This document shows, in pieces, positions 1 through 64,000 of a DNA stretch of 64,000 bases. Made by a program: the position numbers and the translations under genes. The notes under the pieces were generated by a model. The model was not told the DNA's origin. It ran no database searches and worked only from the letters and a program-made list of their open reading frames with translations. Every line of letters starts with the position of its first letter. The first letter of the stretch is position 1. The stretch comes from Tranzscheliella williamsii (taxonomy: Eukaryota > Basidiomycota > Ustilaginomycetes > Ustilaginales > Ustilaginaceae), in assembly GCA_023212725.1 (NCBI GenBank), contig JALBYF010000007.1:186001-250000 (forward strand). Direction: 5' to 3'.

Positions 1-1080
1 GAGAACACCAAGTCGCTCGGGCCGTACGCACTCATTCTTGTGCCGACCCGCGAACTGGCACAGCAGATTGAGGGCGAGACCAACAAGTTTTCCTCCCGCC
101 TCGGGCTCACCTGCGTCAGCATCGTCGGCGGACGAGACGTCAACGACCAGATCTACGCGCTGCGCAACGGCGCTGAAATCATCATCGCGACGCCAGGCCG
201 TCTGCAGGATTGCCTCGAACGCCACATCCTTGTACTCTCCCAGTGCACCTACGTCGTAATGGATGAGGCGGACAAGATGGTAGACATGGGCTTTGAGGCG
301 GCGGTCAACTTCATTCTCGATTCGATCCCTGCTTCGAATCTGAAGCCTGAGGACATCGACATCGCCGACAAGCCGTCGGGGGCGCAGGCCGGCGCCATCG
401 GCAGGTACCGCGTCACGATGCTGTATTCGGCGACGATGCCGGCGTCGGTGGAGCGGATGGCGCGGACGTATTTGCGACGGCCGGCGACGATTACGATTGG
501 CGATGCGGGGCAGGCGGTGCAGTCGGTGGAGCAGATTGTCGAGTTTGTGGCGTCCGAGGAGGCGCGGCGGACGCGGCTGGTGGCGGTGCTGCAGCAGTCG
601 TCGCACCTGGTGCCGATCATTGTGTTTGTGAACCAGAAGAAGGCGGCGGATGCGCTGGCGGCGTACCTGGGCCGGCAGGGCTTCCGCGTGTCGACGCTGC
701 ACTCGGGCAAGACGCAGGAGCTGCGCGAGGCGGCGCTCGCCTCGCTCCGTGCCGGCGACACGCAGGTCCTCGTCGCCACCGACCTCGCCGGCCGCGGCAT
801 CGACGTCCCCGACGTCGGCCTCGTCGTCAACTTTGCCATGCCCAACAACATCGAAGCCTACGTCCACCGCATCGGCCGCACTGGCCGCGCCGGCAAAAAG
901 GGCACCGCCCTCACCTTTGTCGACCAGGCCGACCAGGATCTCTTCTACGACCTCAAGCAGGAGCTCACCAAGAGCACCCTCAGCTCTGTCCCCCACCAGC
1001 TCGCCCGCCACCCCGCAGCCCAGAACAAACCCATCAAGGACGCCGCCAAGCGCAAGCGCGACCGCGACGACGAAGGATAG
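1..1080 (+). CDS. PRP28: PRP28/DDX23 splicing DEAD-box RNA helicase, C-terminal part
   Basis: The reading frame is open from base 1 to a TAG stop, so only the last 359 residues are present and the 5' end lies outside the window. Helicase motifs appear in order: PTREL (Ia), GG and TPGR (Ib), DEAD (VMDEADKM), SAT (YSATMP), and the domain 2 motifs ARGID-like (GRGIDVPD) and [10 protein letters not shown] (VI). The stretch after DEAD (MVDMGFEAAVN, then ILDSIP and SNLKPED) is typical of Prp28 and separates it from eIF4A-like helicases. Prp28 swaps U1 for U6 snRNA at the 5' splice site when the tri-snRNP joins the spliceosome, in the nucleus. The last 20 or so residues are a basic tail (KRKRDRDDEG). 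Codons shift from mostly G-ending to mostly C-ending at about base 720. It converges with the next gene. Confidence 0.9.
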   Translation, partial: ENTKSLGPYALILVPTRELAQQIEGETNKFSSRLGLTCVSIVGGRDVNDQIYALRNGAEIIIATPGRLQDCLERHILVLSQCTYVVMDEADKMVDMGFEAAVNFILDSIPASNLKPEDIDIADKPSGAQAGAIGRYRVTMLYSATMPASVERMARTYLRRPATITIGDAGQAVQSVEQIVEFVASEEARRTRLVAVLQQSSHLVPIIVFVNQKKAADALAAYLGRQGFRVSTLHSGKTQELREAALASLRAGDTQVLVATDLAGRGIDVPDVGLVVNFAMPNNIEAYVHRIGRTGRAGKKGTALTFVDQADQDLFYDLKQELTKSTLSSVPHQLARHPAAQNKPIKDAAKRKRDRDDEG

Positions 1081-1225
1081 TCACCCCGCCCCTACCCTCT
1101 ATCCCCTCCTCCTTGTACCACCACTAGTCATGCAATCCTCAACCTCGGTCGCGTCCGAGACCTTGGACGACATTCTCATCAGTGTCACAAAAAGTGTAGA
1201 TCTGGATGCGGAGGTGTCGACGCGA

Positions 1226-3238
1226 CTACGGCGGGGATGCGACGAGGCGGTCCCACCAGCGGAGGTCGAGGGGTGGTGGGGCGGTGGCTTTGTGCCAGGC
1301 GGCGAACCAGCGGGCGAACTGGGTGGCCTGCTGGTGTTTTCCCTGCAGGGCGGCAGCTCTGGCGAGCAGCGCGAGGGTGTGCCCCTGGACCGTGCGCTGT
1401 AGGGCGGCGTCGGCGGTGTCGTTGGTGTCGTTGGTGTCGGTGGTGTCGGTGGTGTTGGGGGCGGTAGGTTTGGTGCGCGGCTTGAGCGCGTCCGAGACCA
1501 GGCCGAGCTCGGACTGGGCGCGGACAAAGTTGTTCTGCAGGAGGAAGAGGCAGCCGAGCACGAGGCGCAGGCTCGTCATGCGCAGCAGCGCACCACGGCC
1601 GCCGCGCGCGCCCTGCATCTCCGGCAACGCGAGCACCGCACCCACCGCCCGCACCGCCTGCTCCACCTGCGCCCGGTTCGCCGCGGTAAGCGACGCCACC
1701 GTCCCGTGGTGCACCTCCGCCACCGTGTCCAGCGAGATAGCCCCGGACGCGGGCAGCCGCAGTGTCTCACGCAGCGCGCCGTGCGGAAACGGCAGCGCCA
1801 GTAACGCATCCACCATCAGCCCCGTCACCAGGTCCGACCGAAAAAAGGGCGACTCGAGGATGGTCTTCTCCCGCTCCTTTGGCGGTGCCGGCAATTTACT
1901 CCCCGGCCCATCGGCAGCCGGTGCTGAGAGCGACACGCTATTTTCGGCTTCCACAGGGCGAGGCGGCTGTGGCTGCAGCTGCGGCTGAGCACTCGCCTTG
2001 CGCTCCGCTTGGTTGGCGAGCTTTTGGAAGCGCTTCTGGACCTTCTCCACCTCCTGCGTAATGGTCGGCTGCGTAGGATCGAGCTCGAGACTGGCAGTCC
2101 AGTCCGAGATGGCGCGCTGGTAGTAGTTGATCGGCGTCTTTTGGTACTGTGCCAGGTCAAGGTTGATCCTGCCGCGAGTGTTGAGCGCATCGATGCGCAG
2201 CTGGATGTTGCGCTGGCCGTCTCGGTCGGCGAGGATTCGGAGCGCCGAAGAGAGCGCGGCTTTGGCCGAACCGAGTGTGCGCTCGTCTGGACCGGCAGGC
2301 AGGAGGGCTGCTTCCAATTGCCGTTGCGCTTCGCTCAACAGGGCGGCCGGATCTGTCGCTGGATTCTCGGCGTCGGCTAGGACGGCTCGCAGTTCAGCAG
2401 TGCCGCTCGCCGCACTGTCGGTTCCCATCTTTTGTGCCACCAGTTTACGGCATGCCCGCCGGACTTCCTTTCCCGCAACAAAGAGCTGCTCCGGATCCCA
2501 TATATTCCTGGGGCTCTGTCGCTTCTGGTACCTGTCGTTCCAGTAGCTGTTTGCTTGGCTGCCTGCGGTGGTCGTGTCGCCAGGAGCCAGCGTCGTGGCT
2601 TGATCCGGCCGGGTTCCCAGCCGTTCAGCGAGTTGGAGGAGGTCGGATTCGGGAAGCAGCTGCAAGAGGGCCAGATCAGACTGAAATCCTAACGTGAAGC
2701 GGTGCTTAAACCGTTTGCAGGCTCCTGTGTAGGTGTCTGTGGTGAGCTGCAATGCGGTCCTGAACTCGGCGTTCCACTGGAACTGCGGCTTGGCACCCGC
2801 TTTCCAGTTCCAGTCCGGATCCTGCGCCAGGATGCCACCGTTGCCCTTCTCCTTTTCGACATACTCGTAAATGTCGGCCGTATCCAGTCTGAAGTGGCTG
2901 ACATCGTTCTGCTGTGCATCGCCGTTCGAGATTTTCTCTAGTGCCAAGCGAAGGCCCCTGTCGCCGTTAGGGCCGCTACCCGCGTCCGCATTGGCTTCGG
3001 AGGCGAGATGGAGGCGGAGCTGAGAGACGAATAGACCAAGTGCATGGTCGCGCGCTCTGGACTGGCGCTCGAGGACAAGCGCTTCGACTTCTTTTTCCTC
3101 CTGGAGGGCGCCGATCGCCTCGGGGTTGTAGCCCTCCTGCACCGACTCGGTGACGTGCCAGAAGACAAAGGGCTGAAGGCCAAGCTGGAGATCCGTATAC
3201 AGCGCTGCTTCTGCACACTGTATATATGCCTTGTCCAT
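1226..3238 (-). CDS. uncharacterised TPR-like protein (670 aa)
   Basis: One intronless frame starts with ATG at 3238. The region around residues 330-410 reads like tetratricopeptide helices (ALSSALRILADRDGQ, then YYQRAISDWTASLELDP), and a second helical, alanine-rich stretch lies near the C-terminus (residues 540-655). A proline and glutamine-rich linker separates them, and a short TDTNDTNDTADAA repeat occurs near residue 605. An N-terminal segment (residues 1-230) is moderately hydrophobic but without a clear signal peptide. I do not recognise the family; TPR-like helices suggest a protein-interaction scaffold. The frame, the length and the strand-specific codon pattern make it a real gene. 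It shares a divergent upstream region with the Rho gene. Confidence 0.75.
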   Translation of the reverse strand: MDKAYIQCAEAALYTDLQLGLQPFVFWHVTESVQEGYNPEAIGALQEEKEVEALVLERQSRARDHALGLFVSQLRLHLASEANADAGSGPNGDRGLRLALEKISNGDAQQNDVSHFRLDTADIYEYVEKEKGNGGILAQDPDWNWKAGAKPQFQWNAEFRTALQLTTDTYTGACKRFKHRFTLGFQSDLALLQLLPESDLLQLAERLGTRPDQATTLAPGDTTTAGSQANSYWNDRYQKRQSPRNIWDPEQLFVAGKEVRRACRKLVAQKMGTDSAASGTAELRAVLADAENPATDPAALLSEAQRQLEAALLPAGPDERTLGSAKAALSSALRILADRDGQRNIQLRIDALNTRGRINLDLAQYQKTPINYYQRAISDWTASLELDPTQPTITQEVEKVQKRFQKLANQAERKASAQPQLQPQPPRPVEAENSVSLSAPAADGPGSKLPAPPKEREKTILESPFFRSDLVTGLMVDALLALPFPHGALRETLRLPASGAISLDTVAEVHHGTVASLTAANRAQVEQAVRAVGAVLALPEMQGARGGRGALLRMTSLRLVLGCLFLLQNNFVRAQSELGLVSDALKPRTKPTAPNTTDTTDTNDTNDTADAALQRTVQGHTLALLARAAALQGKHQQATQFARWFAAWHKATAPPPLDLRWWDRLVASPP

Positions 3239-4104
3239 GTTGCTGCACGCCGGCTCAAAGACGGCTAGCTGGAAATGGCGACAGCGGCGGAGAGCAGACG
3301 GGCGCCGGCTTTATAGAACCCTCAGCAGGGCAGGTGTCAGAAGCGCGGTCAAGCTGTAGACCAGCGCGGCTTCATCTGGCTGGCCTTACAGTTGATGTGG
3401 CGAGCGACAGATGCCGACGGACATGATGAGCTGAGTGACAGGTGCTGTGGTGTGTCTCTATAAATCCCTCTGGTGTTCTTCTCCACACCAACACCCAAAG
3501 AGGCTCAGCTGTCGTGTTAAAGCGTGGTTGAAGAGAGATGTTAGACTTATTGTGCACACGTGACGAAGGGCAGCTAAAAGGGCGTCGTTGCAAGCAACGC
3601 GGTTCAAAAGGAGGCCGTTGCGTTGATGGCAACAATGTGAATCACAATCACAATAACGCTGTTAGACTTACATTAGGGGTGGAGCACATTCGCATGACGA
3701 TGAGCAGAGACCAACACCTGAAAGCCCGCCTCTTGCGCCGGCTTGCTACCCTCTGCACCGCCATCAGCATGTACCCCCCGCCTCGCCATCTCCCTAATCC
3801 AGCATTTTGCCGCATCCGCAGCAGCCTTACCGTTCCTATTGCTATCTATTCTTGCATTGCTCTGATCAGTTGAGCTGTTCCTCTCCACGCTTCCACAAGG
3901 CTACCTACACAGCTCTAGATAGAATCCACTCTACAGTACTGTCAGCAACACTACGGCATATCTCATTACTCCGACTTCGGTTCCGCTTCCCTAGCGCAAA
4001 ACATATCGACGAGACGTACGCTCGTGTACCCGCGTGCCAGACAGTAGCGCACCGCCGTCTGTCAGCATAGCGCACCGGCGCCAAAGACAAGCTCGCACCG
4101 CGCC
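3239..4104. promoter_or_regulatory. divergent intergenic region, TPR-like gene / RHO4
   Basis: No credible gene. The stretch holds both promoters. The part next to RHO4 (about 3770-4080) is pyrimidine-rich on the plus strand, as expected for a transcribed 5' leader. Short AT-rich direct repeats (AATCACAATCACAAT-like) lie near 3640-3655. Confidence 0.5.
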
Positions 4105-4788
4105 ATGAATCAGTATACCAGCGGCTCGACGCTCTCCGATGCGCCTCCGGGGCAGGGGCAGATTCAGCAGGTGCCGGGGCGACCGGTGATTGATCTCAAG
4201 AAGAAGCTGGTGGTGGTGGGTGACGGCGGGTGCGGCAAGACGTGCCTGCTGATCGTCTACTCGCAGCAGCGGTTTCCAGAGGAGTATGTGCCGACGGTGT
4301 TCGAGAACTACGTGCCGATCGTGCAATTCGAGGGCAAGACAATCGAGCTGGCGCTGTGGGACACGGCGGGACAGGAGGAGTACGACCGGCTGCGGCCGCT
4401 CTCGTACCCCGAGTCCAACATTATCCTGATTTGCTTTGCGGTCGACTTTCCGACGAGTCTGGCCAATGTGCAGGACAAGTGGTTCCCAGAGATCAACCAC
4501 TTCTGCGAGGGCGTGCCCATCCTGCTTGTCGGGCTCAAGACCGATCTGCGCACCGATGCCAACGCGCTCGCCATGCTCCAGGCGCAGGGCATCAAGCCCA
4601 CCACCCGCGAGCAGGGCGAACAGGTCGCCAAGGAGATCGGCGCCAGCAAGTACGTCGAGTGCTCCTCCAAAACCCGCCACGGCGTCCAGGACGTCTTCGA
4701 CACCGCCCTCCGCGAGGCCTGCCGCAAGCGCTGGGGCCGTCGCGGCGGCGCCACCAGCGCCGCCAAGAAAAAGTGCATCCTCCTCTAG
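4105..4788 (+). CDS. RHO4: Rho4-type small GTPase
   Basis: A 227-residue Ras-superfamily GTPase. The P-loop GDGGCGKT is at residues 39-46, the switch I effector region PTVFENY follows, then DTAGQEEYDRL (switch II). In the NKxD position it has LKTD, the variant seen in Rho4 proteins (GLKTDLR). The C-terminus is polybasic with a CAAX box CILL, predicting geranylgeranylation and membrane attachment. The 30-residue N-terminal extension before the GTPase core and the segments WFPEINHFC and PILLVGLKTDL match Rho4 better than Rho1, Cdc42 or Rac. Rho4 acts in cell-wall turnover, septation and polarity in fungi. One exon; ATG at 4105 is the first in frame. Assignment to Rho4 rather than another Rho subgroup is from remembered family features. 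Confidence 0.85.
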   Translation: MNQYTSGSTLSDAPPGQGQIQQVPGRPVIDLKKKLVVVGDGGCGKTCLLIVYSQQRFPEEYVPTVFENYVPIVQFEGKTIELALWDTAGQEEYDRLRPLSYPESNIILICFAVDFPTSLANVQDKWFPEINHFCEGVPILLVGLKTDLRTDANALAMLQAQGIKPTTREQGEQVAKEIGASKYVECSSKTRHGVQDVFDTALREACRKRWGRRGGATSAAKKKCILL

Positions 4789-4998
4789 CCTCCCCGCGCG
4801 CGGCCCCTTCACCGAACAAGGCTCGCGCCACGCCGCTCACGACGCCACTGTATATACATCCATAGCATACGATCTTACATTCTCTTCTCGTCGCTTCGTG
4901 CGTGTGTTCTGGTGGGATGTGCCTCTATGGTGCAGCGCCAAGGTGCTGCTCGATTGCCGCGGCAGGCCTCGTTGGGTGGCAAGCGGCCGGCGGGCGGA

Positions 4999-5830
4999 TC
5001 AGTAATAGGCGACGGTGTGGAGGATGGCGTGCGGGTGGATCTGCTGGTGGTGCTCGAGGATATCAGAGATCTCGGCGTCGATGTCGTGCGAAGCGACGAT
5101 CTGTTCCGGTAACGGGCGGGACGTAGAATGGTTCAGGCGACGGTCACGGTGCAGAGCGACGGCGGAGGGGGAAGGGGAGGATACGTACGGCTTCGGCAAG
5201 GGCGAGGATAGACTTGCCGGCGGCTACGGCCTCCTCGTGGTTGTCCTTGATCTCGATGTTGATGATGTGGGTGGCGCGGTTGAGTTCGCCGCCGCGGTGG
5301 AGGAGGTCGTCGCAGACGGCGTCAAAGCAGCGTTCTTCGCAGGTGATGACGATGTCGGCGGTCTGTTTTGTCTCTTGCCAGCGCTCTGGGGCTCTTTTGA
5401 CGGTCTTGTTGCGGTTGAGCATGGTCATCAGGCCGTTTGCCCAGTAGAGGCGCGGGTCTTTGCTGTTCAGGTCGTCGATGATGTCCTGGTACGGCGTGCC
5501 GAACGGGTAGATGTTGGGCAGGTTGATCTTGGGGCCGGGCAGGCGGACGGCGGAGCCGGTGCCGGCCGAGGTGACGTTGAAGCCCTGCTGTGCGAGCAGC
5601 GAGTGGGCTGCCATGCTCCGGTTCTGGTTCGACGCGCACACCACGCAGAACAGCGTCGAGATCTTGTCCGCCACCTCGACGCTCGCCCCCGCCGCCAGCG
5701 CGCCCAACGCCATCCCATCCGCCACCGATCCCCCCGCATATCCCGCCTCCCGCACCGCCCGCTCTTGCTCCCACTCGCGCGAACTCCCCATCCCCGCACC
5801 CGCTACCATCGACCCCACTCCCCCCTCCAT
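4999..5830 (-). CDS. SSU72: SSU72 RNA polymerase II CTD phosphatase (two exons)
   Basis: Exons are 5189-5830 and 4999-5100 on the minus strand, with an 88-bp intron (GTACGT donor beginning at 5188, ACAG acceptor ending at 5101). The low-molecular-weight phosphatase loop CASNQNR (CX5R) is at residues 65-71. The next segments ([21 protein letters not shown], the D-D/E-R region [10 protein letters not shown]) and the terminal HTVAYY match Ssu72; this final exon is lost if the intron is read through. The enzyme removes Ser5/Ser7 phosphate from the Pol II tail and works with the cleavage and polyadenylation complex. The long frame continues upstream but without an ATG; 5830 is the first ATG and gives an unusual Gly/Ala-rich 55-residue lead before the catalytic core. 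A further 5' exon cannot be excluded, since TTGCAG precedes 5878. Confidence 0.88.
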
Positions 5831-6286
5831 CCTCCCCTCGTTCCCCAGTATCGCGCTTCTGCCCTCGCGGTGCTTCACCTGCAACCCCCGTCGAGTGTCG
5901 AGCAGTGTCGCCCCAGCAGCGCACCACGGTGCGTCAGAACAGGCTGGTACAGCGTGAATCTCAATATGCCAGCGTCTCGGCAGATCCCACCGTGGTAGTC
6001 AAGCACCACCCTCCGCCCTACGTCGCCGCCATCCACTTAAGAGACAGCCTCCAACGCGATTCCCGCCGAACAAACTTCCCAACAGCCGATGCGATAATAC
6101 CAATCTAACACCACTGGTCCCGATCAACTTCCCCCCACCCAACACCACACCTTACATTCACAATTAGTCCACGTATACAGAGAGACAAAAGCGATGGATT
6201 GCCCATAGCGTTGTGCTTGGAGGAATCCAAAGCGTTGTGCTGGGAGAGGGAAGAGTGCAGATACATGCGACGAGCGCGAAGCACCA
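5831..6286. promoter_or_regulatory. intergenic, SSU72 promoter and TRM6 3' flank
   Basis: Tandem minus-strand genes flank it. No gene is seen. A possible 3' splice acceptor for an SSU72 leader intron (TTGCAG on the minus strand) lies near 5879-5884. Confidence 0.4.
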
Positions 6287-7921
6287 CTATGGGGCGGGGG
6301 CATCGGCCTCCGTCACGGTCTCGGTCTTGAGGCGTTTTGGCTGCCTCTCCTGGGTGTTGGCCGGGTGTGGGGCGGGTGAGGGGGAGGGATGCTGTTGTGC
6401 TTGCGCAGTTGCTGTGGGACTGTCGTGCAGATAGTGGTGGCGCATCTGGAGGGCGGTGGGGTCGGAGAAGACGCGGAGGGCGTGGAGGAGGAAGCCGGCG
6501 GTGCTGCTGGTGGACATTTCCGGGTGGGTGCGGCCGGGCAGGACCTGGTACTTGCGGAGCCAGGGTTCGGAGATGCTGATGTTGATGAACTCCTCCTGGG
6601 CGCGGAGCTTGGCGTGCGCCTCGACGAGTGGCTGGAGGTGCGGGCTGTGGACGACAATGCTGGCCGAGCCGCCAAGGCGCGGCTTGAGGCGCGAAACGAT
6701 CGAAAACGCGTCGTAGTGGCAGGCAATCAGTGCGCCGTCAAAGTCACCCGCCAGGTACTCGGCGCGGACGTGGTCGACGGCGCGCACCATCGCCTGCCGC
6801 TTGCGATCGCGCGACTTGTCCTTGGCCGACCGGGACGCACTGCCACCAGCCGCCGTCGCCGGTGCCGCGCTCGGCGTAATGTCCTGCGTGCTGAAAACCG
6901 CCTGGTAGTCTTCCTCGGTCGCCGCCCAGTTCATCACCTTGAGCACATTTCGGGTGAACTGCGCCGGCAGATTTAGATAGGGAAGGATGTCGAAGGCCGG
7001 CGGCGACTCGGCGTCGTTGATGGCGATCACCGTGCCGTCGCCGCCGAGCCGCTCGAGCACAGCACCCACCAGCAAGCCCGAGACACCGTCAACGACCAGG
7101 TACCGCCCGCCCGGCCGCACGCTGGCAAAGCTGAGGCACTGGGAGAGCGCGTCTTTGCGAATCCAACGGATCTTTTCGGGCGACTTCTCAAACCAGTAGT
7201 CGCACACATTGCCAAAGTCGGGCTCGAGTGGCGTGAAGAGCTTGAGATGCTTCTGCTCCTTGCGTGCGACGTACTTGGCCTGCGAGTAGACGGTCCGATT
7301 GGCGAAGCTGTCCGAGGCGGCCAGCTGGTGCTCGATGATCTCGCGCCCCGAGATTCCCGCGCTCTTGAGCTCCTGGATGTCGACGTACGTGAGCTTCTGC
7401 GCATTCCCATCGTCGTTGATGTGCTCGTTTGTCGCCGTCGTCTCGGTCTCGAGCGATGCCAGCGTCCTGTTCATCACCAGCTTGAGCGTGCTCTCGCCTC
7501 GCGTGCCTCCACTGCCGCGCTTGTTGCCGCTGCCGCTAGCACCTCCGGCATCCGCAGGCGCGGCTTGGGAGTCGGAGGCGGCCGCTGGCATCTGGATCTC
7601 GTAGGTGAAGCCAAAAGGCATGCCGATCAGATCGTCGGCCCTGAAGCTGCCGAACTTGCCCAGGCTCACCTGCTTGCCCGGGACGATCTCAGCCGACTTC
7701 ATCCTCCCCGACGGCAGCTTCAGGATGATGGTGCTCCCCGACGAGATAAACTGCAGCCGACTGCGCAGCTGCGACGATGTCAAGCGTGGAAGCTGCGCGT
7801 TCCGACCGCGCCCGGGCTGCTGCTGTTGTGGCGCTTTCGGTGTTGGCTTGGGCAACGCATGGCTCGGTCCGGCGACGGAGGCGCCATTCGGCGCGGCCAT
7901 CTGCTCGTCCAATATCGTCAT
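6287..7921 (-). CDS. TRM6: TRM6/GCD10, non-catalytic subunit of tRNA m1A58 methyltransferase
   Basis: A single-exon, 544-residue protein beginning with ATG at 7921. The N-terminal core has the Gcd10 signature: STIILKLPSGRMKSAEIVPG, then LGKFGSFRADDLIG and GFTYEI. The middle carries LTYVDIQELKSAGISG and SKFTPLEP-like text (KHLKLFTPLEPDFGNVCDYWFEKSPEKIRWIRKD read in pieces), and the C-terminal Rossmann-like half has VRPGGRYLVVDGVSG without a SAM loop, as expected of the RNA-binding, non-catalytic partner of Trm61. The complex methylates A58 in tRNA, including initiator tRNA, in the nucleus. There is a low-complexity Gln/Pro stretch near residue 35 and a basic/Pro tail. It shares a divergent promoter with the PEX39-like gene. 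Confidence 0.9.
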   Translation of the reverse strand: MTILDEQMAAPNGASVAGPSHALPKPTPKAPQQQQPGRGRNAQLPRLTSSQLRSRLQFISSGSTIILKLPSGRMKSAEIVPGKQVSLGKFGSFRADDLIGMPFGFTYEIQMPAAASDSQAAPADAGGASGSGNKRGSGGTRGESTLKLVMNRTLASLETETTATNEHINDDGNAQKLTYVDIQELKSAGISGREIIEHQLAASDSFANRTVYSQAKYVARKEQKHLKLFTPLEPDFGNVCDYWFEKSPEKIRWIRKDALSQCLSFASVRPGGRYLVVDGVSGLLVGAVLERLGGDGTVIAINDAESPPAFDILPYLNLPAQFTRNVLKVMNWAATEEDYQAVFSTQDITPSAAPATAAGGSASRSAKDKSRDRKRQAMVRAVDHVRAEYLAGDFDGALIACHYDAFSIVSRLKPRLGGSASIVVHSPHLQPLVEAHAKLRAQEEFINISISEPWLRKYQVLPGRTHPEMSTSSTAGFLLHALRVFSDPTALQMRHHYLHDSPTATAQAQQHPSPSPAPHPANTQERQPKRLKTETVTEADAPAP

Positions 7922-8233
7922 CCTCTACGTGTACAGCGACGGGTACCGATCTCCGTCTGGGCCCTGAGTGCAGCAAGATGGTGGTAGGTCTCCGCCAATG
8001 GCTGCCGGGCAATTCGAGGAAATTCCCGCAAAATAATTCCAAATCCTCGGTATACTCGCGCTGTTAAGTTATCTTTTTAGAGACACGTCACGTGCACCTC
8101 CACCTTTCCCTCGCCTTGCTTGCGTTGGTCGTCCTTTAGACACCGCACGGGGCGTGGTGGACATGGATCGAAGCTGCCACCACACACGCTCGCGCAAACC
8201 TTGCATAGTACCACTCGGCGACTACAGTGCACG
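7922..8233. promoter_or_regulatory. divergent promoter, TRM6 / PEX39-like gene
   Basis: A 312-bp spacer between head-to-head genes. No gene; no strong motif beyond AT-rich DNA at about 8025-8080. Confidence 0.4.
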
Positions 8234-8806
8234 ATGGACGGGATGCAGATACCGGCAGCACCGCCGCTGGGATCGAGCGCTGGGGGGCTGCCGACGGTGG
8301 GGTATGACCGGGAAGCGGTCTACACTGCGCTGACGGACTTTGATGGCGATGCGGACGAGGAGTTTCAGGCGGGGCTGGCGATGATCGTCACGCCGCTGCG
8401 GGAGGGCGGGGCATCGGCGGAGGAGGTGGCGGAGACGGCGCGGCGCGCGCGCGTTTTCTTCTGGAGCCAGCGGACGGGGCACGAGGTGGACTATGCCGAC
8501 TACACCGCGTGGCTCGCCTCCCGCGGCGCGCCAGCGCCCGCCGCACCCGGCACGGACGACGCCGGCAAGGTAGCCGCCGGCACGGCAAAGGAACCCTACC
8601 CCGCCTCGTTCGACGCCATCGTCGAGCTGATCACCACTGGCAAGACCGACCAGATCCCCGGCATCCGCGACATCCCCCTCAAGATCAACCCCGCCCAGCC
8701 CACCCCCGCCACCCTCGAGCGCCCGCAAAAGCCCTGGGAACGCGCCGCCCCTCCCTCCACAGCTGCCGACCCACCAGCACCGCCCCCAGCACAGACTGAG
8801 ACGTAG
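8234..8806 (+). CDS. PEX39: PEX39-like peroxin with KPWE motif (190 aa)
   Basis: ATG at 8234 sits in a good context and is preferred to the longer frame upstream. The protein has two parts. Residues 24-98 form an acidic helical region ending in FFWSQRTGHEVDYADYTAWL. Residues 124-170 hold the recognisable block: SFDAIVELITTGK, IPGIRDIPLKIN and then RPQKPWER, with KPWE at 166-169. This arrangement matches the small KPWE-domain family recently named PEX39 (human C6orf226, yeast YJR012C), which helps Pex7 carry PTS2 proteins to peroxisomes; the same [K/R]PWE motif occurs at the N-terminus of Pex13. The tail is Pro/Ala-rich and disordered. Family recall, not a search, supports the name. Codons switch from G-ending to C-ending near 8490. 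Confidence 0.72.
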   Translation: MDGMQIPAAPPLGSSAGGLPTVGYDREAVYTALTDFDGDADEEFQAGLAMIVTPLREGGASAEEVAETARRARVFFWSQRTGHEVDYADYTAWLASRGAPAPAAPGTDDAGKVAAGTAKEPYPASFDAIVELITTGKTDQIPGIRDIPLKINPAQPTPATLERPQKPWERAAPPSTAADPPAPPPAQTET

Positions 8807-8936
8807 CATCGCTGCGACCCTGTATTCTAGTTCCGCCGGCACCATAGCCCCGTCCAGCTTGCACGCCTGCAGAGCCGCCGGCGAGCGCTCTCACGGTCAA
8901 CAGATTGTGAAATAGGATAGCATACCGGACAGCCGG

Positions 8937-10616
8937 CTACTTGTTATTGGGTTTCCGAGTGAAGAAGCTGTTGAGGCTCTGCTGGCCCTTCTTGGCTGGC
9001 GGTGGCGCGCTTGGTTTCTTGTTGGTAGGTGGGGGTGCTGTGGTGTCCTTGTTGGGTGCCGCCGGGTCAGATGGCTGCCTCTTTGGAGGCGGGGGGGCGG
9101 GGCTGGCAGACGTCGAGGCGGGCGGTGGCTTGTTTAATGCCGCCTTGGCGTTTTGCTGCGGGGCGGTCTTGGGGGCGGCGCGCTTGGTGCCAAGGGCGGG
9201 GGGTGCGTCGGACTCTTGGGACGAGTAGGACTCGTACTCGTCGACGGTCTTGGTGACCGTATACCCGCGCTCGTCCTTGGTGCGCACCTTCTTGCTGCCG
9301 GTCTTGCGCTTCTTGCGCACCCTACGCCTCGGCGCTGTCGCCTCGGCGGTGCCTTTCATCATCGCGGTGCTCGGCTGCTCGGCGACCGCGACTGCAGTGT
9401 CGGCGTCGTGGCTCTCGTCCACGTCCATCATCGCCTCTAGCTCCCGCCGCTGCGCCGCTTCTTGCCTCTCGGTCTGCGATCGTCCGTCGGCTCGCTTACC
9501 GGTGCCGCGCGCACCTGTGCTCGCCACCGCCCCACCCGCGGCTACGTGCCCCTCCTCCTCTGCATCGTCACCGCCACCGTACCCAAGCTTCTCGGGCTTG
9601 CCATCCTCTTCCTCCTCCTCTTCCGAATCGACGTGCATGTCAGCGTCGCCGCCATCGTTGTCGTCCTCGTCGTCACTGCCAAGCAGCGCCTTACGGCTGT
9701 TTCTTGCATTTGTTCTCCCCTTTACTGATACACTCTCGCCCGCATCCTTAGCGCTGGTCTTTGCTTCGGTCCCCTTTGGCTTAGCGCGGCTCCAGTCGAG
9801 CCCGGCGCCCTTCTTGCTTGTGGCTGATGCGGTTGCTGCCGTCCGTGCTGGCGGCGCTGTAGGCTTTGACTCCTGCTTCTCCTGCTTTATCGGCATTACT
9901 GAAGCCGATGAAGGAGCCGCAGTGGATTTGACCTCTGCCGTGGCGGTTGGCGCAGTGGTCGCGGCGACGCGTGGCAGCGCCTTCTTGGGGTCGTAGTTGT
10001 CGTGGATGCCAGGGCTGATGACTACACCGAGCTCCGCACCGCGTTGGGTCTGCTGCCAAACGTCGATATACTTCTGCTGGGTGTGGAGGTCGTACTGAAC
10101 CGCGGTAAGCTGCGTGGGATCCCGGAGCTGGCCCGCAGTGAGCGAGTAGACATGGCACGAGCTGACGGTGCTGAACCCGGCCTTGGCCGCATCGAGCTTG
10201 TCTGCGGCGACGAGTCGGATCGTCTGCCGCGCAACGGTCGTCTCGGTCTGGCGCCGCGAAACGCGGTCATCCAAGAAGCTGGACTGCGCTGAGGCAGAAG
10301 AAGAAGCTAGCGTCGAACCGCTGCCCGCCTGCGCGTGCTCTTGGCTCTTGCTGAACGAGGAAGCTTCACGCTCTGGCTTGCTGCCTGGCGCGACCGCAGT
10401 GGTTGCGTTAGGGACGCCTATAAGGATGTACGTAGCCTGTACATCCGAATCGTGCCTGTGTGTCTCGTAGAAGGCGGCAAGCGCCTGTTTTGCTTGCTGC
10501 ACGTGGATGCGCAGCTCGCGGCTCAAGAGGCGGTAGGTGATAAGCTTCTTGTTGTGCTGGACCCAGGAGGTGAGGAACGCATCGTGTTCAGAGGCCAAGG
10601 CCCCATTTGCAACCAT
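8937..10616 (-). CDS. POL32: DNA polymerase delta subunit 3 (Pol32/Cdc27/POLD3)
   Basis: A single-exon, 559-residue protein. The N-terminal 75 residues (LTSWVQHNKKLITYRLLSRELRIHVQQAKQ in pieces, then FYETHR) form the winged-helix domain that binds the Pol delta B-subunit. The remainder is long, charged and disordered, with Glu/Asp clusters (DSEEEEEEDG), Lys-rich patches (RRRVRKKRKTGSKK) and a Pro/Ala tail. The extreme C-terminus carries a PCNA-binding PIP box, QQSLNSFF at residues 545-552, in the position expected for Pol32. The subunit ties Pol delta to PCNA and supports processive synthesis, break-induced replication and translesion synthesis. It is transcribed divergently from DBP5. Confidence 0.9.
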   Translation of the reverse strand: MVANGALASEHDAFLTSWVQHNKKLITYRLLSRELRIHVQQAKQALAAFYETHRHDSDVQATYILIGVPNATTAVAPGSKPEREASSFSKSQEHAQAGSGSTLASSSASAQSSFLDDRVSRRQTETTVARQTIRLVAADKLDAAKAGFSTVSSCHVYSLTAGQLRDPTQLTAVQYDLHTQQKYIDVWQQTQRGAELGVVISPGIHDNYDPKKALPRVAATTAPTATAEVKSTAAPSSASVMPIKQEKQESKPTAPPARTAATASATSKKGAGLDWSRAKPKGTEAKTSAKDAGESVSVKGRTNARNSRKALLGSDDEDDNDGGDADMHVDSEEEEEEDGKPEKLGYGGGDDAEEEGHVAAGGAVASTGARGTGKRADGRSQTERQEAAQRRELEAMMDVDESHDADTAVAVAEQPSTAMMKGTAEATAPRRRVRKKRKTGSKKVRTKDERGYTVTKTVDEYESYSSQESDAPPALGTKRAAPKTAPQQNAKAALNKPPPASTSASPAPPPPKRQPSDPAAPNKDTTAPPPTNKKPSAPPPAKKGQQSLNSFFTRKPNNK

Positions 10617-11094
10617 CTTAGCTATCTACCACGTCCTTGAGCGCCGGACCGGCTGCTGGCGTTCTCGAGGGATGTTCGCTGGCATATATGGTGTGCATAC
10701 ATGAAAGTGGTCAGCCAGGCGAGCTAGCTGGGAGCCGGAGAGCAAACCACAGCATGGTAATTACTACTTCCGTTGGTGGTGTTCGCTTCGAGTCTCGCTG
10801 CTTTACGCGTAGCGTGTATCCATGTTAGAGCACTACCAAACGCGTCTTACTCAACTTAACATGCCAGCTGCAAAGAAGAAGATCTTTCACGTTACTGTGA
10901 CTTGTGACTGCAGATCGATCACCGCGCTGTGCGAGAAAGCTCAACACGCACGGAAAGACTTCACGAAGTAACAGCCAGGCGAGCTCCAAGCTAACAGCCA
11001 AGCGTGTGAAGATGAGCTCCACACCAACACGAAGAAAGCAAGCGGGACCGAGCCTTGCTTCTCGATTCGACCCTTCATTGCTTCGCATTCCATC
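10617..11094. promoter_or_regulatory. divergent promoter, POL32 / DBP5
   Basis: No gene. Contains a GTTACTGTGACTTGTGACTG stretch near 10890-10911, one of several such TGTGAC-rich motifs in this window's spacers. Confidence 0.4.
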
Positions 11095-12620
11095 ATGGCC
11101 GATAACAAGGACACGCCAGCGTCTGTCGCTGCACCGGCCACGGCCGACAGCAAGGTGAGCGACCTTGCCGCCGGCATCTCCGGGCTCATGGGGAGCAAGG
11201 ACGATGCTTCGAAGAAGGATGGCGCTGCTACCGCTCCTGCTGCTGCAGCTGAGGACTCCAACTTGCGCGAATCGTCTCACGAGGTGCAGGTCACCTTGGC
11301 CGATCAGCAAGCCGACCCCAACTCGCCGCTGTTCTCGGTAAAGACCTTCGAGGCGTTGGGCCTGCACGAAAATCTACTCAAGGGTATCTATGCCATGAAG
11401 TACCAGAAACCTTCCAAAATCCAGGAAAAGGCGCTGCCTCTGCTGCTGCAGAATCCGTGAGTTGGCCCACTTGCCTTGCCCTTTCCCGCCTAAGCCTCAG
11501 CTGCGTGCTGACCTAGATCGACTTGCTCTGTTGCAACTTGTTGGTTTTCGACAGACCCAAAAACATGATTGGACAGTCTCAGTCCGGAACGGGTAAAACA
11601 GCTGCGTTCATTCTCACCATGCTGTCGCGGATCGACTACGACCTGCAAAAGCCTCAGGCTATTGCACTAGCCCCTTCGCGAGAGTTGGCGAGACAGATCA
11701 TGGACGTTGCACAAACCATGTCCAAGTTCACCAATGTCACCACCCGTCTCTGTCTTCCGGATGAAGTGAAGCGGGGCGAGCGGATCGATGCGCAGCTCAT
11801 TATCGGCACGCCAGGCAAGACGTTCGACATGATCAAGAGCAAGGGTATCGATACCTCGGCCATCAAGGTGTTTGTGCTCGACGAGGCGGACAATATGCTT
11901 GACCAGCAGTCCTTGGGCGAGCAGTCGATCCGGGTCAAGAACACCATGCCCAAGACATGCCAGCTGGTCCTCTTCTCGGCGACATTCCCTACCAACGTGC
12001 ACGAGTTTGCTGTGCGCATTGCTCCCGGTGCCAACGAGATCCGGTTGAAACAAGAAGAGCTGTCCGTGGAGGGGATCAAGCAGTTCTACATGGACTGCCG
12101 AGATCAAGACCACAAGTACGAGGTGCTCGTCGAGCTGTACAATCTGCTGACCATCGGCCAGAGCATCATCTTTTGCGCCAAGCGGGAAACTGCCGATCGG
12201 ATCGCGCAAAAGATGACCTTGGAGGGTCACAAGGTGGACTCGCTGCACGGCAAGCTGGAGACGTCGGAGCGAGACCGCACCATCGATGCCTTCCGCGACG
12301 GCAAGAGCAAGGTGCTCATCTCGACCAACGTGATTGCGCGAGGCATCGACATCCAGCAGGTGACGCTGGTGATCAACTACGACATGCCGCTCACCCAGAC
12401 CGGCGAGGCGGATGCGGAAACGTACCTGCACAGGATTGGCCGTACCGGCCGATTCGGCCGAAAGGGCGTCTCGATCAACTTTGTCCACGATCAGCAGAGC
12501 TGGACCTACATGGACCAGATCGAAAAGGCACTCAAATGCTCCATCACCCGTGTCGCCACAAACGATCTGGAAGAGATGGAAGCCACCATCAAGGAAGCGC
12601 TCAAGCAAATCGGCAAGTAA
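11095..12620 (+). CDS. DBP5: DBP5/DDX19 mRNA-export DEAD-box helicase (two exons)
   Basis: Exons 11095-11456 and 11555-12620 are joined across a 98-bp intron (GTGAGT donor, GACAG acceptor) that splits a proline codon, giving 475 residues. The first exon carries the variable N-terminus and the Q motif ([19 protein letters not shown], then [13 protein letters not shown]). The second carries SQSGTGKT (I), APSRELARQ (Ia), GTPGK (Ib), VLDEADNM (DEAD), SATFP (III), [14 protein letters not shown] (V) and [13 protein letters not shown] (VI). The [17 protein letters not shown] segment and the [17 protein letters not shown] insert are typical of Dbp5. The protein remodels mRNPs at the cytoplasmic face of the nuclear pore with Gle1 and inositol hexakisphosphate. 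RAE1, another mRNA export factor, lies 2.8 kb downstream on the same strand. Confidence 0.93.
11457..11554 (+). other. DBP5 intron
   Basis: Begins GTGAGT and ends with GACAG. Splicing restores the [13 protein letters not shown] reading that is conserved in Dbp5 proteins. Confidence 0.88.
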
Positions 12621-13316
12621 TCTTGACAGCCGCAGCTCACCCATGCCAATCTTCATACCCTTCCCTTCACCCTATCTACATTTTCTCCTATCGCCTAGTA
12701 GGGTCTCGCACCGGGTGTGATGTTTGTGTTCACAGCCATGTGGCGGTGTAAACGGGTGCCGACTGAAACGACATCATTGTGGTCCCCTGACTGAGCTTCT
12801 ACTTGGAAGAGATGCCGTTGCTGAAAGCGTAAGCAGTCGTTCTTGATCTAACACCCCATATGGCCGAAAATCGAAACCTGTGTGGCGAAGCGGCCAAGCG
12901 CCCGTTCGATCGGATTCCAAATGGCGAGCGAATCTGTCCCCGAATGCCATCTCCGGGATTAAAGCAAGACAAATGAAACCGCCCCAGCAAACGGATATCT
13001 AAGCTTAATTTCGAACTGTGTGTGGGCGGAAAGTCAAATCGAAGTACGTGCTTCCGAATTGTATGCCACGATTACGACGTTGTCATCTGAAAGCCGGGAG
13101 CAAGTCACAGCTAGTAGCAGACCACAACTTCCGAATTAAACCAGGTTGATGCTACGAGTATATGATGGGGAAGGTTCTCAAGTTCTGGAATTCAATCTGG
13201 ATGTGAATCTGAAACTGTAATGGCCCCGGCATCTTGCCCTGCCGTACATACCTTCTTCCCAATCGTGGGCGCTTCTTGCCCTCCCATCATCACGCACACC
13301 CGCATCGCAACATCAT
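12621..13316. promoter_or_regulatory. intergenic, DBP5 3' flank and TRR1 promoter
   Basis: No gene is seen. The 13230-13316 part is C/T-rich, consistent with a transcribed leader. Confidence 0.4.
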
Positions 13317-14654
13317 ATGAGCCTAGCTCGAGTCACTGTTTGCTCGACACCGTTCATCTCAGCTTCTGCATCGCTATCAGCTGCAGTACTTTCCTCGTCC
13401 CTACCCGCGCTTCGACCCCGCATCTCTGCTTCTACTCGCAAGGCCGCCTCTTCGAGATCTTGCTTCTCGTCCCGCTCGTCGTCCTCCTTTGGACATCGCC
13501 CTAGTCCTCGGTCTTACCTCGCCCACGCAACCGCTTTTTCTGCTCTGACAGTGGCTGACTCCGACGTCACCCGTTCGATCTCCACTTCGTCCTGTAGCAA
13601 CAGCATGTCGCACGCAAATGGCTCGTCCTCAGCGGACCAGAAGGTCCACAAGGTAGTCATCATTGGCTCCGGTCCCGCTGGTCACACTGCCGCTATCTAT
13701 CTGGCCCGGGCTAATCTCGAGCCGGTGCTGTTTGAAGGGATGCTCGCCAACGGCCTTGCCCCCGGTGGCCAGCTCACCACCACCACGGATGTAGAGAACT
13801 TCCCAGGTTTCCCCGATGGTATCCGTGGGCCCGAAATCATGGACAAGTTCCGTGCGCAGTCGGTCCGGTTCGGCACCGAGATCCACACCGAGACCATCTC
13901 CAAGGTGGATCTCTCCTCGAGACCCTTTAAATTCTGGAGGGAGTATGCTGAGGACCAGGCGCCTGAGCTCACCGAGACGCTCATCATTGCTACCGGTGCC
14001 AGCGCCAAGCGAATGAATCTGCCAGGCGAAGATACGTATTGGCAGAGCGGTATTTCTGCCTGTGCTGTTTGCGACGGAGCGGTGCCTATCTTCCGAAACA
14101 AGCCGCTGGTGGTCGTCGGCGGTGGCGACAGTGCTGCTGAGGAGGCCATGTACCTGACCAAGTACGCATCGCATGTCAACGTCCTTGTGCGCAGAGACGA
14201 GCTGCGAGCGTCAAAGATCATGGCCAAGCGTCTCCTGGCCCATCCCAAGGTGACGGTGCACTTCAACACGGTGCCCACCGAGGCCAAGGGGGATGGCGAG
14301 CTTCTCAAGGCGGTCAAGGTCAAGAACTCCAAGACGGGCGAGGAGCGCGACATGGAGGCCAACGGTCTCTTTTACGCTATCGGCCATCTGCCTGCCACCT
14401 CGCTGGTCAAAGGCCAGGTGGACTGCGACAACGACGGCTACATTATCACCACGCCCGGCACCGCCCAGACCTCGATCAAGGGCGTCTTCGCTGCCGGTGA
14501 TGTCGCCGACAAAAAGTACAGACAGGCCATCACCTCGGCAGGCACAGGCTGCATCGCCGCCCTAGAAGCCGAACGCTTGCTCGCCGAAGAAGAGATCCTT
14601 GATCCCGTCGACATGGCCAAGGCCAACCACTACACCGGCACCGACAAGCTATAG
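13317..14654 (+). CDS. TRR1: thioredoxin reductase, with a Ser/Arg-rich N-terminal extension
   Basis: A low-molecular-weight NADPH-thioredoxin reductase of 445 residues in one exon. The FAD-binding GSGPAG begins near residue 115, the redox-active CAVC is at 249-252, the NADPH-binding GGGDSA follows at about 266, and the second FAD motif ([11 protein letters not shown]) is near residue 392. About 96 residues precede the usual start of the family. That extension is rich in Ser, Arg and Ala with almost no acidic residues, like a mitochondrial presequence. An in-frame ATG at 13605 (residue 97, MSHANG) would give a 349-residue cytosolic form of normal length. So one gene may supply both compartments through two starts. 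The enzyme reduces thioredoxin for peroxiredoxins and ribonucleotide reductase. Confidence 0.92.
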
Positions 14655-15402
14655 ACCACGGTCCTCCCGCCAGCATCGCACCTCTCCTCCTCATCGTATC
14701 CCTGCTTTTCCTCGTCATCGCCGGCTTTTGCCTCCCTCCTCTGCCTTGTGCTGCCATCCAGGCCGCCAGTCACGTAGGATGCGGTTTCTTCCTCTTGTAA
14801 AAATGACGACCATGTGATGGTAGTCTCAGTTGGGCCATAGATGTACAACTTTCTTTCTTTTCCTGTGTGAACGGGCTGTTCTCAGTGTTTTCATCGGTCC
14901 CGCCAATGTATGAGGTTCCCTGCTGCGACACTCACCAAGGTGGTATTGCTGCAGGAAGGAGAGCAGAAGGATGGGAAGTGCTGACGCGTCACGTGACGAA
15001 CAGGCTGGGAAGGTCTCGATGGCGCAGCAAAAAAGGGAAATGCCAAGTGAGTTGAAGTGAGCCATCTTCTAGCAACGACGACGATGATGACGACAACGAC
15101 GACGGCCTAGACATCTATCGCTCCTTGCCCTCCTCTGCAGTAGAAGTTCAAGCGACTCGATCCCGCTCTACGGACGCACGCCGAACGACTGCCGACCGCT
15201 TTCCTTCAGACAGTATCGGCTGCCCACCAAGCAGCTAGGTCGCGACTGCTTCGCTTGTGGTGTCGCAACACTCCGCCTTCAGCACGCCTCCACCAACACT
15301 CGTCGCCTGGGACCTAGCTGCTCACGGAGACGCGCTCTGGTAGCGACACAAGTGTCTCGTGCAAGGATAGCGCTCGGCTGTGCAGTCTAGTGAGGCTGCA
15401 AG
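14655..15402. promoter_or_regulatory. intergenic, TRR1 3' flank and RAE1 promoter
   Basis: No gene. A short GAC/GAT trinucleotide tract occurs at about 15072-15105 and a pyrimidine-rich leader at about 15280-15330. Confidence 0.4.
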
Positions 15403-16590
15403 ATGGCGTTCTTTTCGTCGGCGTCGACGCCGAGCACGTTCGGTGCGCGGCCGGGCGGGGGCGCGACGCAAATCAACTCGACCGCGTCGTCCAAGACCAC
15501 AGGCGATCAGGACCAGGAGGTGACGCCGGGAGCTACGGACACGGTCAGCTGTCTCGCGTTTTCGCCGACGGCCGACTTCCTGGCGATGGGGTCGTGGGAC
15601 AACAACGTGCGCATCTACCAGATCAACAAGACCTCGCCGACGCCCGTCCAGCCGTGGCAGCAGTACTCGCACGAGGCGCCGGTGCTCGACCTGTGCTGGA
15701 GCACCGACGGCGCCAAGATCTTCTCGTGCGGCGCCGACAAGGTCTGCCGCATGTTTGACATGAACACCAACACCCCCACCGTCGTCGCGCAGCATCAGGA
15801 GCCCATCCGCTCCGTCCGCTGGCTCAACGTCGCCGGCGGCGTCCTGCTGACCGCGGGCTGGGACAAGCTGCTCAAAATCTGGAAGATCGATAACCCGGCC
15901 GCGCCGCAGGCGGTCCACACGCTCAACCTGCCCGAAAAGTGCTATGCGATGGACAATGTGCACAACGTCGTGGTGGTCGCCATGGCCGAGCGCATGGTGC
16001 TCGCCTTCCGGCTCGAGGAGACCGGCTCAATCACGCCGCTCACCGAGCAGCAGTCGCCGCTCAAGTACCAGACGCGCAGCATGGCGGTCCTGCCCGACGG
16101 CGACGGGTATGCGCTCGGCGGCGTCGAGGGACGCGTTGGAGTGCAGTACTTCCACGACCCGCCAGACAAGGACAACAAGGTGAAGAAGTTCGCCTTCAAG
16201 TGCCACCGCCGCGCCAACGCGGACCACCCCGAGGTGGCGCGCAACGAGTCGCACCTCTTCCCCGTCAACTGCATCGCCTTCAACGTGCACGGCACGTTTG
16301 CCACCGGCGGCGCCGACGGCAGCGTCAACTTCTGGTGCAAGCAGAGCCGCACCCGTCTGAAAACCATGGAGACCAAGGGCCCGCTCAACGCGCCCAAGGA
16401 GCTCTTCAAGACCAACCCCGCCAAACAGCCCATCACCGCGATCGGCTTCAACCGCGACGCCACCATCCTCGCCTACGCCATCGGCTACGACTGGCACAAG
16501 GGCTACCAGGCCGCCGGCCAGACCGAGCCCAAGGTCTTCATCCAGCCCGTCAACTACGAGGACGTCAAGAAGCGGCCTCCCAAAGCCTGA
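15403..16590 (+). CDS. RAE1: RAE1/Gle2 mRNA-export WD40 protein
   Basis: A 395-residue, single-exon beta-propeller. Repeats are visible as DTVSCLAFSPTADFLAMGSWDNNVRIY, VLDLCWSTDGAKIFSCGADKVCRMFD, IRSVRWLNVAGGVLLTAGWDKLLKIW (read in pieces) and, further on, VNCIAFNVHGTFATGGADGSVNFW. The GSWDNNVRIY blade and the late AYAIGYDWHKGY motif are Rae1 hallmarks that separate it from Bub3. Rae1 binds the GLEBS motif of nucleoporin Nup98/Nup116 and takes part in mRNA export and spindle assembly. Codons are strongly C-ending through most of the gene. It converges with the aldehyde dehydrogenase gene; the spacer is 155 bp. Confidence 0.93.
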   Translation: MAFFSSASTPSTFGARPGGGATQINSTASSKTTGDQDQEVTPGATDTVSCLAFSPTADFLAMGSWDNNVRIYQINKTSPTPVQPWQQYSHEAPVLDLCWSTDGAKIFSCGADKVCRMFDMNTNTPTVVAQHQEPIRSVRWLNVAGGVLLTAGWDKLLKIWKIDNPAAPQAVHTLNLPEKCYAMDNVHNVVVVAMAERMVLAFRLEETGSITPLTEQQSPLKYQTRSMAVLPDGDGYALGGVEGRVGVQYFHDPPDKDNKVKKFAFKCHRRANADHPEVARNESHLFPVNCIAFNVHGTFATGGADGSVNFWCKQSRTRLKTMETKGPLNAPKELFKTNPAKQPITAIGFNRDATILAYAIGYDWHKGYQAAGQTEPKVFIQPVNYEDVKKRPPKA

Positions 16591-16745
16591 GCCGCGTGCC
16601 ATCCGTATTTCTTCGCCGCCCGCGCCCCCATGCCTGTGCGCGTCTCGAGTGTGCCGTTTCGCTGACAAGGCGCGCGACCGCGAGCCGGTCCATCGCGACG
16701 ACAGTTACAGTACAGTATAGCAAGGGAAAGGAGCGGCAGATCAGT

Positions 16746-18656
16746 CTATAATGAGGAGGTGAGGAGGTGCCAGATGCCGGTGAGTTTTTGGAGGGGAGCG
16801 CCGTAAGCGAGGTGGAGGAGGCCGTGGACAAAGGTCCAGCTCTTGGTGGGGTTGGTGAGGGGGTAGTCGAGGGGGGCTGGGATGGCTGTGCGGAGGGTGG
16901 CGAAGAAGCGGTCGCGAGTGAGGGCCTTGGGGGTGGTGAGGGCGCGGAGGCCCTCGGGGCCTGCGAAGCGGCCGTAGCCGGACTTGCGGACGCCGCCGAA
17001 GGGGAGGGCCTGGTTGAGGTAGGAGACGCCGAAGTCGTTGATGTTGACCATGCCCGCGCGGAGGCGCGAGGCGATGTGGGCGGCTTCGGTGGGGTCAGCG
17101 GTGAAGACCGAGGCGCCGAGGGCATAGCGCGTCGAGTTGGCGAGTGCCAGCGCCGCGGCCACATCGCCACTCGCGTACGGCATCACGACAAACACGGGCC
17201 CAAACACCTCCTCCTGCGCGATCGCCATCTCTGGCGTCACCCCGCTCAGCAGCGTCGGCGCAAAGTAGTGCCCCCTCTGCCACACCGCGTGCGCATATCG
17301 CCGCCCGCCCACATGCAGCGTCGCCCCCCCCGCCACCGCCCCCGCCACCAGCTCCTCCAGCCGCCCAAACCGCGCATCTGTAATCATCGCCCCCACATCC
17401 ACCCGCCCCCCCTCCACCCCCGCGTTGAACCGCGTATCGTCCAGAAAACTCCCCACCTGCAAAGCCTCGATTCGCGGCTTGACAATCTCGAGCAGCTGGG
17501 GCACAATCGCCTCGTCCACGATGAACCGCTCAATGCCGATGCAGTTCTGCCCGGCGCCCTGGAAGCAGCTCCGCATCAGGGTAGAGGCAAAGTACTTGAG
17601 ATCGGCGCTCTTGGTAAGGATCGCAGGGTCCTTGCCGCCAAGCTCGAGCGTCACCGGCGTAAGCTCCTTTGTGGCGGCCATGGCAACCTTTCTGCCGACG
17701 TCTTCGGAGCCAATAAAGGTGATGTGGGCGATATCGGGGTGGGTGGTGAGCGCCTCGGCTGCGGCCGGGAAGCAGGTCACCAGCTGGACCAGCTCGGGGT
17801 CGGCACCGGCGGCGCGGAGACAGTGGCGGATGCAGTGGACAAAGTAGGTGGCGGACCAGGCGACGAGCTCGCTCGCCTTGACGACGACGGCGTTGCCGGC
17901 AAAAACGCTGCTGATGATGGGGCCCATGACGTTGTGCGCCGAGTAGTTCCAGCTGACGCAGGCGGCGACGACGCCCATGGGCTCGTGGTGCACCTGGCAC
18001 ACCTTGTGAGCGAGCAGCAGATTGGTCGGCCGCGTCTCGGTGCGCAGGACCTTTTCGCCGTTGTTGATGGTCCAGGCGAGCTTGCTGCATGTCGTCAGCA
18101 GCTCTCCGAACGCGGCATCGATGGCGGTCTTTCCTGTGTCGCGCGCGGCAACGCGGACGATGGTCTCGGCATCGTTGACAACCCAGTCGCGGATGGTGCG
18201 CAGCACCTTCCTCCTCGCGCCAAACGACGAGTCGCCCCACTTGACCTGCGCCGCCTTAGCACGCGCAATCTTGGCGTGGATGCTCTCCACCGTGTCCGCA
18301 TCCACCTCGCCGATGTAGTACGCCGTGGCAGGATCGTAGCAGACAATCTTGCCCGGCTTGTCCTTCGACGTAATGGCGGGAGGGTCCAGAATCTCGCCCT
18401 TCCATCCCGGTCGCGCTTGCTCGGGGCAGCCAAGCTGGACAGCTACGCCGCGTTCCGCGTTCCATGCAGCGAGCACCGAGCCTAGTTGCGAGACGGAAAG
18501 CACGACAACGAGCGTGACTATGAGCGAGGAAGGCGACCGTACGGGCAGGGTTGCCAGAACGGGAAACAGGCGGATAAGGGCCAGATCGACCGACTGACCT
18601 GCCAGCCTGAGCTCGACCCCGACCGAATCGGCGACCTTTGTAATCAGACTCGCCAT
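16746..18656 (-). CDS. MSC7: MSC7-type membrane-anchored aldehyde dehydrogenase
   Basis: A 636-residue ALDH-superfamily protein from ATG at 18656; the frame extends four codons further only through a GTG. A hydrophobic segment at residues 45-65 (IVTLVVVLSVSQLG core) predicts one N-terminal membrane span, absent from soluble ALDHs. Catalytic residues are present: Glu338 in ELGGKDP and Cys372 in GQNCIGIER. NAD-binding and structural motifs (VSWNYSAHN, EEVFGPV, PFGGVRKSGYGR) are intact. The membrane anchor and the GQNCIGIER version of the active site match the fungal Msc7/YHR039C group, whose substrate is not established. The last 30 residues are hydrophobic/aromatic. Convergent with RAE1; divergent from the PTEN-like gene across a long spacer. 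The codon bias switches at about 17150. Confidence 0.85.
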   Translation of the reverse strand: MASLITKVADSVGVELRLAGQSVDLALIRLFPVLATLPVRSPSSLIVTLVVVLSVSQLGSVLAAWNAERGVAVQLGCPEQARPGWKGEILDPPAITSKDKPGKIVCYDPATAYYIGEVDADTVESIHAKIARAKAAQVKWGDSSFGARRKVLRTIRDWVVNDAETIVRVAARDTGKTAIDAAFGELLTTCSKLAWTINNGEKVLRTETRPTNLLLAHKVCQVHHEPMGVVAACVSWNYSAHNVMGPIISSVFAGNAVVVKASELVAWSATYFVHCIRHCLRAAGADPELVQLVTCFPAAAEALTTHPDIAHITFIGSEDVGRKVAMAATKELTPVTLELGGKDPAILTKSADLKYFASTLMRSCFQGAGQNCIGIERFIVDEAIVPQLLEIVKPRIEALQVGSFLDDTRFNAGVEGGRVDVGAMITDARFGRLEELVAGAVAGGATLHVGGRRYAHAVWQRGHYFAPTLLSGVTPEMAIAQEEVFGPVFVVMPYASGDVAAALALANSTRYALGASVFTADPTEAAHIASRLRAGMVNINDFGVSYLNQALPFGGVRKSGYGRFAGPEGLRALTTPKALTRDRFFATLRTAIPAPLDYPLTNPTKSWTFVHGLLHLAYGAPLQKLTGIWHLLTSSL

Positions 18657-20467
18657 GACGATGTGCACTGCTGTTGTGGCTCAAAGGAAAAGAAGCAGAG
18701 CAGGCGAAGAGAATGAGGAGATGGGATCGCAACAAAGATTGGCAACTGTCCATCTGAAGGGAGCCTTGCCTGTCTTCTCACTTGGGGGCGGGCGTGAGAA
18801 GCGAAAATCGTACGGCCGACGCACGCACTTCCCGCCACTTTGAGTGGAAATCACGTTTGTTAGGTATAAGATTCCGTCGTTGGACTGACGATCTAACATG
18901 TTCATTCGCAATCGTGGCGAGGAGTGGGGCGCTGGCCAAGCGACTCTTACCAGTGGCAGCGTCGAGTCAAGATCGAGCGGGGCCAGGCTAGGGCCAAGCA
19001 GAGACAAAGAGAGGCAGTCGCAGGAGCAAGGCTAGTTCTACCTTTGCGAGGCACACGCAGGAGCAAGGCAGGTTCTAATGTTGGTCATCGTTAGAAAGAA
19101 TGCTTGGCTGGGTTGTGGGGGCGCCAAGAACAGCTAGCTAGGTATATATATACGTATCTGTGGGGAGAAAGACCCTTACAGCGCTAGTCAAATTACGTCG
19201 CAACTACGAACGCATTCGCATTCGTCTCTGCAACGCGCGAGTGGAACGTCTGCGCTGAGCGTCGAACGTTCGGGCGCTGTCTCGGACGAGAAGGACTTGT
19301 CGGTTGAGAGCCGACAATGAGTGAAGGAGTACGGAGAGCTCCGAACAGCGAGATCTTCGGCAAAGGTTGAGTTGACCTCTATCGACGTCTGTCACATGTG
19401 GCTGCGCAGAAAGAAGAGGGTCAAATGCAAGTCAGGGTCAGTCGCAGTCACAGTGCCAAGTGGCCGAAGAAGGCAAGGCAAAAGGTGCAAGGAGCGAAGG
19501 AGGGCCAAAACAAAGAAAGTCTTGGCATTCATTTCACAGTTCAACGCGCCTTGGCTGCAGAGAAAAGCTTGGCTTGCGCGCAACCCCACTCGTCCGTCAC
19601 AGTTTGTGATCCACAGTGAATCACAGTGACAGACCCTTCATCGCGATCGCCGTCCCCAAGCCAGGCGGCCACTGTTGCGGTCTCAAGGTTAAGCTCTCCC
19701 GATGATGGCTCGGGGCACGCCCGACAGTCCGTATCTGGCCAATGGCAGTGTGAATAAGATCAGCGTCCTGATTGGTGAGCTAAAAATGTTAATGTGTGTG
19801 TTTGTAAGTCCAGTGACGTCGTTGCCACAATCAGTATGGCAACGGACCGCTCAATCGGAGCTGCTGCCACTTGTCTGCTCAATTGAACTGAACAACCAGC
19901 CTAAATAGCGGTGACGGTAACAGTTGATGCAGTCATCCAGCTCATCCCTGCGAGCTGAGCGTGTCGAGCTGAGCATGTGTGCGTCGAAAGCCGCTCGCTT
20001 CCAGCTTCATCTTGTCTTGGCACTGCCCTCCATCCCACCCTTACTCCTGCCCGTTGCCCAGCTACGTCCGACCTAATGGCCTTGCGTCTATCCTCCATCA
20101 GCCGCCCTTCCTCCTTCATACCGCCATGCTGTATTTCATTAGCCCCCCGCCTCGACAATAGCAACACCTCCGCACAGTTTCATCATCCGCTTGGCCGGCT
20201 CTCCTTGTTGCAACGCCCAACCTATTCGCAAGAGACGCTATCTCGAGGATCACCAGACCTACTGCTTGAACGGTCGCTCTCGACCGGCCCTTCGTTCCCT
20301 CGCAGCCGCTTCTCAACTTGTCATGAGTGCACCAAAGCATAGGTTCTAGGGCAGCATACAGGCGTCATAGGGTATATAGGTCGCATCTCGCGTTGGAGCC
20401 AAGGCAGTCGAAAGCGGTACAGCAAGAAAAGCTTGCTAGGCCTTCCAGCCTTGCTCATCGAGCCAAG
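18657..20467. promoter_or_regulatory. long divergent intergenic region, MSC7 / PTEN-like gene
   Basis: No credible coding sequence in 1.8 kb. It contains a direct repeat of about 20 bp (GCAGGAGCAAGGC followed by AGTTCT or GGTTCT) at 19020-19039 and 19057-19076, a short TA run at 19141-19152, and clustered TGTGA/TCACA elements at 19597-19632. The segment from about 20000 to 20340 is pyrimidine-rich on the plus strand and is probably the transcribed leader of the PTEN-like gene. Confidence 0.45.
19020..19076. repeat. 20-bp imperfect direct repeat pair
   Basis: GCAGGAGCAAGGC plus a T/GGTTCTA end occurs twice, 37 bp apart, in the MSC7 upstream region. Only two copies are seen, so no function is implied. 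Confidence 0.6.
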
Positions 20468-23098
20468 ATGACCTCGATCGCTCGTCGCATCGTTAGCGGC
20501 CAAAAGGCACGCTTTAAGGACCCAGTCCTAGATCTGGAGCTCGATCTCACCTACGTTACCGACCACTTGATCATCATGGGCTTCCCAGCCTCGGGCGTCC
20601 AGTCATTGTACCGCAACAAGCGCTCTCAGGTTCGGCGTTTTTTAGATCAGCGTCACGACGATCTCTATCGCGTCTATAACTTCTGTCCCGTCACCGAGAA
20701 CGCCTACGACGCCGACGAGTTCTACGGACGTGTCTCCCGCTTCCCCTTCCCGGATCACCACGTGCCGCCTCTCAGTCTCATCCCGCTCTTCGTCGCAGAC
20801 ATCACAGAGTGGCTCGAATCCGACCCAGATGCCGTTGCCGTCATTCACTGCAAAGCAGGCAAGGGCAGATCCGGTACCATGACCTGCTGCTATCTCGTCT
20901 CCTTGCCCTACCTTCCTACCCCACCGACGACCCTCAGGAATTACAGCGCATTGAAGCGTCCCGAAAACACACAGACCGGCGTCCCCTTTCCGCAGCATAC
21001 CCTCGGTACCGGTGACCCGGACAGCAGGCAGCCCTCTGCCGGTGCAGCTGAGCCTGTTCCGTGGCAATCTGGGCTGCCGCAGCTCGACGAGCTGTCCCCG
21101 CAGCCTCCCGCACGCAACAGCAGCAGACTGCTACAGGTTCCTCCGTTGGCAGCGGGCGATGAAGCGCAGAGCCGCACCACAACGCCAGACTCGGTCGCGG
21201 GCACTCTGCGCCGCAGACCTTCATTAGCACCGCACCAAAGCATCATCCACAACGATGATGACAATCCGGAGGTCGAGATCCAGCAGATTTCGCAGCGGCT
21301 ACAGACCATCTTTGATCTACATACGCAGCGCCGCATGAAGCCGCAGACAACTAGCCATCGCAACAGGGCACGTGCCCGGTCCAATGCAGCTGGCCTTCAA
21401 CCGTCGGCGCGCTCGACCGGCGCAATGCCATCGGCTGCCACCTCCGCCATCTCCCTGCGCACTTTGGGGACGCGTCCAGCTGGCAGAAGCTGCGATGTGC
21501 TTCCCATGACGGGCATCACTAATCAAAATTTCGCCACTTTCTTCCCCAACGACTCTCAAGTGCAGCCATCGCGCCAGAGCATGAGTTATAGCCACTTTAC
21601 CGAGTCTTCACCGTCGCGGACGTTTGACGATGACGGCTCAGTGATCAATCAGAATACTGAAGACCACTCTGACAGCTCTAGGCCTCGGATGGGGGTTTCC
21701 ATTCCAAGTCAGCGCAGGTGGGTCGGCTACTGGACTCGCATCCTGTCCGGAAGGGATCCGCGGCTCTCGATGACGTCCAGCGTACGTCAACCACGGCGCC
21801 AGATCCGTATTACTCGCATCAGCATCGATCGCAAGTCCAGTGCCGCCGCTAAACCAATGCAAACCTTCATCGAGCGCATGGTGCCGCACTCGGACTCTTT
21901 TACCATTCAGCTGGTCCGGTACCAGGATGCGTTGGTCGACCGTCTTGAACACTGGGAACGCCACGCCCGGCGGCGCGCCAAGGCTTTCGGCCAGCACGAC
22001 CCATCTGGCCTAGCTGGCGACCTGGACGAAGACGCCGAGAAGCAAAAGCAGCACCTCAAGACTCTTCGGCGCAAGGCGTCCGATCTCAAGTGTTGGGATG
22101 GCAAGCTATTCAGCGACGAGCACCAAACCAAGATCGGCAACTGGGGGATCCACACCAAGGCAGAAGCGGAGAGGGCGAGGGCCTTTGACTGGAAAGACGA
22201 CGAGCCTCAACTTGATTACTTCTCCTTAGTAGCCGAGAGCGGCGCTCGCATGCCTGTCGATGAAGCTGGCAACGTCATTGACGAAACCGCTGGCCTCTCA
22301 GCAGCAGCAGGCCGCGAGCAATGCGCCAAACTCGTCCGTTACAGCTTTGAGCCCAAGGGCGAGGACAGCAAGGGCAGGGATGCCTCGACCTCAAGCTCCG
22401 ATTCTGGCTTCTACTCTGGCTGTGGAACTGTCAGCTCGCGAGGAGCACACGAACACGGTGCGACCAAGAGCAGCAGTGCCACTCAGGAATCCTCGAGACG
22501 TTTTTCTCGAGAAGCCATCTCCCGGCTCGACCCTACTGCTCCAGCCTTCCCTGGAGATGGCGAACGCGGTGATCGCGCTCCCCCTTCTTCTGCTACCGCA
22601 CCCGGCGCCTTGTCAAAGCTGACTCGCATGGCGTCTGGCTACTTGCGAAGCTCCACGTCCAGCCACCGGCTCAACGACGAGTTGACACCGGCAGCGCCGG
22701 CAGCGCGACCGTCGACCACAAGCCCACCTTCGTCGAGTGCCTATCTGCCGCGCTCAGCAGGCGATGTGTCGGTGGGGCAGATCGTGGATGCAGACCGCGA
22801 GATCTGCATCAAGGTTTTGGTAGGCAAGACCGGCAGCAAGCATGCCAAACTGCCCGACATGGCGTCCGCGGGCTGGTGCTGGTTCATCCCCTCGTTCGAA
22901 GATCCCGAGACCGGCAGCGGCGGCTTCGCAGCCAAGGGCGCCAGGACCAGGATCCGGTTCGAGCACGACCAGATCGACTTCCGCAAGGCACCGCTCGGCC
23001 TCATGGCCGTCGAGCTCGAGTGGGAGTGGGTCAACGTCGGCGTCGACGAAGACGCCGACACCGATGCCGGTCCCACATCCGACCATGACATGCACTAG
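20468..23098 (+). CDS. PTN1: PTEN-type dual-specificity lipid phosphatase (876 aa)
   Basis: ATG at 20468 opens MTSIARRIVSGQK, the N-terminus usual for PTEN; the longer upstream frame is rejected. The phosphatase domain runs to about residue 150 (DLDLTYVTDHLIIMG, YRVYNFC, then the P-loop HCKAGKGRSG at 127-136 with catalytic Cys128). Both P-loop lysines that read phosphoinositide charge are kept; the usual Thr before the last Gly is Ser135. After a very long Ser/Pro-rich insertion (about residues 155-430) and a second low-complexity part (about 640-770), the C-terminal C2-like strands appear (ICIKVLVGKTG, WCWFIPSFEDP, GLMAVELEWEW). It ends without a PDZ-binding tail. It should dephosphorylate PI(3,4,5)P3. 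In the maize smut the PTEN orthologue ptn1 influences virulence (recalled literature). Confidence 0.9.
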   Translation: MTSIARRIVSGQKARFKDPVLDLELDLTYVTDHLIIMGFPASGVQSLYRNKRSQVRRFLDQRHDDLYRVYNFCPVTENAYDADEFYGRVSRFPFPDHHVPPLSLIPLFVADITEWLESDPDAVAVIHCKAGKGRSGTMTCCYLVSLPYLPTPPTTLRNYSALKRPENTQTGVPFPQHTLGTGDPDSRQPSAGAAEPVPWQSGLPQLDELSPQPPARNSSRLLQVPPLAAGDEAQSRTTTPDSVAGTLRRRPSLAPHQSIIHNDDDNPEVEIQQISQRLQTIFDLHTQRRMKPQTTSHRNRARARSNAAGLQPSARSTGAMPSAATSAISLRTLGTRPAGRSCDVLPMTGITNQNFATFFPNDSQVQPSRQSMSYSHFTESSPSRTFDDDGSVINQNTEDHSDSSRPRMGVSIPSQRRWVGYWTRILSGRDPRLSMTSSVRQPRRQIRITRISIDRKSSAAAKPMQTFIERMVPHSDSFTIQLVRYQDALVDRLEHWERHARRRAKAFGQHDPSGLAGDLDEDAEKQKQHLKTLRRKASDLKCWDGKLFSDEHQTKIGNWGIHTKAEAERARAFDWKDDEPQLDYFSLVAESGARMPVDEAGNVIDETAGLSAAAGREQCAKLVRYSFEPKGEDSKGRDASTSSSDSGFYSGCGTVSSRGAHEHGATKSSSATQESSRRFSREAISRLDPTAPAFPGDGERGDRAPPSSATAPGALSKLTRMASGYLRSSTSSHRLNDELTPAAPAARPSTTSPPSSSAYLPRSAGDVSVGQIVDADREICIKVLVGKTGSKHAKLPDMASAGWCWFIPSFEDPETGSGGFAAKGARTRIRFEHDQIDFRKAPLGLMAVELEWEWVNVGVDEDADTDAGPTSDHDMH

Positions 23099-23499
23099 CC
23101 TCGCCGCTTTGTCCCTCCCCACTCGCAGATTCTACGCCCCCCATGGAGCCTCTTATCTCGTGCGCGTGTGTGCGACACCATGCAAAAGAAACGGTGGATT
23201 ACTACGATTGTGATCGCGATTGCATCGGGAGATCCCCTAAGTGCAGGTGGGGGAGTGGGAGGTGTATGTAATTTCGCAGAAGTTGCCGTCCGAGCAGAGC
23301 GATGAGATTCGAAAGTGGAGGTTGCTCGCTATGAATCTAACAGCGGCGCGCTGGGACCGTACCATCGACCGTCTTGAGTGGCTGAGTGACAGACGACGAC
23401 GACCAGTATCTTGGTATCCGTCTGGCTGGCTTTGCATCCAGCTGCCTCTCCACCACTGTCGACGGGCGCGGTTCAAGGCCACTGCGACAGACACACGCC
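23099..23499. promoter_or_regulatory. intergenic, PTEN-like 3' flank and CSN5 promoter
   Basis: Tandem plus-strand genes. No gene is seen. Confidence 0.4.
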
Positions 23500-24663
23500 A
23501 TGATGGACACGTCGCCGGAAGGAGAGGATGGGACGGCGGGCGGGGCGGCGCAGATGTCGTCGACGAGCGTGGCGCAGAAGAACTTTGAGCTGAACAATGC
23601 GATGGTGGATCTGGATGCGGGATCGCTGGACCGGCTCTTCCAGTTTGACGCGGAGGAGCAGCGGAGCATCCTGCGCGCGCAGCCGTGGAAGGAGGATGTG
23701 CACTACTTCAAGCGGGTGCGTGTGTCGGCGGTGGCGCTGATCAAGATGGTCATGCACGCGCGCTCGGGCGGGATCTACGAGATCATGGGGCTTTTGCAGG
23801 GCAAGATCGACCCCGAGACGCGGACGATCTACGTGATGGACTCGTTCGCCCTGCCCGTCCAAGGCACCGAGACGCGCGTCAACGCGCAGAACGAGGCGTA
23901 CGAGTACATGGTGCAGTACCTCGACAATAGCCGCGCCGTGGGGCGGCTGGAGAATGTAGTGGGCTGGTATCACTCGCATCCAGGGTACGGATGCTGGCTG
24001 TCGGGGATCGATGTGGACACGCAGCGGACCAACCAGACGCACCAGGATCCGTTTGTGGCGCTCGTCATCGACCCGAACCGCACCGTCTCGTCGGGGCAGG
24101 TGGACATTGGTGCCTTCCGTACCTATCCGCAGGGGTACACGCCGGCGGGGGGGGCGGGCGAGGCGTATCAGACCGTGCCGCTGAGCAAGATCGACGACTT
24201 TGGCGTGCACGCCGCGCAGTACTATGCGCTCGAGGTGGAGCACTTCAAGAGCAGCCTGGACGCGCGGCTGCTTGCGCTGCTGTGGGACAAGTACTGGCAG
24301 AGCACGCTCTCGCAGTCACCGCTCGTCGTCAACCGCGCCTACACCACAGCGCAGGTCCAGGATCTGGCTGCCAAGCTCCGCCAGGCCCATCCCCGCGTCA
24401 CCGCGCGCGACTCGGCCTCCACCCTCCCCTTCTCCCCCCCCCCCAAACCAGACCGCACCCCCTCCACCCAACCCATCATCCCCCCCGACCCTCCCTCCCT
24501 CCTCAAAGACCTCCACAACCGCCAACGCACCTCCGCCCTCAGCCCGCCCGTCGCCGACGCCCGCAAACTCGCCCACGAAACCAACCACGCCCTTATGGCC
24601 CAAATCCTCAAAGACCTCGTCTTCAACCGCGCCGCCACCGGCATCCCCCTCCACGACCTCTAA
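23500..24663 (+). CDS. CSN5: CSN5/RRI1 COP9 signalosome deneddylase
   Basis: ATG at 23500 (an adjacent ATG follows at 23503) gives 387 residues. The MPN+/JAMM metalloprotease is intact: Glu94 in [10 protein letters not shown], and [14 protein letters not shown] at residues 158-171 with zinc ligands His158, His160 and Asp171. Preceding LFQFDAEEQ and [21 protein letters not shown] match Csn5 rather than the proteasome Rpn11. It removes Nedd8 from cullins. The C-terminal 100 residues are Pro/Ser-rich before a final helix ([13 protein letters not shown]). A C10 homopolymer near 24437 inside that linker is a place where a sequencing indel could hide, but the frame carries through to a sensible helix. 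Codons switch from G-ending to C-ending near 24340. Confidence 0.93.
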
Positions 24664-25040
24664 CCAACCATCCCCTCCCGCCTCCTGTACCACTAGCGCC
24701 GCACTGCGCTCGACCCCAGGCTGCACGCCAACACGCACTCCTCCCCACAGCCAGACCCGCGCGCAGTAGTAGATAAGAGTGTGGATAACTGCGTGCCGAA
24801 CGGCACCAGTGCGGGATCGCGGCAAGCTACAGAATGTACTGGCACGGCGGGAACCAGCAAAGGCGCGGTAAGCCGGCAGGCGCAGACAGATAGAGATGCC
24901 ATAGGTCATATGCGAGATAAGTGGAGGGGTGCGGGGGAGGCACCGAAGCAGGCAGCGAAGCAGGCAGGCAAGGGAGGCAAGGGAGCGAGGGGGAGGTCCA
25001 GGCACGGGACGCGGACAGCGGATCCGGGCGGGGTGGGGAC
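24664..25040. other. convergent 3' spacer, CSN5 / cyclin B
   Basis: No gene. A purine-rich GGCAAGG/GGCAGCGAAGCA repeat tract lies at about 24935-24995. Confidence 0.4.
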
Positions 25041-27019
25041 TCAGAAGGTCTCGGTGTCGTACTCGTTGGTGACGTCGCGGAGCGCTTCGCGGTCGTCGGC
25101 GTCGGGCGCGTAGTCAACGCTCTCGTCCGTGACCTCCTCGGTCGGGGCGTGGTTGGCGTCAATGTCGTCGGCGTAGACCTGTGTCTGCAGTTCCAGCGCC
25201 GGGGTGTTGGCGCGCGAAGACGACAGCAGTGACGGCTCGGGTCGCTCCACCATTTTCTGTGCATACAGGTCGACGCGCAGCACATTCAGATCCTGCTTTT
25301 CGCCGTCGGCGACCACGGCATCCGGGAACGTGTTGCGTGCCCAATCGATCACATAGGTCGAAGCGCGCATAAACTTCTTGTGCGCATACTTTTTGTGGAA
25401 GTACGGGTGGGCAATCGGCCGCAGGCAGTAGTCGAGCATGATCTCTGCCGTGCCTAGCAGTTCCTGCTCCGAGTAGGTCGAATAGTGCACCAGGGTGGGC
25501 GTCCACTCGCCGCGTTCCAGCACCTCGCGTGCCAGCCAAGCAGCGGCAGCGGCGAGCAGAGATGGCGGATGTTCCATCAAGCGGTAGTCGAGCAACGAGA
25601 TCTCCATAAAGTACTTGGCTACGGTACGCGTCTGGATGTCGTAATTGTCCGCCTTGCTGATCCGTCGCAAAAAGTTCATCGGGTTGGCATACGACATGCT
25701 GAAGTCGAGAACCTTGAGCATATATCGCTCCGCCTTGAGAATTTCTTCGTCAGTATATCCGCCGTCGGCCAGCTCGTAGAAGTTTTGAATAGAGGGACAG
25801 AGGACCTCCTCGTATTTGGACGCAACAAACATGGCTGTGACGCCGACGAGCTGCAGCTTGGACAGCGTGATGGTGCGGCGAGAGAGGAAGCGGTCGACCA
25901 TGTTGATCGCCAGGAAGAGCGTCTCGGGCAGTAGGCGGAACTTGGAGTGGATGTCAACCAGCCAATCGACCAGGATGGCACGCACCTCCCAGTTGATGTC
26001 CTTCTGCAAGAGCATATAGTCGCTGTTGGGCATGTTGACCATTTCGAGCTCCTTCATGTACTCAAAGATGTCGTTGACATACTCGGCTACCATGAGAGGG
26101 TCTTCTGCATCCTCGGCATCCAGATCCTCCCAGCCCTCGTCTTTGGCAGGCTTGGACTCGGTCTTGATACGCTTGGCTTGCGGCGCCTCAACTTTGTCGT
26201 CAACGTCTTGCACCTCATTGAGCTGCAGCTTTGCGTTCCTCGCGGTACGGTGGTCGGCGGACGCTGCGGCGGGATCGCGACGAAGACCCGTCTGTGAATT
26301 GCCAGATGTGGTGCGGGTCATATCACTGCGACGAGCGACCCCAGACACGGTGGGAGCACGCGTAGCCCCCGTGGTGCCGTTAATGCTCGAGGCCGACGTA
26401 GACCCGGCAATTCTGCGCGAGACGCGAACGGCTCGGTCGACGGCAGCATCTTGGGTAGTAGACTTGGTTTGGACAACGCGACGCGCAGCACCGACGCCGG
26501 TAGTGGTGGTGGTGGCGGCGGTGGCGGTGGCGGTGCTAGAGGCCCGTGTGGCAGCGGCAGTGGAGACAGTGGTGCGAGGCTTGACAGGCTCCTTGAGGAT
26601 CGCCGTCTTGCCTTTGCCGCCATCAATGTCGCGTCCGGCAGCGCGAGTTCGATTGGCATTTGTTAGATCGCCAAGCGCGGCCCGCTTCCGAGTTCCGAGA
26701 ACTCCGGCCGCGGCTGTTGTGGTGGTTTTGCTGACGCCAACCGCGATCTTGGACGGACCTGCATCAGCCGCACCTCCGTCCAGCCCGTGTCGAGCCGTTC
26801 GAGAGGTGGCGGTACCGACGCCAGCATTCTCCTTGGTTTGGGCACCGGAAGCGGCGACAGTGCTTCGCGTTCGAAGCGGAATTCTCCGCGAGGCCTGTGT
26901 GACGCGACGGGCAAGCGCCGAGGTGATCGCGTTGAGACAATGTGGTGAGGTCAGCGCCCCATAACGAGGTCGACTGTAGGTCGTTCGTAGAGAAAAACAC
27001 TTACAATATTGCTGGACAT
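25041..27019 (-). CDS. B-type mitotic cyclin (two exons)
   Basis: The inferred gene has a 15-nt first exon (27005-27019, MSSNI) and a long second exon (25041-26894), joined across a 110-bp intron (GTAAGT donor at 27004, CACAG acceptor ending at 26895); 622 residues. The second-exon frame is open up to about 27026 but has no ATG for some 220 codons, which is why the tiny first exon is needed. An N-terminal destruction box RAALGDLTN lies near 26684-26661, in a basic Thr/Ala-rich tail. The cyclin fold follows: EYVNDIFEYMKELE, then MRAILVDWL-type text (WEVRAILVDWLVDIHSKFRL), LAINMVDRFLSRR and the second cyclin repeat. It activates Cdk1 for mitosis. Smuts have two B cyclins, Clb1 and Clb2, and I cannot decide which this is. 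Confidence 0.87.
26895..27004 (-). other. cyclin B intron 1
   Basis: Minus strand GTAAGTG donor directly after the fifth codon and CACACAG acceptor, in phase 0. A CTGAC branch-point-like sequence lies about 50 nt before the acceptor. Other AGs in the interval would break the frame. Confidence 0.7.
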
Positions 27020-30000
27020 GATTACACTAGCAGATATCCGTCACGAGCAGGAAAGGTTGAGCGGAGAAAGATGACGGCCGACCGAGCTTGTCCTGTAGCG
27101 TTGAAAGAGGTATCGTTGATAAAGCTGGCAACCACAAGGAGGAAAGCCGCAGCGGTGAGTCGAAGGGTTTGGAATGACAAGGAGGAGTCGTTAGCGTCTT
27201 GACATGAGGTGTACGAGGTTGGCAATGACCAAGGAATGATGTTGGGAGAGGAGAGAATGCTGGGACAGAAGAGGCGGTGCCGAACGAAACGAGTCGATGC
27301 AAGACGAGGTGGAAGCGAACAAGCTATGCAGAGGGAGCACGATGCGTTTAGGGGGAGAGGAAGCGTATGCAGATGGGAAGGGTAAGGGAGAGGCAAGACA
27401 GTGAAGGTGAGAGTAGAGGCGGTTGGGGCAGCTGTCCCTTTGAAGGATGAGCCCGTCCAACGGCGAAAGGCGCTCTGCTTCGATCTGGTCTTGGTAATCT
27501 CAGACCACGACGGGACTTGAATACAAAAGCGTGACTGGCGTTCGTGATGAGGAGAATTGAGATGCTCGTCGAGCCTATTCAAAATCTCGACACGTGAATA
27601 CAACCGCAACGAGTGGAGTTTGGGTGACTAAGAAAAAACGCCTAACGCGTAGCCAGGCGTGACGACTACAAAGCGCGAAGATCGAGCTGGAATTTGTATT
27701 CAAATTCTCAGCTTGGATCCGGCTGTAGAAGATTCAACTTCCACTCTGAGCCAAGTCGAGACAAACGCCATGGTAGGTCCACATCAGGCTTGGCCAGGTC
27801 AGAGCCGCATATACAGCGCCAGAGAAGACCATTGACAATGCCGCCGAGCGAGCAGAACCCTTCTCTCTGAAGAGGTGCCTACGCTGCTCCTACGGTGAGA
27901 GCGTTCCGGAACAGCAGAGCGGCCACGAGCAAAGGGAGAGGATAACTCGAGCACGACACTTCGTGATGTTAGATCCTGCCTCGCTCTCCAGCTCCTGCTC
28001 CTGTTCTGACGCCTAGTGACGTCCAGGTGAGTGTTGGCTGAGGCGTCTCCGGAAGCACCCTTCGAGGAAGCCACGACAGAAGGCACGCCGCAGGCGGAAT
28101 ATAGCAAGCGACACGGGTAGGTTGGTGTGATACCATCGCGAGAATACCTGGGAGTTGGTCCACCACGCCTTGAGGCAATTGGCAAACACCGCGAATGCAT
28201 CAAAGCGGCAGGCGACAGTCCGTCGAAGCCCCGCGTCGAGGCCACGGCGCATGTAGCTAAAGTGCACTGCTACCTGAACACGACGGAAGATGTCGACAGG
28301 CTTCGAAACTTACCAAAAGGTGTGTTGATGGTCAGGCGGCTGTTCTGTATACCTTGATATGGTTCACGGCGTTGAGGTTATCTTGGTTCTAAGTTGCTAT
28401 GCACAGAAAATACTTGAGCTTGGGCTGGCGGATGTGAGCTGATACCGCAGAAGCAGTGTCGTGCTTCTTGGTTCTTGGCTGACAGAGAGACACTTGGGAA
28501 GGAGACAATTGGGTAGCGAGATGAGGACAGGCTGTGAAAAGCGGCGTTATGGATGGTGTAGGCAGCCACTTGAAGACGGCAGAGGGAGAAGGGAAAGGAT
28601 GGGAAGAGGGCGGCTGTGGCTTGGTCGAGAGCGGTGGTAGCAAGATTGAAGGAGAGAGGAGGCAGGATGGACCGCGAGAGAGTATAGGTGCTTGGCTTTC
28701 CTGACTGCTTGGGGCGGAGGCTAGCGCTTGAATGCGTTGCGCATCTGCGAGGCGTCGAAGTTGACTTTACGTGTGACTTCTCAGCAGTATGCCCACCATT
28801 GCCCCCTTAGTAAGAGCGTGGTCGTGTTTCGCATTTAACAAATCTCAAGCGCGACCAATTGGCCGTAATCTACCAACTGCGGGTCGGCTCTACAACGCCA
28901 TAGCACGGTCTCGCAACACACTTCGCTCGTCCCGCCCGAAAGTCTTGCTAGCAGCTTCAGCCATTTCCAAATTCTTCTTCAGGCAGGTCTGAGATTCAAC
29001 TGTATGTAGACAGCGGCTCACTGTTGTAGTCTGACCCTGTCGACTACACAGGCCTATTTCTTTAGACGCATCATGACGCTCGGCATCTCGCCCATCGAAT
29101 GGTCGAGGACGACAACTGGCCATCGCAGCTTTTGTTCCCTGCGAAGTGTATGTATGCTGAGGCTGTTTGGCTACTGTGTCTTGCCTTACACTACTCCGCT
29201 TGCTTGCCTGTGCTGTTGGAGAGCCTCTGTACTGACGGATTAAGGAACCTGCAGAAGAAACTAAACTCGAAGCCGTACCGCCAGAAAATGGTTGCAAAAT
29301 AACAGATCCTCAAAATCACCAACAAAACCACGCCCTCCACATCTGACACGCGAGGCGCGATACGGTCGTCACGTGAACTTGCCCCGATTCACATTTGTTA
29401 CTTTGACGAACTCACCTCTACCCGGTGCTCCCCTTGCGGTGCCTTTCTTTTTTGCAAACAACCTGGACCTGGACCTGAACCTGAACCAACGCTTCGCCCT
29501 GGTGGACGGCGAGGCGGTATGATCTAGCTTGTAGACAGACCATCATCAAGAGCAGCATAGATATGACACTCGGCTGCATTTGCTGCATCATAAAGCCGTG
29601 CGGGAAGCAGCTTGCGCCAAGCCGCGGCGATCAATGAGCGTGCAATTTAATTTGAGCTTCGTGTTCTTGGAATCACGCGGTCTGCAATTGCGCAGCCGTT
29701 CGCGTTGCGCGTTGCCTTGAGTCTCCTGCCACTCCCACTACGCATACACTCACGCATACGCTCACGCTCCTGACTTCCGCGTTCCGAACCGACGCAACCC
29801 AACACCCAACACTGCTACTTCTGGGCGACTCAGCCCCCGTCAATCTCTAGTCTTGCACGGGGGCTTCCACCACACCAATCACGCAGATAGGCCCCAGCGC
29901 TACTTCAGTCAGGCAGCCAAGGTATTCGCTGCCAAAAGTCGCCCAGATATCCCTCCGAGCTTCCAAGCGGCTGTTCGGATGGTGGCGGCATCTATATAGC

Positions 30001-30123
30001 ACCACTGGCACAGACTATTCTAGCTAAGGATCTCGGAACGCCCACAGCATCGGCAGTAGGAGGTCGCAGCATCCTGTTCACAGCTACCTTGGAGAGTGCC
30101 GCGAGCTTCCTCTCTCGTCTAGT
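27020..30123. promoter_or_regulatory. 3.1-kb divergent region, cyclin B / FBH1
   Basis: No convincing gene despite the length. On the minus strand about 27020-28700 is strongly pyrimidine-rich, like a transcribed 5' leader of the cyclin gene, and has an intron-like GGTAAGT donor at 28308-28314. Frames in it (for example a 195-codon frame at 27022-27609) are low-complexity Ser/Pro/Leu and have no recognisable domain. The FBH1-proximal part (about 29640-30123) is C/T-rich on the plus strand. Confidence 0.5.
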
Positions 30124-33100
30124 ATGCAGCCCTTCACAAGCATAGGACCTTTGCTGAACACGGGGCGACTCGATCCCACCAGTGCCACGCTGAAGAGCTA
30201 CCCAGCACAAGAGAGGAGATGCCAGGGCTCCACAAGCATAGTCCCAGCCGCCCCAGCACGCCCTGTCAAACGGCTCGCCCCGCCTTCAAGCTTTCATTCT
30301 GCAGCAGGCGTTCCTCTGAGGAAAAAGGCGGCTACTTCCAGCGATGACAGCTTGGCGACCAGATTACAGCCAAAGCTCACTGCCAGCATGTGGAGCAGGA
30401 GCAAATCCTACCAGCACGTTGACCTGAGCGGACCCACACGTAGAACGATTCTCGAATGGCTTCCGCGCGAGGTAGTTTTCATCATTCTTGGTATGCTCTC
30501 CTTTCACGACATTCAGAGCTTGCTGAAAGCCGACCGAAGAATCCGGCCTTTCGTCCACTCCAAGAGCTTTGCACCGTGGCGCAAACGCCTCGCTAGCTTT
30601 CTATATAGGGAGCGTCTCTATGATGAATCGATTGCCCTCGAGCAGGATACCATGTTTAATGCCGAGGCAAGCGACGAGCCGCTGCCTTCGCCTTCAAGGC
30701 TGAACCCACAGAATGCGGCCAACGAGGCTCTTCAACAGGTCGAACAGACCTTCCTGCTAGCGTTTGCAGACGCCCTAAAGAGTCTGCAACTCAAAACCGC
30801 ACCAGTCGATCTAGTAGACCTAGTGCCAAGTCTCACTAAAGTGTGGCATGCACACCGATCCTTTGTCATCATCCGCAAGTGGTGTCGCGATTTTGTGCTC
30901 GGGAGAGCCGCTGCAGACGATCTGCTAGCCAGGCTTGACCACACCACCGGCATCGAGGTTCTGGCCTTTGTACGGATCTACCTGGCGATAGCCCGCATAT
31001 CTCGAGCCTTTGCTCAGTCTCTGCCTCCTCTGCAGAGCGTCCGCTGCCTCGATTACGACTGCCGAATGGCGTTGACCGCCTTTTTCAATCCAAGCATCAT
31101 GATCAGGGATGACATGCGCTTCTGTCTAACCGACGAACAGGTACGGTTCGTACAGCACGACGTTAGGCCAGGAGAGCTGGTCAAGGTGCAGGCGTTCGCC
31201 GGTACGGGTAAGACCCGATCGCTGCTTTCGTACGCTGAGCGACGGCCCCACAAGCGCTTTCTCTATATCGCCTTCAACGTATCAGCCGCCAGCTCGGCGC
31301 GAAGCCGCTTTCCCTCCAACGTTGATTGCCGAACGATGCATTCAGTGGCCCTGCGACAGGTCGTGCTAACTACTGGTCAAGAGATCGGCGATCTTCGTGC
31401 CAGAGATGTCGTGCGAATCCTTGGCGAGCGGCTGCCTGAAGGACAAATGACCCGCGCTCAAACACTTTCGACTCAGAGTGGTCGAGACACCCGAATCACG
31501 CCGACGGCGGTGGCCACCTATGTTCTTACAACGCTGCAGCGCTTCTTCTTCTCCGACGATCTTGCCATTATGGCCGACAAGCACGTCCCATCCAAGGTCA
31601 GCACCGATACTGACCTCAAGATTCGATCCATAGCGCGCTGCGCCCAAGAGCTATGGGATCTCGTTCGCGAAGGCGCCGCCGACAAGGGTGGCAAATCCAT
31701 CCGCTGCCCCCATGACGCATACGTCAAGCTGCTACAGCTCCAAGCGCCCCACCACTCGGAGAATTTTTTCAAGCAGTTTGATGTGCTCCTGCTCGACGAG
31801 GCCCAGGACTTGTCTGCAGCGCAAGTGTCGATTCTCTTACGGGCCAGGAAGCATTGCGGCATCCTGATTGTCGGTGACGTCTTCCAAAAGATCTATGGAT
31901 TCAGGGGCGGAACGGCCAAAGCCTTCAATGAAAAGCTCTACCCAGCATCTGCCCGCTTCCAGCTAACTCGAAGTTTTCGATTCGGCAACGCCATCGCGAG
32001 CATTGCCACCGAGATCCTTTCGCTACGCAAGCCTGCAGCGTGGGAGAAGCCGGTCAAGAAGCCTACACTGAGCGGCGCTGCTGGCGACAGCGATCGCGTA
32101 TTTGCCGAGGTACAGCTACTGCAGCAAAGGGAGAGGGCAAGGAGGGTGGAAGCAGGGCGAGTCGAGGAAGAAGAAGAGGCGGGCACCGCTGCAGCAGGTC
32201 AAGATGAAGGTCGTCAGGCGATCCGTCTCCAAGTGAGCTCGGTCTGCGAAATGGGAAAGAGCGAGGAGATCTTGCCTCACACACGCATCTTCCGCTCGAA
32301 TCGGAAGCTCTGCCTAACGGCGCTGGCTTTGTCGGCGACACTGCCGGAACCACACAAGATGTTTCTCAAGACGAGTCAATCGCTGCAGCCGGAAGCCATA
32401 GTGCAGCTGCTTCGGGATGCGCACATCCTCTATCACAACGACTCGCGGTCCATGTCGCGAAGCTCTCTGCTGCGCGATTTCGGCAGCTGGAAGGACCTTG
32501 TCCAGCGTGTCGAGGCCGAAGGCGGCGGAGAGAGCAAGCTCAGTCTGGCCGTAGCGCTTGGCGGATTGCTGGCCAGTTCTGACTTTCTCGATCAAGTGGC
32601 TCTGCTCGAAACACGTTTTGGTCGTTCAGAGGCCGAGGCCACCGTAATCCTGACCACGGTGCATCAGGCTAAAGGACTCGAGTGGGACCGCGTTTTGGTC
32701 GAGGACGACTTCCGGCCTGTCTATGGTGCGGACCGCGCGCAACGGTTAGAGGTCTCTGGGCTCTGGCACCAGGACGAGCTGAATCATCTCTACGTTGCTC
32801 TCACACGAGCCAAGCGAGAGCTGGTCGTGTCCATGCCCGTGCTGCAATGGATCGCCGCTATACGAGGACTGCACACGTACACGCTCACAACCAAGCCCGG
32901 GCCTTGCCACCTCTGCCAGACGGCCAAAGCGCCGATTGTGGTCAAGCGGTACCGCATCGCCTGTTTCGACTTTCTCAACCCACACGGGCTCTCGCGGCTG
33001 CGCTCGGGGGAAGGATCAGCAACGTGCCGGCCTGGTGCGGATGTGGATCCGGTCCAGGAAGCGCAGGGATGCCTCCGTTGCCTGGCTAGCCGCGCCGAAG

Positions 33101-33339
33101 CGATCGACGATCCCGAGCTGCACCTCTTTGCAGCCTCTGCGTCCAGAATTGCCCAGCAGCGGCCTGCAGCGCCCAAGGTGTCGGACACCGCCGCCGGCTC
33201 CGCGCCCGCAGCACCGTCCGCCACCCGCTTCCGACTGGACACGGCCAAACACCCCTTCCTCGCCTCGGACCACCGCGCCATGAAATGGGCCGTCATGCAT
33301 CACGAATACAAGAGAGCGGTCTTCAGCTGGTTCTCCTAA
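30124..33339 (+). CDS. FBH1: FBH1 F-box DNA helicase (1071 aa)
   Basis: An F-box (ILEWLPREVVFIILGML, residues about 100-145) precedes a UvrD/Rep-family superfamily 1 helicase. Walker A is AFAGTGKTRS near residue 358, motif II is LLLDEAQDL near 556, motif III VGDVFQKIYGFRGG near 584, motif IV region LTRSFRFG near 617, motif V TVHQAKGLEWD near 842 and motif VI LYVALTRAKREL near 886. This F-box plus UvrD combination is specific to Fbh1, which joins an SCF ubiquitin ligase and removes Rad51 filaments to limit recombination. A charged, Glu-rich insertion lies near residues 670-700 and a Cys-rich patch (CHLCQTA and CLRCLAS) near the C-terminus could bind a metal. One exon, first ATG at 30124. Confidence 0.92.
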   Translation: MQPFTSIGPLLNTGRLDPTSATLKSYPAQERRCQGSTSIVPAAPARPVKRLAPPSSFHSAAGVPLRKKAATSSDDSLATRLQPKLTASMWSRSKSYQHVDLSGPTRRTILEWLPREVVFIILGMLSFHDIQSLLKADRRIRPFVHSKSFAPWRKRLASFLYRERLYDESIALEQDTMFNAEASDEPLPSPSRLNPQNAANEALQQVEQTFLLAFADALKSLQLKTAPVDLVDLVPSLTKVWHAHRSFVIIRKWCRDFVLGRAAADDLLARLDHTTGIEVLAFVRIYLAIARISRAFAQSLPPLQSVRCLDYDCRMALTAFFNPSIMIRDDMRFCLTDEQVRFVQHDVRPGELVKVQAFAGTGKTRSLLSYAERRPHKRFLYIAFNVSAASSARSRFPSNVDCRTMHSVALRQVVLTTGQEIGDLRARDVVRILGERLPEGQMTRAQTLSTQSGRDTRITPTAVATYVLTTLQRFFFSDDLAIMADKHVPSKVSTDTDLKIRSIARCAQELWDLVREGAADKGGKSIRCPHDAYVKLLQLQAPHHSENFFKQFDVLLLDEAQDLSAAQVSILLRARKHCGILIVGDVFQKIYGFRGGTAKAFNEKLYPASARFQLTRSFRFGNAIASIATEILSLRKPAAWEKPVKKPTLSGAAGDSDRVFAEVQLLQQRERARRVEAGRVEEEEEAGTAAAGQDEGRQAIRLQVSSVCEMGKSEEILPHTRIFRSNRKLCLTALALSATLPEPHKMFLKTSQSLQPEAIVQLLRDAHILYHNDSRSMSRSSLLRDFGSWKDLVQRVEAEGGGESKLSLAVALGGLLASSDFLDQVALLETRFGRSEAEATVILTTVHQAKGLEWDRVLVEDDFRPVYGADRAQRLEVSGLWHQDELNHLYVALTRAKRELVVSMPVLQWIAAIRGLHTYTLTTKPGPCHLCQTAKAPIVVKRYRIACFDFLNPHGLSRLRSGEGSATCRPGADVDPVQEAQGCLRCLASRAEAIDDPELHLFAASASRIAQQRPAAPKVSDTAAGSAPAAPSATRFRLDTAKHPFLASDHRAMKWAVMHHEYKRAVFSWFS

Positions 33340-33582
33340 GCCCACCGCCCCTCTGCGATCCGCTCGCCTCTTTCACCACCCGCTCTTCTCCAAGGGTTGT
33401 ATTATTAGCCATCGTCCAGTGTACCAGTACTGTCTAAGCTCGGTCACACAGGCTGTCTAAACTCGGGCGCACAGAGCATATGCGCTTGGCGAGCGCGGCG
33501 GGCGGATGCGCGTGCCGTGAGAAGAGTGTTGCATCGGTGTGCGAGCTGCGCGACATGCGGGTGATGGGCAGGGGGGGGGGGC
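33340..33582. other. convergent 3' spacer, FBH1 / BolA-like gene
   Basis: No gene. An uninterrupted G run at about 33571-33581 ends one base from the stop codon of the BolA-like gene. Confidence 0.4.
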
Positions 33583-34505
33583 TTAGACGCCGGCCATGCC
33601 GAACATGCCGGTTGCGTCGCGGACCTTGGCAACGTCGCTGGCGGTGAGGTGATGTTTCTGGGAGAGGAAGAAGTCTTCGAAGATGCGGTCGATCTCTGCC
33701 TCGCCGGGGGCGCGGCCGGAGGGGCCTGGGGAGGCGGCGCCTGCGTCGGGGGTGGGCCCGGCGAACTGCATCTCGAGGTAGGCGCGCAGGCCGGTCCAGA
33801 ACTCGGTGGAGCGGATCTTGTTTTCGTGCAGGCGCGAGATGGACGGACTCAGCGGCGCAGGCACCGCGGTACCCGGATACTGCGTACTCCCACCCGGCTG
33901 CGCACCCGGCGTCAGCGGCTTGCCCGCATTCCGCCCCGCTCGGCCAGACAGCGTCTCATCATCCGTCGTCAACGTCAGCTCCGGAATCGACACACCCGAC
34001 GCAGTCCGATTGTGCGACGACCGCCCCAGCCCCGTCGTAAGAATCGGCGCAGGCGCTTGCAGATCAGCCGAACTCGCACCCGCAGTCAACGACGCCGAAG
34101 CCGCAGTCAACGACGCTGGCGCTGCAGACAAGGACGCTGGCGCCGGCGCCGTGGTATTCATCTCTTCGTACTGCTTGACGGTATACGTTTTTTGGGAAAA
34201 GGCATGCAGCTGGGCAATCTCGTCCTTGAGCAGCTCGTTGACCATGCGATGCCGCTTCAGCGTTGGCAGCCCCTGGAAGGCATCGCTGACGATCACCACA
34301 TCGTACGCCTGGCCGCATCCGCCAGAAACATCAGAGACAACCTGCCATACTCCAAGTACAGCCGTGAGATGGATAAGCATAGGGTCAGCTCTTTTGCCAC
34401 TGTATCGAAGCACGCTCTAGCTGCCTATCCACGAGAACTCACCAGAGTCGACACCTTGTCTACCTTTTGGCGGATAGCCGCCTCCAGATCGTGGGACGAT
34501 ACCAT
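33583..34505 (-). CDS. BolA2-like protein with a long C-terminal extension (two exons)
   Basis: Exon 1 is 34443-34505 (MVSSHDLEAAIRQKVDKVSTL) and exon 2 is 33583-34341; the 101-bp intron has a GTGAGT donor and GGCAG acceptor in phase 0. Residues 1-80 are a BolA domain: the spliced product reads VSDVSGGCGQAYDVVIVSD, FQGLPTLKRHRMVN and LKDEIAQLHAFSQKTYT, with the Cys/His pair typical of the BolA2 (Fra2) group that binds Fe-S clusters with monothiol glutaredoxins. BolA2 proteins are normally under 100 residues; this one is 273. The extra part has an Ala/Ser/Thr/Pro linker with ASLTA repeats and then a likely folded end (STEFWTGLRAYLEMQF, EIDRIFEDFFLSQKHHL). Codons switch near 33850. Confidence 0.82.
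34342..34442 (-). other. intron of the BolA-like gene
   Basis: GTGAGT donor and GGCAG acceptor; removal joins the first BolA helix to the VSDVSGGCGQ strand. Confidence 0.85.
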
Positions 34506-35190
34506 CCTGGCGAAGCAGGGCGTTGGGTGGCACTCTGCGATGTGATCGAGCTGTCTATGTCTCGCGGTCCGATAGCAGCAGGGTTAGGCGTTTCCAGAAT
34601 CACAGAGGCAGATGGTGGTGAGCAGAGGCGATTGCGTTGGTGGTGGTGGTGAGCAGAGGCGATTGCCTTTGGCAGTGGTCAAGGCGGTGAATCTGATAAT
34701 CACCAATCCAACCACGCGCCTGCCATTTCGCAGTAATCCAATAACACAGCCGCACTTTCACACTCACTGCACGCGCCCTTCACATTCATATTCATCCTCA
34801 TAATGTGATTCGCGTTCACTATTTACGTTTCTCGACCTAACATAGCAGCGGTCCATCACAATCTAACACGACGATCGCGAATAAATCATGAGTGCGAGGT
34901 GAGTGGGTTCATGGTCTTGGTCTGGAAGACCTTTGCACTTGGGACTCTACTAGCAACAGCAACATGGTGATGGTGGCGCTGAGCTAGGGAAGCGCCTGTT
35001 CTGCTCACCGCTTTCCGTGATCATTATTGCTTCGACGGGGACGCTTGCTTGCGCAAGCAGGGCCATCAACTCGAAGCGCCTCCTTTGGAGTGCTGCGCTG
35101 GCGAGCCACAGGGGCACTAGCTGCTCCTGCAACGCCCAGCTCCGTCAGCTTCGCAACGTGTCCGGCTCTGTTGTTAGCAGCAGCAGAAGA
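34506..35190. promoter_or_regulatory. divergent region, BolA-like / NTA1
   Basis: No separate gene. A 22-bp direct repeat (GGTGGTGAGCAGAGGCGATT core) is at 34614-34635 and 34645-34666. A possible short NTA1 first exon starts at the ATG at 34888, followed by GTGAGT at 34899. Confidence 0.45.
34614..34666. repeat. 22-bp exact direct repeat, two copies
   Basis: Two identical copies begin 31 bp apart, separated by a GTTGGTGGT spacer; likely slippage. Confidence 0.75.
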
Positions 35191-36207
35191 ATGCGAGTCG
35201 CTTGCGTGCAGTTCGATTCCAAGCATGCTGATGTGAGTACCAACGTGGCATCGGTCCAGTCTCTCGTCGCCGACTTGCTCTCGCGCAAGGAGCAGCAGCC
35301 CATTGATCTGCTCGTCTTGCCCGAGCTTGCCCTGACCGGCTATGTTTTCCAAGACGATAGCGAGATAGCACCGCTCCTCGAGGATCCCGCTTCGCTCACG
35401 CCCTCCTCCACGCCCAGCCTCGCCCTCGCTTCTGACCTGGCAAAAGCGCTCTCCTGCTACGTCGTCGTTGGGTTTCCAGAGTCAACCCATCACCACCACC
35501 GCCACACGCCGCCTGTGCCGCCTGTGCCACCAGCTGGGCAGGCCAGTGCACCTCACGACGCCAGGCCCACAGACCCAGCTTGTCGTGGGCTGCCGCCCCG
35601 CACTCATTTCGCCCGTAATTCGGCCGCTCTGCTGGATCATCACGGCCAGATTCTTCATATCTTCCGCAAGCACTTTCTCTACCACGACGACAAAAGGTGG
35701 GCATCCGAGGGTCTTGGCTTTGAGACCATCACCCTGCCAGGATTAGGCACGGTCTGCGTCGCGATTTGCATGGACCTCAATCCCTATGAATTCCGTACCC
35801 CGTTTGATGCATTCGAGCTGGCGACCTTTTGTGTTCAGCAGGATGTCGACCTTCTCATCATGCCCATGGCCTGGCTTCTGCCCGCGGAAGATGGCGACAA
35901 TGACGCTCTCCCACAACAGGGTGAGCAAGCAAGCCTCCCGACAATTAATTACTGGGCGTTGCGGTGCAGACCCTTTTTCGATCAGGCCAATGACAGTGAA
36001 CGTGCTGCTCACCTTGCCAACAAACCAGCCGGCCAAGACAAACCGAGATACTTCATTGCGGCTAATCGCACTGGCCAGGAAGGGCCGTCCACCTTTGCTG
36101 GCTCGTCATGCGTTCTGCAGATGAAGCTGGGCCAGCGCCCGCTTCTCTTGGGCTCGCTCGGCGCCTATCAGCAAGCCCTCCTCCTGGTCGACCTACCCAG
36201 CACCTAA
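35191..36207 (+). CDS. NTA1: NTA1 protein N-terminal amidase (nitrilase superfamily)
   Basis: From ATG at 35191 (MRVACVQFDSKHAD) it is 338 residues. The carbon-nitrogen hydrolase triad is visible: Glu in LLVLPELALTG, Lys in IFRKHFLYHDDKRW, and Cys in VAICMDLNPYEF. The FLYHDD and CMDLNPYEF versions are those of Nta1, which deamidates N-terminal Asn and Gln so that the N-degron pathway can arginylate and degrade the protein. A His/Pro-rich insertion (HHHHRHTPPVPPVPP) interrupts the domain near residue 97. The same frame runs back to 35017 without an ATG; an upstream 11-nt exon at 34888-34898 spliced to 35058 would add an Arg/Ser/Ala-rich lead resembling a mitochondrial presequence. The effector genes begin 76 bp after its stop. 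Confidence 0.85.
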   Translation: MRVACVQFDSKHADVSTNVASVQSLVADLLSRKEQQPIDLLVLPELALTGYVFQDDSEIAPLLEDPASLTPSSTPSLALASDLAKALSCYVVVGFPESTHHHHRHTPPVPPVPPAGQASAPHDARPTDPACRGLPPRTHFARNSAALLDHHGQILHIFRKHFLYHDDKRWASEGLGFETITLPGLGTVCVAICMDLNPYEFRTPFDAFELATFCVQQDVDLLIMPMAWLLPAEDGDNDALPQQGEQASLPTINYWALRCRPFFDQANDSERAAHLANKPAGQDKPRYFIAANRTGQEGPSTFAGSSCVLQMKLGQRPLLLGSLGAYQQALLLVDLPST

Positions 36208-36283
36208 ATACAGCGCTCTGCGCGGATGAACCCCTTTCAGCTGGCAGCAACGGATGGTGTGCCACCCTTTTCTCGCATTCACC

Positions 36284-37438
36284 ATGCATGGGGCCCATGC
36301 TTTCAGATCTTGCCTCCTGGCTGTTGCTCTTATACTCATGGCGATCGTTTCCGATTGCTGTGCAGTGGCACTTTTGCCGCGGCTTGACGCCGCCCATTTA
36401 CAACGTCGAGGCCCCATGGAGTCTGGACGACGGTGGGCCGAAGGCGCTAGCTCCTCGACGCTGCATCCTGCTCGTGTACCGCCTTCCCGCGCTTACTTTC
36501 CCGTGCAGACGAGCTTTGACGATTTCGTGAATTCGATAGATCCAGAGGCAGTGCGCCATCTTGCCACAACAGCTCCCAGCCAACTTGACGCTAGGTATGC
36601 AGACGTACCCGAGCATCAAGGCACCTATATCTTCTCTACGGACAGAGCCAGAGTGGCAGACGCACAGCAGGCGCTCAAGGACTTCGGCTCCATCGCCGTC
36701 GTGCACGACGTCGACAACGTGCAAGGCGTGCAGAAACTTGTCTTTGAAGCGGAGCGCAGAGACCCATTGAAGGTTGAGGCCTTTCCAACAAGGGTAGGGA
36801 ATGCCCTCATAGGCACCTACAATCTTGGTCGAAGGATGCACCAGCTCAAAAACGCGGTTAAGAGCGGCGAGCTTGGTGCGGCGGAGCATCGCCGGATCTC
36901 CTTCGACAACCTTCCCCATTTCAACCGTATACCTGTTCTCAGTCCGGACACCGGAGAACTACGTCAGATGAAAGCCATCCTGGAGAATATCCACCTCTTC
37001 TACTACCGGTATTGGCCGCTCTTGCACGAAGAGCGACAGGAGGTGCTCGCCATCAGAAATAGCGCTGATCGTTTCGCTACACCGACGGATTTCGAACGGC
37101 AGGACAGGATCCTTACCTTTCTCGATGGAACTCATCAGCAACAGTTAAGATATGGCAAGAACCTTGCTTCGCTGCTGCATGGCGGGGAGATCGAGCCTGA
37201 CCCGGACCTGGCAGTTGCAAGGGCTGGGAACCCCCCGCTTAGTCAGATCAAGCGTATCCAGCCGGGTCAGCCCCGTGCACACATGGTAGAAGCATTGCAG
37301 CACCACGGTACCTTCCGCTACCGGCACACTGACAACCACAACCCCATTTTCGAGGCCACTATGGAGGAGAGCGGCAAGGTCAATCTACGCGAACTCAGTG
37401 GCAGCGAACTTGTCGATGAGCTGCATTTCTGGATGTAA
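36284..37438 (+). CDS. predicted secreted effector-like protein 1 (384 aa)
   Basis: ATG at 36284 (context ACCATG) gives a signal peptide with hydrophobic core LLAVALILMAIV; an in-frame ATG at 36254 would add ten residues. A dibasic site, LQRR, ends at residue 42. No enzyme domain is recognised. The C-terminal half carries the feature shared with the next three genes: IPVL at 216-219, then RYG with Tyr290, then LLHG ending at Gly300, and an ending HHGTFRY with a following acidic/Gly turn (ESGKVN). This is the longest member of the four, with an extra 90-100 residues before the shared part. Single exon, no transmembrane segment after the signal. Function unknown; secretion and clustering suggest a host-interaction role. 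Confidence 0.8.
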   Translation: MHGAHAFRSCLLAVALILMAIVSDCCAVALLPRLDAAHLQRRGPMESGRRWAEGASSSTLHPARVPPSRAYFPVQTSFDDFVNSIDPEAVRHLATTAPSQLDARYADVPEHQGTYIFSTDRARVADAQQALKDFGSIAVVHDVDNVQGVQKLVFEAERRDPLKVEAFPTRVGNALIGTYNLGRRMHQLKNAVKSGELGAAEHRRISFDNLPHFNRIPVLSPDTGELRQMKAILENIHLFYYRYWPLLHEERQEVLAIRNSADRFATPTDFERQDRILTFLDGTHQQQLRYGKNLASLLHGGEIEPDPDLAVARAGNPPLSQIKRIQPGQPRAHMVEALQHHGTFRYRHTDNHNPIFEATMEESGKVNLRELSGSELVDELHFWM

Positions 37439-38098
37439 GCACCTGCCTGCTACTCCCAGGGCCGTTCGTCCACAAGCTCCTGTCTACTCGCATGTCAACG
37501 GACGCCCGGCAGTCGGCACATACCGATGCCTCGCAGTACCGTCCGTAGCGGGAGCAGCGCGGTTCGGTTCCTGGCCCTCACAATTCATAATGGGCAAAGT
37601 CGGTACGGAGCCACGATAGCTGTTTGCAACAGAGCCGATGGCAGCGTCACCACAACTTCCTCGAGAGCATGCGGCTGTGACGAAGGGAATTCGGCGTATG
37701 CGCGTGCTGGCTCGTCGATGTCGTCTTGTGCATGAAGGAGTGTCGAATGTGATGCAGATGGTGATGCAGCGTTCGGAACTGTTCAGATCGCCAAGCCATA
37801 TAGTCGACCGAAGACAACCCGAAACAGTGGTCTAGATGACGTGCTAATCACCTGCTGCGGCTGCCTTTCATAACCAGAACGAGGGCGAGTAAGGACACCC
37901 GCTCTTCGCTTACCTCGTACGCCCACATTGAGCTACTATATATATATACAGTACCCACAGCCGCCTGATGCAGATGAGTCCGCCGGCAGAAAATGTTCTG
38001 TGCGGGTTGCCCTGTGAGGAAGGGATACGTATATAACAGGGACGTCTCTAAGGAGTTTAAGGTGTTGCCCAAGCTGACCGCTCGCTGCGCGTTTCAGG
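37439..38098. promoter_or_regulatory. intergenic, effector 1 to effector 2
   Basis: No gene. Contains a TA run at 37937-37948 and the effector 2 TATA box. Confidence 0.45.
38030..38036 (+). promoter_or_regulatory. TATA box of effector 2
   Basis: TATATAA, 69 bp before the ATG. Similar boxes precede effectors 3-6. Confidence 0.55.
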
Positions 38099-39028
38099 AT
38101 GCGCCTCGGTTGCCTAGGCTCTGCTCTCTTGTGCGCCGCCTGGGTGGCTACCTTTGTGGATCACACCGGCACACTTGCACGAGATGTCAGGCCTAGGCAG
38201 CCTCCTGGAAATCTGGAACGTAGGGACCCCCGACCGACGAGGTCGTACTACTGGTTCGAGAAAAACCACGCTGGCCCGTCCGATATTCAACCGGCAGATG
38301 ACATCGAGCTGGCTCCCGCCCGGCAGCACATTCCAAGCAGCCCGACCATGGATGCAAACATCCAAGAATTCCAGAAAGCCATCCATGACGGTGGTGGTAA
38401 GGCCCCAGCCGGAAGCGGTCCAGTATGGGACTTGGCCGGCCAACCGCACTACCAGGGGGTTCCCGTCTTTTCCAGTTATGACAGCAACGTACACTTCCTA
38501 GTGCAGGCGCATCGGGACGGAACTGGTTTCTACTACGATCAGGTCGGGTATCATGGGGCTCCGAGCGTGTTGAAGGTTAGTGCCAAGGCCGACGGCGGTA
38601 TCTCGTTCATCGATGTCGCCCCGGACGTAGCACGCGCTGTTCGTCTTTTAAGAGAGGGTGTCCCTCTGACGGATAGACGTTACGGAACCGTGCTGGCCAG
38701 TGTGCTATACGGGAGGCCGATGCCTCTCGGCCCGCAGCCTGCGCGCTCGATAGGCTCACCCCTTCGGGTGTTCAACTCGCAGGAAGCCATTCGAAGCCGG
38801 CTTGTCGATGCCTTGCAGCAACATGGCCGCTTCGAATATCACAAGCCAGACACCCAAGCAAGGTGGATCGTCCAGATGGATGACGCCGGCCAAGTCGTCG
38901 CCGTGCCGCATACAGAACCAGCCCGCGCCGTGCCGCGCACAGAACCAGCCCGCGCCAGATCGAGGTTCGCAGACCTTGCGCGCAAAGCCAAGAGTGTGTT
39001 CAAGAAGGCGCCAGATTTCCGCGCTTGA
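38099..39028 (+). CDS. predicted secreted effector-like protein 2 (309 aa)
   Basis: Begins MRLGCLGSALLCAAWVATFV, a short signal peptide. A dibasic site, LERR, ends at residue 42. The shared domain is clear: GVPVF (Pro122), RRYG (Tyr195), VLYGRP (Gly205), then LQQHGRFEYH and the hairpin-like WIVQMDDAGQVV. Residues 269-286 contain a nine-residue imperfect tandem repeat (VPHTEPARA then VPRTEPARA), followed by a strongly basic C-terminal helix (ARKAKSVFKKAP), which could act as a nuclear or membrane-binding signal. One exon, no cysteine-rich pattern in the mature part. Function unknown. Confidence 0.8.
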   Translation: MRLGCLGSALLCAAWVATFVDHTGTLARDVRPRQPPGNLERRDPRPTRSYYWFEKNHAGPSDIQPADDIELAPARQHIPSSPTMDANIQEFQKAIHDGGGKAPAGSGPVWDLAGQPHYQGVPVFSSYDSNVHFLVQAHRDGTGFYYDQVGYHGAPSVLKVSAKADGGISFIDVAPDVARAVRLLREGVPLTDRRYGTVLASVLYGRPMPLGPQPARSIGSPLRVFNSQEAIRSRLVDALQQHGRFEYHKPDTQARWIVQMDDAGQVVAVPHTEPARAVPRTEPARARSRFADLARKAKSVFKKAPDFRA

Positions 39029-39525
39029 CTCTTTCTTGTGCTTTTCCGCGGCGCAACGCTGGCATGTATGGCGCCGCAGAGGCCTTCACGCTGGTCGCAC
39101 CGTGTGGCGACGAATGCAAAGGCCGCGCTGCATGCCGCAGTAGCTAGGTGGTACCCTCGACTGTCTCGCCATTACGGCCCGCATGTGCGCCGTCTGAGTA
39201 GTGTGACGTCGCATGGGCCTCATCAAGCTGGCCATGAACCTTGCATGTGTGGTGCGCTCGACTGGGAATTATTCATGACGGCCGCCGGTGGGTCTGCCCC
39301 CTGAACGGATGGACTCATCACTCCGACTCATCGACAATCGGGGCGGGCTGGTGAGTGGCAACCTGAAGCGGCACCGAATGAAGGCCGGTCGTCGACAATG
39401 GTGGTTCCGCGCTGCTCAGGACTCGCCCAGCAAGGCATATAAAGCCGGGCTTGCACCGTCCCAGTTCGTTGATAACGCTCCAATCCACTTAACCTTCTGA
39501 GACGCTGCATCTTCTGGCTCTCACG
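39029..39525. promoter_or_regulatory. intergenic, effector 2 to effector 3
   Basis: No gene. Holds the effector 3 TATA box at 39438-39443. Confidence 0.45.
39438..39443 (+). promoter_or_regulatory. TATA box of effector 3
   Basis: TATAAA, 88 bp before the ATG. Confidence 0.55.
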
Positions 39526-40314
39526 ATGTTGTACGTCTTCCAATGTCTGCTTCTTCTGGCCGCAGCAGCTGTGGCCGTTTCTTCGTCCCCTTCGTCCTCT
39601 CCACCTACGAACATGGACTCGCTTAAAACTCTGCAGAAACGGATGCGAGAATCTAGCCCCGCTTCTGTTCCTAATGACTTTCATCGGGTGACAATGTATT
39701 TGCAACCGGAGGCTGGCGTTGCTGTTAAGGAGGGCAAGGATAGAAAAAAAGCTTATATAGAGTATCCATTCCTGGACTCTGTGCCTGTTGTTCACTTCGG
39801 AGATCAGAGTGACAGAGAAAGGTTGCCAACAATCTTGGCTCATTGGCAAGACCGAGGCATGTACATCTACACGCTTGACTCCCAAGGCGAAATCGTAGCC
39901 AGTAGAACTGGTAACGAGAATCGAGTCCAAGTACCTGACCTTGCAGGCTTACAAAAGATCCATCAGGTCCGCCAACGCTACGGCAAGATAGTGAGTTCAC
40001 TGGCGTTTGGCCAGCCGTACAACGATAGGAACAGTGTCGTCGCAACATTCACCACGAAACCCACATGGAACAACGTCTGGCGTTCCGAACCAGTGAGCGT
40101 CGTGGACCCAGCTGCGGGGACAACAACCCAAGGCGCATACACATCAGTCAGGAGCCTGAGGCAACTGCTGCTGCAAAAGCGCTTTGCGAAATTTGTCGCC
40201 AATGGAGCGGAGCTTGGCGTCCGTCTGGACACTAAAAACGAGATCGAGGTGGCAGAACTTATAAGGGACAGTGCTACGCTGGTCGTCATGCGTGGAGCGC
40301 ACTACTTCCCCTGA
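39526..40314 (+). CDS. predicted secreted effector-like protein 3 (262 aa)
   Basis: Signal peptide MLYVFQCLLLLAAAAVAVSS, then a dibasic LQKR ending at residue 39. The shared domain is shorter than in its neighbours: SVPVV (Pro87), RYG (Tyr152), LAFGQP (Gly162), an ending KRFAKFV and the GVRLDTKNEI hairpin. The Pro-to-Tyr distance is 65 residues instead of 73, consistent with one deletion of eight residues. WQDRGMYIYTLDSQGEI between the motifs looks like two beta strands. One exon; no known domain. Confidence 0.8.
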   Translation: MLYVFQCLLLLAAAAVAVSSSPSSSPPTNMDSLKTLQKRMRESSPASVPNDFHRVTMYLQPEAGVAVKEGKDRKKAYIEYPFLDSVPVVHFGDQSDRERLPTILAHWQDRGMYIYTLDSQGEIVASRTGNENRVQVPDLAGLQKIHQVRQRYGKIVSSLAFGQPYNDRNSVVATFTTKPTWNNVWRSEPVSVVDPAAGTTTQGAYTSVRSLRQLLLQKRFAKFVANGAELGVRLDTKNEIEVAELIRDSATLVVMRGAHYFP

Positions 40315-41355
40315 GGTTCGCATAGCATACACACACGCCAACCCTCCGTTGCCCCGCCCGGCATGCATACCACCTGATCTTGTATGTAACAGCCCGCGGT
40401 TCACTAAGGGACCACGCGGGCCGCCTATTTAGCGTCCTTTGAACCGACTTGATTTCTGCGATCGCGACTCGGACTGCCTGTGGCCACATTTGTTTGAGTG
40501 GGAGAATGGCGTGCGAGCAGCACATTACGACACCCTGCGGATGGGAATAGGGGACGCGCAGCGGCGGGCGTTGGCGCAAAGAATTGCAGCGGAGTCCGCT
40601 GCAAGCATTCAGCCGGTGGTCCTGCGCAGAAGAAACGTCGTGACGTCGCCAATCGAACGGGTCGAATGCCTCTTTCGGAAAGTGGACTTCATTGCAGCCA
40701 CAGCCAAGCGGTGGTCTATACGCACTTGAAAGTACACAATGAAAATGGCATGCGATGTCAAGCGGCGTAGCGACGGCGAAGGGACAGTCCGTTAAAGGTA
40801 TACTGGCGAGGCATTCGGCAGTAGGTCATCGGTCCAGAAGAGGTACTCTCTCTTTTCTGAAGTTCAGCCTTCATTTCACAGATGAAGGCGGCACTAAAAT
40901 GGCGTCAATTGAGCATCACAAAGGCATGCTGACGATGGTGGTGCTGATGATGATCTAAAGGACCCACCAAAACGAAGATGACTCGGTGCACAAACGAGCT
41001 CGATCTGGTGTAAGAGTCCATATGGGAAATGAAGGACGAAATTGACCTGCTCCGAGGATCAGGTCAATCTCAAAAGAGAGTACCTTCTGTAGTAGCCTGA
41101 CATTTCACGAGGTTGCCACCAGTCGCAGTGACTAGCAATATTACAATAGTGAGCTGGCGACATGAAGCGACGGACACATGAAAGCCATCCGACCCGCCGC
41201 CCCGAAATAAGGAGACACGACTCGGCCTGAGCAGCCCCTTGCACAGCTGGTGCTCGTATATAAGGTGCAACTTGCGTCACGTCCTGCACCTTCCTCTGCC
41301 AACACATAGCGTCCAAAAGCCTAGCGTCTTACACAGTCTGCACGATCTGGCCGCC
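40315..41355. promoter_or_regulatory. intergenic, effector 3 to effector 4
   Basis: About 1 kb without a credible gene. The effector 4 TATA box is at 41257-41265. No degenerate effector copy could be recognised by eye. Confidence 0.45.
41257..41265 (+). promoter_or_regulatory. TATA box of effector 4
   Basis: TATATAAGG, 99 bp before the first ATG. Confidence 0.6.
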
Positions 41356-42177
41356 ATGATGCCCCATGCCTTTAGGTACCTGTTCCTGCTGGCACTGGCA
41401 GCAGCGGCTATTGGCATTGCTTCATCATCTCAGCTCTCCCGTGCTACAAATGCCAATCTCGACATATCCTGGCAAAGACGGATGGAAGGAGGCTCATCAT
41501 CCACAGCCTCAAGAATGGCCACATGGAACTGGGTCCTGCGCCACATGACGGCGGCCCCTGCCACAGAAAGCAATACACTGACTGAAGAGGGAAGAAAGCA
41601 GTACTACCTTGGGCACCTGTTTTTTGATGGCTTGCCTGTCTTTGAAGCCGAAGCAACTACCGAGACAGCCTTAAAGAAAGCTCTTCTTCATTGGGAAGGC
41701 AAGATCTGGACCTATTCCCTGCCTCCGCGAAGAAGACTCGAGGAGATGGACCTCGTGAGATGGCTTCCATCGCGAAAAACGGAGATGGTCGGCATCACCA
41801 AGGAAGGCGAGTTTAAATATCATATAGGCAAGGCACGCGAGGTCCAGAGCGGTTTCGGCCCGTTGACGGCTTCGCTGACCCACGGTCAGCCGTATTCTCC
41901 GTTATCCTGGGCCTCTTCATTGAAACCATCTCGAAAGAAAACTCCGTGGACGGAAGTCATCAGATCCGATGTCTACCATACCCCCAGCCGTCTTGAAGAT
42001 ATCAGCAGGTTGCGAGAGACGTTGAATTCGAAGCGCCATATATTGCTCAAAAACCCCAGTGATGGAAGTCGGATTGGCATTCGTCTGAACAAGAAAGGAG
42101 TGCCCGACTTCACACGACCTGGTGTCGAAGCCAGTGAAGCCGCTGAAGGCTTGCAAGAAGTGGCCAGGCACATATGA
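41356..42177 (+). CDS. predicted secreted effector-like protein 4 (273 aa)
   Basis: ATG at 41356 (a second ATG follows directly) begins MMPHAFRYLFLLALAAAAIG, a typical signal peptide; the 39 codons upstream in the same frame would hide it and are rejected. A dibasic WQRR ends at residue 42. Shared domain: GLPVF (Pro94), GFG (Phe167 in place of Tyr), LTHGQP (Gly177), then KRHILLKN and RIGIRLNKKGV. ALLHWEGKIWTYSL corresponds to effector 3's ILAHWQDRGMYIYTL. Single exon. Function unknown. Confidence 0.8.
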   Translation: MMPHAFRYLFLLALAAAAIGIASSSQLSRATNANLDISWQRRMEGGSSSTASRMATWNWVLRHMTAAPATESNTLTEEGRKQYYLGHLFFDGLPVFEAEATTETALKKALLHWEGKIWTYSLPPRRRLEEMDLVRWLPSRKTEMVGITKEGEFKYHIGKAREVQSGFGPLTASLTHGQPYSPLSWASSLKPSRKKTPWTEVIRSDVYHTPSRLEDISRLRETLNSKRHILLKNPSDGSRIGIRLNKKGVPDFTRPGVEASEAAEGLQEVARHI

Positions 42178-42893
42178 TTGATCCCGTCTTTGCCACATAC
42201 ACAACATACACGGGATCGGCTATCGGGGAGATTCGCTCGCGCTAGTAAAGATTACGTCGGTGTATCATTTCCCATGAAAAGTCTTGACTCTTCGAGGCTG
42301 TGCGTACGTCGCGGCCAAGCCTGACGAAATCACTCCCCAAGAATGATAGGGGTGAAGTGTGCCAGACGTGTTGCTGCGCATTGCGGATTGTGGTTGTGAA
42401 AGAGCATTTGTCCGTGGGCATTTCTGCGATGGCTCAGCACCTGTTCGTCTTGTGTTGTTGGGCAAAAGAAACAAGTGTGCGCGTCGCTACGGGAGATGAA
42501 GCCACGCTTGTGCTGGCGTGTCGGCGCTCAATGAAGGCAAGCCTGCTCCCACACCACGTCGTGGGCGGAAGCCGCGTTCCAGCGCCCCAGGTGGGACCGG
42601 TCGTAGGCTTTTCGAGCAGCAGCAAGCGGAGCGCAGGCGCGCACGTTCGCGCATCGGCGAGCTCGCCACCTCCTCCCACCAACCTCATCAGCCCAGCCCA
42701 CCGACTTCACATGCTCGGGGCGTAGCCCTACACCCCCGCTGTCACATGCGCAGCATATGTATAAGGAGGGCATGATGCGCCAACCTCCTGGCCTCGCTCA
42801 CGCTAACACAACAAAGCTGCCTTTGATTCCGCCGTGTTTCCTCACCCAACTTTCAGTGTTGAAGCCTTCCGTCGCTCCTCCATCTCGAGCAAC
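42178..42893. promoter_or_regulatory. intergenic, effector 4 to effector 5
   Basis: No gene. Parts of 42528-42600 and 42802-42880 resemble the region upstream of effector 6, and a TATA box is at 42760-42766. Confidence 0.5.
42760..42766 (+). promoter_or_regulatory. TATA box of effector 5
   Basis: TATAAGG, 134 bp before the ATG; same sequence and similar distance as in effector 6. Confidence 0.55.
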
Positions 42894-43853
42894 ATGCGGC
42901 CCAGACGAAACTGGTCCTTTCCGACACTTGTTTGCTTGCTCATTCTGGTTTGGCTCGCTTTGTCGCAGCCTGTCCAATCGCAAGTTATCAAAGGCAAGCC
43001 TCTCGATAAGTTAGAACCAATACCTGAAGATGACGTTTCAAACACCCCGGATCTTGACCCGGAAGAGAGACGGGAAGCGCAGGTGGCGAGACAAAGAGCG
43101 CAGGAGCAAGCACGTATGGATGCGGCCCTTAACGCCATCAAAGACGAGCCTGAATCTCTTGACGATAAATCTGAAACGCCTCGGACGGCTGATCCGGCTG
43201 AAACCGCAGGGACGCCAGGAAGGCCTGGAGCGCCTGGCACACCTGGCGCTCTTGAAGCCACTGGGACTAGGACCCGCCTTGTCTCCTTTCTAAATCGAGC
43301 GAAGCCGGCTATACGTATGCCGTCTTTCAGCAGGCCGGTGCGATGGCTGTTTGGGCCCGGGGGGACTCAACAAGCCTCTCTGCCGGCCTCAAGATACAGT
43401 TCAGCAGTGCACCCCGACATAGAAAATCAGGCCTTGAATGACCCGCGGAGAGTCGCGCAAGCCAATGCAGAGCACCTGCCTACACGTGCTGAGGCGATGG
43501 GTAAATTACCGACGCATGGGCACTATCCTATTGTGCCGCTTGGTGGTCCTCAGGAACGTGATATGCTCAAACAGCTGCATGGCCAAATTTTCTACGGTAT
43601 CAACACGCGCACAAGGGAAGTATGGCGGTACGAGCCGGAAGAAAGAACTTTTGCGATCAACGAGCATGAACTTGGATATAAGAGTGGGTTTTCCACGACG
43701 CCTGTCAGCGGTACCCAAGAAGGCATGAGTGTTTTGCGGTCGGCATCATCAGGCGGAAATGCCCTGAAGGTAGCCGCGCCAGGCTGGGGGGAGCGTATCT
43801 CGCAAGGCTTCCGTGACTTTGCCAGTTCCGTTCCGAGATGGATCCATGGCTGA
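42894..43853 (+). CDS. predicted secreted effector-like protein 5 (319 aa), paralogue of 6
   Basis: ATG at 42894; the frame upstream has only a GTG. The signal peptide core is TLVCLLILVWLAL. The mature N-terminal half is acidic and disordered, with five Gly-X-Y triplets at residues 106-120 (GTPGRPGAPGTPGAL), a miniature collagen-like run. The C-terminal 110 residues are paralogous to effector 6: YPIVPLGGPQERDM, QIFYGINTRTREVWRYEP, PVSGTQEG and the ending GWGERISQGFRDFASSVPRW. A tryptophan-rich amphipathic C-terminus suggests a protein or membrane contact. No known domain. Confidence 0.8.
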   Translation: MRPRRNWSFPTLVCLLILVWLALSQPVQSQVIKGKPLDKLEPIPEDDVSNTPDLDPEERREAQVARQRAQEQARMDAALNAIKDEPESLDDKSETPRTADPAETAGTPGRPGAPGTPGALEATGTRTRLVSFLNRAKPAIRMPSFSRPVRWLFGPGGTQQASLPASRYSSAVHPDIENQALNDPRRVAQANAEHLPTRAEAMGKLPTHGHYPIVPLGGPQERDMLKQLHGQIFYGINTRTREVWRYEPEERTFAINEHELGYKSGFSTTPVSGTQEGMSVLRSASSGGNALKVAAPGWGERISQGFRDFASSVPRWIHG

Positions 43854-43889
43854 CCGCGCAAGGCGAGCCACAAAGGCCCAGACGGACCC

Positions 43890-43974
43890 GCATCGCCATG
43901 GCATCGTCGTTGCATCGTTTTCGCATCGTCATCGCATCGCCATCGCATCGTCATCGCATCGCCAATGTCGTTCC
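43890..43974. repeat. GCATCGYCATC tandem repeat array
   Basis: Four near-perfect 11-bp units lie at 43923-43966, alternating GCATCGTCATC and GCATCGCCATC, with more degenerate units on the left side (GCATCGCCATG, GCATCGTCGTT). It lies about 40 bp after the effector 5 stop, probably in its 3' UTR. Confidence 0.85.
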
Positions 43975-44425
43975 CGGCAACTTTTTTTCGCGCGCCAGCT
44001 TCTTTCGCACATCCGCGACGGACTCTCATGTCCGTCTCTGTCTGAATTTCAATTTTCATCTTTTAGTCTCTGTGCTGTATGCGGTCGATTTTATATCAGC
44101 AGAGCTGCGCTGCATGTCAGTATGTGAAAGCCACGGTCTCTGCGGTGCATAGCGCACCAAGCGATGAAGCATCAACAGAGGCAGGATCGGGATCGGCAAC
44201 GCCTCTGAACCATAAACGTACATCCGTGCATCGCTGCGAGACATGAAGCGCCAACGCGCAGGTATGCTGCGGTGTGGGTCGATGAAGGCGAGGCTCCTCC
44301 CACATTACGCGGTTCAGAGGCAAGGTTCCTGGCCAACCTGGCAGCCAGAATAGCGCCCGACCGAAGCATCAAGGCGACACTATGGCAAACCTTGTCCGAC
44401 GCCCACTCGAGCCGCATTCGACTCA

Positions 44426-44432
44426 TATAAGG
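44426..44432 (+). promoter_or_regulatory. TATA box of effector 6
   Basis: TATAAGG, 126 bp before the ATG. Confidence 0.55.
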
Positions 44433-44551
44433 TCGTCGGATCGCGCGAATGCCGCTCCTTCAGCAACACAACAAAGCTGGCTTTGGTCCCCCAGTGTTGC
44501 TTCCCCATTCCACTGTTCATTGAAGTACTCAGCCATCGCGTACAGATCGTC

Positions 44552-45511
44552 ATGCAGGCAAGACGTTCTTCACTCACACTCCTTTTTTGGTTGACTCTGG
44601 TCACTGCCGTTCTGTCAGCGGTTCAGTATCCTCACCCTTCGCTTTCGTCGCCGCTCTCATCGATCCCAGAAGGAGCCGAAGAGCCGTTATCCCCACAAAG
44701 CGGCAGTCCGCCCCCAGGCCACCCAGACAACTCTGCATCAGATCTTACTGGACATGCTCGACCGGATAGACAAGCGTGGGCGGAGGCTGCGGAACCGATC
44801 CAACCCGCACGGGCGCCGAGCCAGCCTCCGCCGACACTCGCTGATCTCTTGCAATGGCGCGGGGATGGAGGTCAGGGCCAGACCCCGCCGAGCTTAGCGA
44901 GTCTTCTGCAGCAGAGGAGAGAGGAAGAGCAGATGGAACGGACCAGAGCGTCCTCAGATCCAGTCAGCTCTCCGCCGCGTATGGAAAAGGTCAGCGAGGC
45001 CTCACGGGGACGCTTGCAGCAGGCCGAACCGGCTGATGCCCAGACCCACCCGCCCGTGGCCGAGCCGATCCCGGCCGAGGCGACGGTCGAGAGGAACGGG
45101 CTGGTGAAGACTCTCGAGAATATAAGAGATGTGTATATGAACAAGCCGGATGCGGCGCCTTACCAGGTGTTGAAGAAGTTGCCGTTGTACAGGCAAGACC
45201 GCTCTTTCGTGCCCTTTTGGCGTTCTGAACCTCGCAAAGGGACCGTCATTGTGCCGCTTGGACATCCTAAGGAGACGGGCATATTCTCCAGATTGATACA
45301 GAGCCGCCAAAGCTTCTACACAGTTGACCGCCAGAACGGAGAAACATGGCGGGCCCAACCCTCTGGTAGGTATTATCGCGTGCATCCTATCACCGGAACT
45401 GAAGAGGGCCAAAGAGTTCTGCAAGCGGCGAGACCCGGCTGGTGGGAGCGGATCTCGCAAGGCTTCCGCGACGTTGCCGCACGAAACTTGCCGAAGTGGC
45501 TGCACGCCTGA
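44552..45511 (+). CDS. predicted secreted effector-like protein 6 (319 aa), paralogue of 5
   Basis: ATG at 44552 (the frame upstream starts only at a TTG) opens a signal peptide MQARRSSLTLLFWLTLVTAVLSA. The mature N-terminal part is Pro/Ser/Glu-rich and includes an internal repeat, PPPTLADLLQWR then PPSLASLLQQR. The C-terminal part matches effector 5: TVIVPLGHPKETG, QSFYTVDRQNGETWRAQP, PITGTEEGQ and GWWERISQGFRDVAARNLPKW. The precursor has exactly the same length as effector 5, though the disordered halves have diverged widely, so the C-terminus is under stronger constraint. One exon; no known domain. Confidence 0.8.
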   Translation: MQARRSSLTLLFWLTLVTAVLSAVQYPHPSLSSPLSSIPEGAEEPLSPQSGSPPPGHPDNSASDLTGHARPDRQAWAEAAEPIQPARAPSQPPPTLADLLQWRGDGGQGQTPPSLASLLQQRREEEQMERTRASSDPVSSPPRMEKVSEASRGRLQQAEPADAQTHPPVAEPIPAEATVERNGLVKTLENIRDVYMNKPDAAPYQVLKKLPLYRQDRSFVPFWRSEPRKGTVIVPLGHPKETGIFSRLIQSRQSFYTVDRQNGETWRAQPSGRYYRVHPITGTEEGQRVLQAARPGWWERISQGFRDVAARNLPKWLHA

Positions 45512-46379
45512 GCGCGCGTCGCCGCCATGTCGCCATCGTCGTCGCCGCAGGTACACACTTGCGCGTCTGCCTTCGTCGGCGTACGCGCTACGCGCTTCCT
45601 TCCACACCAGTGTACTACACCCTCCGCCGCTTGGTCTCGTGCTGTGAGCTGGAACTCACCGCAGCTGCAGGCGCTCTCGCCAGATGTTGGACCGCATCCT
45701 GGCGACCCGCTGGTTCCCCGCACCATAGCCTGCTCAGCGCCGCAACTCCTTCCTCGATTCCCGGCCGCTCGTACATCATCTCCAAGCAACTATTAGCAAC
45801 GTAGTGCGCGTTGGGCTGCACGCGTGGCCTTGGTCCTAATGAAGTACGTTCTTTGATTGCAACATCTCTTAACAACACAATGATGGATGTGCAAGCCGCT
45901 CATTTCACCGGTCTGCGTGGCAGCAGTACATATGCTGCGGGTAGGTGGGAGTCCCAACCTGCTTCCAACAGCGCACGCAGCTTGACACGCGTGGCACGGA
46001 TGCCACGCACAGGAGGTGGGCTGTGGGATGCTGGCGCATCTGCGCTGTGGCTGCGAGCGTGCCGAGCCAGGCACAGCACCGAGACCGTTGCTGTCCCCTG
46101 ATTTGGCGCCCACCGACGCACGAAATGAAGTCTCGTTGTCCAGCGCGGGTCGCACAACACGCCCTGGCTCTGGCGCGATGAAGCAAGGATGGGCTAATGA
46201 ACAACAGCCTTGACGACCCGCTGGTGGAGTGCACTCTGCCGTCGGTGCGAGCGTATCTACCTCCCCCTAAGGCAACTTGTTTCCGCGCACCACGGTCTCT
46301 ACACGCCACCACGCTCTTGCTGTCTGCTTGCCCGTTTCGCTCGACGTGCGTGTTCAGCAACGTCGCTAGCGCCGTAAAC
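45512..46379. promoter_or_regulatory. intergenic, effector 6 to effector 7
   Basis: No gene and no clear TATA box. Small frames here are unrelated to the neighbouring family. Confidence 0.45.
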
Positions 46380-48065
46380 ATGCGTTTCTTCGCGATCCAC
46401 GTTGTCAGGCGCGCGCAGCACCGGCTCGGCCGTCGCGCTGCGGGTGTCTACGCTTCGCTGTTGCCGCTTCTCCTCGTCGCGGCGGTCTTTTTCACAGCGG
46501 GTGCCTCCTGTTCAGCGCATACGCACAGGGGAAGCCTAGTCCTTTTGACACGGAGGAGCGGCAGCGGCGCCGCTGGCTCGGGCGGATCCACGCCGCAATC
46601 AGAAGCGCAGCTCGCTGCGTCTGCGGGCTCTGAAGCTGCCTCCAGCTCTGGCACGACACGGAAGAAGTGGCTGATGGCCCCAGCCGAGCCAGCCGGGCCG
46701 GCGCACAGGCGCGCGACGTCGGATGAAATCACAGAGGTAGAGCCCGAGGTAAGGCCCAGAGTGGAGTCCGAGGGATCCGAGTCAGGTTCCGCATCTGGCT
46801 CCGAGACTGAATACGAGGCGGGGTCCGAGTCGGGCTCCGAGCCGGGGGTCCGAGCTGGATCAGAGGCGGGGGTTCAAGCTGGATCCGAGGCGGGGGTCCA
46901 AGCTGGATCCGAGGCGGGAGTTCGAGCTGGATCTGAGCCGGGGGTTCGAGCTGGATCCGAGGGCGGGGTCCGAGCTAGATCCGGATCGGGGCCCGAAGGG
47001 TCGCCCGAGGCGGAGCGCGAGGCCGGGGCGAGGCCGCCCACCGTGAAGCCGATTGCGGTGGTCAAGGCCAAGTGGGTGGGCGACACGTTCGAGGGCAGTG
47101 TGCAAGATCCGAGGAACAAGCCATTGCGCGAGGCGCTCGACAAGCTGGCCCACCCGGACGACTACGTCGAGGTGCACTTTGCCGAGCGTCCGTTCCAGAA
47201 GACGTATGTGTCGTTGCCGCCGCTCTACTACAGTTCGCGCAAAGTTGCCTGGAGGCCGTATGAAAGACAGACGTACCAGATCCTACCTGGGCGCGCTCCG
47301 AGCGACGAGGCGCCGCAGGCCAAGGGCACCTGGGCGCAGTGGCAGGACAGGTACGCCGACTACATGGACCGGCGCGCGCGTGCCCGTATCCCGGGCCTCT
47401 CCCAGTTTGCCACATCCAGGGGCAAGCCTATCTTCATGTCCGAGCTTGTCTCCGGCGAACCCTTCATTCCTCCCCGCGCTCGAGAGGCCGCGCAGAAGTT
47501 CGGCGAGGCCCGCCTCTTCGTCGACCGCGACCGGCCGGACGTCCAGATCAGGCTCGTCTACCTCGGCCCGCAACCACGCCCGGGCACTTTCGGCCCCGCG
47601 CACGCGGAAGGCACCCCGTTCACCCCCGCACCCGCGTCGCAATTCCGTAGCTACCTTGTCAAACCAAACCAGGCGGTTCCGCTTCCGGATAAGTACAGGA
47701 ACTTTGACAACCGAATGCTGCTGGAGACCCTCAACTCTCCTCAGGAAGAGTATTCAAGTTTCGACAGTTCAGATATCGAGCAAGGTGAGTCAGGCGAGGC
47801 GCCTCGCAACGCTCGCCGGACGCCGTTCTGGAAAGTTGCCGCCGACCGCGCCAAGGGCGCCTTTCCAAGATGGCCCGCTGGAGAGAACCTCCTGAGGGCC
47901 GCCCGTCTCAAGATCAGTTCCGCGGCTAGGGCTACGCGGTCAGCGTCTACGGCTCTGCGCATCTCTGTCTTTACGCCGTTCAACAGGCCCGAAAGGATTC
48001 GGTGGGTGAGAGATGCCACCGACCACGTGGCGGAGATGTGGGGCCATGCCAGAGCGGCCGTGTAG
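46380..48065 (+). CDS. predicted secreted protein 7 with 8-residue repeats (561 aa)
   Basis: ATG at 46380 gives a basic lead and hydrophobic core (YASLLPLLLVAAVFFTAGA), a long-n-region signal peptide; an in-frame ATG at 46197 would bury it. A dibasic LTRR ends at residue 59. Residues about 60-150 are Ser/Gly/Glu-rich, then six tandem 8-residue units of the form E-x-GV-x-A-x-S run from residue 154 to 201 (bases 46839-46982). The C-terminal 350 residues are more ordered, with YVEVHFAERPFQKTYVSLPP and a basic end, but I do not recognise a family and could not align it to effectors 1-6. Single exon, last gene of the secreted cluster; it converges with ARP6. Confidence 0.75.
   Translation: MRFFAIHVVRRAQHRLGRRAAGVYASLLPLLLVAAVFFTAGASCSAHTHRGSLVLLTRRSGSGAAGSGGSTPQSEAQLAASAGSEAASSSGTTRKKWLMAPAEPAGPAHRRATSDEITEVEPEVRPRVESEGSESGSASGSETEYEAGSESGSEPGVRAGSEAGVQAGSEAGVQAGSEAGVRAGSEPGVRAGSEGGVRARSGSGPEGSPEAEREAGARPPTVKPIAVVKAKWVGDTFEGSVQDPRNKPLREALDKLAHPDDYVEVHFAERPFQKTYVSLPPLYYSSRKVAWRPYERQTYQILPGRAPSDEAPQAKGTWAQWQDRYADYMDRRARARIPGLSQFATSRGKPIFMSELVSGEPFIPPRAREAAQKFGEARLFVDRDRPDVQIRLVYLGPQPRPGTFGPAHAEGTPFTPAPASQFRSYLVKPNQAVPLPDKYRNFDNRMLLETLNSPQEEYSSFDSSDIEQGESGEAPRNARRTPFWKVAADRAKGAFPRWPAGENLLRAARLKISSAARATRSASTALRISVFTPFNRPERIRWVRDATDHVAEMWGHARAAV
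46839..46982 (+). repeat. six 24-bp coding tandem repeats in secreted protein 7
   Basis: Units encode E[A/P/G]GV[R/Q]A[G/R]S. Neighbouring copies differ by one to three bases, so the array is recent and likely to vary in copy number between strains. Confidence 0.88.
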
Positions 48066-48242
48066 AGTGCCCCCTCTCACCTGCCGCACCGGCCAGCACC
48101 GCCCCGCATGCTTTTTCGTCCTGCTTCCCCTTTTCTGCCTGTTTCGTTTTGGTGCAGACTGTTGTGCATAGCCTCGGCATGAGCTTGACTTGGACGCCGT
48201 GCTGATCGCCGCGGGCTGTATGTGCGAGCATGTGGGGGTGGA

Positions 48243-50216
48243 TCAGTGGGGTTGTGCATGCAAGGAGGGGCGGAAGCGCCTGCGTGCGAGGACGAGCGGG
48301 TCGGGAGCGGCGACCCATTCGTGGTAGGGGAGGAGCCTGGTGGCGAGGAGTTTGGCCTCGGACGAGTGCGGTGCGGAGGCGAGCGCCGTGGCGAGGAGGA
48401 TGGCGGCGCGGATGGCGGTTTGGGCGGGGTCTGGGCCGGTGCAGATGCGGAGGGGCACGTCGGCGGGCGCGCGTGGGCGGAGATCGTGTGCAAGGCGCCG
48501 CTCCAGACCCACCGTCTTGGCCAGCCCACCGACGAGCAGGACGTGCGCCCACATCAGCGAGGCCGCATCCCCTGACACCGCCGCAACAGCCTCCGCAACA
48601 AGGCCCGACAGACCGTGCTGATCCAGCCCAATCGACCCCGGGTTGAACAGCGTCTCCATCACCCCGAAACGCTCGCCCTCCAGCACGAGCGCTTGCTTCT
48701 CCTCGCCCTCGCCATCTGCATCCTCCCTCTCTTCCCCGTCTTCCCCATCCTCAGCGGCAACAGTCTCGGACTGGACAGCCTTGCGCTTGCGTATCGGGCC
48801 GCCAGAGGGGCCCGGAGGGCTGGCAGACTGAGCGATGAAGGCAGCTTGCCACTCCAAGTCGGCTTGACTGGGCGAGCCGACACTCCCCGTTCCGCTCTCT
48901 CCTGGCTCTACTGGAGGCGTGCTGGGTTTGTGGGGTAGAGTGCCGTTGTTGGATGCGCTACGCTGCCACAAGCTGCTGCTACCGGGGTTGGGACCGCGGA
49001 CGATGGTGCCATACTTGCCCTCTTCGTCCGCCGCGGTCGTGGAGTAGTCTGGAAGGTTCCAGACAACGTTGACGTCGCTGGGCCGCTTCCTGGACGAGCC
49101 AAATTTGGCAAGGACAAGCAGCTCTTCGTACGTCCAGTCTGTGGGGCTTTTGGTGCGCATTCGCTCGATCAGTTTGCGCGGAGGGACGCCAATAGGCCGT
49201 GTGCCGGAGGCGGCCGCGACGAAGCAGGTGCGTTCGCGGATGTACGAAACGAGCCAGCTCTCGTCCATCATGTCGAGCTGGCGAAAGGAGAGCGACTCTT
49301 TCAGAAGGTTGGTCAGAATCTTGCCGCCCAGATCCAGCCGTCGCACAGCGGCCCATTGCACCTCACCGCGGATGACAGGAACAGCATGACAGAAGGAGTA
49401 ACCCACATCGAGCACCAGCATCGCTTCAGGCCGCCGACAAAGCGGCTTGGGAGGCGCAGACGGCCCTGACTCGGAGCCTTTGGTGCGGGTATCGGATGGC
49501 CCAAGCCGAGATGGTCGAGAAGATCGCTTCGGCTTCTTGCTGGAAGCCGCAGCCGGGCTGGGCGCAGCCTCTGGGCCTTGGTGCCCGTTGGTATCGGCGG
49601 ACGTTGAATTCTGCGGCGGCTTAGACGGAAAAGAAGTAGTGGGGTCAAACACCTCGGACCAGGCGGCGAGGCTTGCGGGGTCACAGCGCCATACTGCGGC
49701 AGCACCATACTCCTCGAAGAGCATCAAGTCGGTGGCCTGCTCCACCTCGTCGAACGTGAAATAGGATTCGGTGATGATGACCGCTTTGCGATGCAATAGT
49801 CTACCGTCCGAAGGCTTGCGGAAGGCGCTATGCGAATGGCTAGCAAAGTGAGACGTGATGACATGATCCCATATGGTCTTCTGGGCTGCCCAGTCCGAAA
49901 TGACACCCTTCTGGTGAGGGAGGCGCAGGTGCAGGCCCCCGTAGTCGGAGAGGTCCTTATGTATATCGGAGGAGACGAACAGTCTGCGGGATGAGGGACC
50001 CTGTGAGGAGCGTGTCCGGGCTATAGCGTTTGGGAAGTTGTCGATGCGGACGGACGAGGGCAGGAGATTAGGCTCCGGATAGGGTATAGATGCGATGCGG
50101 ATGGTATGTGCGCCATTGTCGATGAGTACGATGCCGTCGACATCCACAAGCGGGTCTTCGTTGGATGCTGATAGCGATGGGGAGGCGGGCGAAGGCGAAT
50201 GCGTCGGTGCAGGCAT
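48243..50216 (-). CDS. ARP6: ARP6 actin-related protein (SWR1 complex)
   Basis: A 657-residue, one-exon actin-fold protein. The first actin signature is GIVLIDNGAHTIRIA; the core contains PHQKGVISDWAAQKTIWDHV, EEYGAAAVWR and the phosphate-2 region LVLDVGYSFCHAVPVIRGE, followed by RRLDLGGKILTNLLKESLSFRQLDMMDE (read in pieces), which is diagnostic of Arp6. LVGGLAKTVGLERRL near the end is the actin GG loop. Arp6 with Swc6 forms part of SWR1, which places H2A.Z in nucleosomes. The protein is larger than usual (about 400-450) because of two Ser/Pro and Glu-rich insertions, near residues 200-250 and 430-530. The codon bias switches at about 48490. Confidence 0.9.
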   Translation of the reverse strand: MPAPTHSPSPASPSLSASNEDPLVDVDGIVLIDNGAHTIRIASIPYPEPNLLPSSVRIDNFPNAIARTRSSQGPSSRRLFVSSDIHKDLSDYGGLHLRLPHQKGVISDWAAQKTIWDHVITSHFASHSHSAFRKPSDGRLLHRKAVIITESYFTFDEVEQATDLMLFEEYGAAAVWRCDPASLAAWSEVFDPTTSFPSKPPQNSTSADTNGHQGPEAAPSPAAASSKKPKRSSRPSRLGPSDTRTKGSESGPSAPPKPLCRRPEAMLVLDVGYSFCHAVPVIRGEVQWAAVRRLDLGGKILTNLLKESLSFRQLDMMDESWLVSYIRERTCFVAAASGTRPIGVPPRKLIERMRTKSPTDWTYEELLVLAKFGSSRKRPSDVNVVWNLPDYSTTAADEEGKYGTIVRGPNPGSSSLWQRSASNNGTLPHKPSTPPVEPGESGTGSVGSPSQADLEWQAAFIAQSASPPGPSGGPIRKRKAVQSETVAAEDGEDGEEREDADGEGEEKQALVLEGERFGVMETLFNPGSIGLDQHGLSGLVAEAVAAVSGDAASLMWAHVLLVGGLAKTVGLERRLAHDLRPRAPADVPLRICTGPDPAQTAIRAAILLATALASAPHSSEAKLLATRLLPYHEWVAAPDPLVLARRRFRPSLHAQPH

Positions 50217-50512
50217 GGCGGCAGATCAGCTGCCCTAGATGGTGCAAGGAGGAACAAGGCCAGATCTATCCAAGCCCTCATCAATGCAGCATACGGGGCG
50301 AAGCGTGTTGACCGTGTTCCGGATGCCGAGTCCCGCAGGTTGAAAACGAGAATGTGCTCATGTCAGATTGTGATTTGACCTCCACCTCGACTAAGAAGCC
50401 AAGTCATGAATGATTCATGGAGGATGTGTGGGCTTAGTCACTGTAGACACTCGATCTTCTCGTCGATGACTGCTTCCGTGACCTCGTTCCCACCACCATT
50501 GCCTATCACATC
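50217..50512. promoter_or_regulatory. divergent promoter, ARP6 / COX19
   Basis: A 296-bp spacer; no gene is seen. Confidence 0.4.
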
Positions 50513-51159
50513 ATGTCGTTCGGAAGGCCACCCACGTTCTCTGACTTCAAGGCATCGCCGCCGGACCGCGGCTCTTTTCCGCTGGATCACGAGGGTGAGT
50601 CGTGTAGAGTTGTGCCTCGGGGATGCGAGAGGGGTTGGCGGCTGACGCGCTTTGCCTCTTGGGATTGGCTCTGGATGCGGCGGCAGGCGAGTGCCGGTCG
50701 CAGATGCAGGAGTACATGAACTGCATCAAGTACAACGGCAACGACAACGGCAAGTGCCGGCATCTGAGCAAGGCGTACCTGCAGTGCCGTATGGACAAGT
50801 AAGTTGTGAGAGTGGGTTGAGATGCCCGCGGCTGCGCGGTGCATTGGCGTAAGCGCTGACATGACGATCATAGAGGCCTGATGGAGAAGGACAGCATGGA
50901 CAATCTGGGCTTCAAGGGCGTCGTCGACGACCCGCTCTCGACCGGCACCGAAGGCCGCAAGTCGAGCACCAACGCCGCCAGCGAGCGCGCCACCTCCCAG
51001 TCTAACACCGCCCATCAAGCCCCCGAGTCCGTCGCCGGCCAGTCCCACGGCGGCGAGGCCCACCCACCCTCCAGCGTCCAGAACCACGGCCCCCACAAAC
51101 AGGCCTCCAGCTACGCCGGCGGCTCCTACGGCGGCAGCGGTAAAGGCCGTCAGGTATAG
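50513..51159 (+). CDS. COX19: COX19 cytochrome c oxidase assembly factor (three exons)
   Basis: Exons 50513-50594, 50687-50798 and 50874-51159 join in frame to 159 residues; introns of 92 and 75 bp have GTGAGT/GGCAG and GTAAGT/ATAG borders. The product begins MSFGRPPTFSDFKASPPDRGSF, then PLDHEGECRSQMQEYMNC. Two CX9C motifs are present (CRSQMQEYMNC and CRHLSKAYLQC), as in Cox19, a Mia40 substrate in the mitochondrial intermembrane space that delivers copper to Cox11 and cytochrome oxidase. The following RMDKGLMEKDSMDNLGF is a further Cox19 signature. The roughly 75-residue Ser/Gly/His tail has no counterpart in yeast Cox19 and looks disordered. Confidence 0.92.
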
Positions 51160-51352
51160 CACCCTCTCTTCCCCACCTCGCCGCCGGCCTCAGCCGCGCT
51201 TGCAACCCCCTACACCTCTTGCTCATACTCGTCATTGCAAGAAAAGGAATACGGACTTGTCTATATGCTCAGTGCGGCTGTGCTACGGTGAGGTAGTGTA
51301 CATTTGCGGTTGCGGGCGGGCAGCCGGTCGAGACGGTACGGCGTGCGATGGC

Positions 51353-53131
51353 TCAGGCGTACTTGTGGAGAAACTCGGTGTGGAACTTGCCGTAGCGGTC
51401 GATGAATTCGTCGGTCTCTTTGGCGAGGACGGTGGTGCGGAAGAAGCAGGCGCCGGTGTCGGGCTCGGGCATCTTGCCGAATCCGCTGCCGGGGACGACG
51501 CAGATGCCGGTGGCGTCGAGCAGCGCGAGGCAGTAGAACTCGTCGACCTTCTTGCCGGCACTCGCGGCTGCCTCGTGCGCGGCGCGTGGGAGAGTGATGC
51601 GCGGGAAGAGGTAGAGCGCGCCCTGTGCGGGCTGCACCTCGACGCCCGGCAGCTCGGCGAAGCGGCGCGCCATCTTCTCCGACCGTTCCTGCAGCGTCGC
51701 GTGGATCGCTCCCGTCTCGGCGTGGTAGGTATGCCAGGACGGCTCGCCCTCCTTCGGCGGCTTCACCAGCATGTCCACCCCGATCTGCCCCTGCAGCGAC
51801 GGACACAAGGATATGCTCGCCAGTTTGTAGATCTCTGACTCGACACCGGCATCGATGTTGGTCAGCTCGAAATACCCGCCGCGTCGCCCACACTCGCCAG
51901 ACACGCCCTTAGAGATCGAGTGGAAGGAGACCAGCTCCACCTTGGCGGCAATGTCCCGCTCGGATGCATCGGCGCTCTTGCTGAAATCCAGGAGTACTTT
52001 TTTAAACGAGTGGAAGGGGCGCTCCTCCGGCTGGTAGATGTTGGCCTGATAAACCTCGTCGGCCAAAAGCACGATGCGTTTTTCGTAGGCCATGCGGATC
52101 AGATCTTGAATGTTCTCGTAGGAGAGGCACTGGCCGGTCGGGTTGCCGGGATTGATGACGGCGCAGGCACGGACGTCGGTGCCATTGGCACGCGCTTCGT
52201 CGATGGAGCGCGACATGGCTTTAGGGTCCAAGGACCAGTCGTCGAAGGGATTCAGATCGTAGCGGACGGTGCGGGCGTTGTAGAGGGCGAGCGCGGCGCT
52301 GTACAGAGGATACTGAGGAATGGGAATCATGATGCCAGTTTCGGGGCCAGCGATCATGACCTGGAGCAAAAGCTGGACACCGCCGCTAGCGCCGGTGGTG
52401 AGGTAGATAAGTTCGGGATCGGACGGGTAGCCATCACGTTGCTCGATAAACTCGGCGATGTGCTTGCGGACGATGGAGGCGCCCTTGGAATGCGAATAGG
52501 CGCCGACACTGCCAATGTCGGCGAGCAGCAGTTTGGCCCGATCTTGGGTGTCTTTGGGAAAGATCTTGTCGATGCCAGGCTGCTCCATCAGTTCCGGGTA
52601 TTCGGTAAGCGCGGCGACCTGTCGCCAGAATGTCAATGGCTTCTGTGCGAGGAAGGGCTGCTGCTGCGGATTGCCGATATTGGCAGTGACGACAGACGGG
52701 AAAGGCAGCGTCTCTCCATTGGCGATCTGCGCAGCATACTTGTTGGCACGGTTGGAGAGCTCTCCCCGCACAGCATACTCGGCTTCCAGCACATGCGGGT
52801 TGATGGTCTTGGTGGTGAGGACAGGAGTGTAGCTAACTTTGCTCGAAGAAGCAAAACCTCGAGAAGACGACGCCTGGGTGGTGTACGACGACGCATAGGC
52901 AGATTCTTGCGCCATGCTGGACGAAGAGGCGGAGGAAAGCGATGAGCGGGAGAGAGAACGGTCTCGACCGGGGCCCATGGCAGCTAACGACGACAAAGGC
53001 TTTGCGGTGAAGGTGCGGCTGACGAGGAGCAGCGACGAGGGGTCAGTGGAAGCGACGGCACGTTGGTTGACGGTGGGAGATACGGAAGAGGAGGGAAATG
53101 CTCGCGAGAGAGCAAGACGGATCAGTGTCAT
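51353..53131 (-). CDS. ALT1: alanine aminotransferase with probable mitochondrial presequence
   Basis: ATG at 53131 gives 592 residues; the frame continues upstream only from a TTG. The PLP class I/II fold is intact: TANIGNPQQ, TTGASGGVQ, INPGNPTGQCLSYENI, LADEVYQANIY and the lysine segment SFHSISKGVSGECGRRGGYFE, all diagnostic of alanine transaminase, which interconverts pyruvate/glutamate and alanine/2-oxoglutarate. The first 50 residues are Arg, Ser and Leu-rich with no acidic residue until late, like a mitochondrial presequence. In-frame ATGs at 52978 (MGPGRD) and slightly downstream (MAQES) would give a cytosolic form. A TTGCAG-free, unspliced gene. The codon bias switches at about 51620. 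Confidence 0.9.
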   Translation of the reverse strand: MTLIRLALSRAFPSSSVSPTVNQRAVASTDPSSLLLVSRTFTAKPLSSLAAMGPGRDRSLSRSSLSSASSSSMAQESAYASSYTTQASSSRGFASSSKVSYTPVLTTKTINPHVLEAEYAVRGELSNRANKYAAQIANGETLPFPSVVTANIGNPQQQPFLAQKPLTFWRQVAALTEYPELMEQPGIDKIFPKDTQDRAKLLLADIGSVGAYSHSKGASIVRKHIAEFIEQRDGYPSDPELIYLTTGASGGVQLLLQVMIAGPETGIMIPIPQYPLYSAALALYNARTVRYDLNPFDDWSLDPKAMSRSIDEARANGTDVRACAVINPGNPTGQCLSYENIQDLIRMAYEKRIVLLADEVYQANIYQPEERPFHSFKKVLLDFSKSADASERDIAAKVELVSFHSISKGVSGECGRRGGYFELTNIDAGVESEIYKLASISLCPSLQGQIGVDMLVKPPKEGEPSWHTYHAETGAIHATLQERSEKMARRFAELPGVEVQPAQGALYLFPRITLPRAAHEAAASAGKKVDEFYCLALLDATGICVVPGSGFGKMPEPDTGACFFRTTVLAKETDEFIDRYGKFHTEFLHKYA

Positions 53132-54433
53132 GACCGGCGGGGCAGAGCGGGCAGGAGAGCGAAAGCCGGGTAGAGGCGGCGGGGCAGAGCGGGGCAGAGA
53201 TGGACAGAGCGGGAGATAGTAGATTAAGATGCAGCTATAGCCAAGCGGGGTGCAGCGAGCAGCTAGCAGGGAGGAAGAGGAGTCAAGAGAGAGAGACGAG
53301 TCACCCGTCGCCCTAGTCCGAGCTTGTAATCCTTGCTTGCTGGTTGAAGAAAAGACAGGACAAATAACCGGAAGAAGCGAAAATTTGGAAGCGAAAACCA
53401 ACCTGAGGAGACTCTACTCAGTCACAGTAATATGACTAGTGTGACTGTGACTTCTCTCACAAGGTCACACGGCGACTTGTCGCTTGGCAACGTGAGTGAG
53501 TCTCTGACTCGATGCAAGTTTGGCGAGTTACCAGTCGTGAGTGTGGAGTTGGATACCTCTACATTTTATGCGTGTGATCGTGATTGCCAACCAGGCTACA
53601 TCAACCCGCCAGTCCCACATGAACATTGGCACCCCCAGCACGACAGCGAAGGGGACGCGATAATGACCTCGTGTTGGGTGCCCACCCTGGGCCCCTAGTT
53701 TCCCTTGCAATCGAATGAACGCGGCTAAGGGCCGAGGGTGACCAGGAAGCGACAGCGGGCAGGGCAAGCGGTTGTGTCTTGGACCCAAGCTGCTCCAGGC
53801 CGACATCGAACGGCCGTGGCAAGCCCAGTTGCGCAGCGTCGGGTCACCCGACCACCTAGCATTGCTGAGCTTATCAGAGCGTGCTGTCGGCTCAGCCCGG
53901 CGACGGCAGCTACTCCGATGGCGACTAAAGCCTGCCCCGGCCGTGGCCGACACAGCTGCCGTGCCTTCCATTACTGTTAAATCCAAAACTCTTTTCTGCG
54001 CGACTGTGACTGCAACGAGGGTATCACATTTTCACACGCAGCAAAGTCAGAAGCGCTCCGCTTCTTTCGTTAGTCTTTGTACAGTCGGCCACTGAACAGG
54101 CCGGCCTCTCGCTACAAGCAGCTAGATTCATCCATATCGTACCTTTCTCACGCGTTGGAGAGAGTAAATGCAATTGCAGACGGTCAAATGTATGTAATGT
54201 GTAGGCTGCGCCCGGTATGCTCAGTGGTCATGTCTCAGCAATGTATGTGATGGAAGCCGCCGCAAAAAGAACCCGACACTGTGGTCGGCACAAAATCCGT
54301 CTTTGAATGGAACGGACAGGATAATTTCGGGAGAGCAGCCAAGGTGGCGAAAGCCGAGCGTCGGATGGCTTGCCTTGGGATTAGTGCCACCGCCAATCGA
54401 CTCTGAGAAGAAGGAATGCAAGGGTAGTGGACA
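53132..54433. promoter_or_regulatory. intergenic, ALT1 promoter and 3' flank of the next gene
   Basis: 1.3 kb without a gene. An inverted repeat (GTCACAGT ... ACTGTGAC) spans 53420-53450. The ALT1-proximal part is purine-rich on the plus strand (pyrimidine-rich leader on the minus strand). Confidence 0.45.
53420..53450. repeat. imperfect palindrome with GTCACAGT arms
   Basis: Eight-base inverted arms, GTCACAGT and ACTGTGAC, flank an AT-rich centre containing ACTAGT. Could be a regulator site or simply part of the dispersed TGTGAC motif family in this genome. Confidence 0.6.
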
Positions 54434-56053
54434 CTAGTATCGCCGCAACCAGTCCGAGCTGGATGTTTCTTGGCGGCCCTTCATCCTGGCGGCTAGGCCG
54501 CCTGCTGGTGCGGGCTTTGCTGTGGCGGCAGGAGCGCGCGTGTCGGTGAGCCAGAACGCTTCCTCGTGCGGGTCCTCTTCGCTGTCCTCGTCCATTTCGG
54601 TGTGGTAGGTGCTGGTGCGGCCGCGCTTGGCAGGCCGGGCGGTAGCATCTGCGTCGTGCATGTGCTGGTCATCGTCGTCGTCGTCGTCGCTCCAGTTGGT
54701 CTGGTCCAGCCGCGCGAGGAGGGCATCCCGCTGCGCCTGCTTCGCGCACATCGTGCCGCCGCCCGTCCGCGCAACCGCCGGCATCGACGTCGCAGCCTGC
54801 AGTCGAGACGAGCTCGACGCCATGTCGTGTGCCCACGTCGGCGCGGTAGGCTGGGCCTCTCGCCGCTGCTCTTCGCCTCGCTCTTCGTCTGTCCGCTTGC
54901 GTTTGGCTGCAAGCTGCGCAGCGAACAGTCCTCCACCGCCCGCAGAGCCACCCTCGAGCGATGGGCTACTCTCAGCCCGCGCCTCGCGACCACTGCTGCT
55001 GCTCCGGCTGCGAGGAGGCTCCGCCGTCGCAGCTGCCGCTGGCGGAAAGAGGAGCCTCGGCTGGAAGCGAGGAGGCCGTGGGCCAAGCCCACTACCCAAG
55101 TCGCTGCCAGAGTCGTCCGAATCGTACTCTGGGTCGGCGTACGTGACCCGCTGGCCTCGGAAGACATAGGTGATCTTGCCGCTTTCCTTGCGCGGGCACG
55201 CGCGAGCCCTGGCCCGCGCCTGCTCCGCCCGCGGCCCGTGCAAGCCAATATCGGCCGGACCACCAGCCAGAAACGGATTCTTCGGCGTGTCTCTGATCGG
55301 GAGCGTCGTTGTCAAACATCGGTTTTCCACCGACACATGGTCCGATAGTGGCCGCGCGGGCTGAAGCAATGGTCGAGTCGAGGTCTGATCCTGAAAGCGA
55401 GAGCCTGCGCGAGGGGTAGAATCCTGCTCGCGCGAATGCAATGTATCCGTTCCATCGACCTCCCCCTCGCCGTCCGCCTCGCTGTCGAAATCATCGTAAT
55501 AAGGATGCGTATGGTGCGGTACGGCCGGCTGCTGTTGGCTGCTGGAGCCCCGGTCGAGGAACGGATTGTGTTCTTCGTCGGATTCGAAGCTTGTCTGAGT
55601 CAGCGTCGTGGACCGCGATCGGCCGAGCAAGTTGGACGACGACGCTTGCGAGATAGGGTCCCGAGCTGCCTGACCAGAGAGCTGAACTGGCTGGCCACTT
55701 GTAGAAGCATATCTTTCCGACTCGACCTCACTGTCGGAGAAGGTCAGTGCGGACGATGCATGATCTGGATTAAGCTCCTGGTCGTACCTGATGTCTCTGC
55801 TCATCGGTGGTGTAGGTGGCCGCGTAACGTCCTTTGCAGAGACTTGCTTTTTCTCTGCGGGACTGAGGTTACTGTATGGGAGAGTATGGGTGGACGTGGA
55901 ATAGGTGTCCTTCTGAGGCTGGGTAATATTCCTCGTCGTGGCGCCGAAGACATCTTGGCCGCTGTAGTCTTTCGAGTTGCCCAGGCGAGTCTTGTCTGGC
56001 TTGTAAGCGCGACCCGACGAAGGCGGGGAGAGCAAGCCTTGATCTACAGACAT
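54434..56053 (-). CDS. uncharacterised, mostly disordered protein with a conserved core (539 aa)
   Basis: ATG at 56053, one exon. Most of the protein is Ser/Pro/Asp-rich and disordered, with acidic runs (SDDDDDDDQ) and basic patches (AAKRKR, KRGR) that could serve as nuclear signals. Between residues 255 and 320 lies a more constrained core: RDTPKNPFLAGG, GLHGPRAEQARARA, then KITYVFRGQRVTYADPEYD. I recall this NPFL plus YVFRG combination as a conserved block in basidiomycete and other fungal unknowns but cannot name it. PPTPP and several S/T-P sites suggest proline-directed kinase targets. Probably nuclear and regulated by phosphorylation; function not known. Confidence 0.7.
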   Translation of the reverse strand: MSVDQGLLSPPSSGRAYKPDKTRLGNSKDYSGQDVFGATTRNITQPQKDTYSTSTHTLPYSNLSPAEKKQVSAKDVTRPPTPPMSRDIRYDQELNPDHASSALTFSDSEVESERYASTSGQPVQLSGQAARDPISQASSSNLLGRSRSTTLTQTSFESDEEHNPFLDRGSSSQQQPAVPHHTHPYYDDFDSEADGEGEVDGTDTLHSREQDSTPRAGSRFQDQTSTRPLLQPARPLSDHVSVENRCLTTTLPIRDTPKNPFLAGGPADIGLHGPRAEQARARARACPRKESGKITYVFRGQRVTYADPEYDSDDSGSDLGSGLGPRPPRFQPRLLFPPAAAATAEPPRSRSSSSGREARAESSPSLEGGSAGGGGLFAAQLAAKRKRTDEERGEEQRREAQPTAPTWAHDMASSSSRLQAATSMPAVARTGGGTMCAKQAQRDALLARLDQTNWSDDDDDDDQHMHDADATARPAKRGRTSTYHTEMDEDSEEDPHEEAFWLTDTRAPAATAKPAPAGGLAARMKGRQETSSSDWLRRY

Positions 56054-56882
56054 GCTACTGTGTCAGAGTACACTGCGCTGTCTTTCTGATTATGGTGACG
56101 ACACGGTCGAGCGACGACGGAGGGCAGGAGAGCGACCGATATGATAATCTACGGTCTGGTGTCAGGGGGTATTTAAGCAGCCATGGAACAGGTAATGTTG
56201 GCAGTGCGGCGACACAGACGGACAGATAACAAAGAATACCAAGGTTGGAGAGATGCTGATGCTGTCACCTCGTTTCTGAGATGCGATGTTGGGGTCGAAG
56301 TACGGGCTGCTGATGATGCTGGGTAAGATGGACTCTGTGTATGATAATGTGGTGATATCAGGTATGATTGCGACGTAAGAAAGGAGCAAGCCAAGGGGAG
56401 AGATCGAAGTGAATGGATGGTGGATGGAATCGTGCTATGACAACGCTTTCTTGATGCAGATGGCTGGCTCAGATTGTGGACGGAAAGTTCGCTGTTGTCT
56501 GGTCGAGGTCAATGCATGCGTTCCTTTCTTGCGTTTGTGCATGTGCTTTGAACGAGCGGCTTTGCGCATTCAATACGGAAACAGCGTTGATCAAGTGGAA
56601 ACTCGTTGAACGCGTTGTCACTCGCTGCAAGCCCGCGATGCGCAGTTTCTCGCGTAGAGTGCTAGCGCGCATCCCGCTACGTGTCGCGTAAATAGCTTTG
56701 TCGCGTGTTTGGGTAAATAGATCGGGCATATAACCCGATCGTTTTTTGATCACCACCGTGTATTTGACGGAGAGGTGTAGTCCACCCACAAATCAGCCGT
56801 GGCCAAGCCAGACCTGCACTAGCACCCCGACACCCAATAGACACCGGACACGCTATGCCTTTCTTTGCCACCGGACAACGCT
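56054..56882. promoter_or_regulatory. divergent region, disordered-protein gene / MYND-SET gene
   Basis: No gene. Ends with a 27-28 bp near-duplication around the MYND-SET start that also creates a short upstream reading frame. Confidence 0.45.
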
Positions 56883-56896
56883 ATGCCTTCTTTTGC
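56842..56896 (+). repeat. near-duplicate segment carrying the start codon
   Basis: ACCGGACA-CGCTATGCC and ACCGGACAACGCTATGCC are followed by TTTCTTTGCC and TTCTTTTGCC. The first copy's ATG (56855) opens a 21-codon frame ending at 56917 that overlaps the main start. Confidence 0.8.
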
Positions 56897-59012
56897 CGAC
56901 CTCAAGGCGCAGCGTGAGGCCAGACGCAGACTGCCGCACGCTGCGAAGCCATCTATCAAGAAGGAGGAAACGCGGTTTCCTGAGGCGAGCACCTCTACGT
57001 CGCCGTCAAGGGTGACGGCGGAAAGCCCCTTTGAAGCAGCCGAATCAATACGCGGTACAGGCTTAAAAGACCCGATAGTGGATGCCCGCCGCCAAGCGAA
57101 GGTGCCGAGGAAGGATCTTGATGGTACAGATGTCGAGGTCCGGAGCGAGTCGGTCTCTGGCAGGGGCCTTTTCTACTCGCCGCAGGGCTCACAGCAGCCC
57201 TCGCCGCCGTGCTCAGCAGGGAGTGTCTTGTTGCGTCTACAGCCGGATGTTGCTGTCCTGTCCACGTCGTTACTAGGCGTCCGATGCTCCGGCTGCTTCT
57301 GCAACGCATCGACATCCCATGCTGGCGCATCTGGCGGCTCCAGTACAGCTCCCCAAATGAGTTTGCAACGCTGTTCCGCGTGCAAAACAGTCAAGTACTG
57401 CTCTGCGAAATGCCAGAAGGACGACTGGAGAGTCCATAAGGAGGAATGCAAAGCGCTGCGCTCGTTGCAACAGCTCGCATCTCGGCGTGATCCATCGTTG
57501 CCGCCTGAAGCAGACGAGGAAGACCACAGGCAAGCCGGCGCGGGCCGCCACGAGCAGGCTGCCCATCGAATTCCGAGCGCTACCCTTCGTGCGATGGCGA
57601 GATGGGCCTGGGTGCGCAAAAGGCAATTCAGCAGAGCCAACCCAAGGCCGAAAGATGATCTTAGGTCAAACAGGGCCGAGCTGTCGTCACATCAGCTTGA
57701 AGCGTTTGGCGAGCTTGCTCTACGCCTGTCATACTACCTTACGGCTGCAGCCAGAGCCGATGGTTTGAACCGCACCGACGCCAGTACGGGCAATGGTTTC
57801 ACGGAAGCCCAAGCCTTGCAGGCAATTGGCGTCGACAAGGCCACAGACCTGCTCGATATGGTCATCCAGTTTTCTACGAACTCGTTTGCCCTTACGGACA
57901 GCGATCTAAGCTGCCTGGGTATCTGCCTGGACGCTAGAGCAGCCATGCTGAATCACAGTTGCGTGCCAAACGCAGCGATCGTATTCCCCTTTGCAGGCCA
58001 ATCCAAGGATATGATGCACCTCGTCGCACTGAAGACAGTCGAGCCGGGCGAAGAGCTTCTCGTGTCGTATGTAGACGTGGCAGACACGCAGCAAGCTCGT
58101 CAGGAACAGCTGCACGAGCGCTACCACTTCCAATGCCGATGCAAGCTCTGCCAACTTCCCGAGAACTCACGGAAGCCAGGCAAAAGCAGGTGGGTCGATC
58201 CGAGGGAGGCTATGTGGTGCAGCAAGAGGTGCGGCGGCTGGGTTAGCAGAGCAGATCTCCGCTCGATGGTACCAGCAGCATGCAGGCTGTGCAATTCGGC
58301 TACCGATCTGATGCAAAGTGACATTGACGATGACACAGCAAGCGCAAGCAACGTGCTGAACGAAGCGACGACCCTCTTGGACGCTGGCGATGCCGAGGCT
58401 GCGTGGACAAAATGCTCCGCTATCTTGCCGAGACTGGTGGAAAGGTACGCTCCGTCTTGCCAACCGCTCTTCCATCTCTTGCGGCTTGGCTGCACCGCTC
58501 TAATCGAAGTCGGATCCAAGGGTCTACCAGATATAGGTGACCAGGAGCCCGAACAAAGACAGCTCATGCAGCAGCAGTACGCGGGCGCGATCCGCAGCAC
58601 GGCGTACTGCTTTGAGGAGGCGATGCGGCTGCAAATGCTCGTTGTTGCAGGTGTTCAGGCTTCCCCCACGCCAATCTACGAGGCTGGCCACCCAGCGAGA
58701 GGCATTGCCATTGCTACGCTTGCCAAGTTGGTCCTAGCCCAGCTCTCGCAGAGTCATGAAGGGGCCGAAGCGCGGCTGCTTCACACAAACGGTGAGAATT
58801 TGTCAAAGCTGAGCGGGCATGGCTCCTCGATCCTCAAAAATCCGATCACAGTCCCGGCCGGAATGCGGCTGCAGGTTGCCCGACAACTTCTAATCCAAGC
58901 TGTCGGCGAGCTTGATACCGGCTTTGGTAGAACAAACCAGGGAGGACGAGCAGGCCAAGAGATGAGGACCGCGCTAAAGGAGCTCGAGCAAGAAGCCGCC
59001 ATGTTTGTATAA
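56883..59012 (+). CDS. MYND-SET (SMYD-like) lysine methyltransferase candidate
   Basis: ATG at 56883 (MPSFADLKAQREARRR) gives 709 residues. A split SET domain begins near residue 85 (VEVRSESVSGRGLFYS) and is interrupted by a MYND zinc finger at about 136-190 (CSGCFC, then CSACKTVKYCSAKCQKDDWRVHKEEC read in pieces). The catalytic SET core resumes with LNHSCVPNA at about 355, then GEELLVSYVD and the post-SET Cys cluster FQCRCKLCQL. The order SET-N, MYND, SET-C, post-SET is that of the SMYD group, whose members methylate histones or other proteins. A TPR-like helical C-terminus completes the SMYD layout. Substrate unknown. Confidence 0.85.
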   Translation: MPSFADLKAQREARRRLPHAAKPSIKKEETRFPEASTSTSPSRVTAESPFEAAESIRGTGLKDPIVDARRQAKVPRKDLDGTDVEVRSESVSGRGLFYSPQGSQQPSPPCSAGSVLLRLQPDVAVLSTSLLGVRCSGCFCNASTSHAGASGGSSTAPQMSLQRCSACKTVKYCSAKCQKDDWRVHKEECKALRSLQQLASRRDPSLPPEADEEDHRQAGAGRHEQAAHRIPSATLRAMARWAWVRKRQFSRANPRPKDDLRSNRAELSSHQLEAFGELALRLSYYLTAAARADGLNRTDASTGNGFTEAQALQAIGVDKATDLLDMVIQFSTNSFALTDSDLSCLGICLDARAAMLNHSCVPNAAIVFPFAGQSKDMMHLVALKTVEPGEELLVSYVDVADTQQARQEQLHERYHFQCRCKLCQLPENSRKPGKSRWVDPREAMWCSKRCGGWVSRADLRSMVPAACRLCNSATDLMQSDIDDDTASASNVLNEATTLLDAGDAEAAWTKCSAILPRLVERYAPSCQPLFHLLRLGCTALIEVGSKGLPDIGDQEPEQRQLMQQQYAGAIRSTAYCFEEAMRLQMLVVAGVQASPTPIYEAGHPARGIAIATLAKLVLAQLSQSHEGAEARLLHTNGENLSKLSGHGSSILKNPITVPAGMRLQVARQLLIQAVGELDTGFGRTNQGGRAGQEMRTALKELEQEAAMFV

Positions 59013-59726
59013 ACTAGCGACAAGCACGTTCACCTGGTCATCCTCATTGCCCTTTCAAATGTGCCTACCAGACCTCCCAGTCATGCGGGATGTGCGCTCA
59101 TCAGTGTTGGTCAATTCTTCCCCCTGATGCGCAGGCATAGCAGTTCTCAACCGACTGAACCACAACCATCATACATGTGAATGCGAATGTGAAGGTCCGG
59201 TAATGCAATCTAACATCTTTCAGGTCTCCTATCCGCTGCCTTCGCTCGACGCGTCTCTGATTAACGCGACAAAGCAAGGAAAGCGCTGAGCGGTGCAGCG
59301 AAGCGCGTCGGAAAGCTATCCAACACGTAAATTAGTATTTCACACATTCACATTCACAGCTGGCAGAGAAGCACACTCATACTCGACTGCCAAGCTTGAC
59401 CTCGAGGCTCAGCCAGAGCGCAACGCGCAACGCCGGCTTGGTCTTTACCTATCATATCCCTACTCAATCACCCCTTCCTTACATCTGCTCGCCTACTCGC
59501 ATACCCTGGCCTATTCAGGGGCGCAGCTCTTGCCACCACCTACACTGCACGTCAGCTGCTCGACTTCTGCCTGGCCTTCTTCTAGCTCGCAACACGCTTC
59601 TTTGGTTCTTGGGCGTTACAACCCCTACTGTCGCGCATCGGAACCGCCTGCGTGGCGTATCACGCCAAGCCCACCCTCCGTAGGCGTGCGTTGGTTCTTC
59701 TATACTGCCTCTCCTCTGAGAGAAAC
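59013..59726. promoter_or_regulatory. intergenic, MYND-SET 3' flank and PDS5 promoter
   Basis: No gene. CATTCACA-type elements at 59167-59187 and 59341-59360; a C/T-rich leader at about 59455-59700. Confidence 0.4.
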
Positions 59727-62700
59727 ATGGCTACTGCCACGGCTACTACGGTGGCCTCGGCCACGCGGCGTCAGGCGCTCGCCCGCCTTACGCTCAAGGG
59801 CAAACTCTATCAGAAGGGCACCTCCACCGATGCCCTGCTTAAGCGCGTCCGCCAGGTGCGCACAGAGCTCAGCGAGATGGACCAAGATGCCGTAGATGTC
59901 GCTTCGCTCCGAGATGTCTGCAAGGAACTCGTCACTCCTACTCTCATGCTCCACAAAGACAAGGCAGTCAAGGCCAATGTCGCCTGCTGCCTTGCCGATA
60001 TGCTTCGTCTCTTCGCCCCAAATGCTCCCTTCACCCCCGCAGAGCTACGCGACATCTTCCAGTTCTTTTTGCATCAACTCACCATGCCTACCGCCGGCCT
60101 TTCCAAACCTTCCGGACCCCAGTATCCGGAGTACTTTTACCTCCTGGAAAGCCTCAGCAACGTCAAAAGCGTCGTTCTTATCTGCGATCTCAACAACGCT
60201 GACGAGATGATGGCTGAATACTTCAAGGCATTTTTGGACCTTGCAAGGCCCGACATGTCCAAGAACGTCGAAATCTGCATTGCCGATATCCTTGTTCAGC
60301 TGATCGACGAGTGCGCCAGCTTGCCTTCCGAGGTCCTCGAGCTCCTGCTCGCCAACTTTACCAACAAAGCCGTCAAGCACAATCCTTCAGCCCACAGACT
60401 CGCAGCAGAAGTGTGTTCCAACACCAAAGACAGGCTGCAGAAATACGTTGCCCAGTATTTCAACGAAGTCATCATTGCGGCCTCCCGCGAGGAGGATCAG
60501 GACGAGCGTCTCGAGAGCTTGCAAACCGCTCATTCCCTTATCATTCAGATCAACCGCGTCGTGCCATCGTTGCTTCTCAATGTCATCCCACAGCTCGAGG
60601 AAGAATTGCGTGCCGAGGACGTTCAACTCCGCATCCTCGCCACCAAGGTGCTTGGTCAGATGTTTGCAGAGAAGCCATCAAACGCAACGGAAAGCGGCGA
60701 TCTGGCCAAACGATATACTGGCACATGGAGAGCGTGGCTCGGAAGAGCCAACGATAAATCCTCCAGCTTACGCGTGATTTGGGCCGAAAGCACCAAGCCC
60801 CTCCTCATACACCATCCCGAGCTGCGCTTCGACTTGACTCCCGTCCTTGAACAGAAGCTACTCGAGCCCGATGAGAGGGTGCGAGCCGCTATGGCAAAGA
60901 CACTCGGCGCGTTAGACTACGAGACGTCGCTACACCATCTCGACAAGTCAGTCCTGCTCAAGCTCGCCGATAGATGTAAGGACAAAAAGACAATGGTGCG
61001 GAAGGAGGCGCTTGAGGCTGTCGGCAAGCTTTACGACATGGCGTATCCAGAGATCGAAAATCATGATTCAGCCGCCACGCAACAGTTTGCCTGGATCCCG
61101 CAAGAAGTATTCAAGTGTCTTTACGCTGGTAACATCGACATGCAACAGTTGGTAGCAGCTACCGTCGAAAAGTACATTCTGCCTATCCCTGCCAACCTGG
61201 ACGAGGACGAAGGTGCCTGGATGAACCGCCTGCTACTTGTCATGAAGTTCATGGAGGCAGAAGCAACCAAGGCCATGCTCAGACTAACCAATCTCATCTT
61301 CACGCGACCCTCCATTTTCGACCACTTCCTCGACTCTTGTGAACAGTACAACGGAGGTGATGTCGCTGCCGACCTGGATTCTGCGGTCGTCAAGACAGCT
61401 ATGGCGGACCGTATACGGCGATGCTCAACCATGTTTGCTGACCCGGACAAGGCCAAGACCGACTTGCACGCTTTCGCCAAGCTCAACGACGCCCGCATAT
61501 ACAAGCTGCTCCGCGCCTGTTTTGATACGCAGTCAGATTTGAAGACGCTCGTTAAGAGCCGGAGCGACGCTTTACGGCGGATCGAGAACTCCAATAGCAA
61601 TATACTTGCGACCATGACCGTGCTTGTTCGGAGCGGATCCTTCTTCCTCGTAAACCGCTCCTCCGTCCCATACTTTATCAAAAGACTGCAGCACCAGCCC
61701 TCGCAAAGCAAAGCTAGGTCGTCGTCCTCGTCGCAACTTGACTCGCAAAGCAGCACGGATGCAGCCAATATGTCGGATGCCGAGGCTTCCCGCGCCTCGT
61801 CGCAGGAACTACTCGAGTTTATGGCTAAGCGATGTCCGGAGATGTTTGCGATGCACGTACCTGAGCTCTGCAAAGCCTTGTTCGAGGAAAACAACACGCT
61901 CCTCGCGCAAACCTGCCTACGAGCCTTGGCGGCCGTCGCACAGTGGAATGCGGCCAAGGTACAGCTGGACAAGAAGACCGTTGAGCGGCTGGCCAAATAC
62001 GTGCTGAAAGGTACTCCGCTGCAGTCCAAGTTCGCTGCCAAGCTGCTAGCAATTGTTGCTACCGGGGGCGCACGAGGAGGGCGTAAGGCTGCAGGGCAAA
62101 AGCCGGGCACACCCGGCATCTCCGTCTCTGGCTCGGCAGCCTATGGTGTGCTCGAGGAAGTGCTCGACAATGTGGCCAAGCACCTGTCGAGCGCAAAGCC
62201 CGACAGGCAGGTTGCGAGTCTGCACAGCCTGGCTCAGATGTTCAAGCATGCCCCAGACGCTTCCGAGAATGTCAGTGACACGGTGGTCAAGACGATCCTC
62301 TCCGATGTGCTGCTGAAACCGCTTCCGGCCAACAAGGCCAAGGCGTACGGCAATGGGGAAGAAGATTGGATCGAGGATTCGGCGATCGACCACGACCTCA
62401 ACTCGAAGCTGCTCGCCATCCAGGTCTTGACAAAGCGGTGCGAAGCATTCGCAGAGACCGAGAGTGCGAGCGACATGGCCAAGCCCATCTTCCGTCTGCT
62501 CTGGGCGGTGATCGCTGCAGGCGAGGCCAAGGCGACGCTGAACACGCCTGCGCCGGCCAAGTCGAGGATGCGTCTGCAGGCGGCCGTCTGTGTGCTCAAG
62601 CTGGCGCGGCACCCGGCCTACGACGCCTGCATTGGCCGCGAATACTTCCACCTCGCCTTTACGGTGCAGGATGAGTCGTTCAACGTGCGCTCGCGCATCC

Positions 62701-63479
62701 TGCACAAGCTGCTCACCTATCTCAAAACGCGCAAGATCGACTCGCGCTTCTTGGCCATGGCCTTTCTGGCGGCGTACGACCCCGAGGAAGAGAACCGCAA
62801 CATGGTGCTCCGGTACTGCCAGGCGACCTCGCGCGCGCTGCCGCCGGAGTACCGGCTGAAGCAGCTAGATGTCTCCTTCCCGCGCTTTGTCCACCTGCTG
62901 GCGAACCACCCGGACTTTTCGCGCGAGACCAGCGAGGACCTGGCGCAGTTTGTCCGCTATCTGGACTTTTTCCTGGACTGTCTGGCGGGGCCTGCCAACG
63001 TGTCGCTCTTCTACTATCTGGCGACGCGGGTCAAGGGGGTGCGCGATGCCGAGTCGCAGGGCGCGTCGGAGAATCTGTATGCGCTTTCCGAGCTGGCGCA
63101 GCTGGTGATCCGGCGGCGCAGCGTGCAGCACGGCTGGGCGGTCGAGAGCTACCCGGGCAAGATCACGCTCCCCGCCGACATCTTCAAGCCGCTGCCGAGC
63201 CGTGAGGTGCAGCGCGAGATCTACGACCGCCAGTACCTTCCCGCGGACCTGGCGCGGCAGCTCGCCGACGCGCGCCCCGCCAAGGCCGCGCGCCAGGCCT
63301 CCGCCGCCAGGTGGACCGTCGCCGCCATCGCCCCCGCCCGCAAGCGCCCCACCCCCGCCACCGCCCCCCGCCGCACCAAGAAACGCCGCACCCGCGTCGA
63401 CCACTCCCCCGCCTCCGACTCGCTCACCTCCCCCGACTCCGACAGCAACCAGAGCTCCGACCTCTCCGAGCCCGAGTAG
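59727..63479 (+). CDS. PDS5: PDS5 cohesin-associated HEAT-repeat protein
   Basis: ATG at 59727 gives 1250 residues; the frame before it starts only at a GTG. The N-terminal region matches Pds5 (LTLKGKLYQKG, then LLKRVRQVRTELSEMDQD, VKANVACCLADMLRLFAPNAPF in pieces, PQYPEYFYLLESLSNVKSVVL). The body is a long HEAT-repeat array, including the FVHLLANHPDF region, and the C-terminus is a basic, Ser/Pro/Asp-rich tail (RRTKKRRTR). Pds5 binds the Scc1 cohesin subunit with Wapl and Eco1 and both maintains and dissolves sister-chromatid cohesion. One exon. Codons become strongly C-ending after about 63240, in the tail. Confidence 0.92.
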   Translation: MATATATTVASATRRQALARLTLKGKLYQKGTSTDALLKRVRQVRTELSEMDQDAVDVASLRDVCKELVTPTLMLHKDKAVKANVACCLADMLRLFAPNAPFTPAELRDIFQFFLHQLTMPTAGLSKPSGPQYPEYFYLLESLSNVKSVVLICDLNNADEMMAEYFKAFLDLARPDMSKNVEICIADILVQLIDECASLPSEVLELLLANFTNKAVKHNPSAHRLAAEVCSNTKDRLQKYVAQYFNEVIIAASREEDQDERLESLQTAHSLIIQINRVVPSLLLNVIPQLEEELRAEDVQLRILATKVLGQMFAEKPSNATESGDLAKRYTGTWRAWLGRANDKSSSLRVIWAESTKPLLIHHPELRFDLTPVLEQKLLEPDERVRAAMAKTLGALDYETSLHHLDKSVLLKLADRCKDKKTMVRKEALEAVGKLYDMAYPEIENHDSAATQQFAWIPQEVFKCLYAGNIDMQQLVAATVEKYILPIPANLDEDEGAWMNRLLLVMKFMEAEATKAMLRLTNLIFTRPSIFDHFLDSCEQYNGGDVAADLDSAVVKTAMADRIRRCSTMFADPDKAKTDLHAFAKLNDARIYKLLRACFDTQSDLKTLVKSRSDALRRIENSNSNILATMTVLVRSGSFFLVNRSSVPYFIKRLQHQPSQSKARSSSSSQLDSQSSTDAANMSDAEASRASSQELLEFMAKRCPEMFAMHVPELCKALFEENNTLLAQTCLRALAAVAQWNAAKVQLDKKTVERLAKYVLKGTPLQSKFAAKLLAIVATGGARGGRKAAGQKPGTPGISVSGSAAYGVLEEVLDNVAKHLSSAKPDRQVASLHSLAQMFKHAPDASENVSDTVVKTILSDVLLKPLPANKAKAYGNGEEDWIEDSAIDHDLNSKLLAIQVLTKRCEAFAETESASDMAKPIFRLLWAVIAAGEAKATLNTPAPAKSRMRLQAAVCVLKLARHPAYDACIGREYFHLAFTVQDESFNVRSRILHKLLTYLKTRKIDSRFLAMAFLAAYDPEEENRNMVLRYCQATSRALPPEYRLKQLDVSFPRFVHLLANHPDFSRETSEDLAQFVRYLDFFLDCLAGPANVSLFYYLATRVKGVRDAESQGASENLYALSELAQLVIRRRSVQHGWAVESYPGKITLPADIFKPLPSREVQREIYDRQYLPADLARQLADARPAKAARQASAARWTVAAIAPARKRPTPATAPRRTKKRRTRVDHSPASDSLTSPDSDSNQSSDLSEPE

Positions 63480-63739
63480 CACTCCCCTCTACCCTACCCG
63501 CCCCGTCCGCTGTCTGCTATGTACTCGTACCCGCCTCGCTTGTGCCGACGCCCGAGCCATCTACCGTGTGACCCTCGACGCTCGACGCGCGAGCCTGCCC
63601 GTTTGCTGGCCGCCATGACGGCGAATCGGCGGTTTGGTACAAAGATAGAGTACAGGTCGTAGATTACAGTGGGACACGCTGAGGGAGGTGTGCGGAATAA
63701 CAGTGGTGATGGTGGAGGTGAGGGGGGTGGGGAGGGGGA

Positions 63740-64000
63740 TTAGCGCATCCAGGTGCCACGGCCGCGGGAGCCGCGCGGGCGGGGGCGGGCGGGCCATGCG
63801 CCGCGGAAGCCGCGGGGGGTGGGGGGCGGGGGGTGTGCGGGGGGGAGGTCTTCGTAGTCGCGCAGGTCGCGGTAGTCGCGCGGGTCGGGGCGGAGCATGT
63901 CGCGGGGGTCGGCATGCATCGTGCCGGCGACGGGAAGAACGGGGCCGTTGGCAAGCCCCAGGCTGCGGCCGCGCACGACAATGCCGCGCGCGTACGCGTC
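63740..64000 (-). CDS. Arg/Pro-rich protein, C-terminal fragment
   Basis: The frame is open to the window edge, so the 5' part is missing; 86 residues are visible. It reads DAYARGIVVRGRSLGLANG, then HADPRDMLRPDPRDYRDL and an Arg/Gly/Pro-rich end (RPRPRGSRGRGTW). The repeated P/Y-R-D motifs and the RG tail would suit an RNA-associated protein, but no family can be named. A competing frame (63664-63981) is also open, so the choice rests on the less biased composition and is uncertain. Confidence 0.4.
   Translation of the reverse strand, partial: DAYARGIVVRGRSLGLANGPVLPVAGTMHADPRDMLRPDPRDYRDLRDYEDLPPAHPPPPTPRGFRGAWPARPRPRGSRGRGTWMR

What the first reader, a model, noticed from the sequence alone, without database searches (positions are those of the whole stretch)
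36284..42177. Effectors 1-4 share a domain with fixed residue spacing
Each has a P-V-[hydrophobic] site (Pro217, Pro122, Pro87, Pro94), then YG or FG 73, 73, 65 and 73 residues later, then a Gly (LLHG, LYG, AFG, THG) exactly 10 residues after that aromatic, then a final [HK]-x-x-F-type strand and an acidic/Gly turn followed by Val or Ile. Overall sequence identity is low, so ordinary similarity searches may miss it. The constant spacing argues for a common fold and local gene duplication.
Basis: seen in the sequence. Interest (0 to 1): 0.8.

Follow-up and report, generated by a model that had tools for sequence, protein, structure and literature searches.

The report
Four duplicated smut-type effectors share domain
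Four neighbouring genes of a smut-type fungus code for proteins that look secreted and unrelated at first sight but carry the same domain, a signature motif and a shared processing site, most likely because they arose by local duplication and then diverged fast, an arrangement already familiar from other smut fungi.

Summary
In all four proteins P-V-hydrophobic is followed by [YF]G 73, 73, 65 and 73 residues later and by Gly exactly 10 further on; 0 of 20,000 joint shuffles reproduce this in even three of the four. The core is one motif, [YF]G-x3-[AS]S[LV]-x2-G. Trained on one pair (E1/E2 or E3/E4), it finds the exact site in the other pair, 4 of 4 times, at 0-6 of 3000 shuffles. Profile comparison joins the pairs in register. 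The "final strand" part is not supported across pairs. New here: a shared dibasic, Kex2-type site in all four and no cysteine beyond the signal region in all seven cluster proteins. E5-E7 lack the motif. Ordinary BLAST already pairs E1-E2 and E3-E4, each other's only relatives found genome-wide. Structure models are too weak to prove or name a fold. Best reading: a tandem-duplicated, fast-diverging secreted effector family, like U. maydis clusters 10A and 19A; membership in either could not be tested. Ordinary kind, apparently new family.

The parts
36284..37438 (+). E1, protein of 384 aa with a signal-like N-terminus, single open frame
   Evidence: (annotated frame scores best of six by codon usage)
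36398..36409 (+). E1 LQRR, dibasic Kex2-type site, residues 39-42
   Evidence: the enzyme is inferred
36932..36940 (+). E1 P-V-L (Pro217)
37151..37183 (+). E1 signature motif YGKNLASLLHG (Tyr290-Gly300)
38099..39028 (+). E2, protein of 309 aa with a signal-like N-terminus; paralogue of E1
38213..38224 (+). E2 LERR, dibasic Kex2-type site, residues 39-42
38462..38470 (+). E2 P-V-F (Pro122)
38681..38713 (+). E2 signature motif YGTVLASVLYG (Tyr195-Gly205)
39526..40314 (+). E3, protein of 262 aa with a signal-like N-terminus
39631..39642 (+). E3 LQKR, dibasic Kex2-type site, residues 36-39
39784..39792 (+). E3 P-V-V (Pro87)
39979..40011 (+). E3 signature motif YGKIVSSLAFG (Tyr152-Gly162)
41356..42177 (+). 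E4, protein of 273 aa from the ATG at 41356, signal-like N-terminus; paralogue of E3
41470..41481 (+). E4 WQRR, dibasic Kex2-type site, residues 39-42
41635..41643 (+). E4 P-V-F (Pro94)
41854..41886 (+). E4 signature motif FGPLTASLTHG (Phe167-Gly177)
42894..43853 (+). E5, neighbouring protein (319 aa), a different family: no signature motif
44552..45511 (+). E6, paralogue of E5 (319 aa), no signature motif
46380..48065 (+). E7, neighbouring protein (561 aa) with a low-complexity repeat, no signature motif

Best explanation
E1-E4 are one family of secreted effectors made by tandem duplication, probably two rounds: one ancestor gave the E1/E2 and E3/E4 lineages, and each then split into neighbours. 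Each protein is targeted to the secretory route by a signal peptide (inferred from hydrophobicity), loses a short pro-stretch at a dibasic site at residues 38-42 (inferred, Kex2-type), and is released as a cysteine-free protein. The mature part carries one shared domain: the P-V segment, then a helix and three strands, then a helical segment with the signature [YF]G-x3-[AS]S[LV]-x2-G, then a second helix-and-strands part that has diverged most (this element order is from weak models). The motif probably holds the domain core (two glycines for tight turns, an aromatic and small residues for packing), while the variable outer parts bind different partners in the plant host, so that each copy can take on another target, as shown for two paralogues of U. 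maydis cluster 10A. Shown here: homology, motif, conserved dibasic site, cysteine absence, cluster layout. Inferred: secretion, cleavage, effector role, target binding.
For: Spacing and motif exact in 4 of 4 and cross-predicted between pairs. BLASTP E1-E2 1e-7, E3-E4 1e-7; genome-wide only each other, E 9.1e-4, 2.3e-4, 7.2e-9, 6.2e-9. hhalign of the two pairs: prob 63, P 7e-5, aligning P-V to P-V and YG...G to YG...G. Controls: E1-E4 against seven unrelated window proteins, 26 of 28 comparisons at P 0.1 or more, two at 0.001 and 0.003, both against the Rho-type GTPase (label recalled). Dibasic site in all four at residues 38-42, 0 of 20,000 shuffles. Hydrophobic N-terminal stretch in 7 of 7; no Cys beyond residue 26 (residue 44 in E7) in 7 of 7. 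All seven genes on one strand with gaps of 497-1041 b between them. Published parallels: cluster 10A proteins lack cysteines beyond the signal, form small paralogue families, and eight of ten suppress PAMP-triggered immunity (PMC8224859, passages); the Tin2-like family of cluster 19A shares structure without sequence similarity (PMC9816061, passages).
Against: No expression data, no host known, no signal-peptide predictor run. The C-terminal part is not joined across pairs by sequence, and E1-E4 (P 0.21) and E2-E4 (P 0.39) show no pairwise similarity above shuffles. The P-V segment alone scores about as well in E5 as in E3. Models are of low confidence, also at the motif (E3 blocks of 54 and 48). 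No relatives outside this genome were found, so the motif rests on four sequences of one genome.
Confidence: 0.72

Rival explanations
1. The cluster is a diverged counterpart of a described smut cluster: the Tin2-like family of U. maydis cluster 19A, or the Pleiades, cluster 10A, and the domain is the Tin2 fold or the fold of one Pleiades family.
For: Same kind of layout: tandem secreted genes in small sequence families plus singletons; cysteine-free beyond the signal as in 10A; Tin2-like genes diverge beyond sequence similarity while keeping a fold. The window is from a fungus whose ARP6-type gene is closest to a Testicularia cyperi protein and to other smut proteins.
Against: No sequence link found: profile search of E1-E4 and a core search with E2 gave nothing, although the flanking ARP6-type gene finds smut proteins in the same database. 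No structural comparison with Tin2 was possible.
Confidence: 0.4
2. The resemblance between the two pairs is chance or convergence; only E1-E2 and E3-E4 are related.
For: Pairwise similarity across pairs is weak or absent (E1-E3 P 0.001, E2-E3 0.013, E1-E4 0.21, E2-E4 0.39), and two unrelated controls reached P 0.001 and 0.003. The C-terminal part does not cross-predict.
Against: Motif cross-prediction 4 of 4 at 0-6 of 3000 shuffles; in-register profile match over 101 columns; same dibasic site at the same place; adjacency in the genome.
Confidence: 0.05
3. E1-E4 are secreted proteins of the fungus's own life (cell surface, mating, yeast growth) and not effectors acting on a plant.
For: No host, expression or virulence data; [quoted passage not shown]
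Against: Fast divergence, clustering and lack of cysteines and known domains (Pfam none for E1-E4) fit described smut effector clusters.
Confidence: 0.2

Closest known systems
Pleiades, Ustilago maydis effector cluster 10A (PMC8224859, passages read)
   Same: Tandem secreted genes in small families plus singletons, no known domain, no cysteine beyond the signal, families defined at 24% similarity or more, no paralogues outside the cluster.
   Different: Ten genes against seven here; whether any gene is an orthologue, and whether the flanking genes match, was not testable. Immune suppression is shown there and only inferred here.
Tin2-like (SUSS) effectors, U. maydis cluster 19A and beyond (PMC9816061 and PMC4081774, passages read)
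   Same: A cluster of secreted proteins that look unrelated but are thought to descend from one ancestor; small sequence families of adjacent paralogues; in some members, disordered N-terminal stretches with dibasic sites.
   Different: There the common fold rests on structure models of the secretome; here it rests on sequence. The Tin2 fold could not be compared. Members there also lie on other chromosomes; here only local relatives were found by single-protein searches.
C-terminal domain of bacterial hibernation promoting factor (PDB 3lyv, 5nko, 6t7o)
   Same: Strand-helix-three-strand order as in the predicted halves (fold recalled); recurs among the top structure matches of the E2 model.

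Membership tests
E1-E4 as one homologous family | Sequence relation between the two pairs in register | tested here: met
   (motif and P-V stretch; the C-terminal part not)
E1-E4 as one homologous family | Same three-dimensional fold by confident independent models | tested here: inconclusive
   pLDDT 45 and 53; element order agrees roughly, models not independent
E1-E4 as one homologous family | Signature motif absent from unrelated cluster neighbours | tested here: met
   E5, E6, E7 lack it
Pleiades (cluster 10A) | No cysteine beyond the secretion signal | tested here: met
   7 of 7 proteins, (signal region judged by hydrophobicity)
Pleiades (cluster 10A) | Synteny and orthology with UMAG_03744-03753 | not testable with these tools
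Tin2-like effectors (cluster 19A and relatives) | Tin2 core fold | not testable with these tools
   no Tin2 structure or sequence was fetched; own models of low confidence
Tin2-like effectors (cluster 19A and relatives) | Sequence similarity to a known subcluster | tested here: inconclusive
   no hit, but these searches reach only close relatives
Secreted fungal effector (kind) | N-terminal hydrophobic stretch of a secretion signal | tested here: met
   hydrophobic 12-mer of mean hydropathy 2.24-3.32 starting at residues 7-27 in 7 of 7; a crude check, no dedicated predictor
Secreted fungal effector (kind) | Induction during plant colonisation, effect on host | not testable with these tools
   no expression or phenotype data
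HPF C-terminal domain (PF16321) | Match to the family profile | tested here: not met

The most novel reading that the evidence does not exclude
E1-E4 define a new effector domain of smut-type fungi built from two similar strand-helix-three-strand halves joined by the signature helix [YF]G-x3-[AS]S[LV]-x2-G, with E1 holding part of a third half; one dibasic-processed precursor plan has been copied and re-aimed at several host targets. The element order of the weak models allows this, and two stretches of E1 (9-133 and 211-366) align to stretches of E2 that overlap at its P-V segment, residues 116-140, but unit-against-unit sequence tests do not support an internal repeat.
Probability: 0.15. Interest if true: 0.55.

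Novelty: new member of a known kind. Interest (0 to 1): 0.35.

Why it matters
It gives a testable sequence signature and a shared processing site for a fast-evolving, apparently secreted family in a smut-type genome, and one more case in which neighbouring effectors that look unrelated are one family. If the fold proves to be that of Tin2 or the Pleiades, those families would be older than the split of this lineage from the Ustilaginaceae in which they were described; if not, it is a new effector domain.

Tried and rejected
Chance spacing: rejected by shuffles and cross-prediction. E5-E7 as further members: no support by hhalign or motif; the best weak signals, of many comparisons, are E2-E5 P 0.028, E5-E7 P 0.012 and E4-E6 P 0.051, E3 C part with E5 z 3.5, the C-part profile with E5/E6 reached by 2 of 200 permutations over 8 columns, and the E1-E4 profile with E7 at hhalign prob 1.3, P 0.039. 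Internal repeat within each protein: suggested by eye, by predicted element order and by E1 109-163 with E2 116-170 (z 3.6, the highest of the 78 unit comparisons that are not between counterparts), but B against C within a protein gives z 1.3, 0.4, 0.5, -0.1, the B against C profiles score prob 1.2 with 16 columns aligned (1 of 200 permutations as good), and the motif is absent from the E1 N-terminal part (3031 of 5000 shuffles as good; P-V 301 of 5000). Fold naming: Foldseek and VIA gave no significant match (PDB for both models, viral library for the E3 model only); SH2, polo-box and HPF C-terminal rows were weighed and dropped as chance-level. Known domains: Pfam none for E1-E4 at E up to 10; below-cut-off rows only for E5 (Nnf1, 0.032) and E7 (Yae1_N, 0.0056; LEAP-2, 0.23). 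PDB sequences: searched with E3 (best E 0.041) and the four-protein core profile (best E 0.3), none significant. RNA families: none over threshold in 35000-48500. Shared upstream words: no 9- or 10-mer common to four of the seven 800-b upstream stretches. Outside relatives: none; the positive control, the flanking ARP6-type gene, found 23 proteins, of which 14 carry an organism name and 12 of these are Ustilaginales (order recalled), so smut proteins are in the database, but the method needs shared 5-letter words and misses distant effectors. E5 was not used as a whole-genome query. Identity of the fungus: not settled beyond smut-type (best ARP6 match Testicularia cyperi, 45%).
Full report
What is there. 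The window lies in an 18.2 Mb, 135-contig assembly. The genome is therefore taken as a smut-type fungus. Between a nitrilase-type gene (35017-36207; label recalled from its sequence, no family search run) and ARP6 lie seven single-frame genes on the + strand, E1-E7, at 36284-48065. For all seven the annotated frame has the best codon-usage score of the six, each has a strongly hydrophobic stretch near its N-terminus, and none has a cysteine beyond residue 26 (E7: 44).

The observation. The spacings are exact as stated: 73, 73, 65, 73 and then 10 in all four. The finding is best restated as one motif, [YF]G-x3-[AS]S[LV]-x2-G, present once in each of E1-E4 and absent from E5-E7. In 20,000 joint shuffles no set had the looser triple in three or four proteins. 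Because the pattern was chosen after seeing the sequences, I used cross-prediction: a matrix from one pair scans the other. It hits the true site as the best position in 4 of 4 cases, with 0, 6, 3 and 2 of 3000 shuffles as good; the six scans of E5-E7 with these matrices gave nothing better than 373 of 3000. The same test for the P-V segment hits the true site 4 of 4 times but with 317, 37, 142 and 29 of 3000, while a site in E5 reached 234 of 3000. For the C-terminal helix and strand it fails: 1 of 4 at the right place, none significant.

Homology. BLASTP joins E1 with E2 and E3 with E4 at 1e-7 in single comparisons; in the whole genome each finds only its partner besides itself, with E 9.1e-4 and 2.3e-4 for E1/E2 and 7.2e-9 and 6.2e-9 for E3/E4 (the tool scores only its best candidates). 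E6 likewise finds E5 (7.1e-9), and E7 has no close relative (best other match E 0.012). Across pairs, local alignment against windowed shuffles gives P 0.001 (E1-E3), 0.013 (E2-E3), 0.21 (E1-E4) and 0.39 (E2-E4); of 28 control comparisons with seven unrelated window proteins two reached P 0.001 and 0.003, so these values alone would not do. Profile comparison of the two pairs gives probability 63% and P 7e-5 over 101 columns, aligning P-V with P-V and YG...G with YG...G; each pair against the E5/E6 pair gives nothing.

A second shared feature. All four carry [L/W][Q/E][K/R]R at residues 39-42 (E1, E2, E4) or 36-39 (E3), between the signal and the mature part. Neither this pattern in residues 34-45 nor a plain dibasic in 38-43 appeared in all four in 20,000 joint shuffles of residues 26-60. 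This is the type of site cut by Kex2; KR, RR and LxxR are named as putative Kex2 motifs of Tin2 fusion proteins in PMC9816061 (passage). It was not part of the finding and supports one precursor plan.

Internal repeat. The element order suggested two similar halves, with a further part in E1. Tests by pairwise shuffles, profile permutation and matrix scan gave one moderate signal (E1 109-163 with E2 116-170, z 3.6) and otherwise chance or near-chance values for the repeat. I keep it only as the novel case.

Outside relatives and the literature. A four-sequence profile search (7,999 candidates) and a core search with E2 (704 candidates) found nothing. This is a weak negative, since the tool needs shared 5-letter words. 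From passages of PMC9816061: the Tin2-like effectors of U. maydis are a family that lost sequence similarity, the 19A segment holds 24 secreted effectors in five gene families and singletons, and some relatives are fused to disordered N-terminal stretches. From passages of PMC4081774: the 24 proteins of cluster 19A have no recognisable domains. From passages of PMC8224859: cluster 10A has ten proteins, cysteine-free beyond the signal, in three families and two singletons, eight of which inhibit PAMP-triggered immunity, with two paralogues acting in different compartments. From passages of PMC12503489: Tin2-like proteins are the largest U. maydis cluster (31). Nothing in these passages, nor in the listings, describes the motif found here; those searches did not look for it by letters.

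Verdict. The domain is real, its origin by tandem duplication is well supported, and the spacing reflects one conserved motif. The kind is known. The family looks new by the searches that could be run, but orthology to a described smut cluster stays open and is the first thing to check.

Noticed in passing
window 42894-45511 (E5, E6): E5 and E6 are a separate paralogue pair (BLASTP 5e-17 among the seven) with a strongly kept C-terminus, PGW-ERISQGFRD-A--LP-W-H, for which no counterpart was seen in the other cluster proteins.
   Followed up: partly
window 46800-46983: 24-b tandem repeat (7.6 copies) in E7, coding an acidic Gly-Ser-Glu-Ala-Gly-Val type repeat.
   Followed up: no
window 38899-38956: 27-b tandem repeat (2.1 copies) inside E2 near its C-terminus, giving a duplicated P-[HR]-TEPARA stretch.
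   Followed up: no
window 36608-36931: E1 has about 95 more residues before its P-V site than E2 (Pro217 against Pro122); E1 residues 109-133 resemble the E2 P-V segment, a possible partial extra copy.
   Followed up: partly
window 36208-36283: Only 76 b separate the stop of the nitrilase-type gene from the start of E1, so the E1 promoter probably overlaps that gene.
   Followed up: no
window 43889-43964: CGCATCGTCAT-type tandem repeat in the gap between E5 and E6.
   Followed up: no
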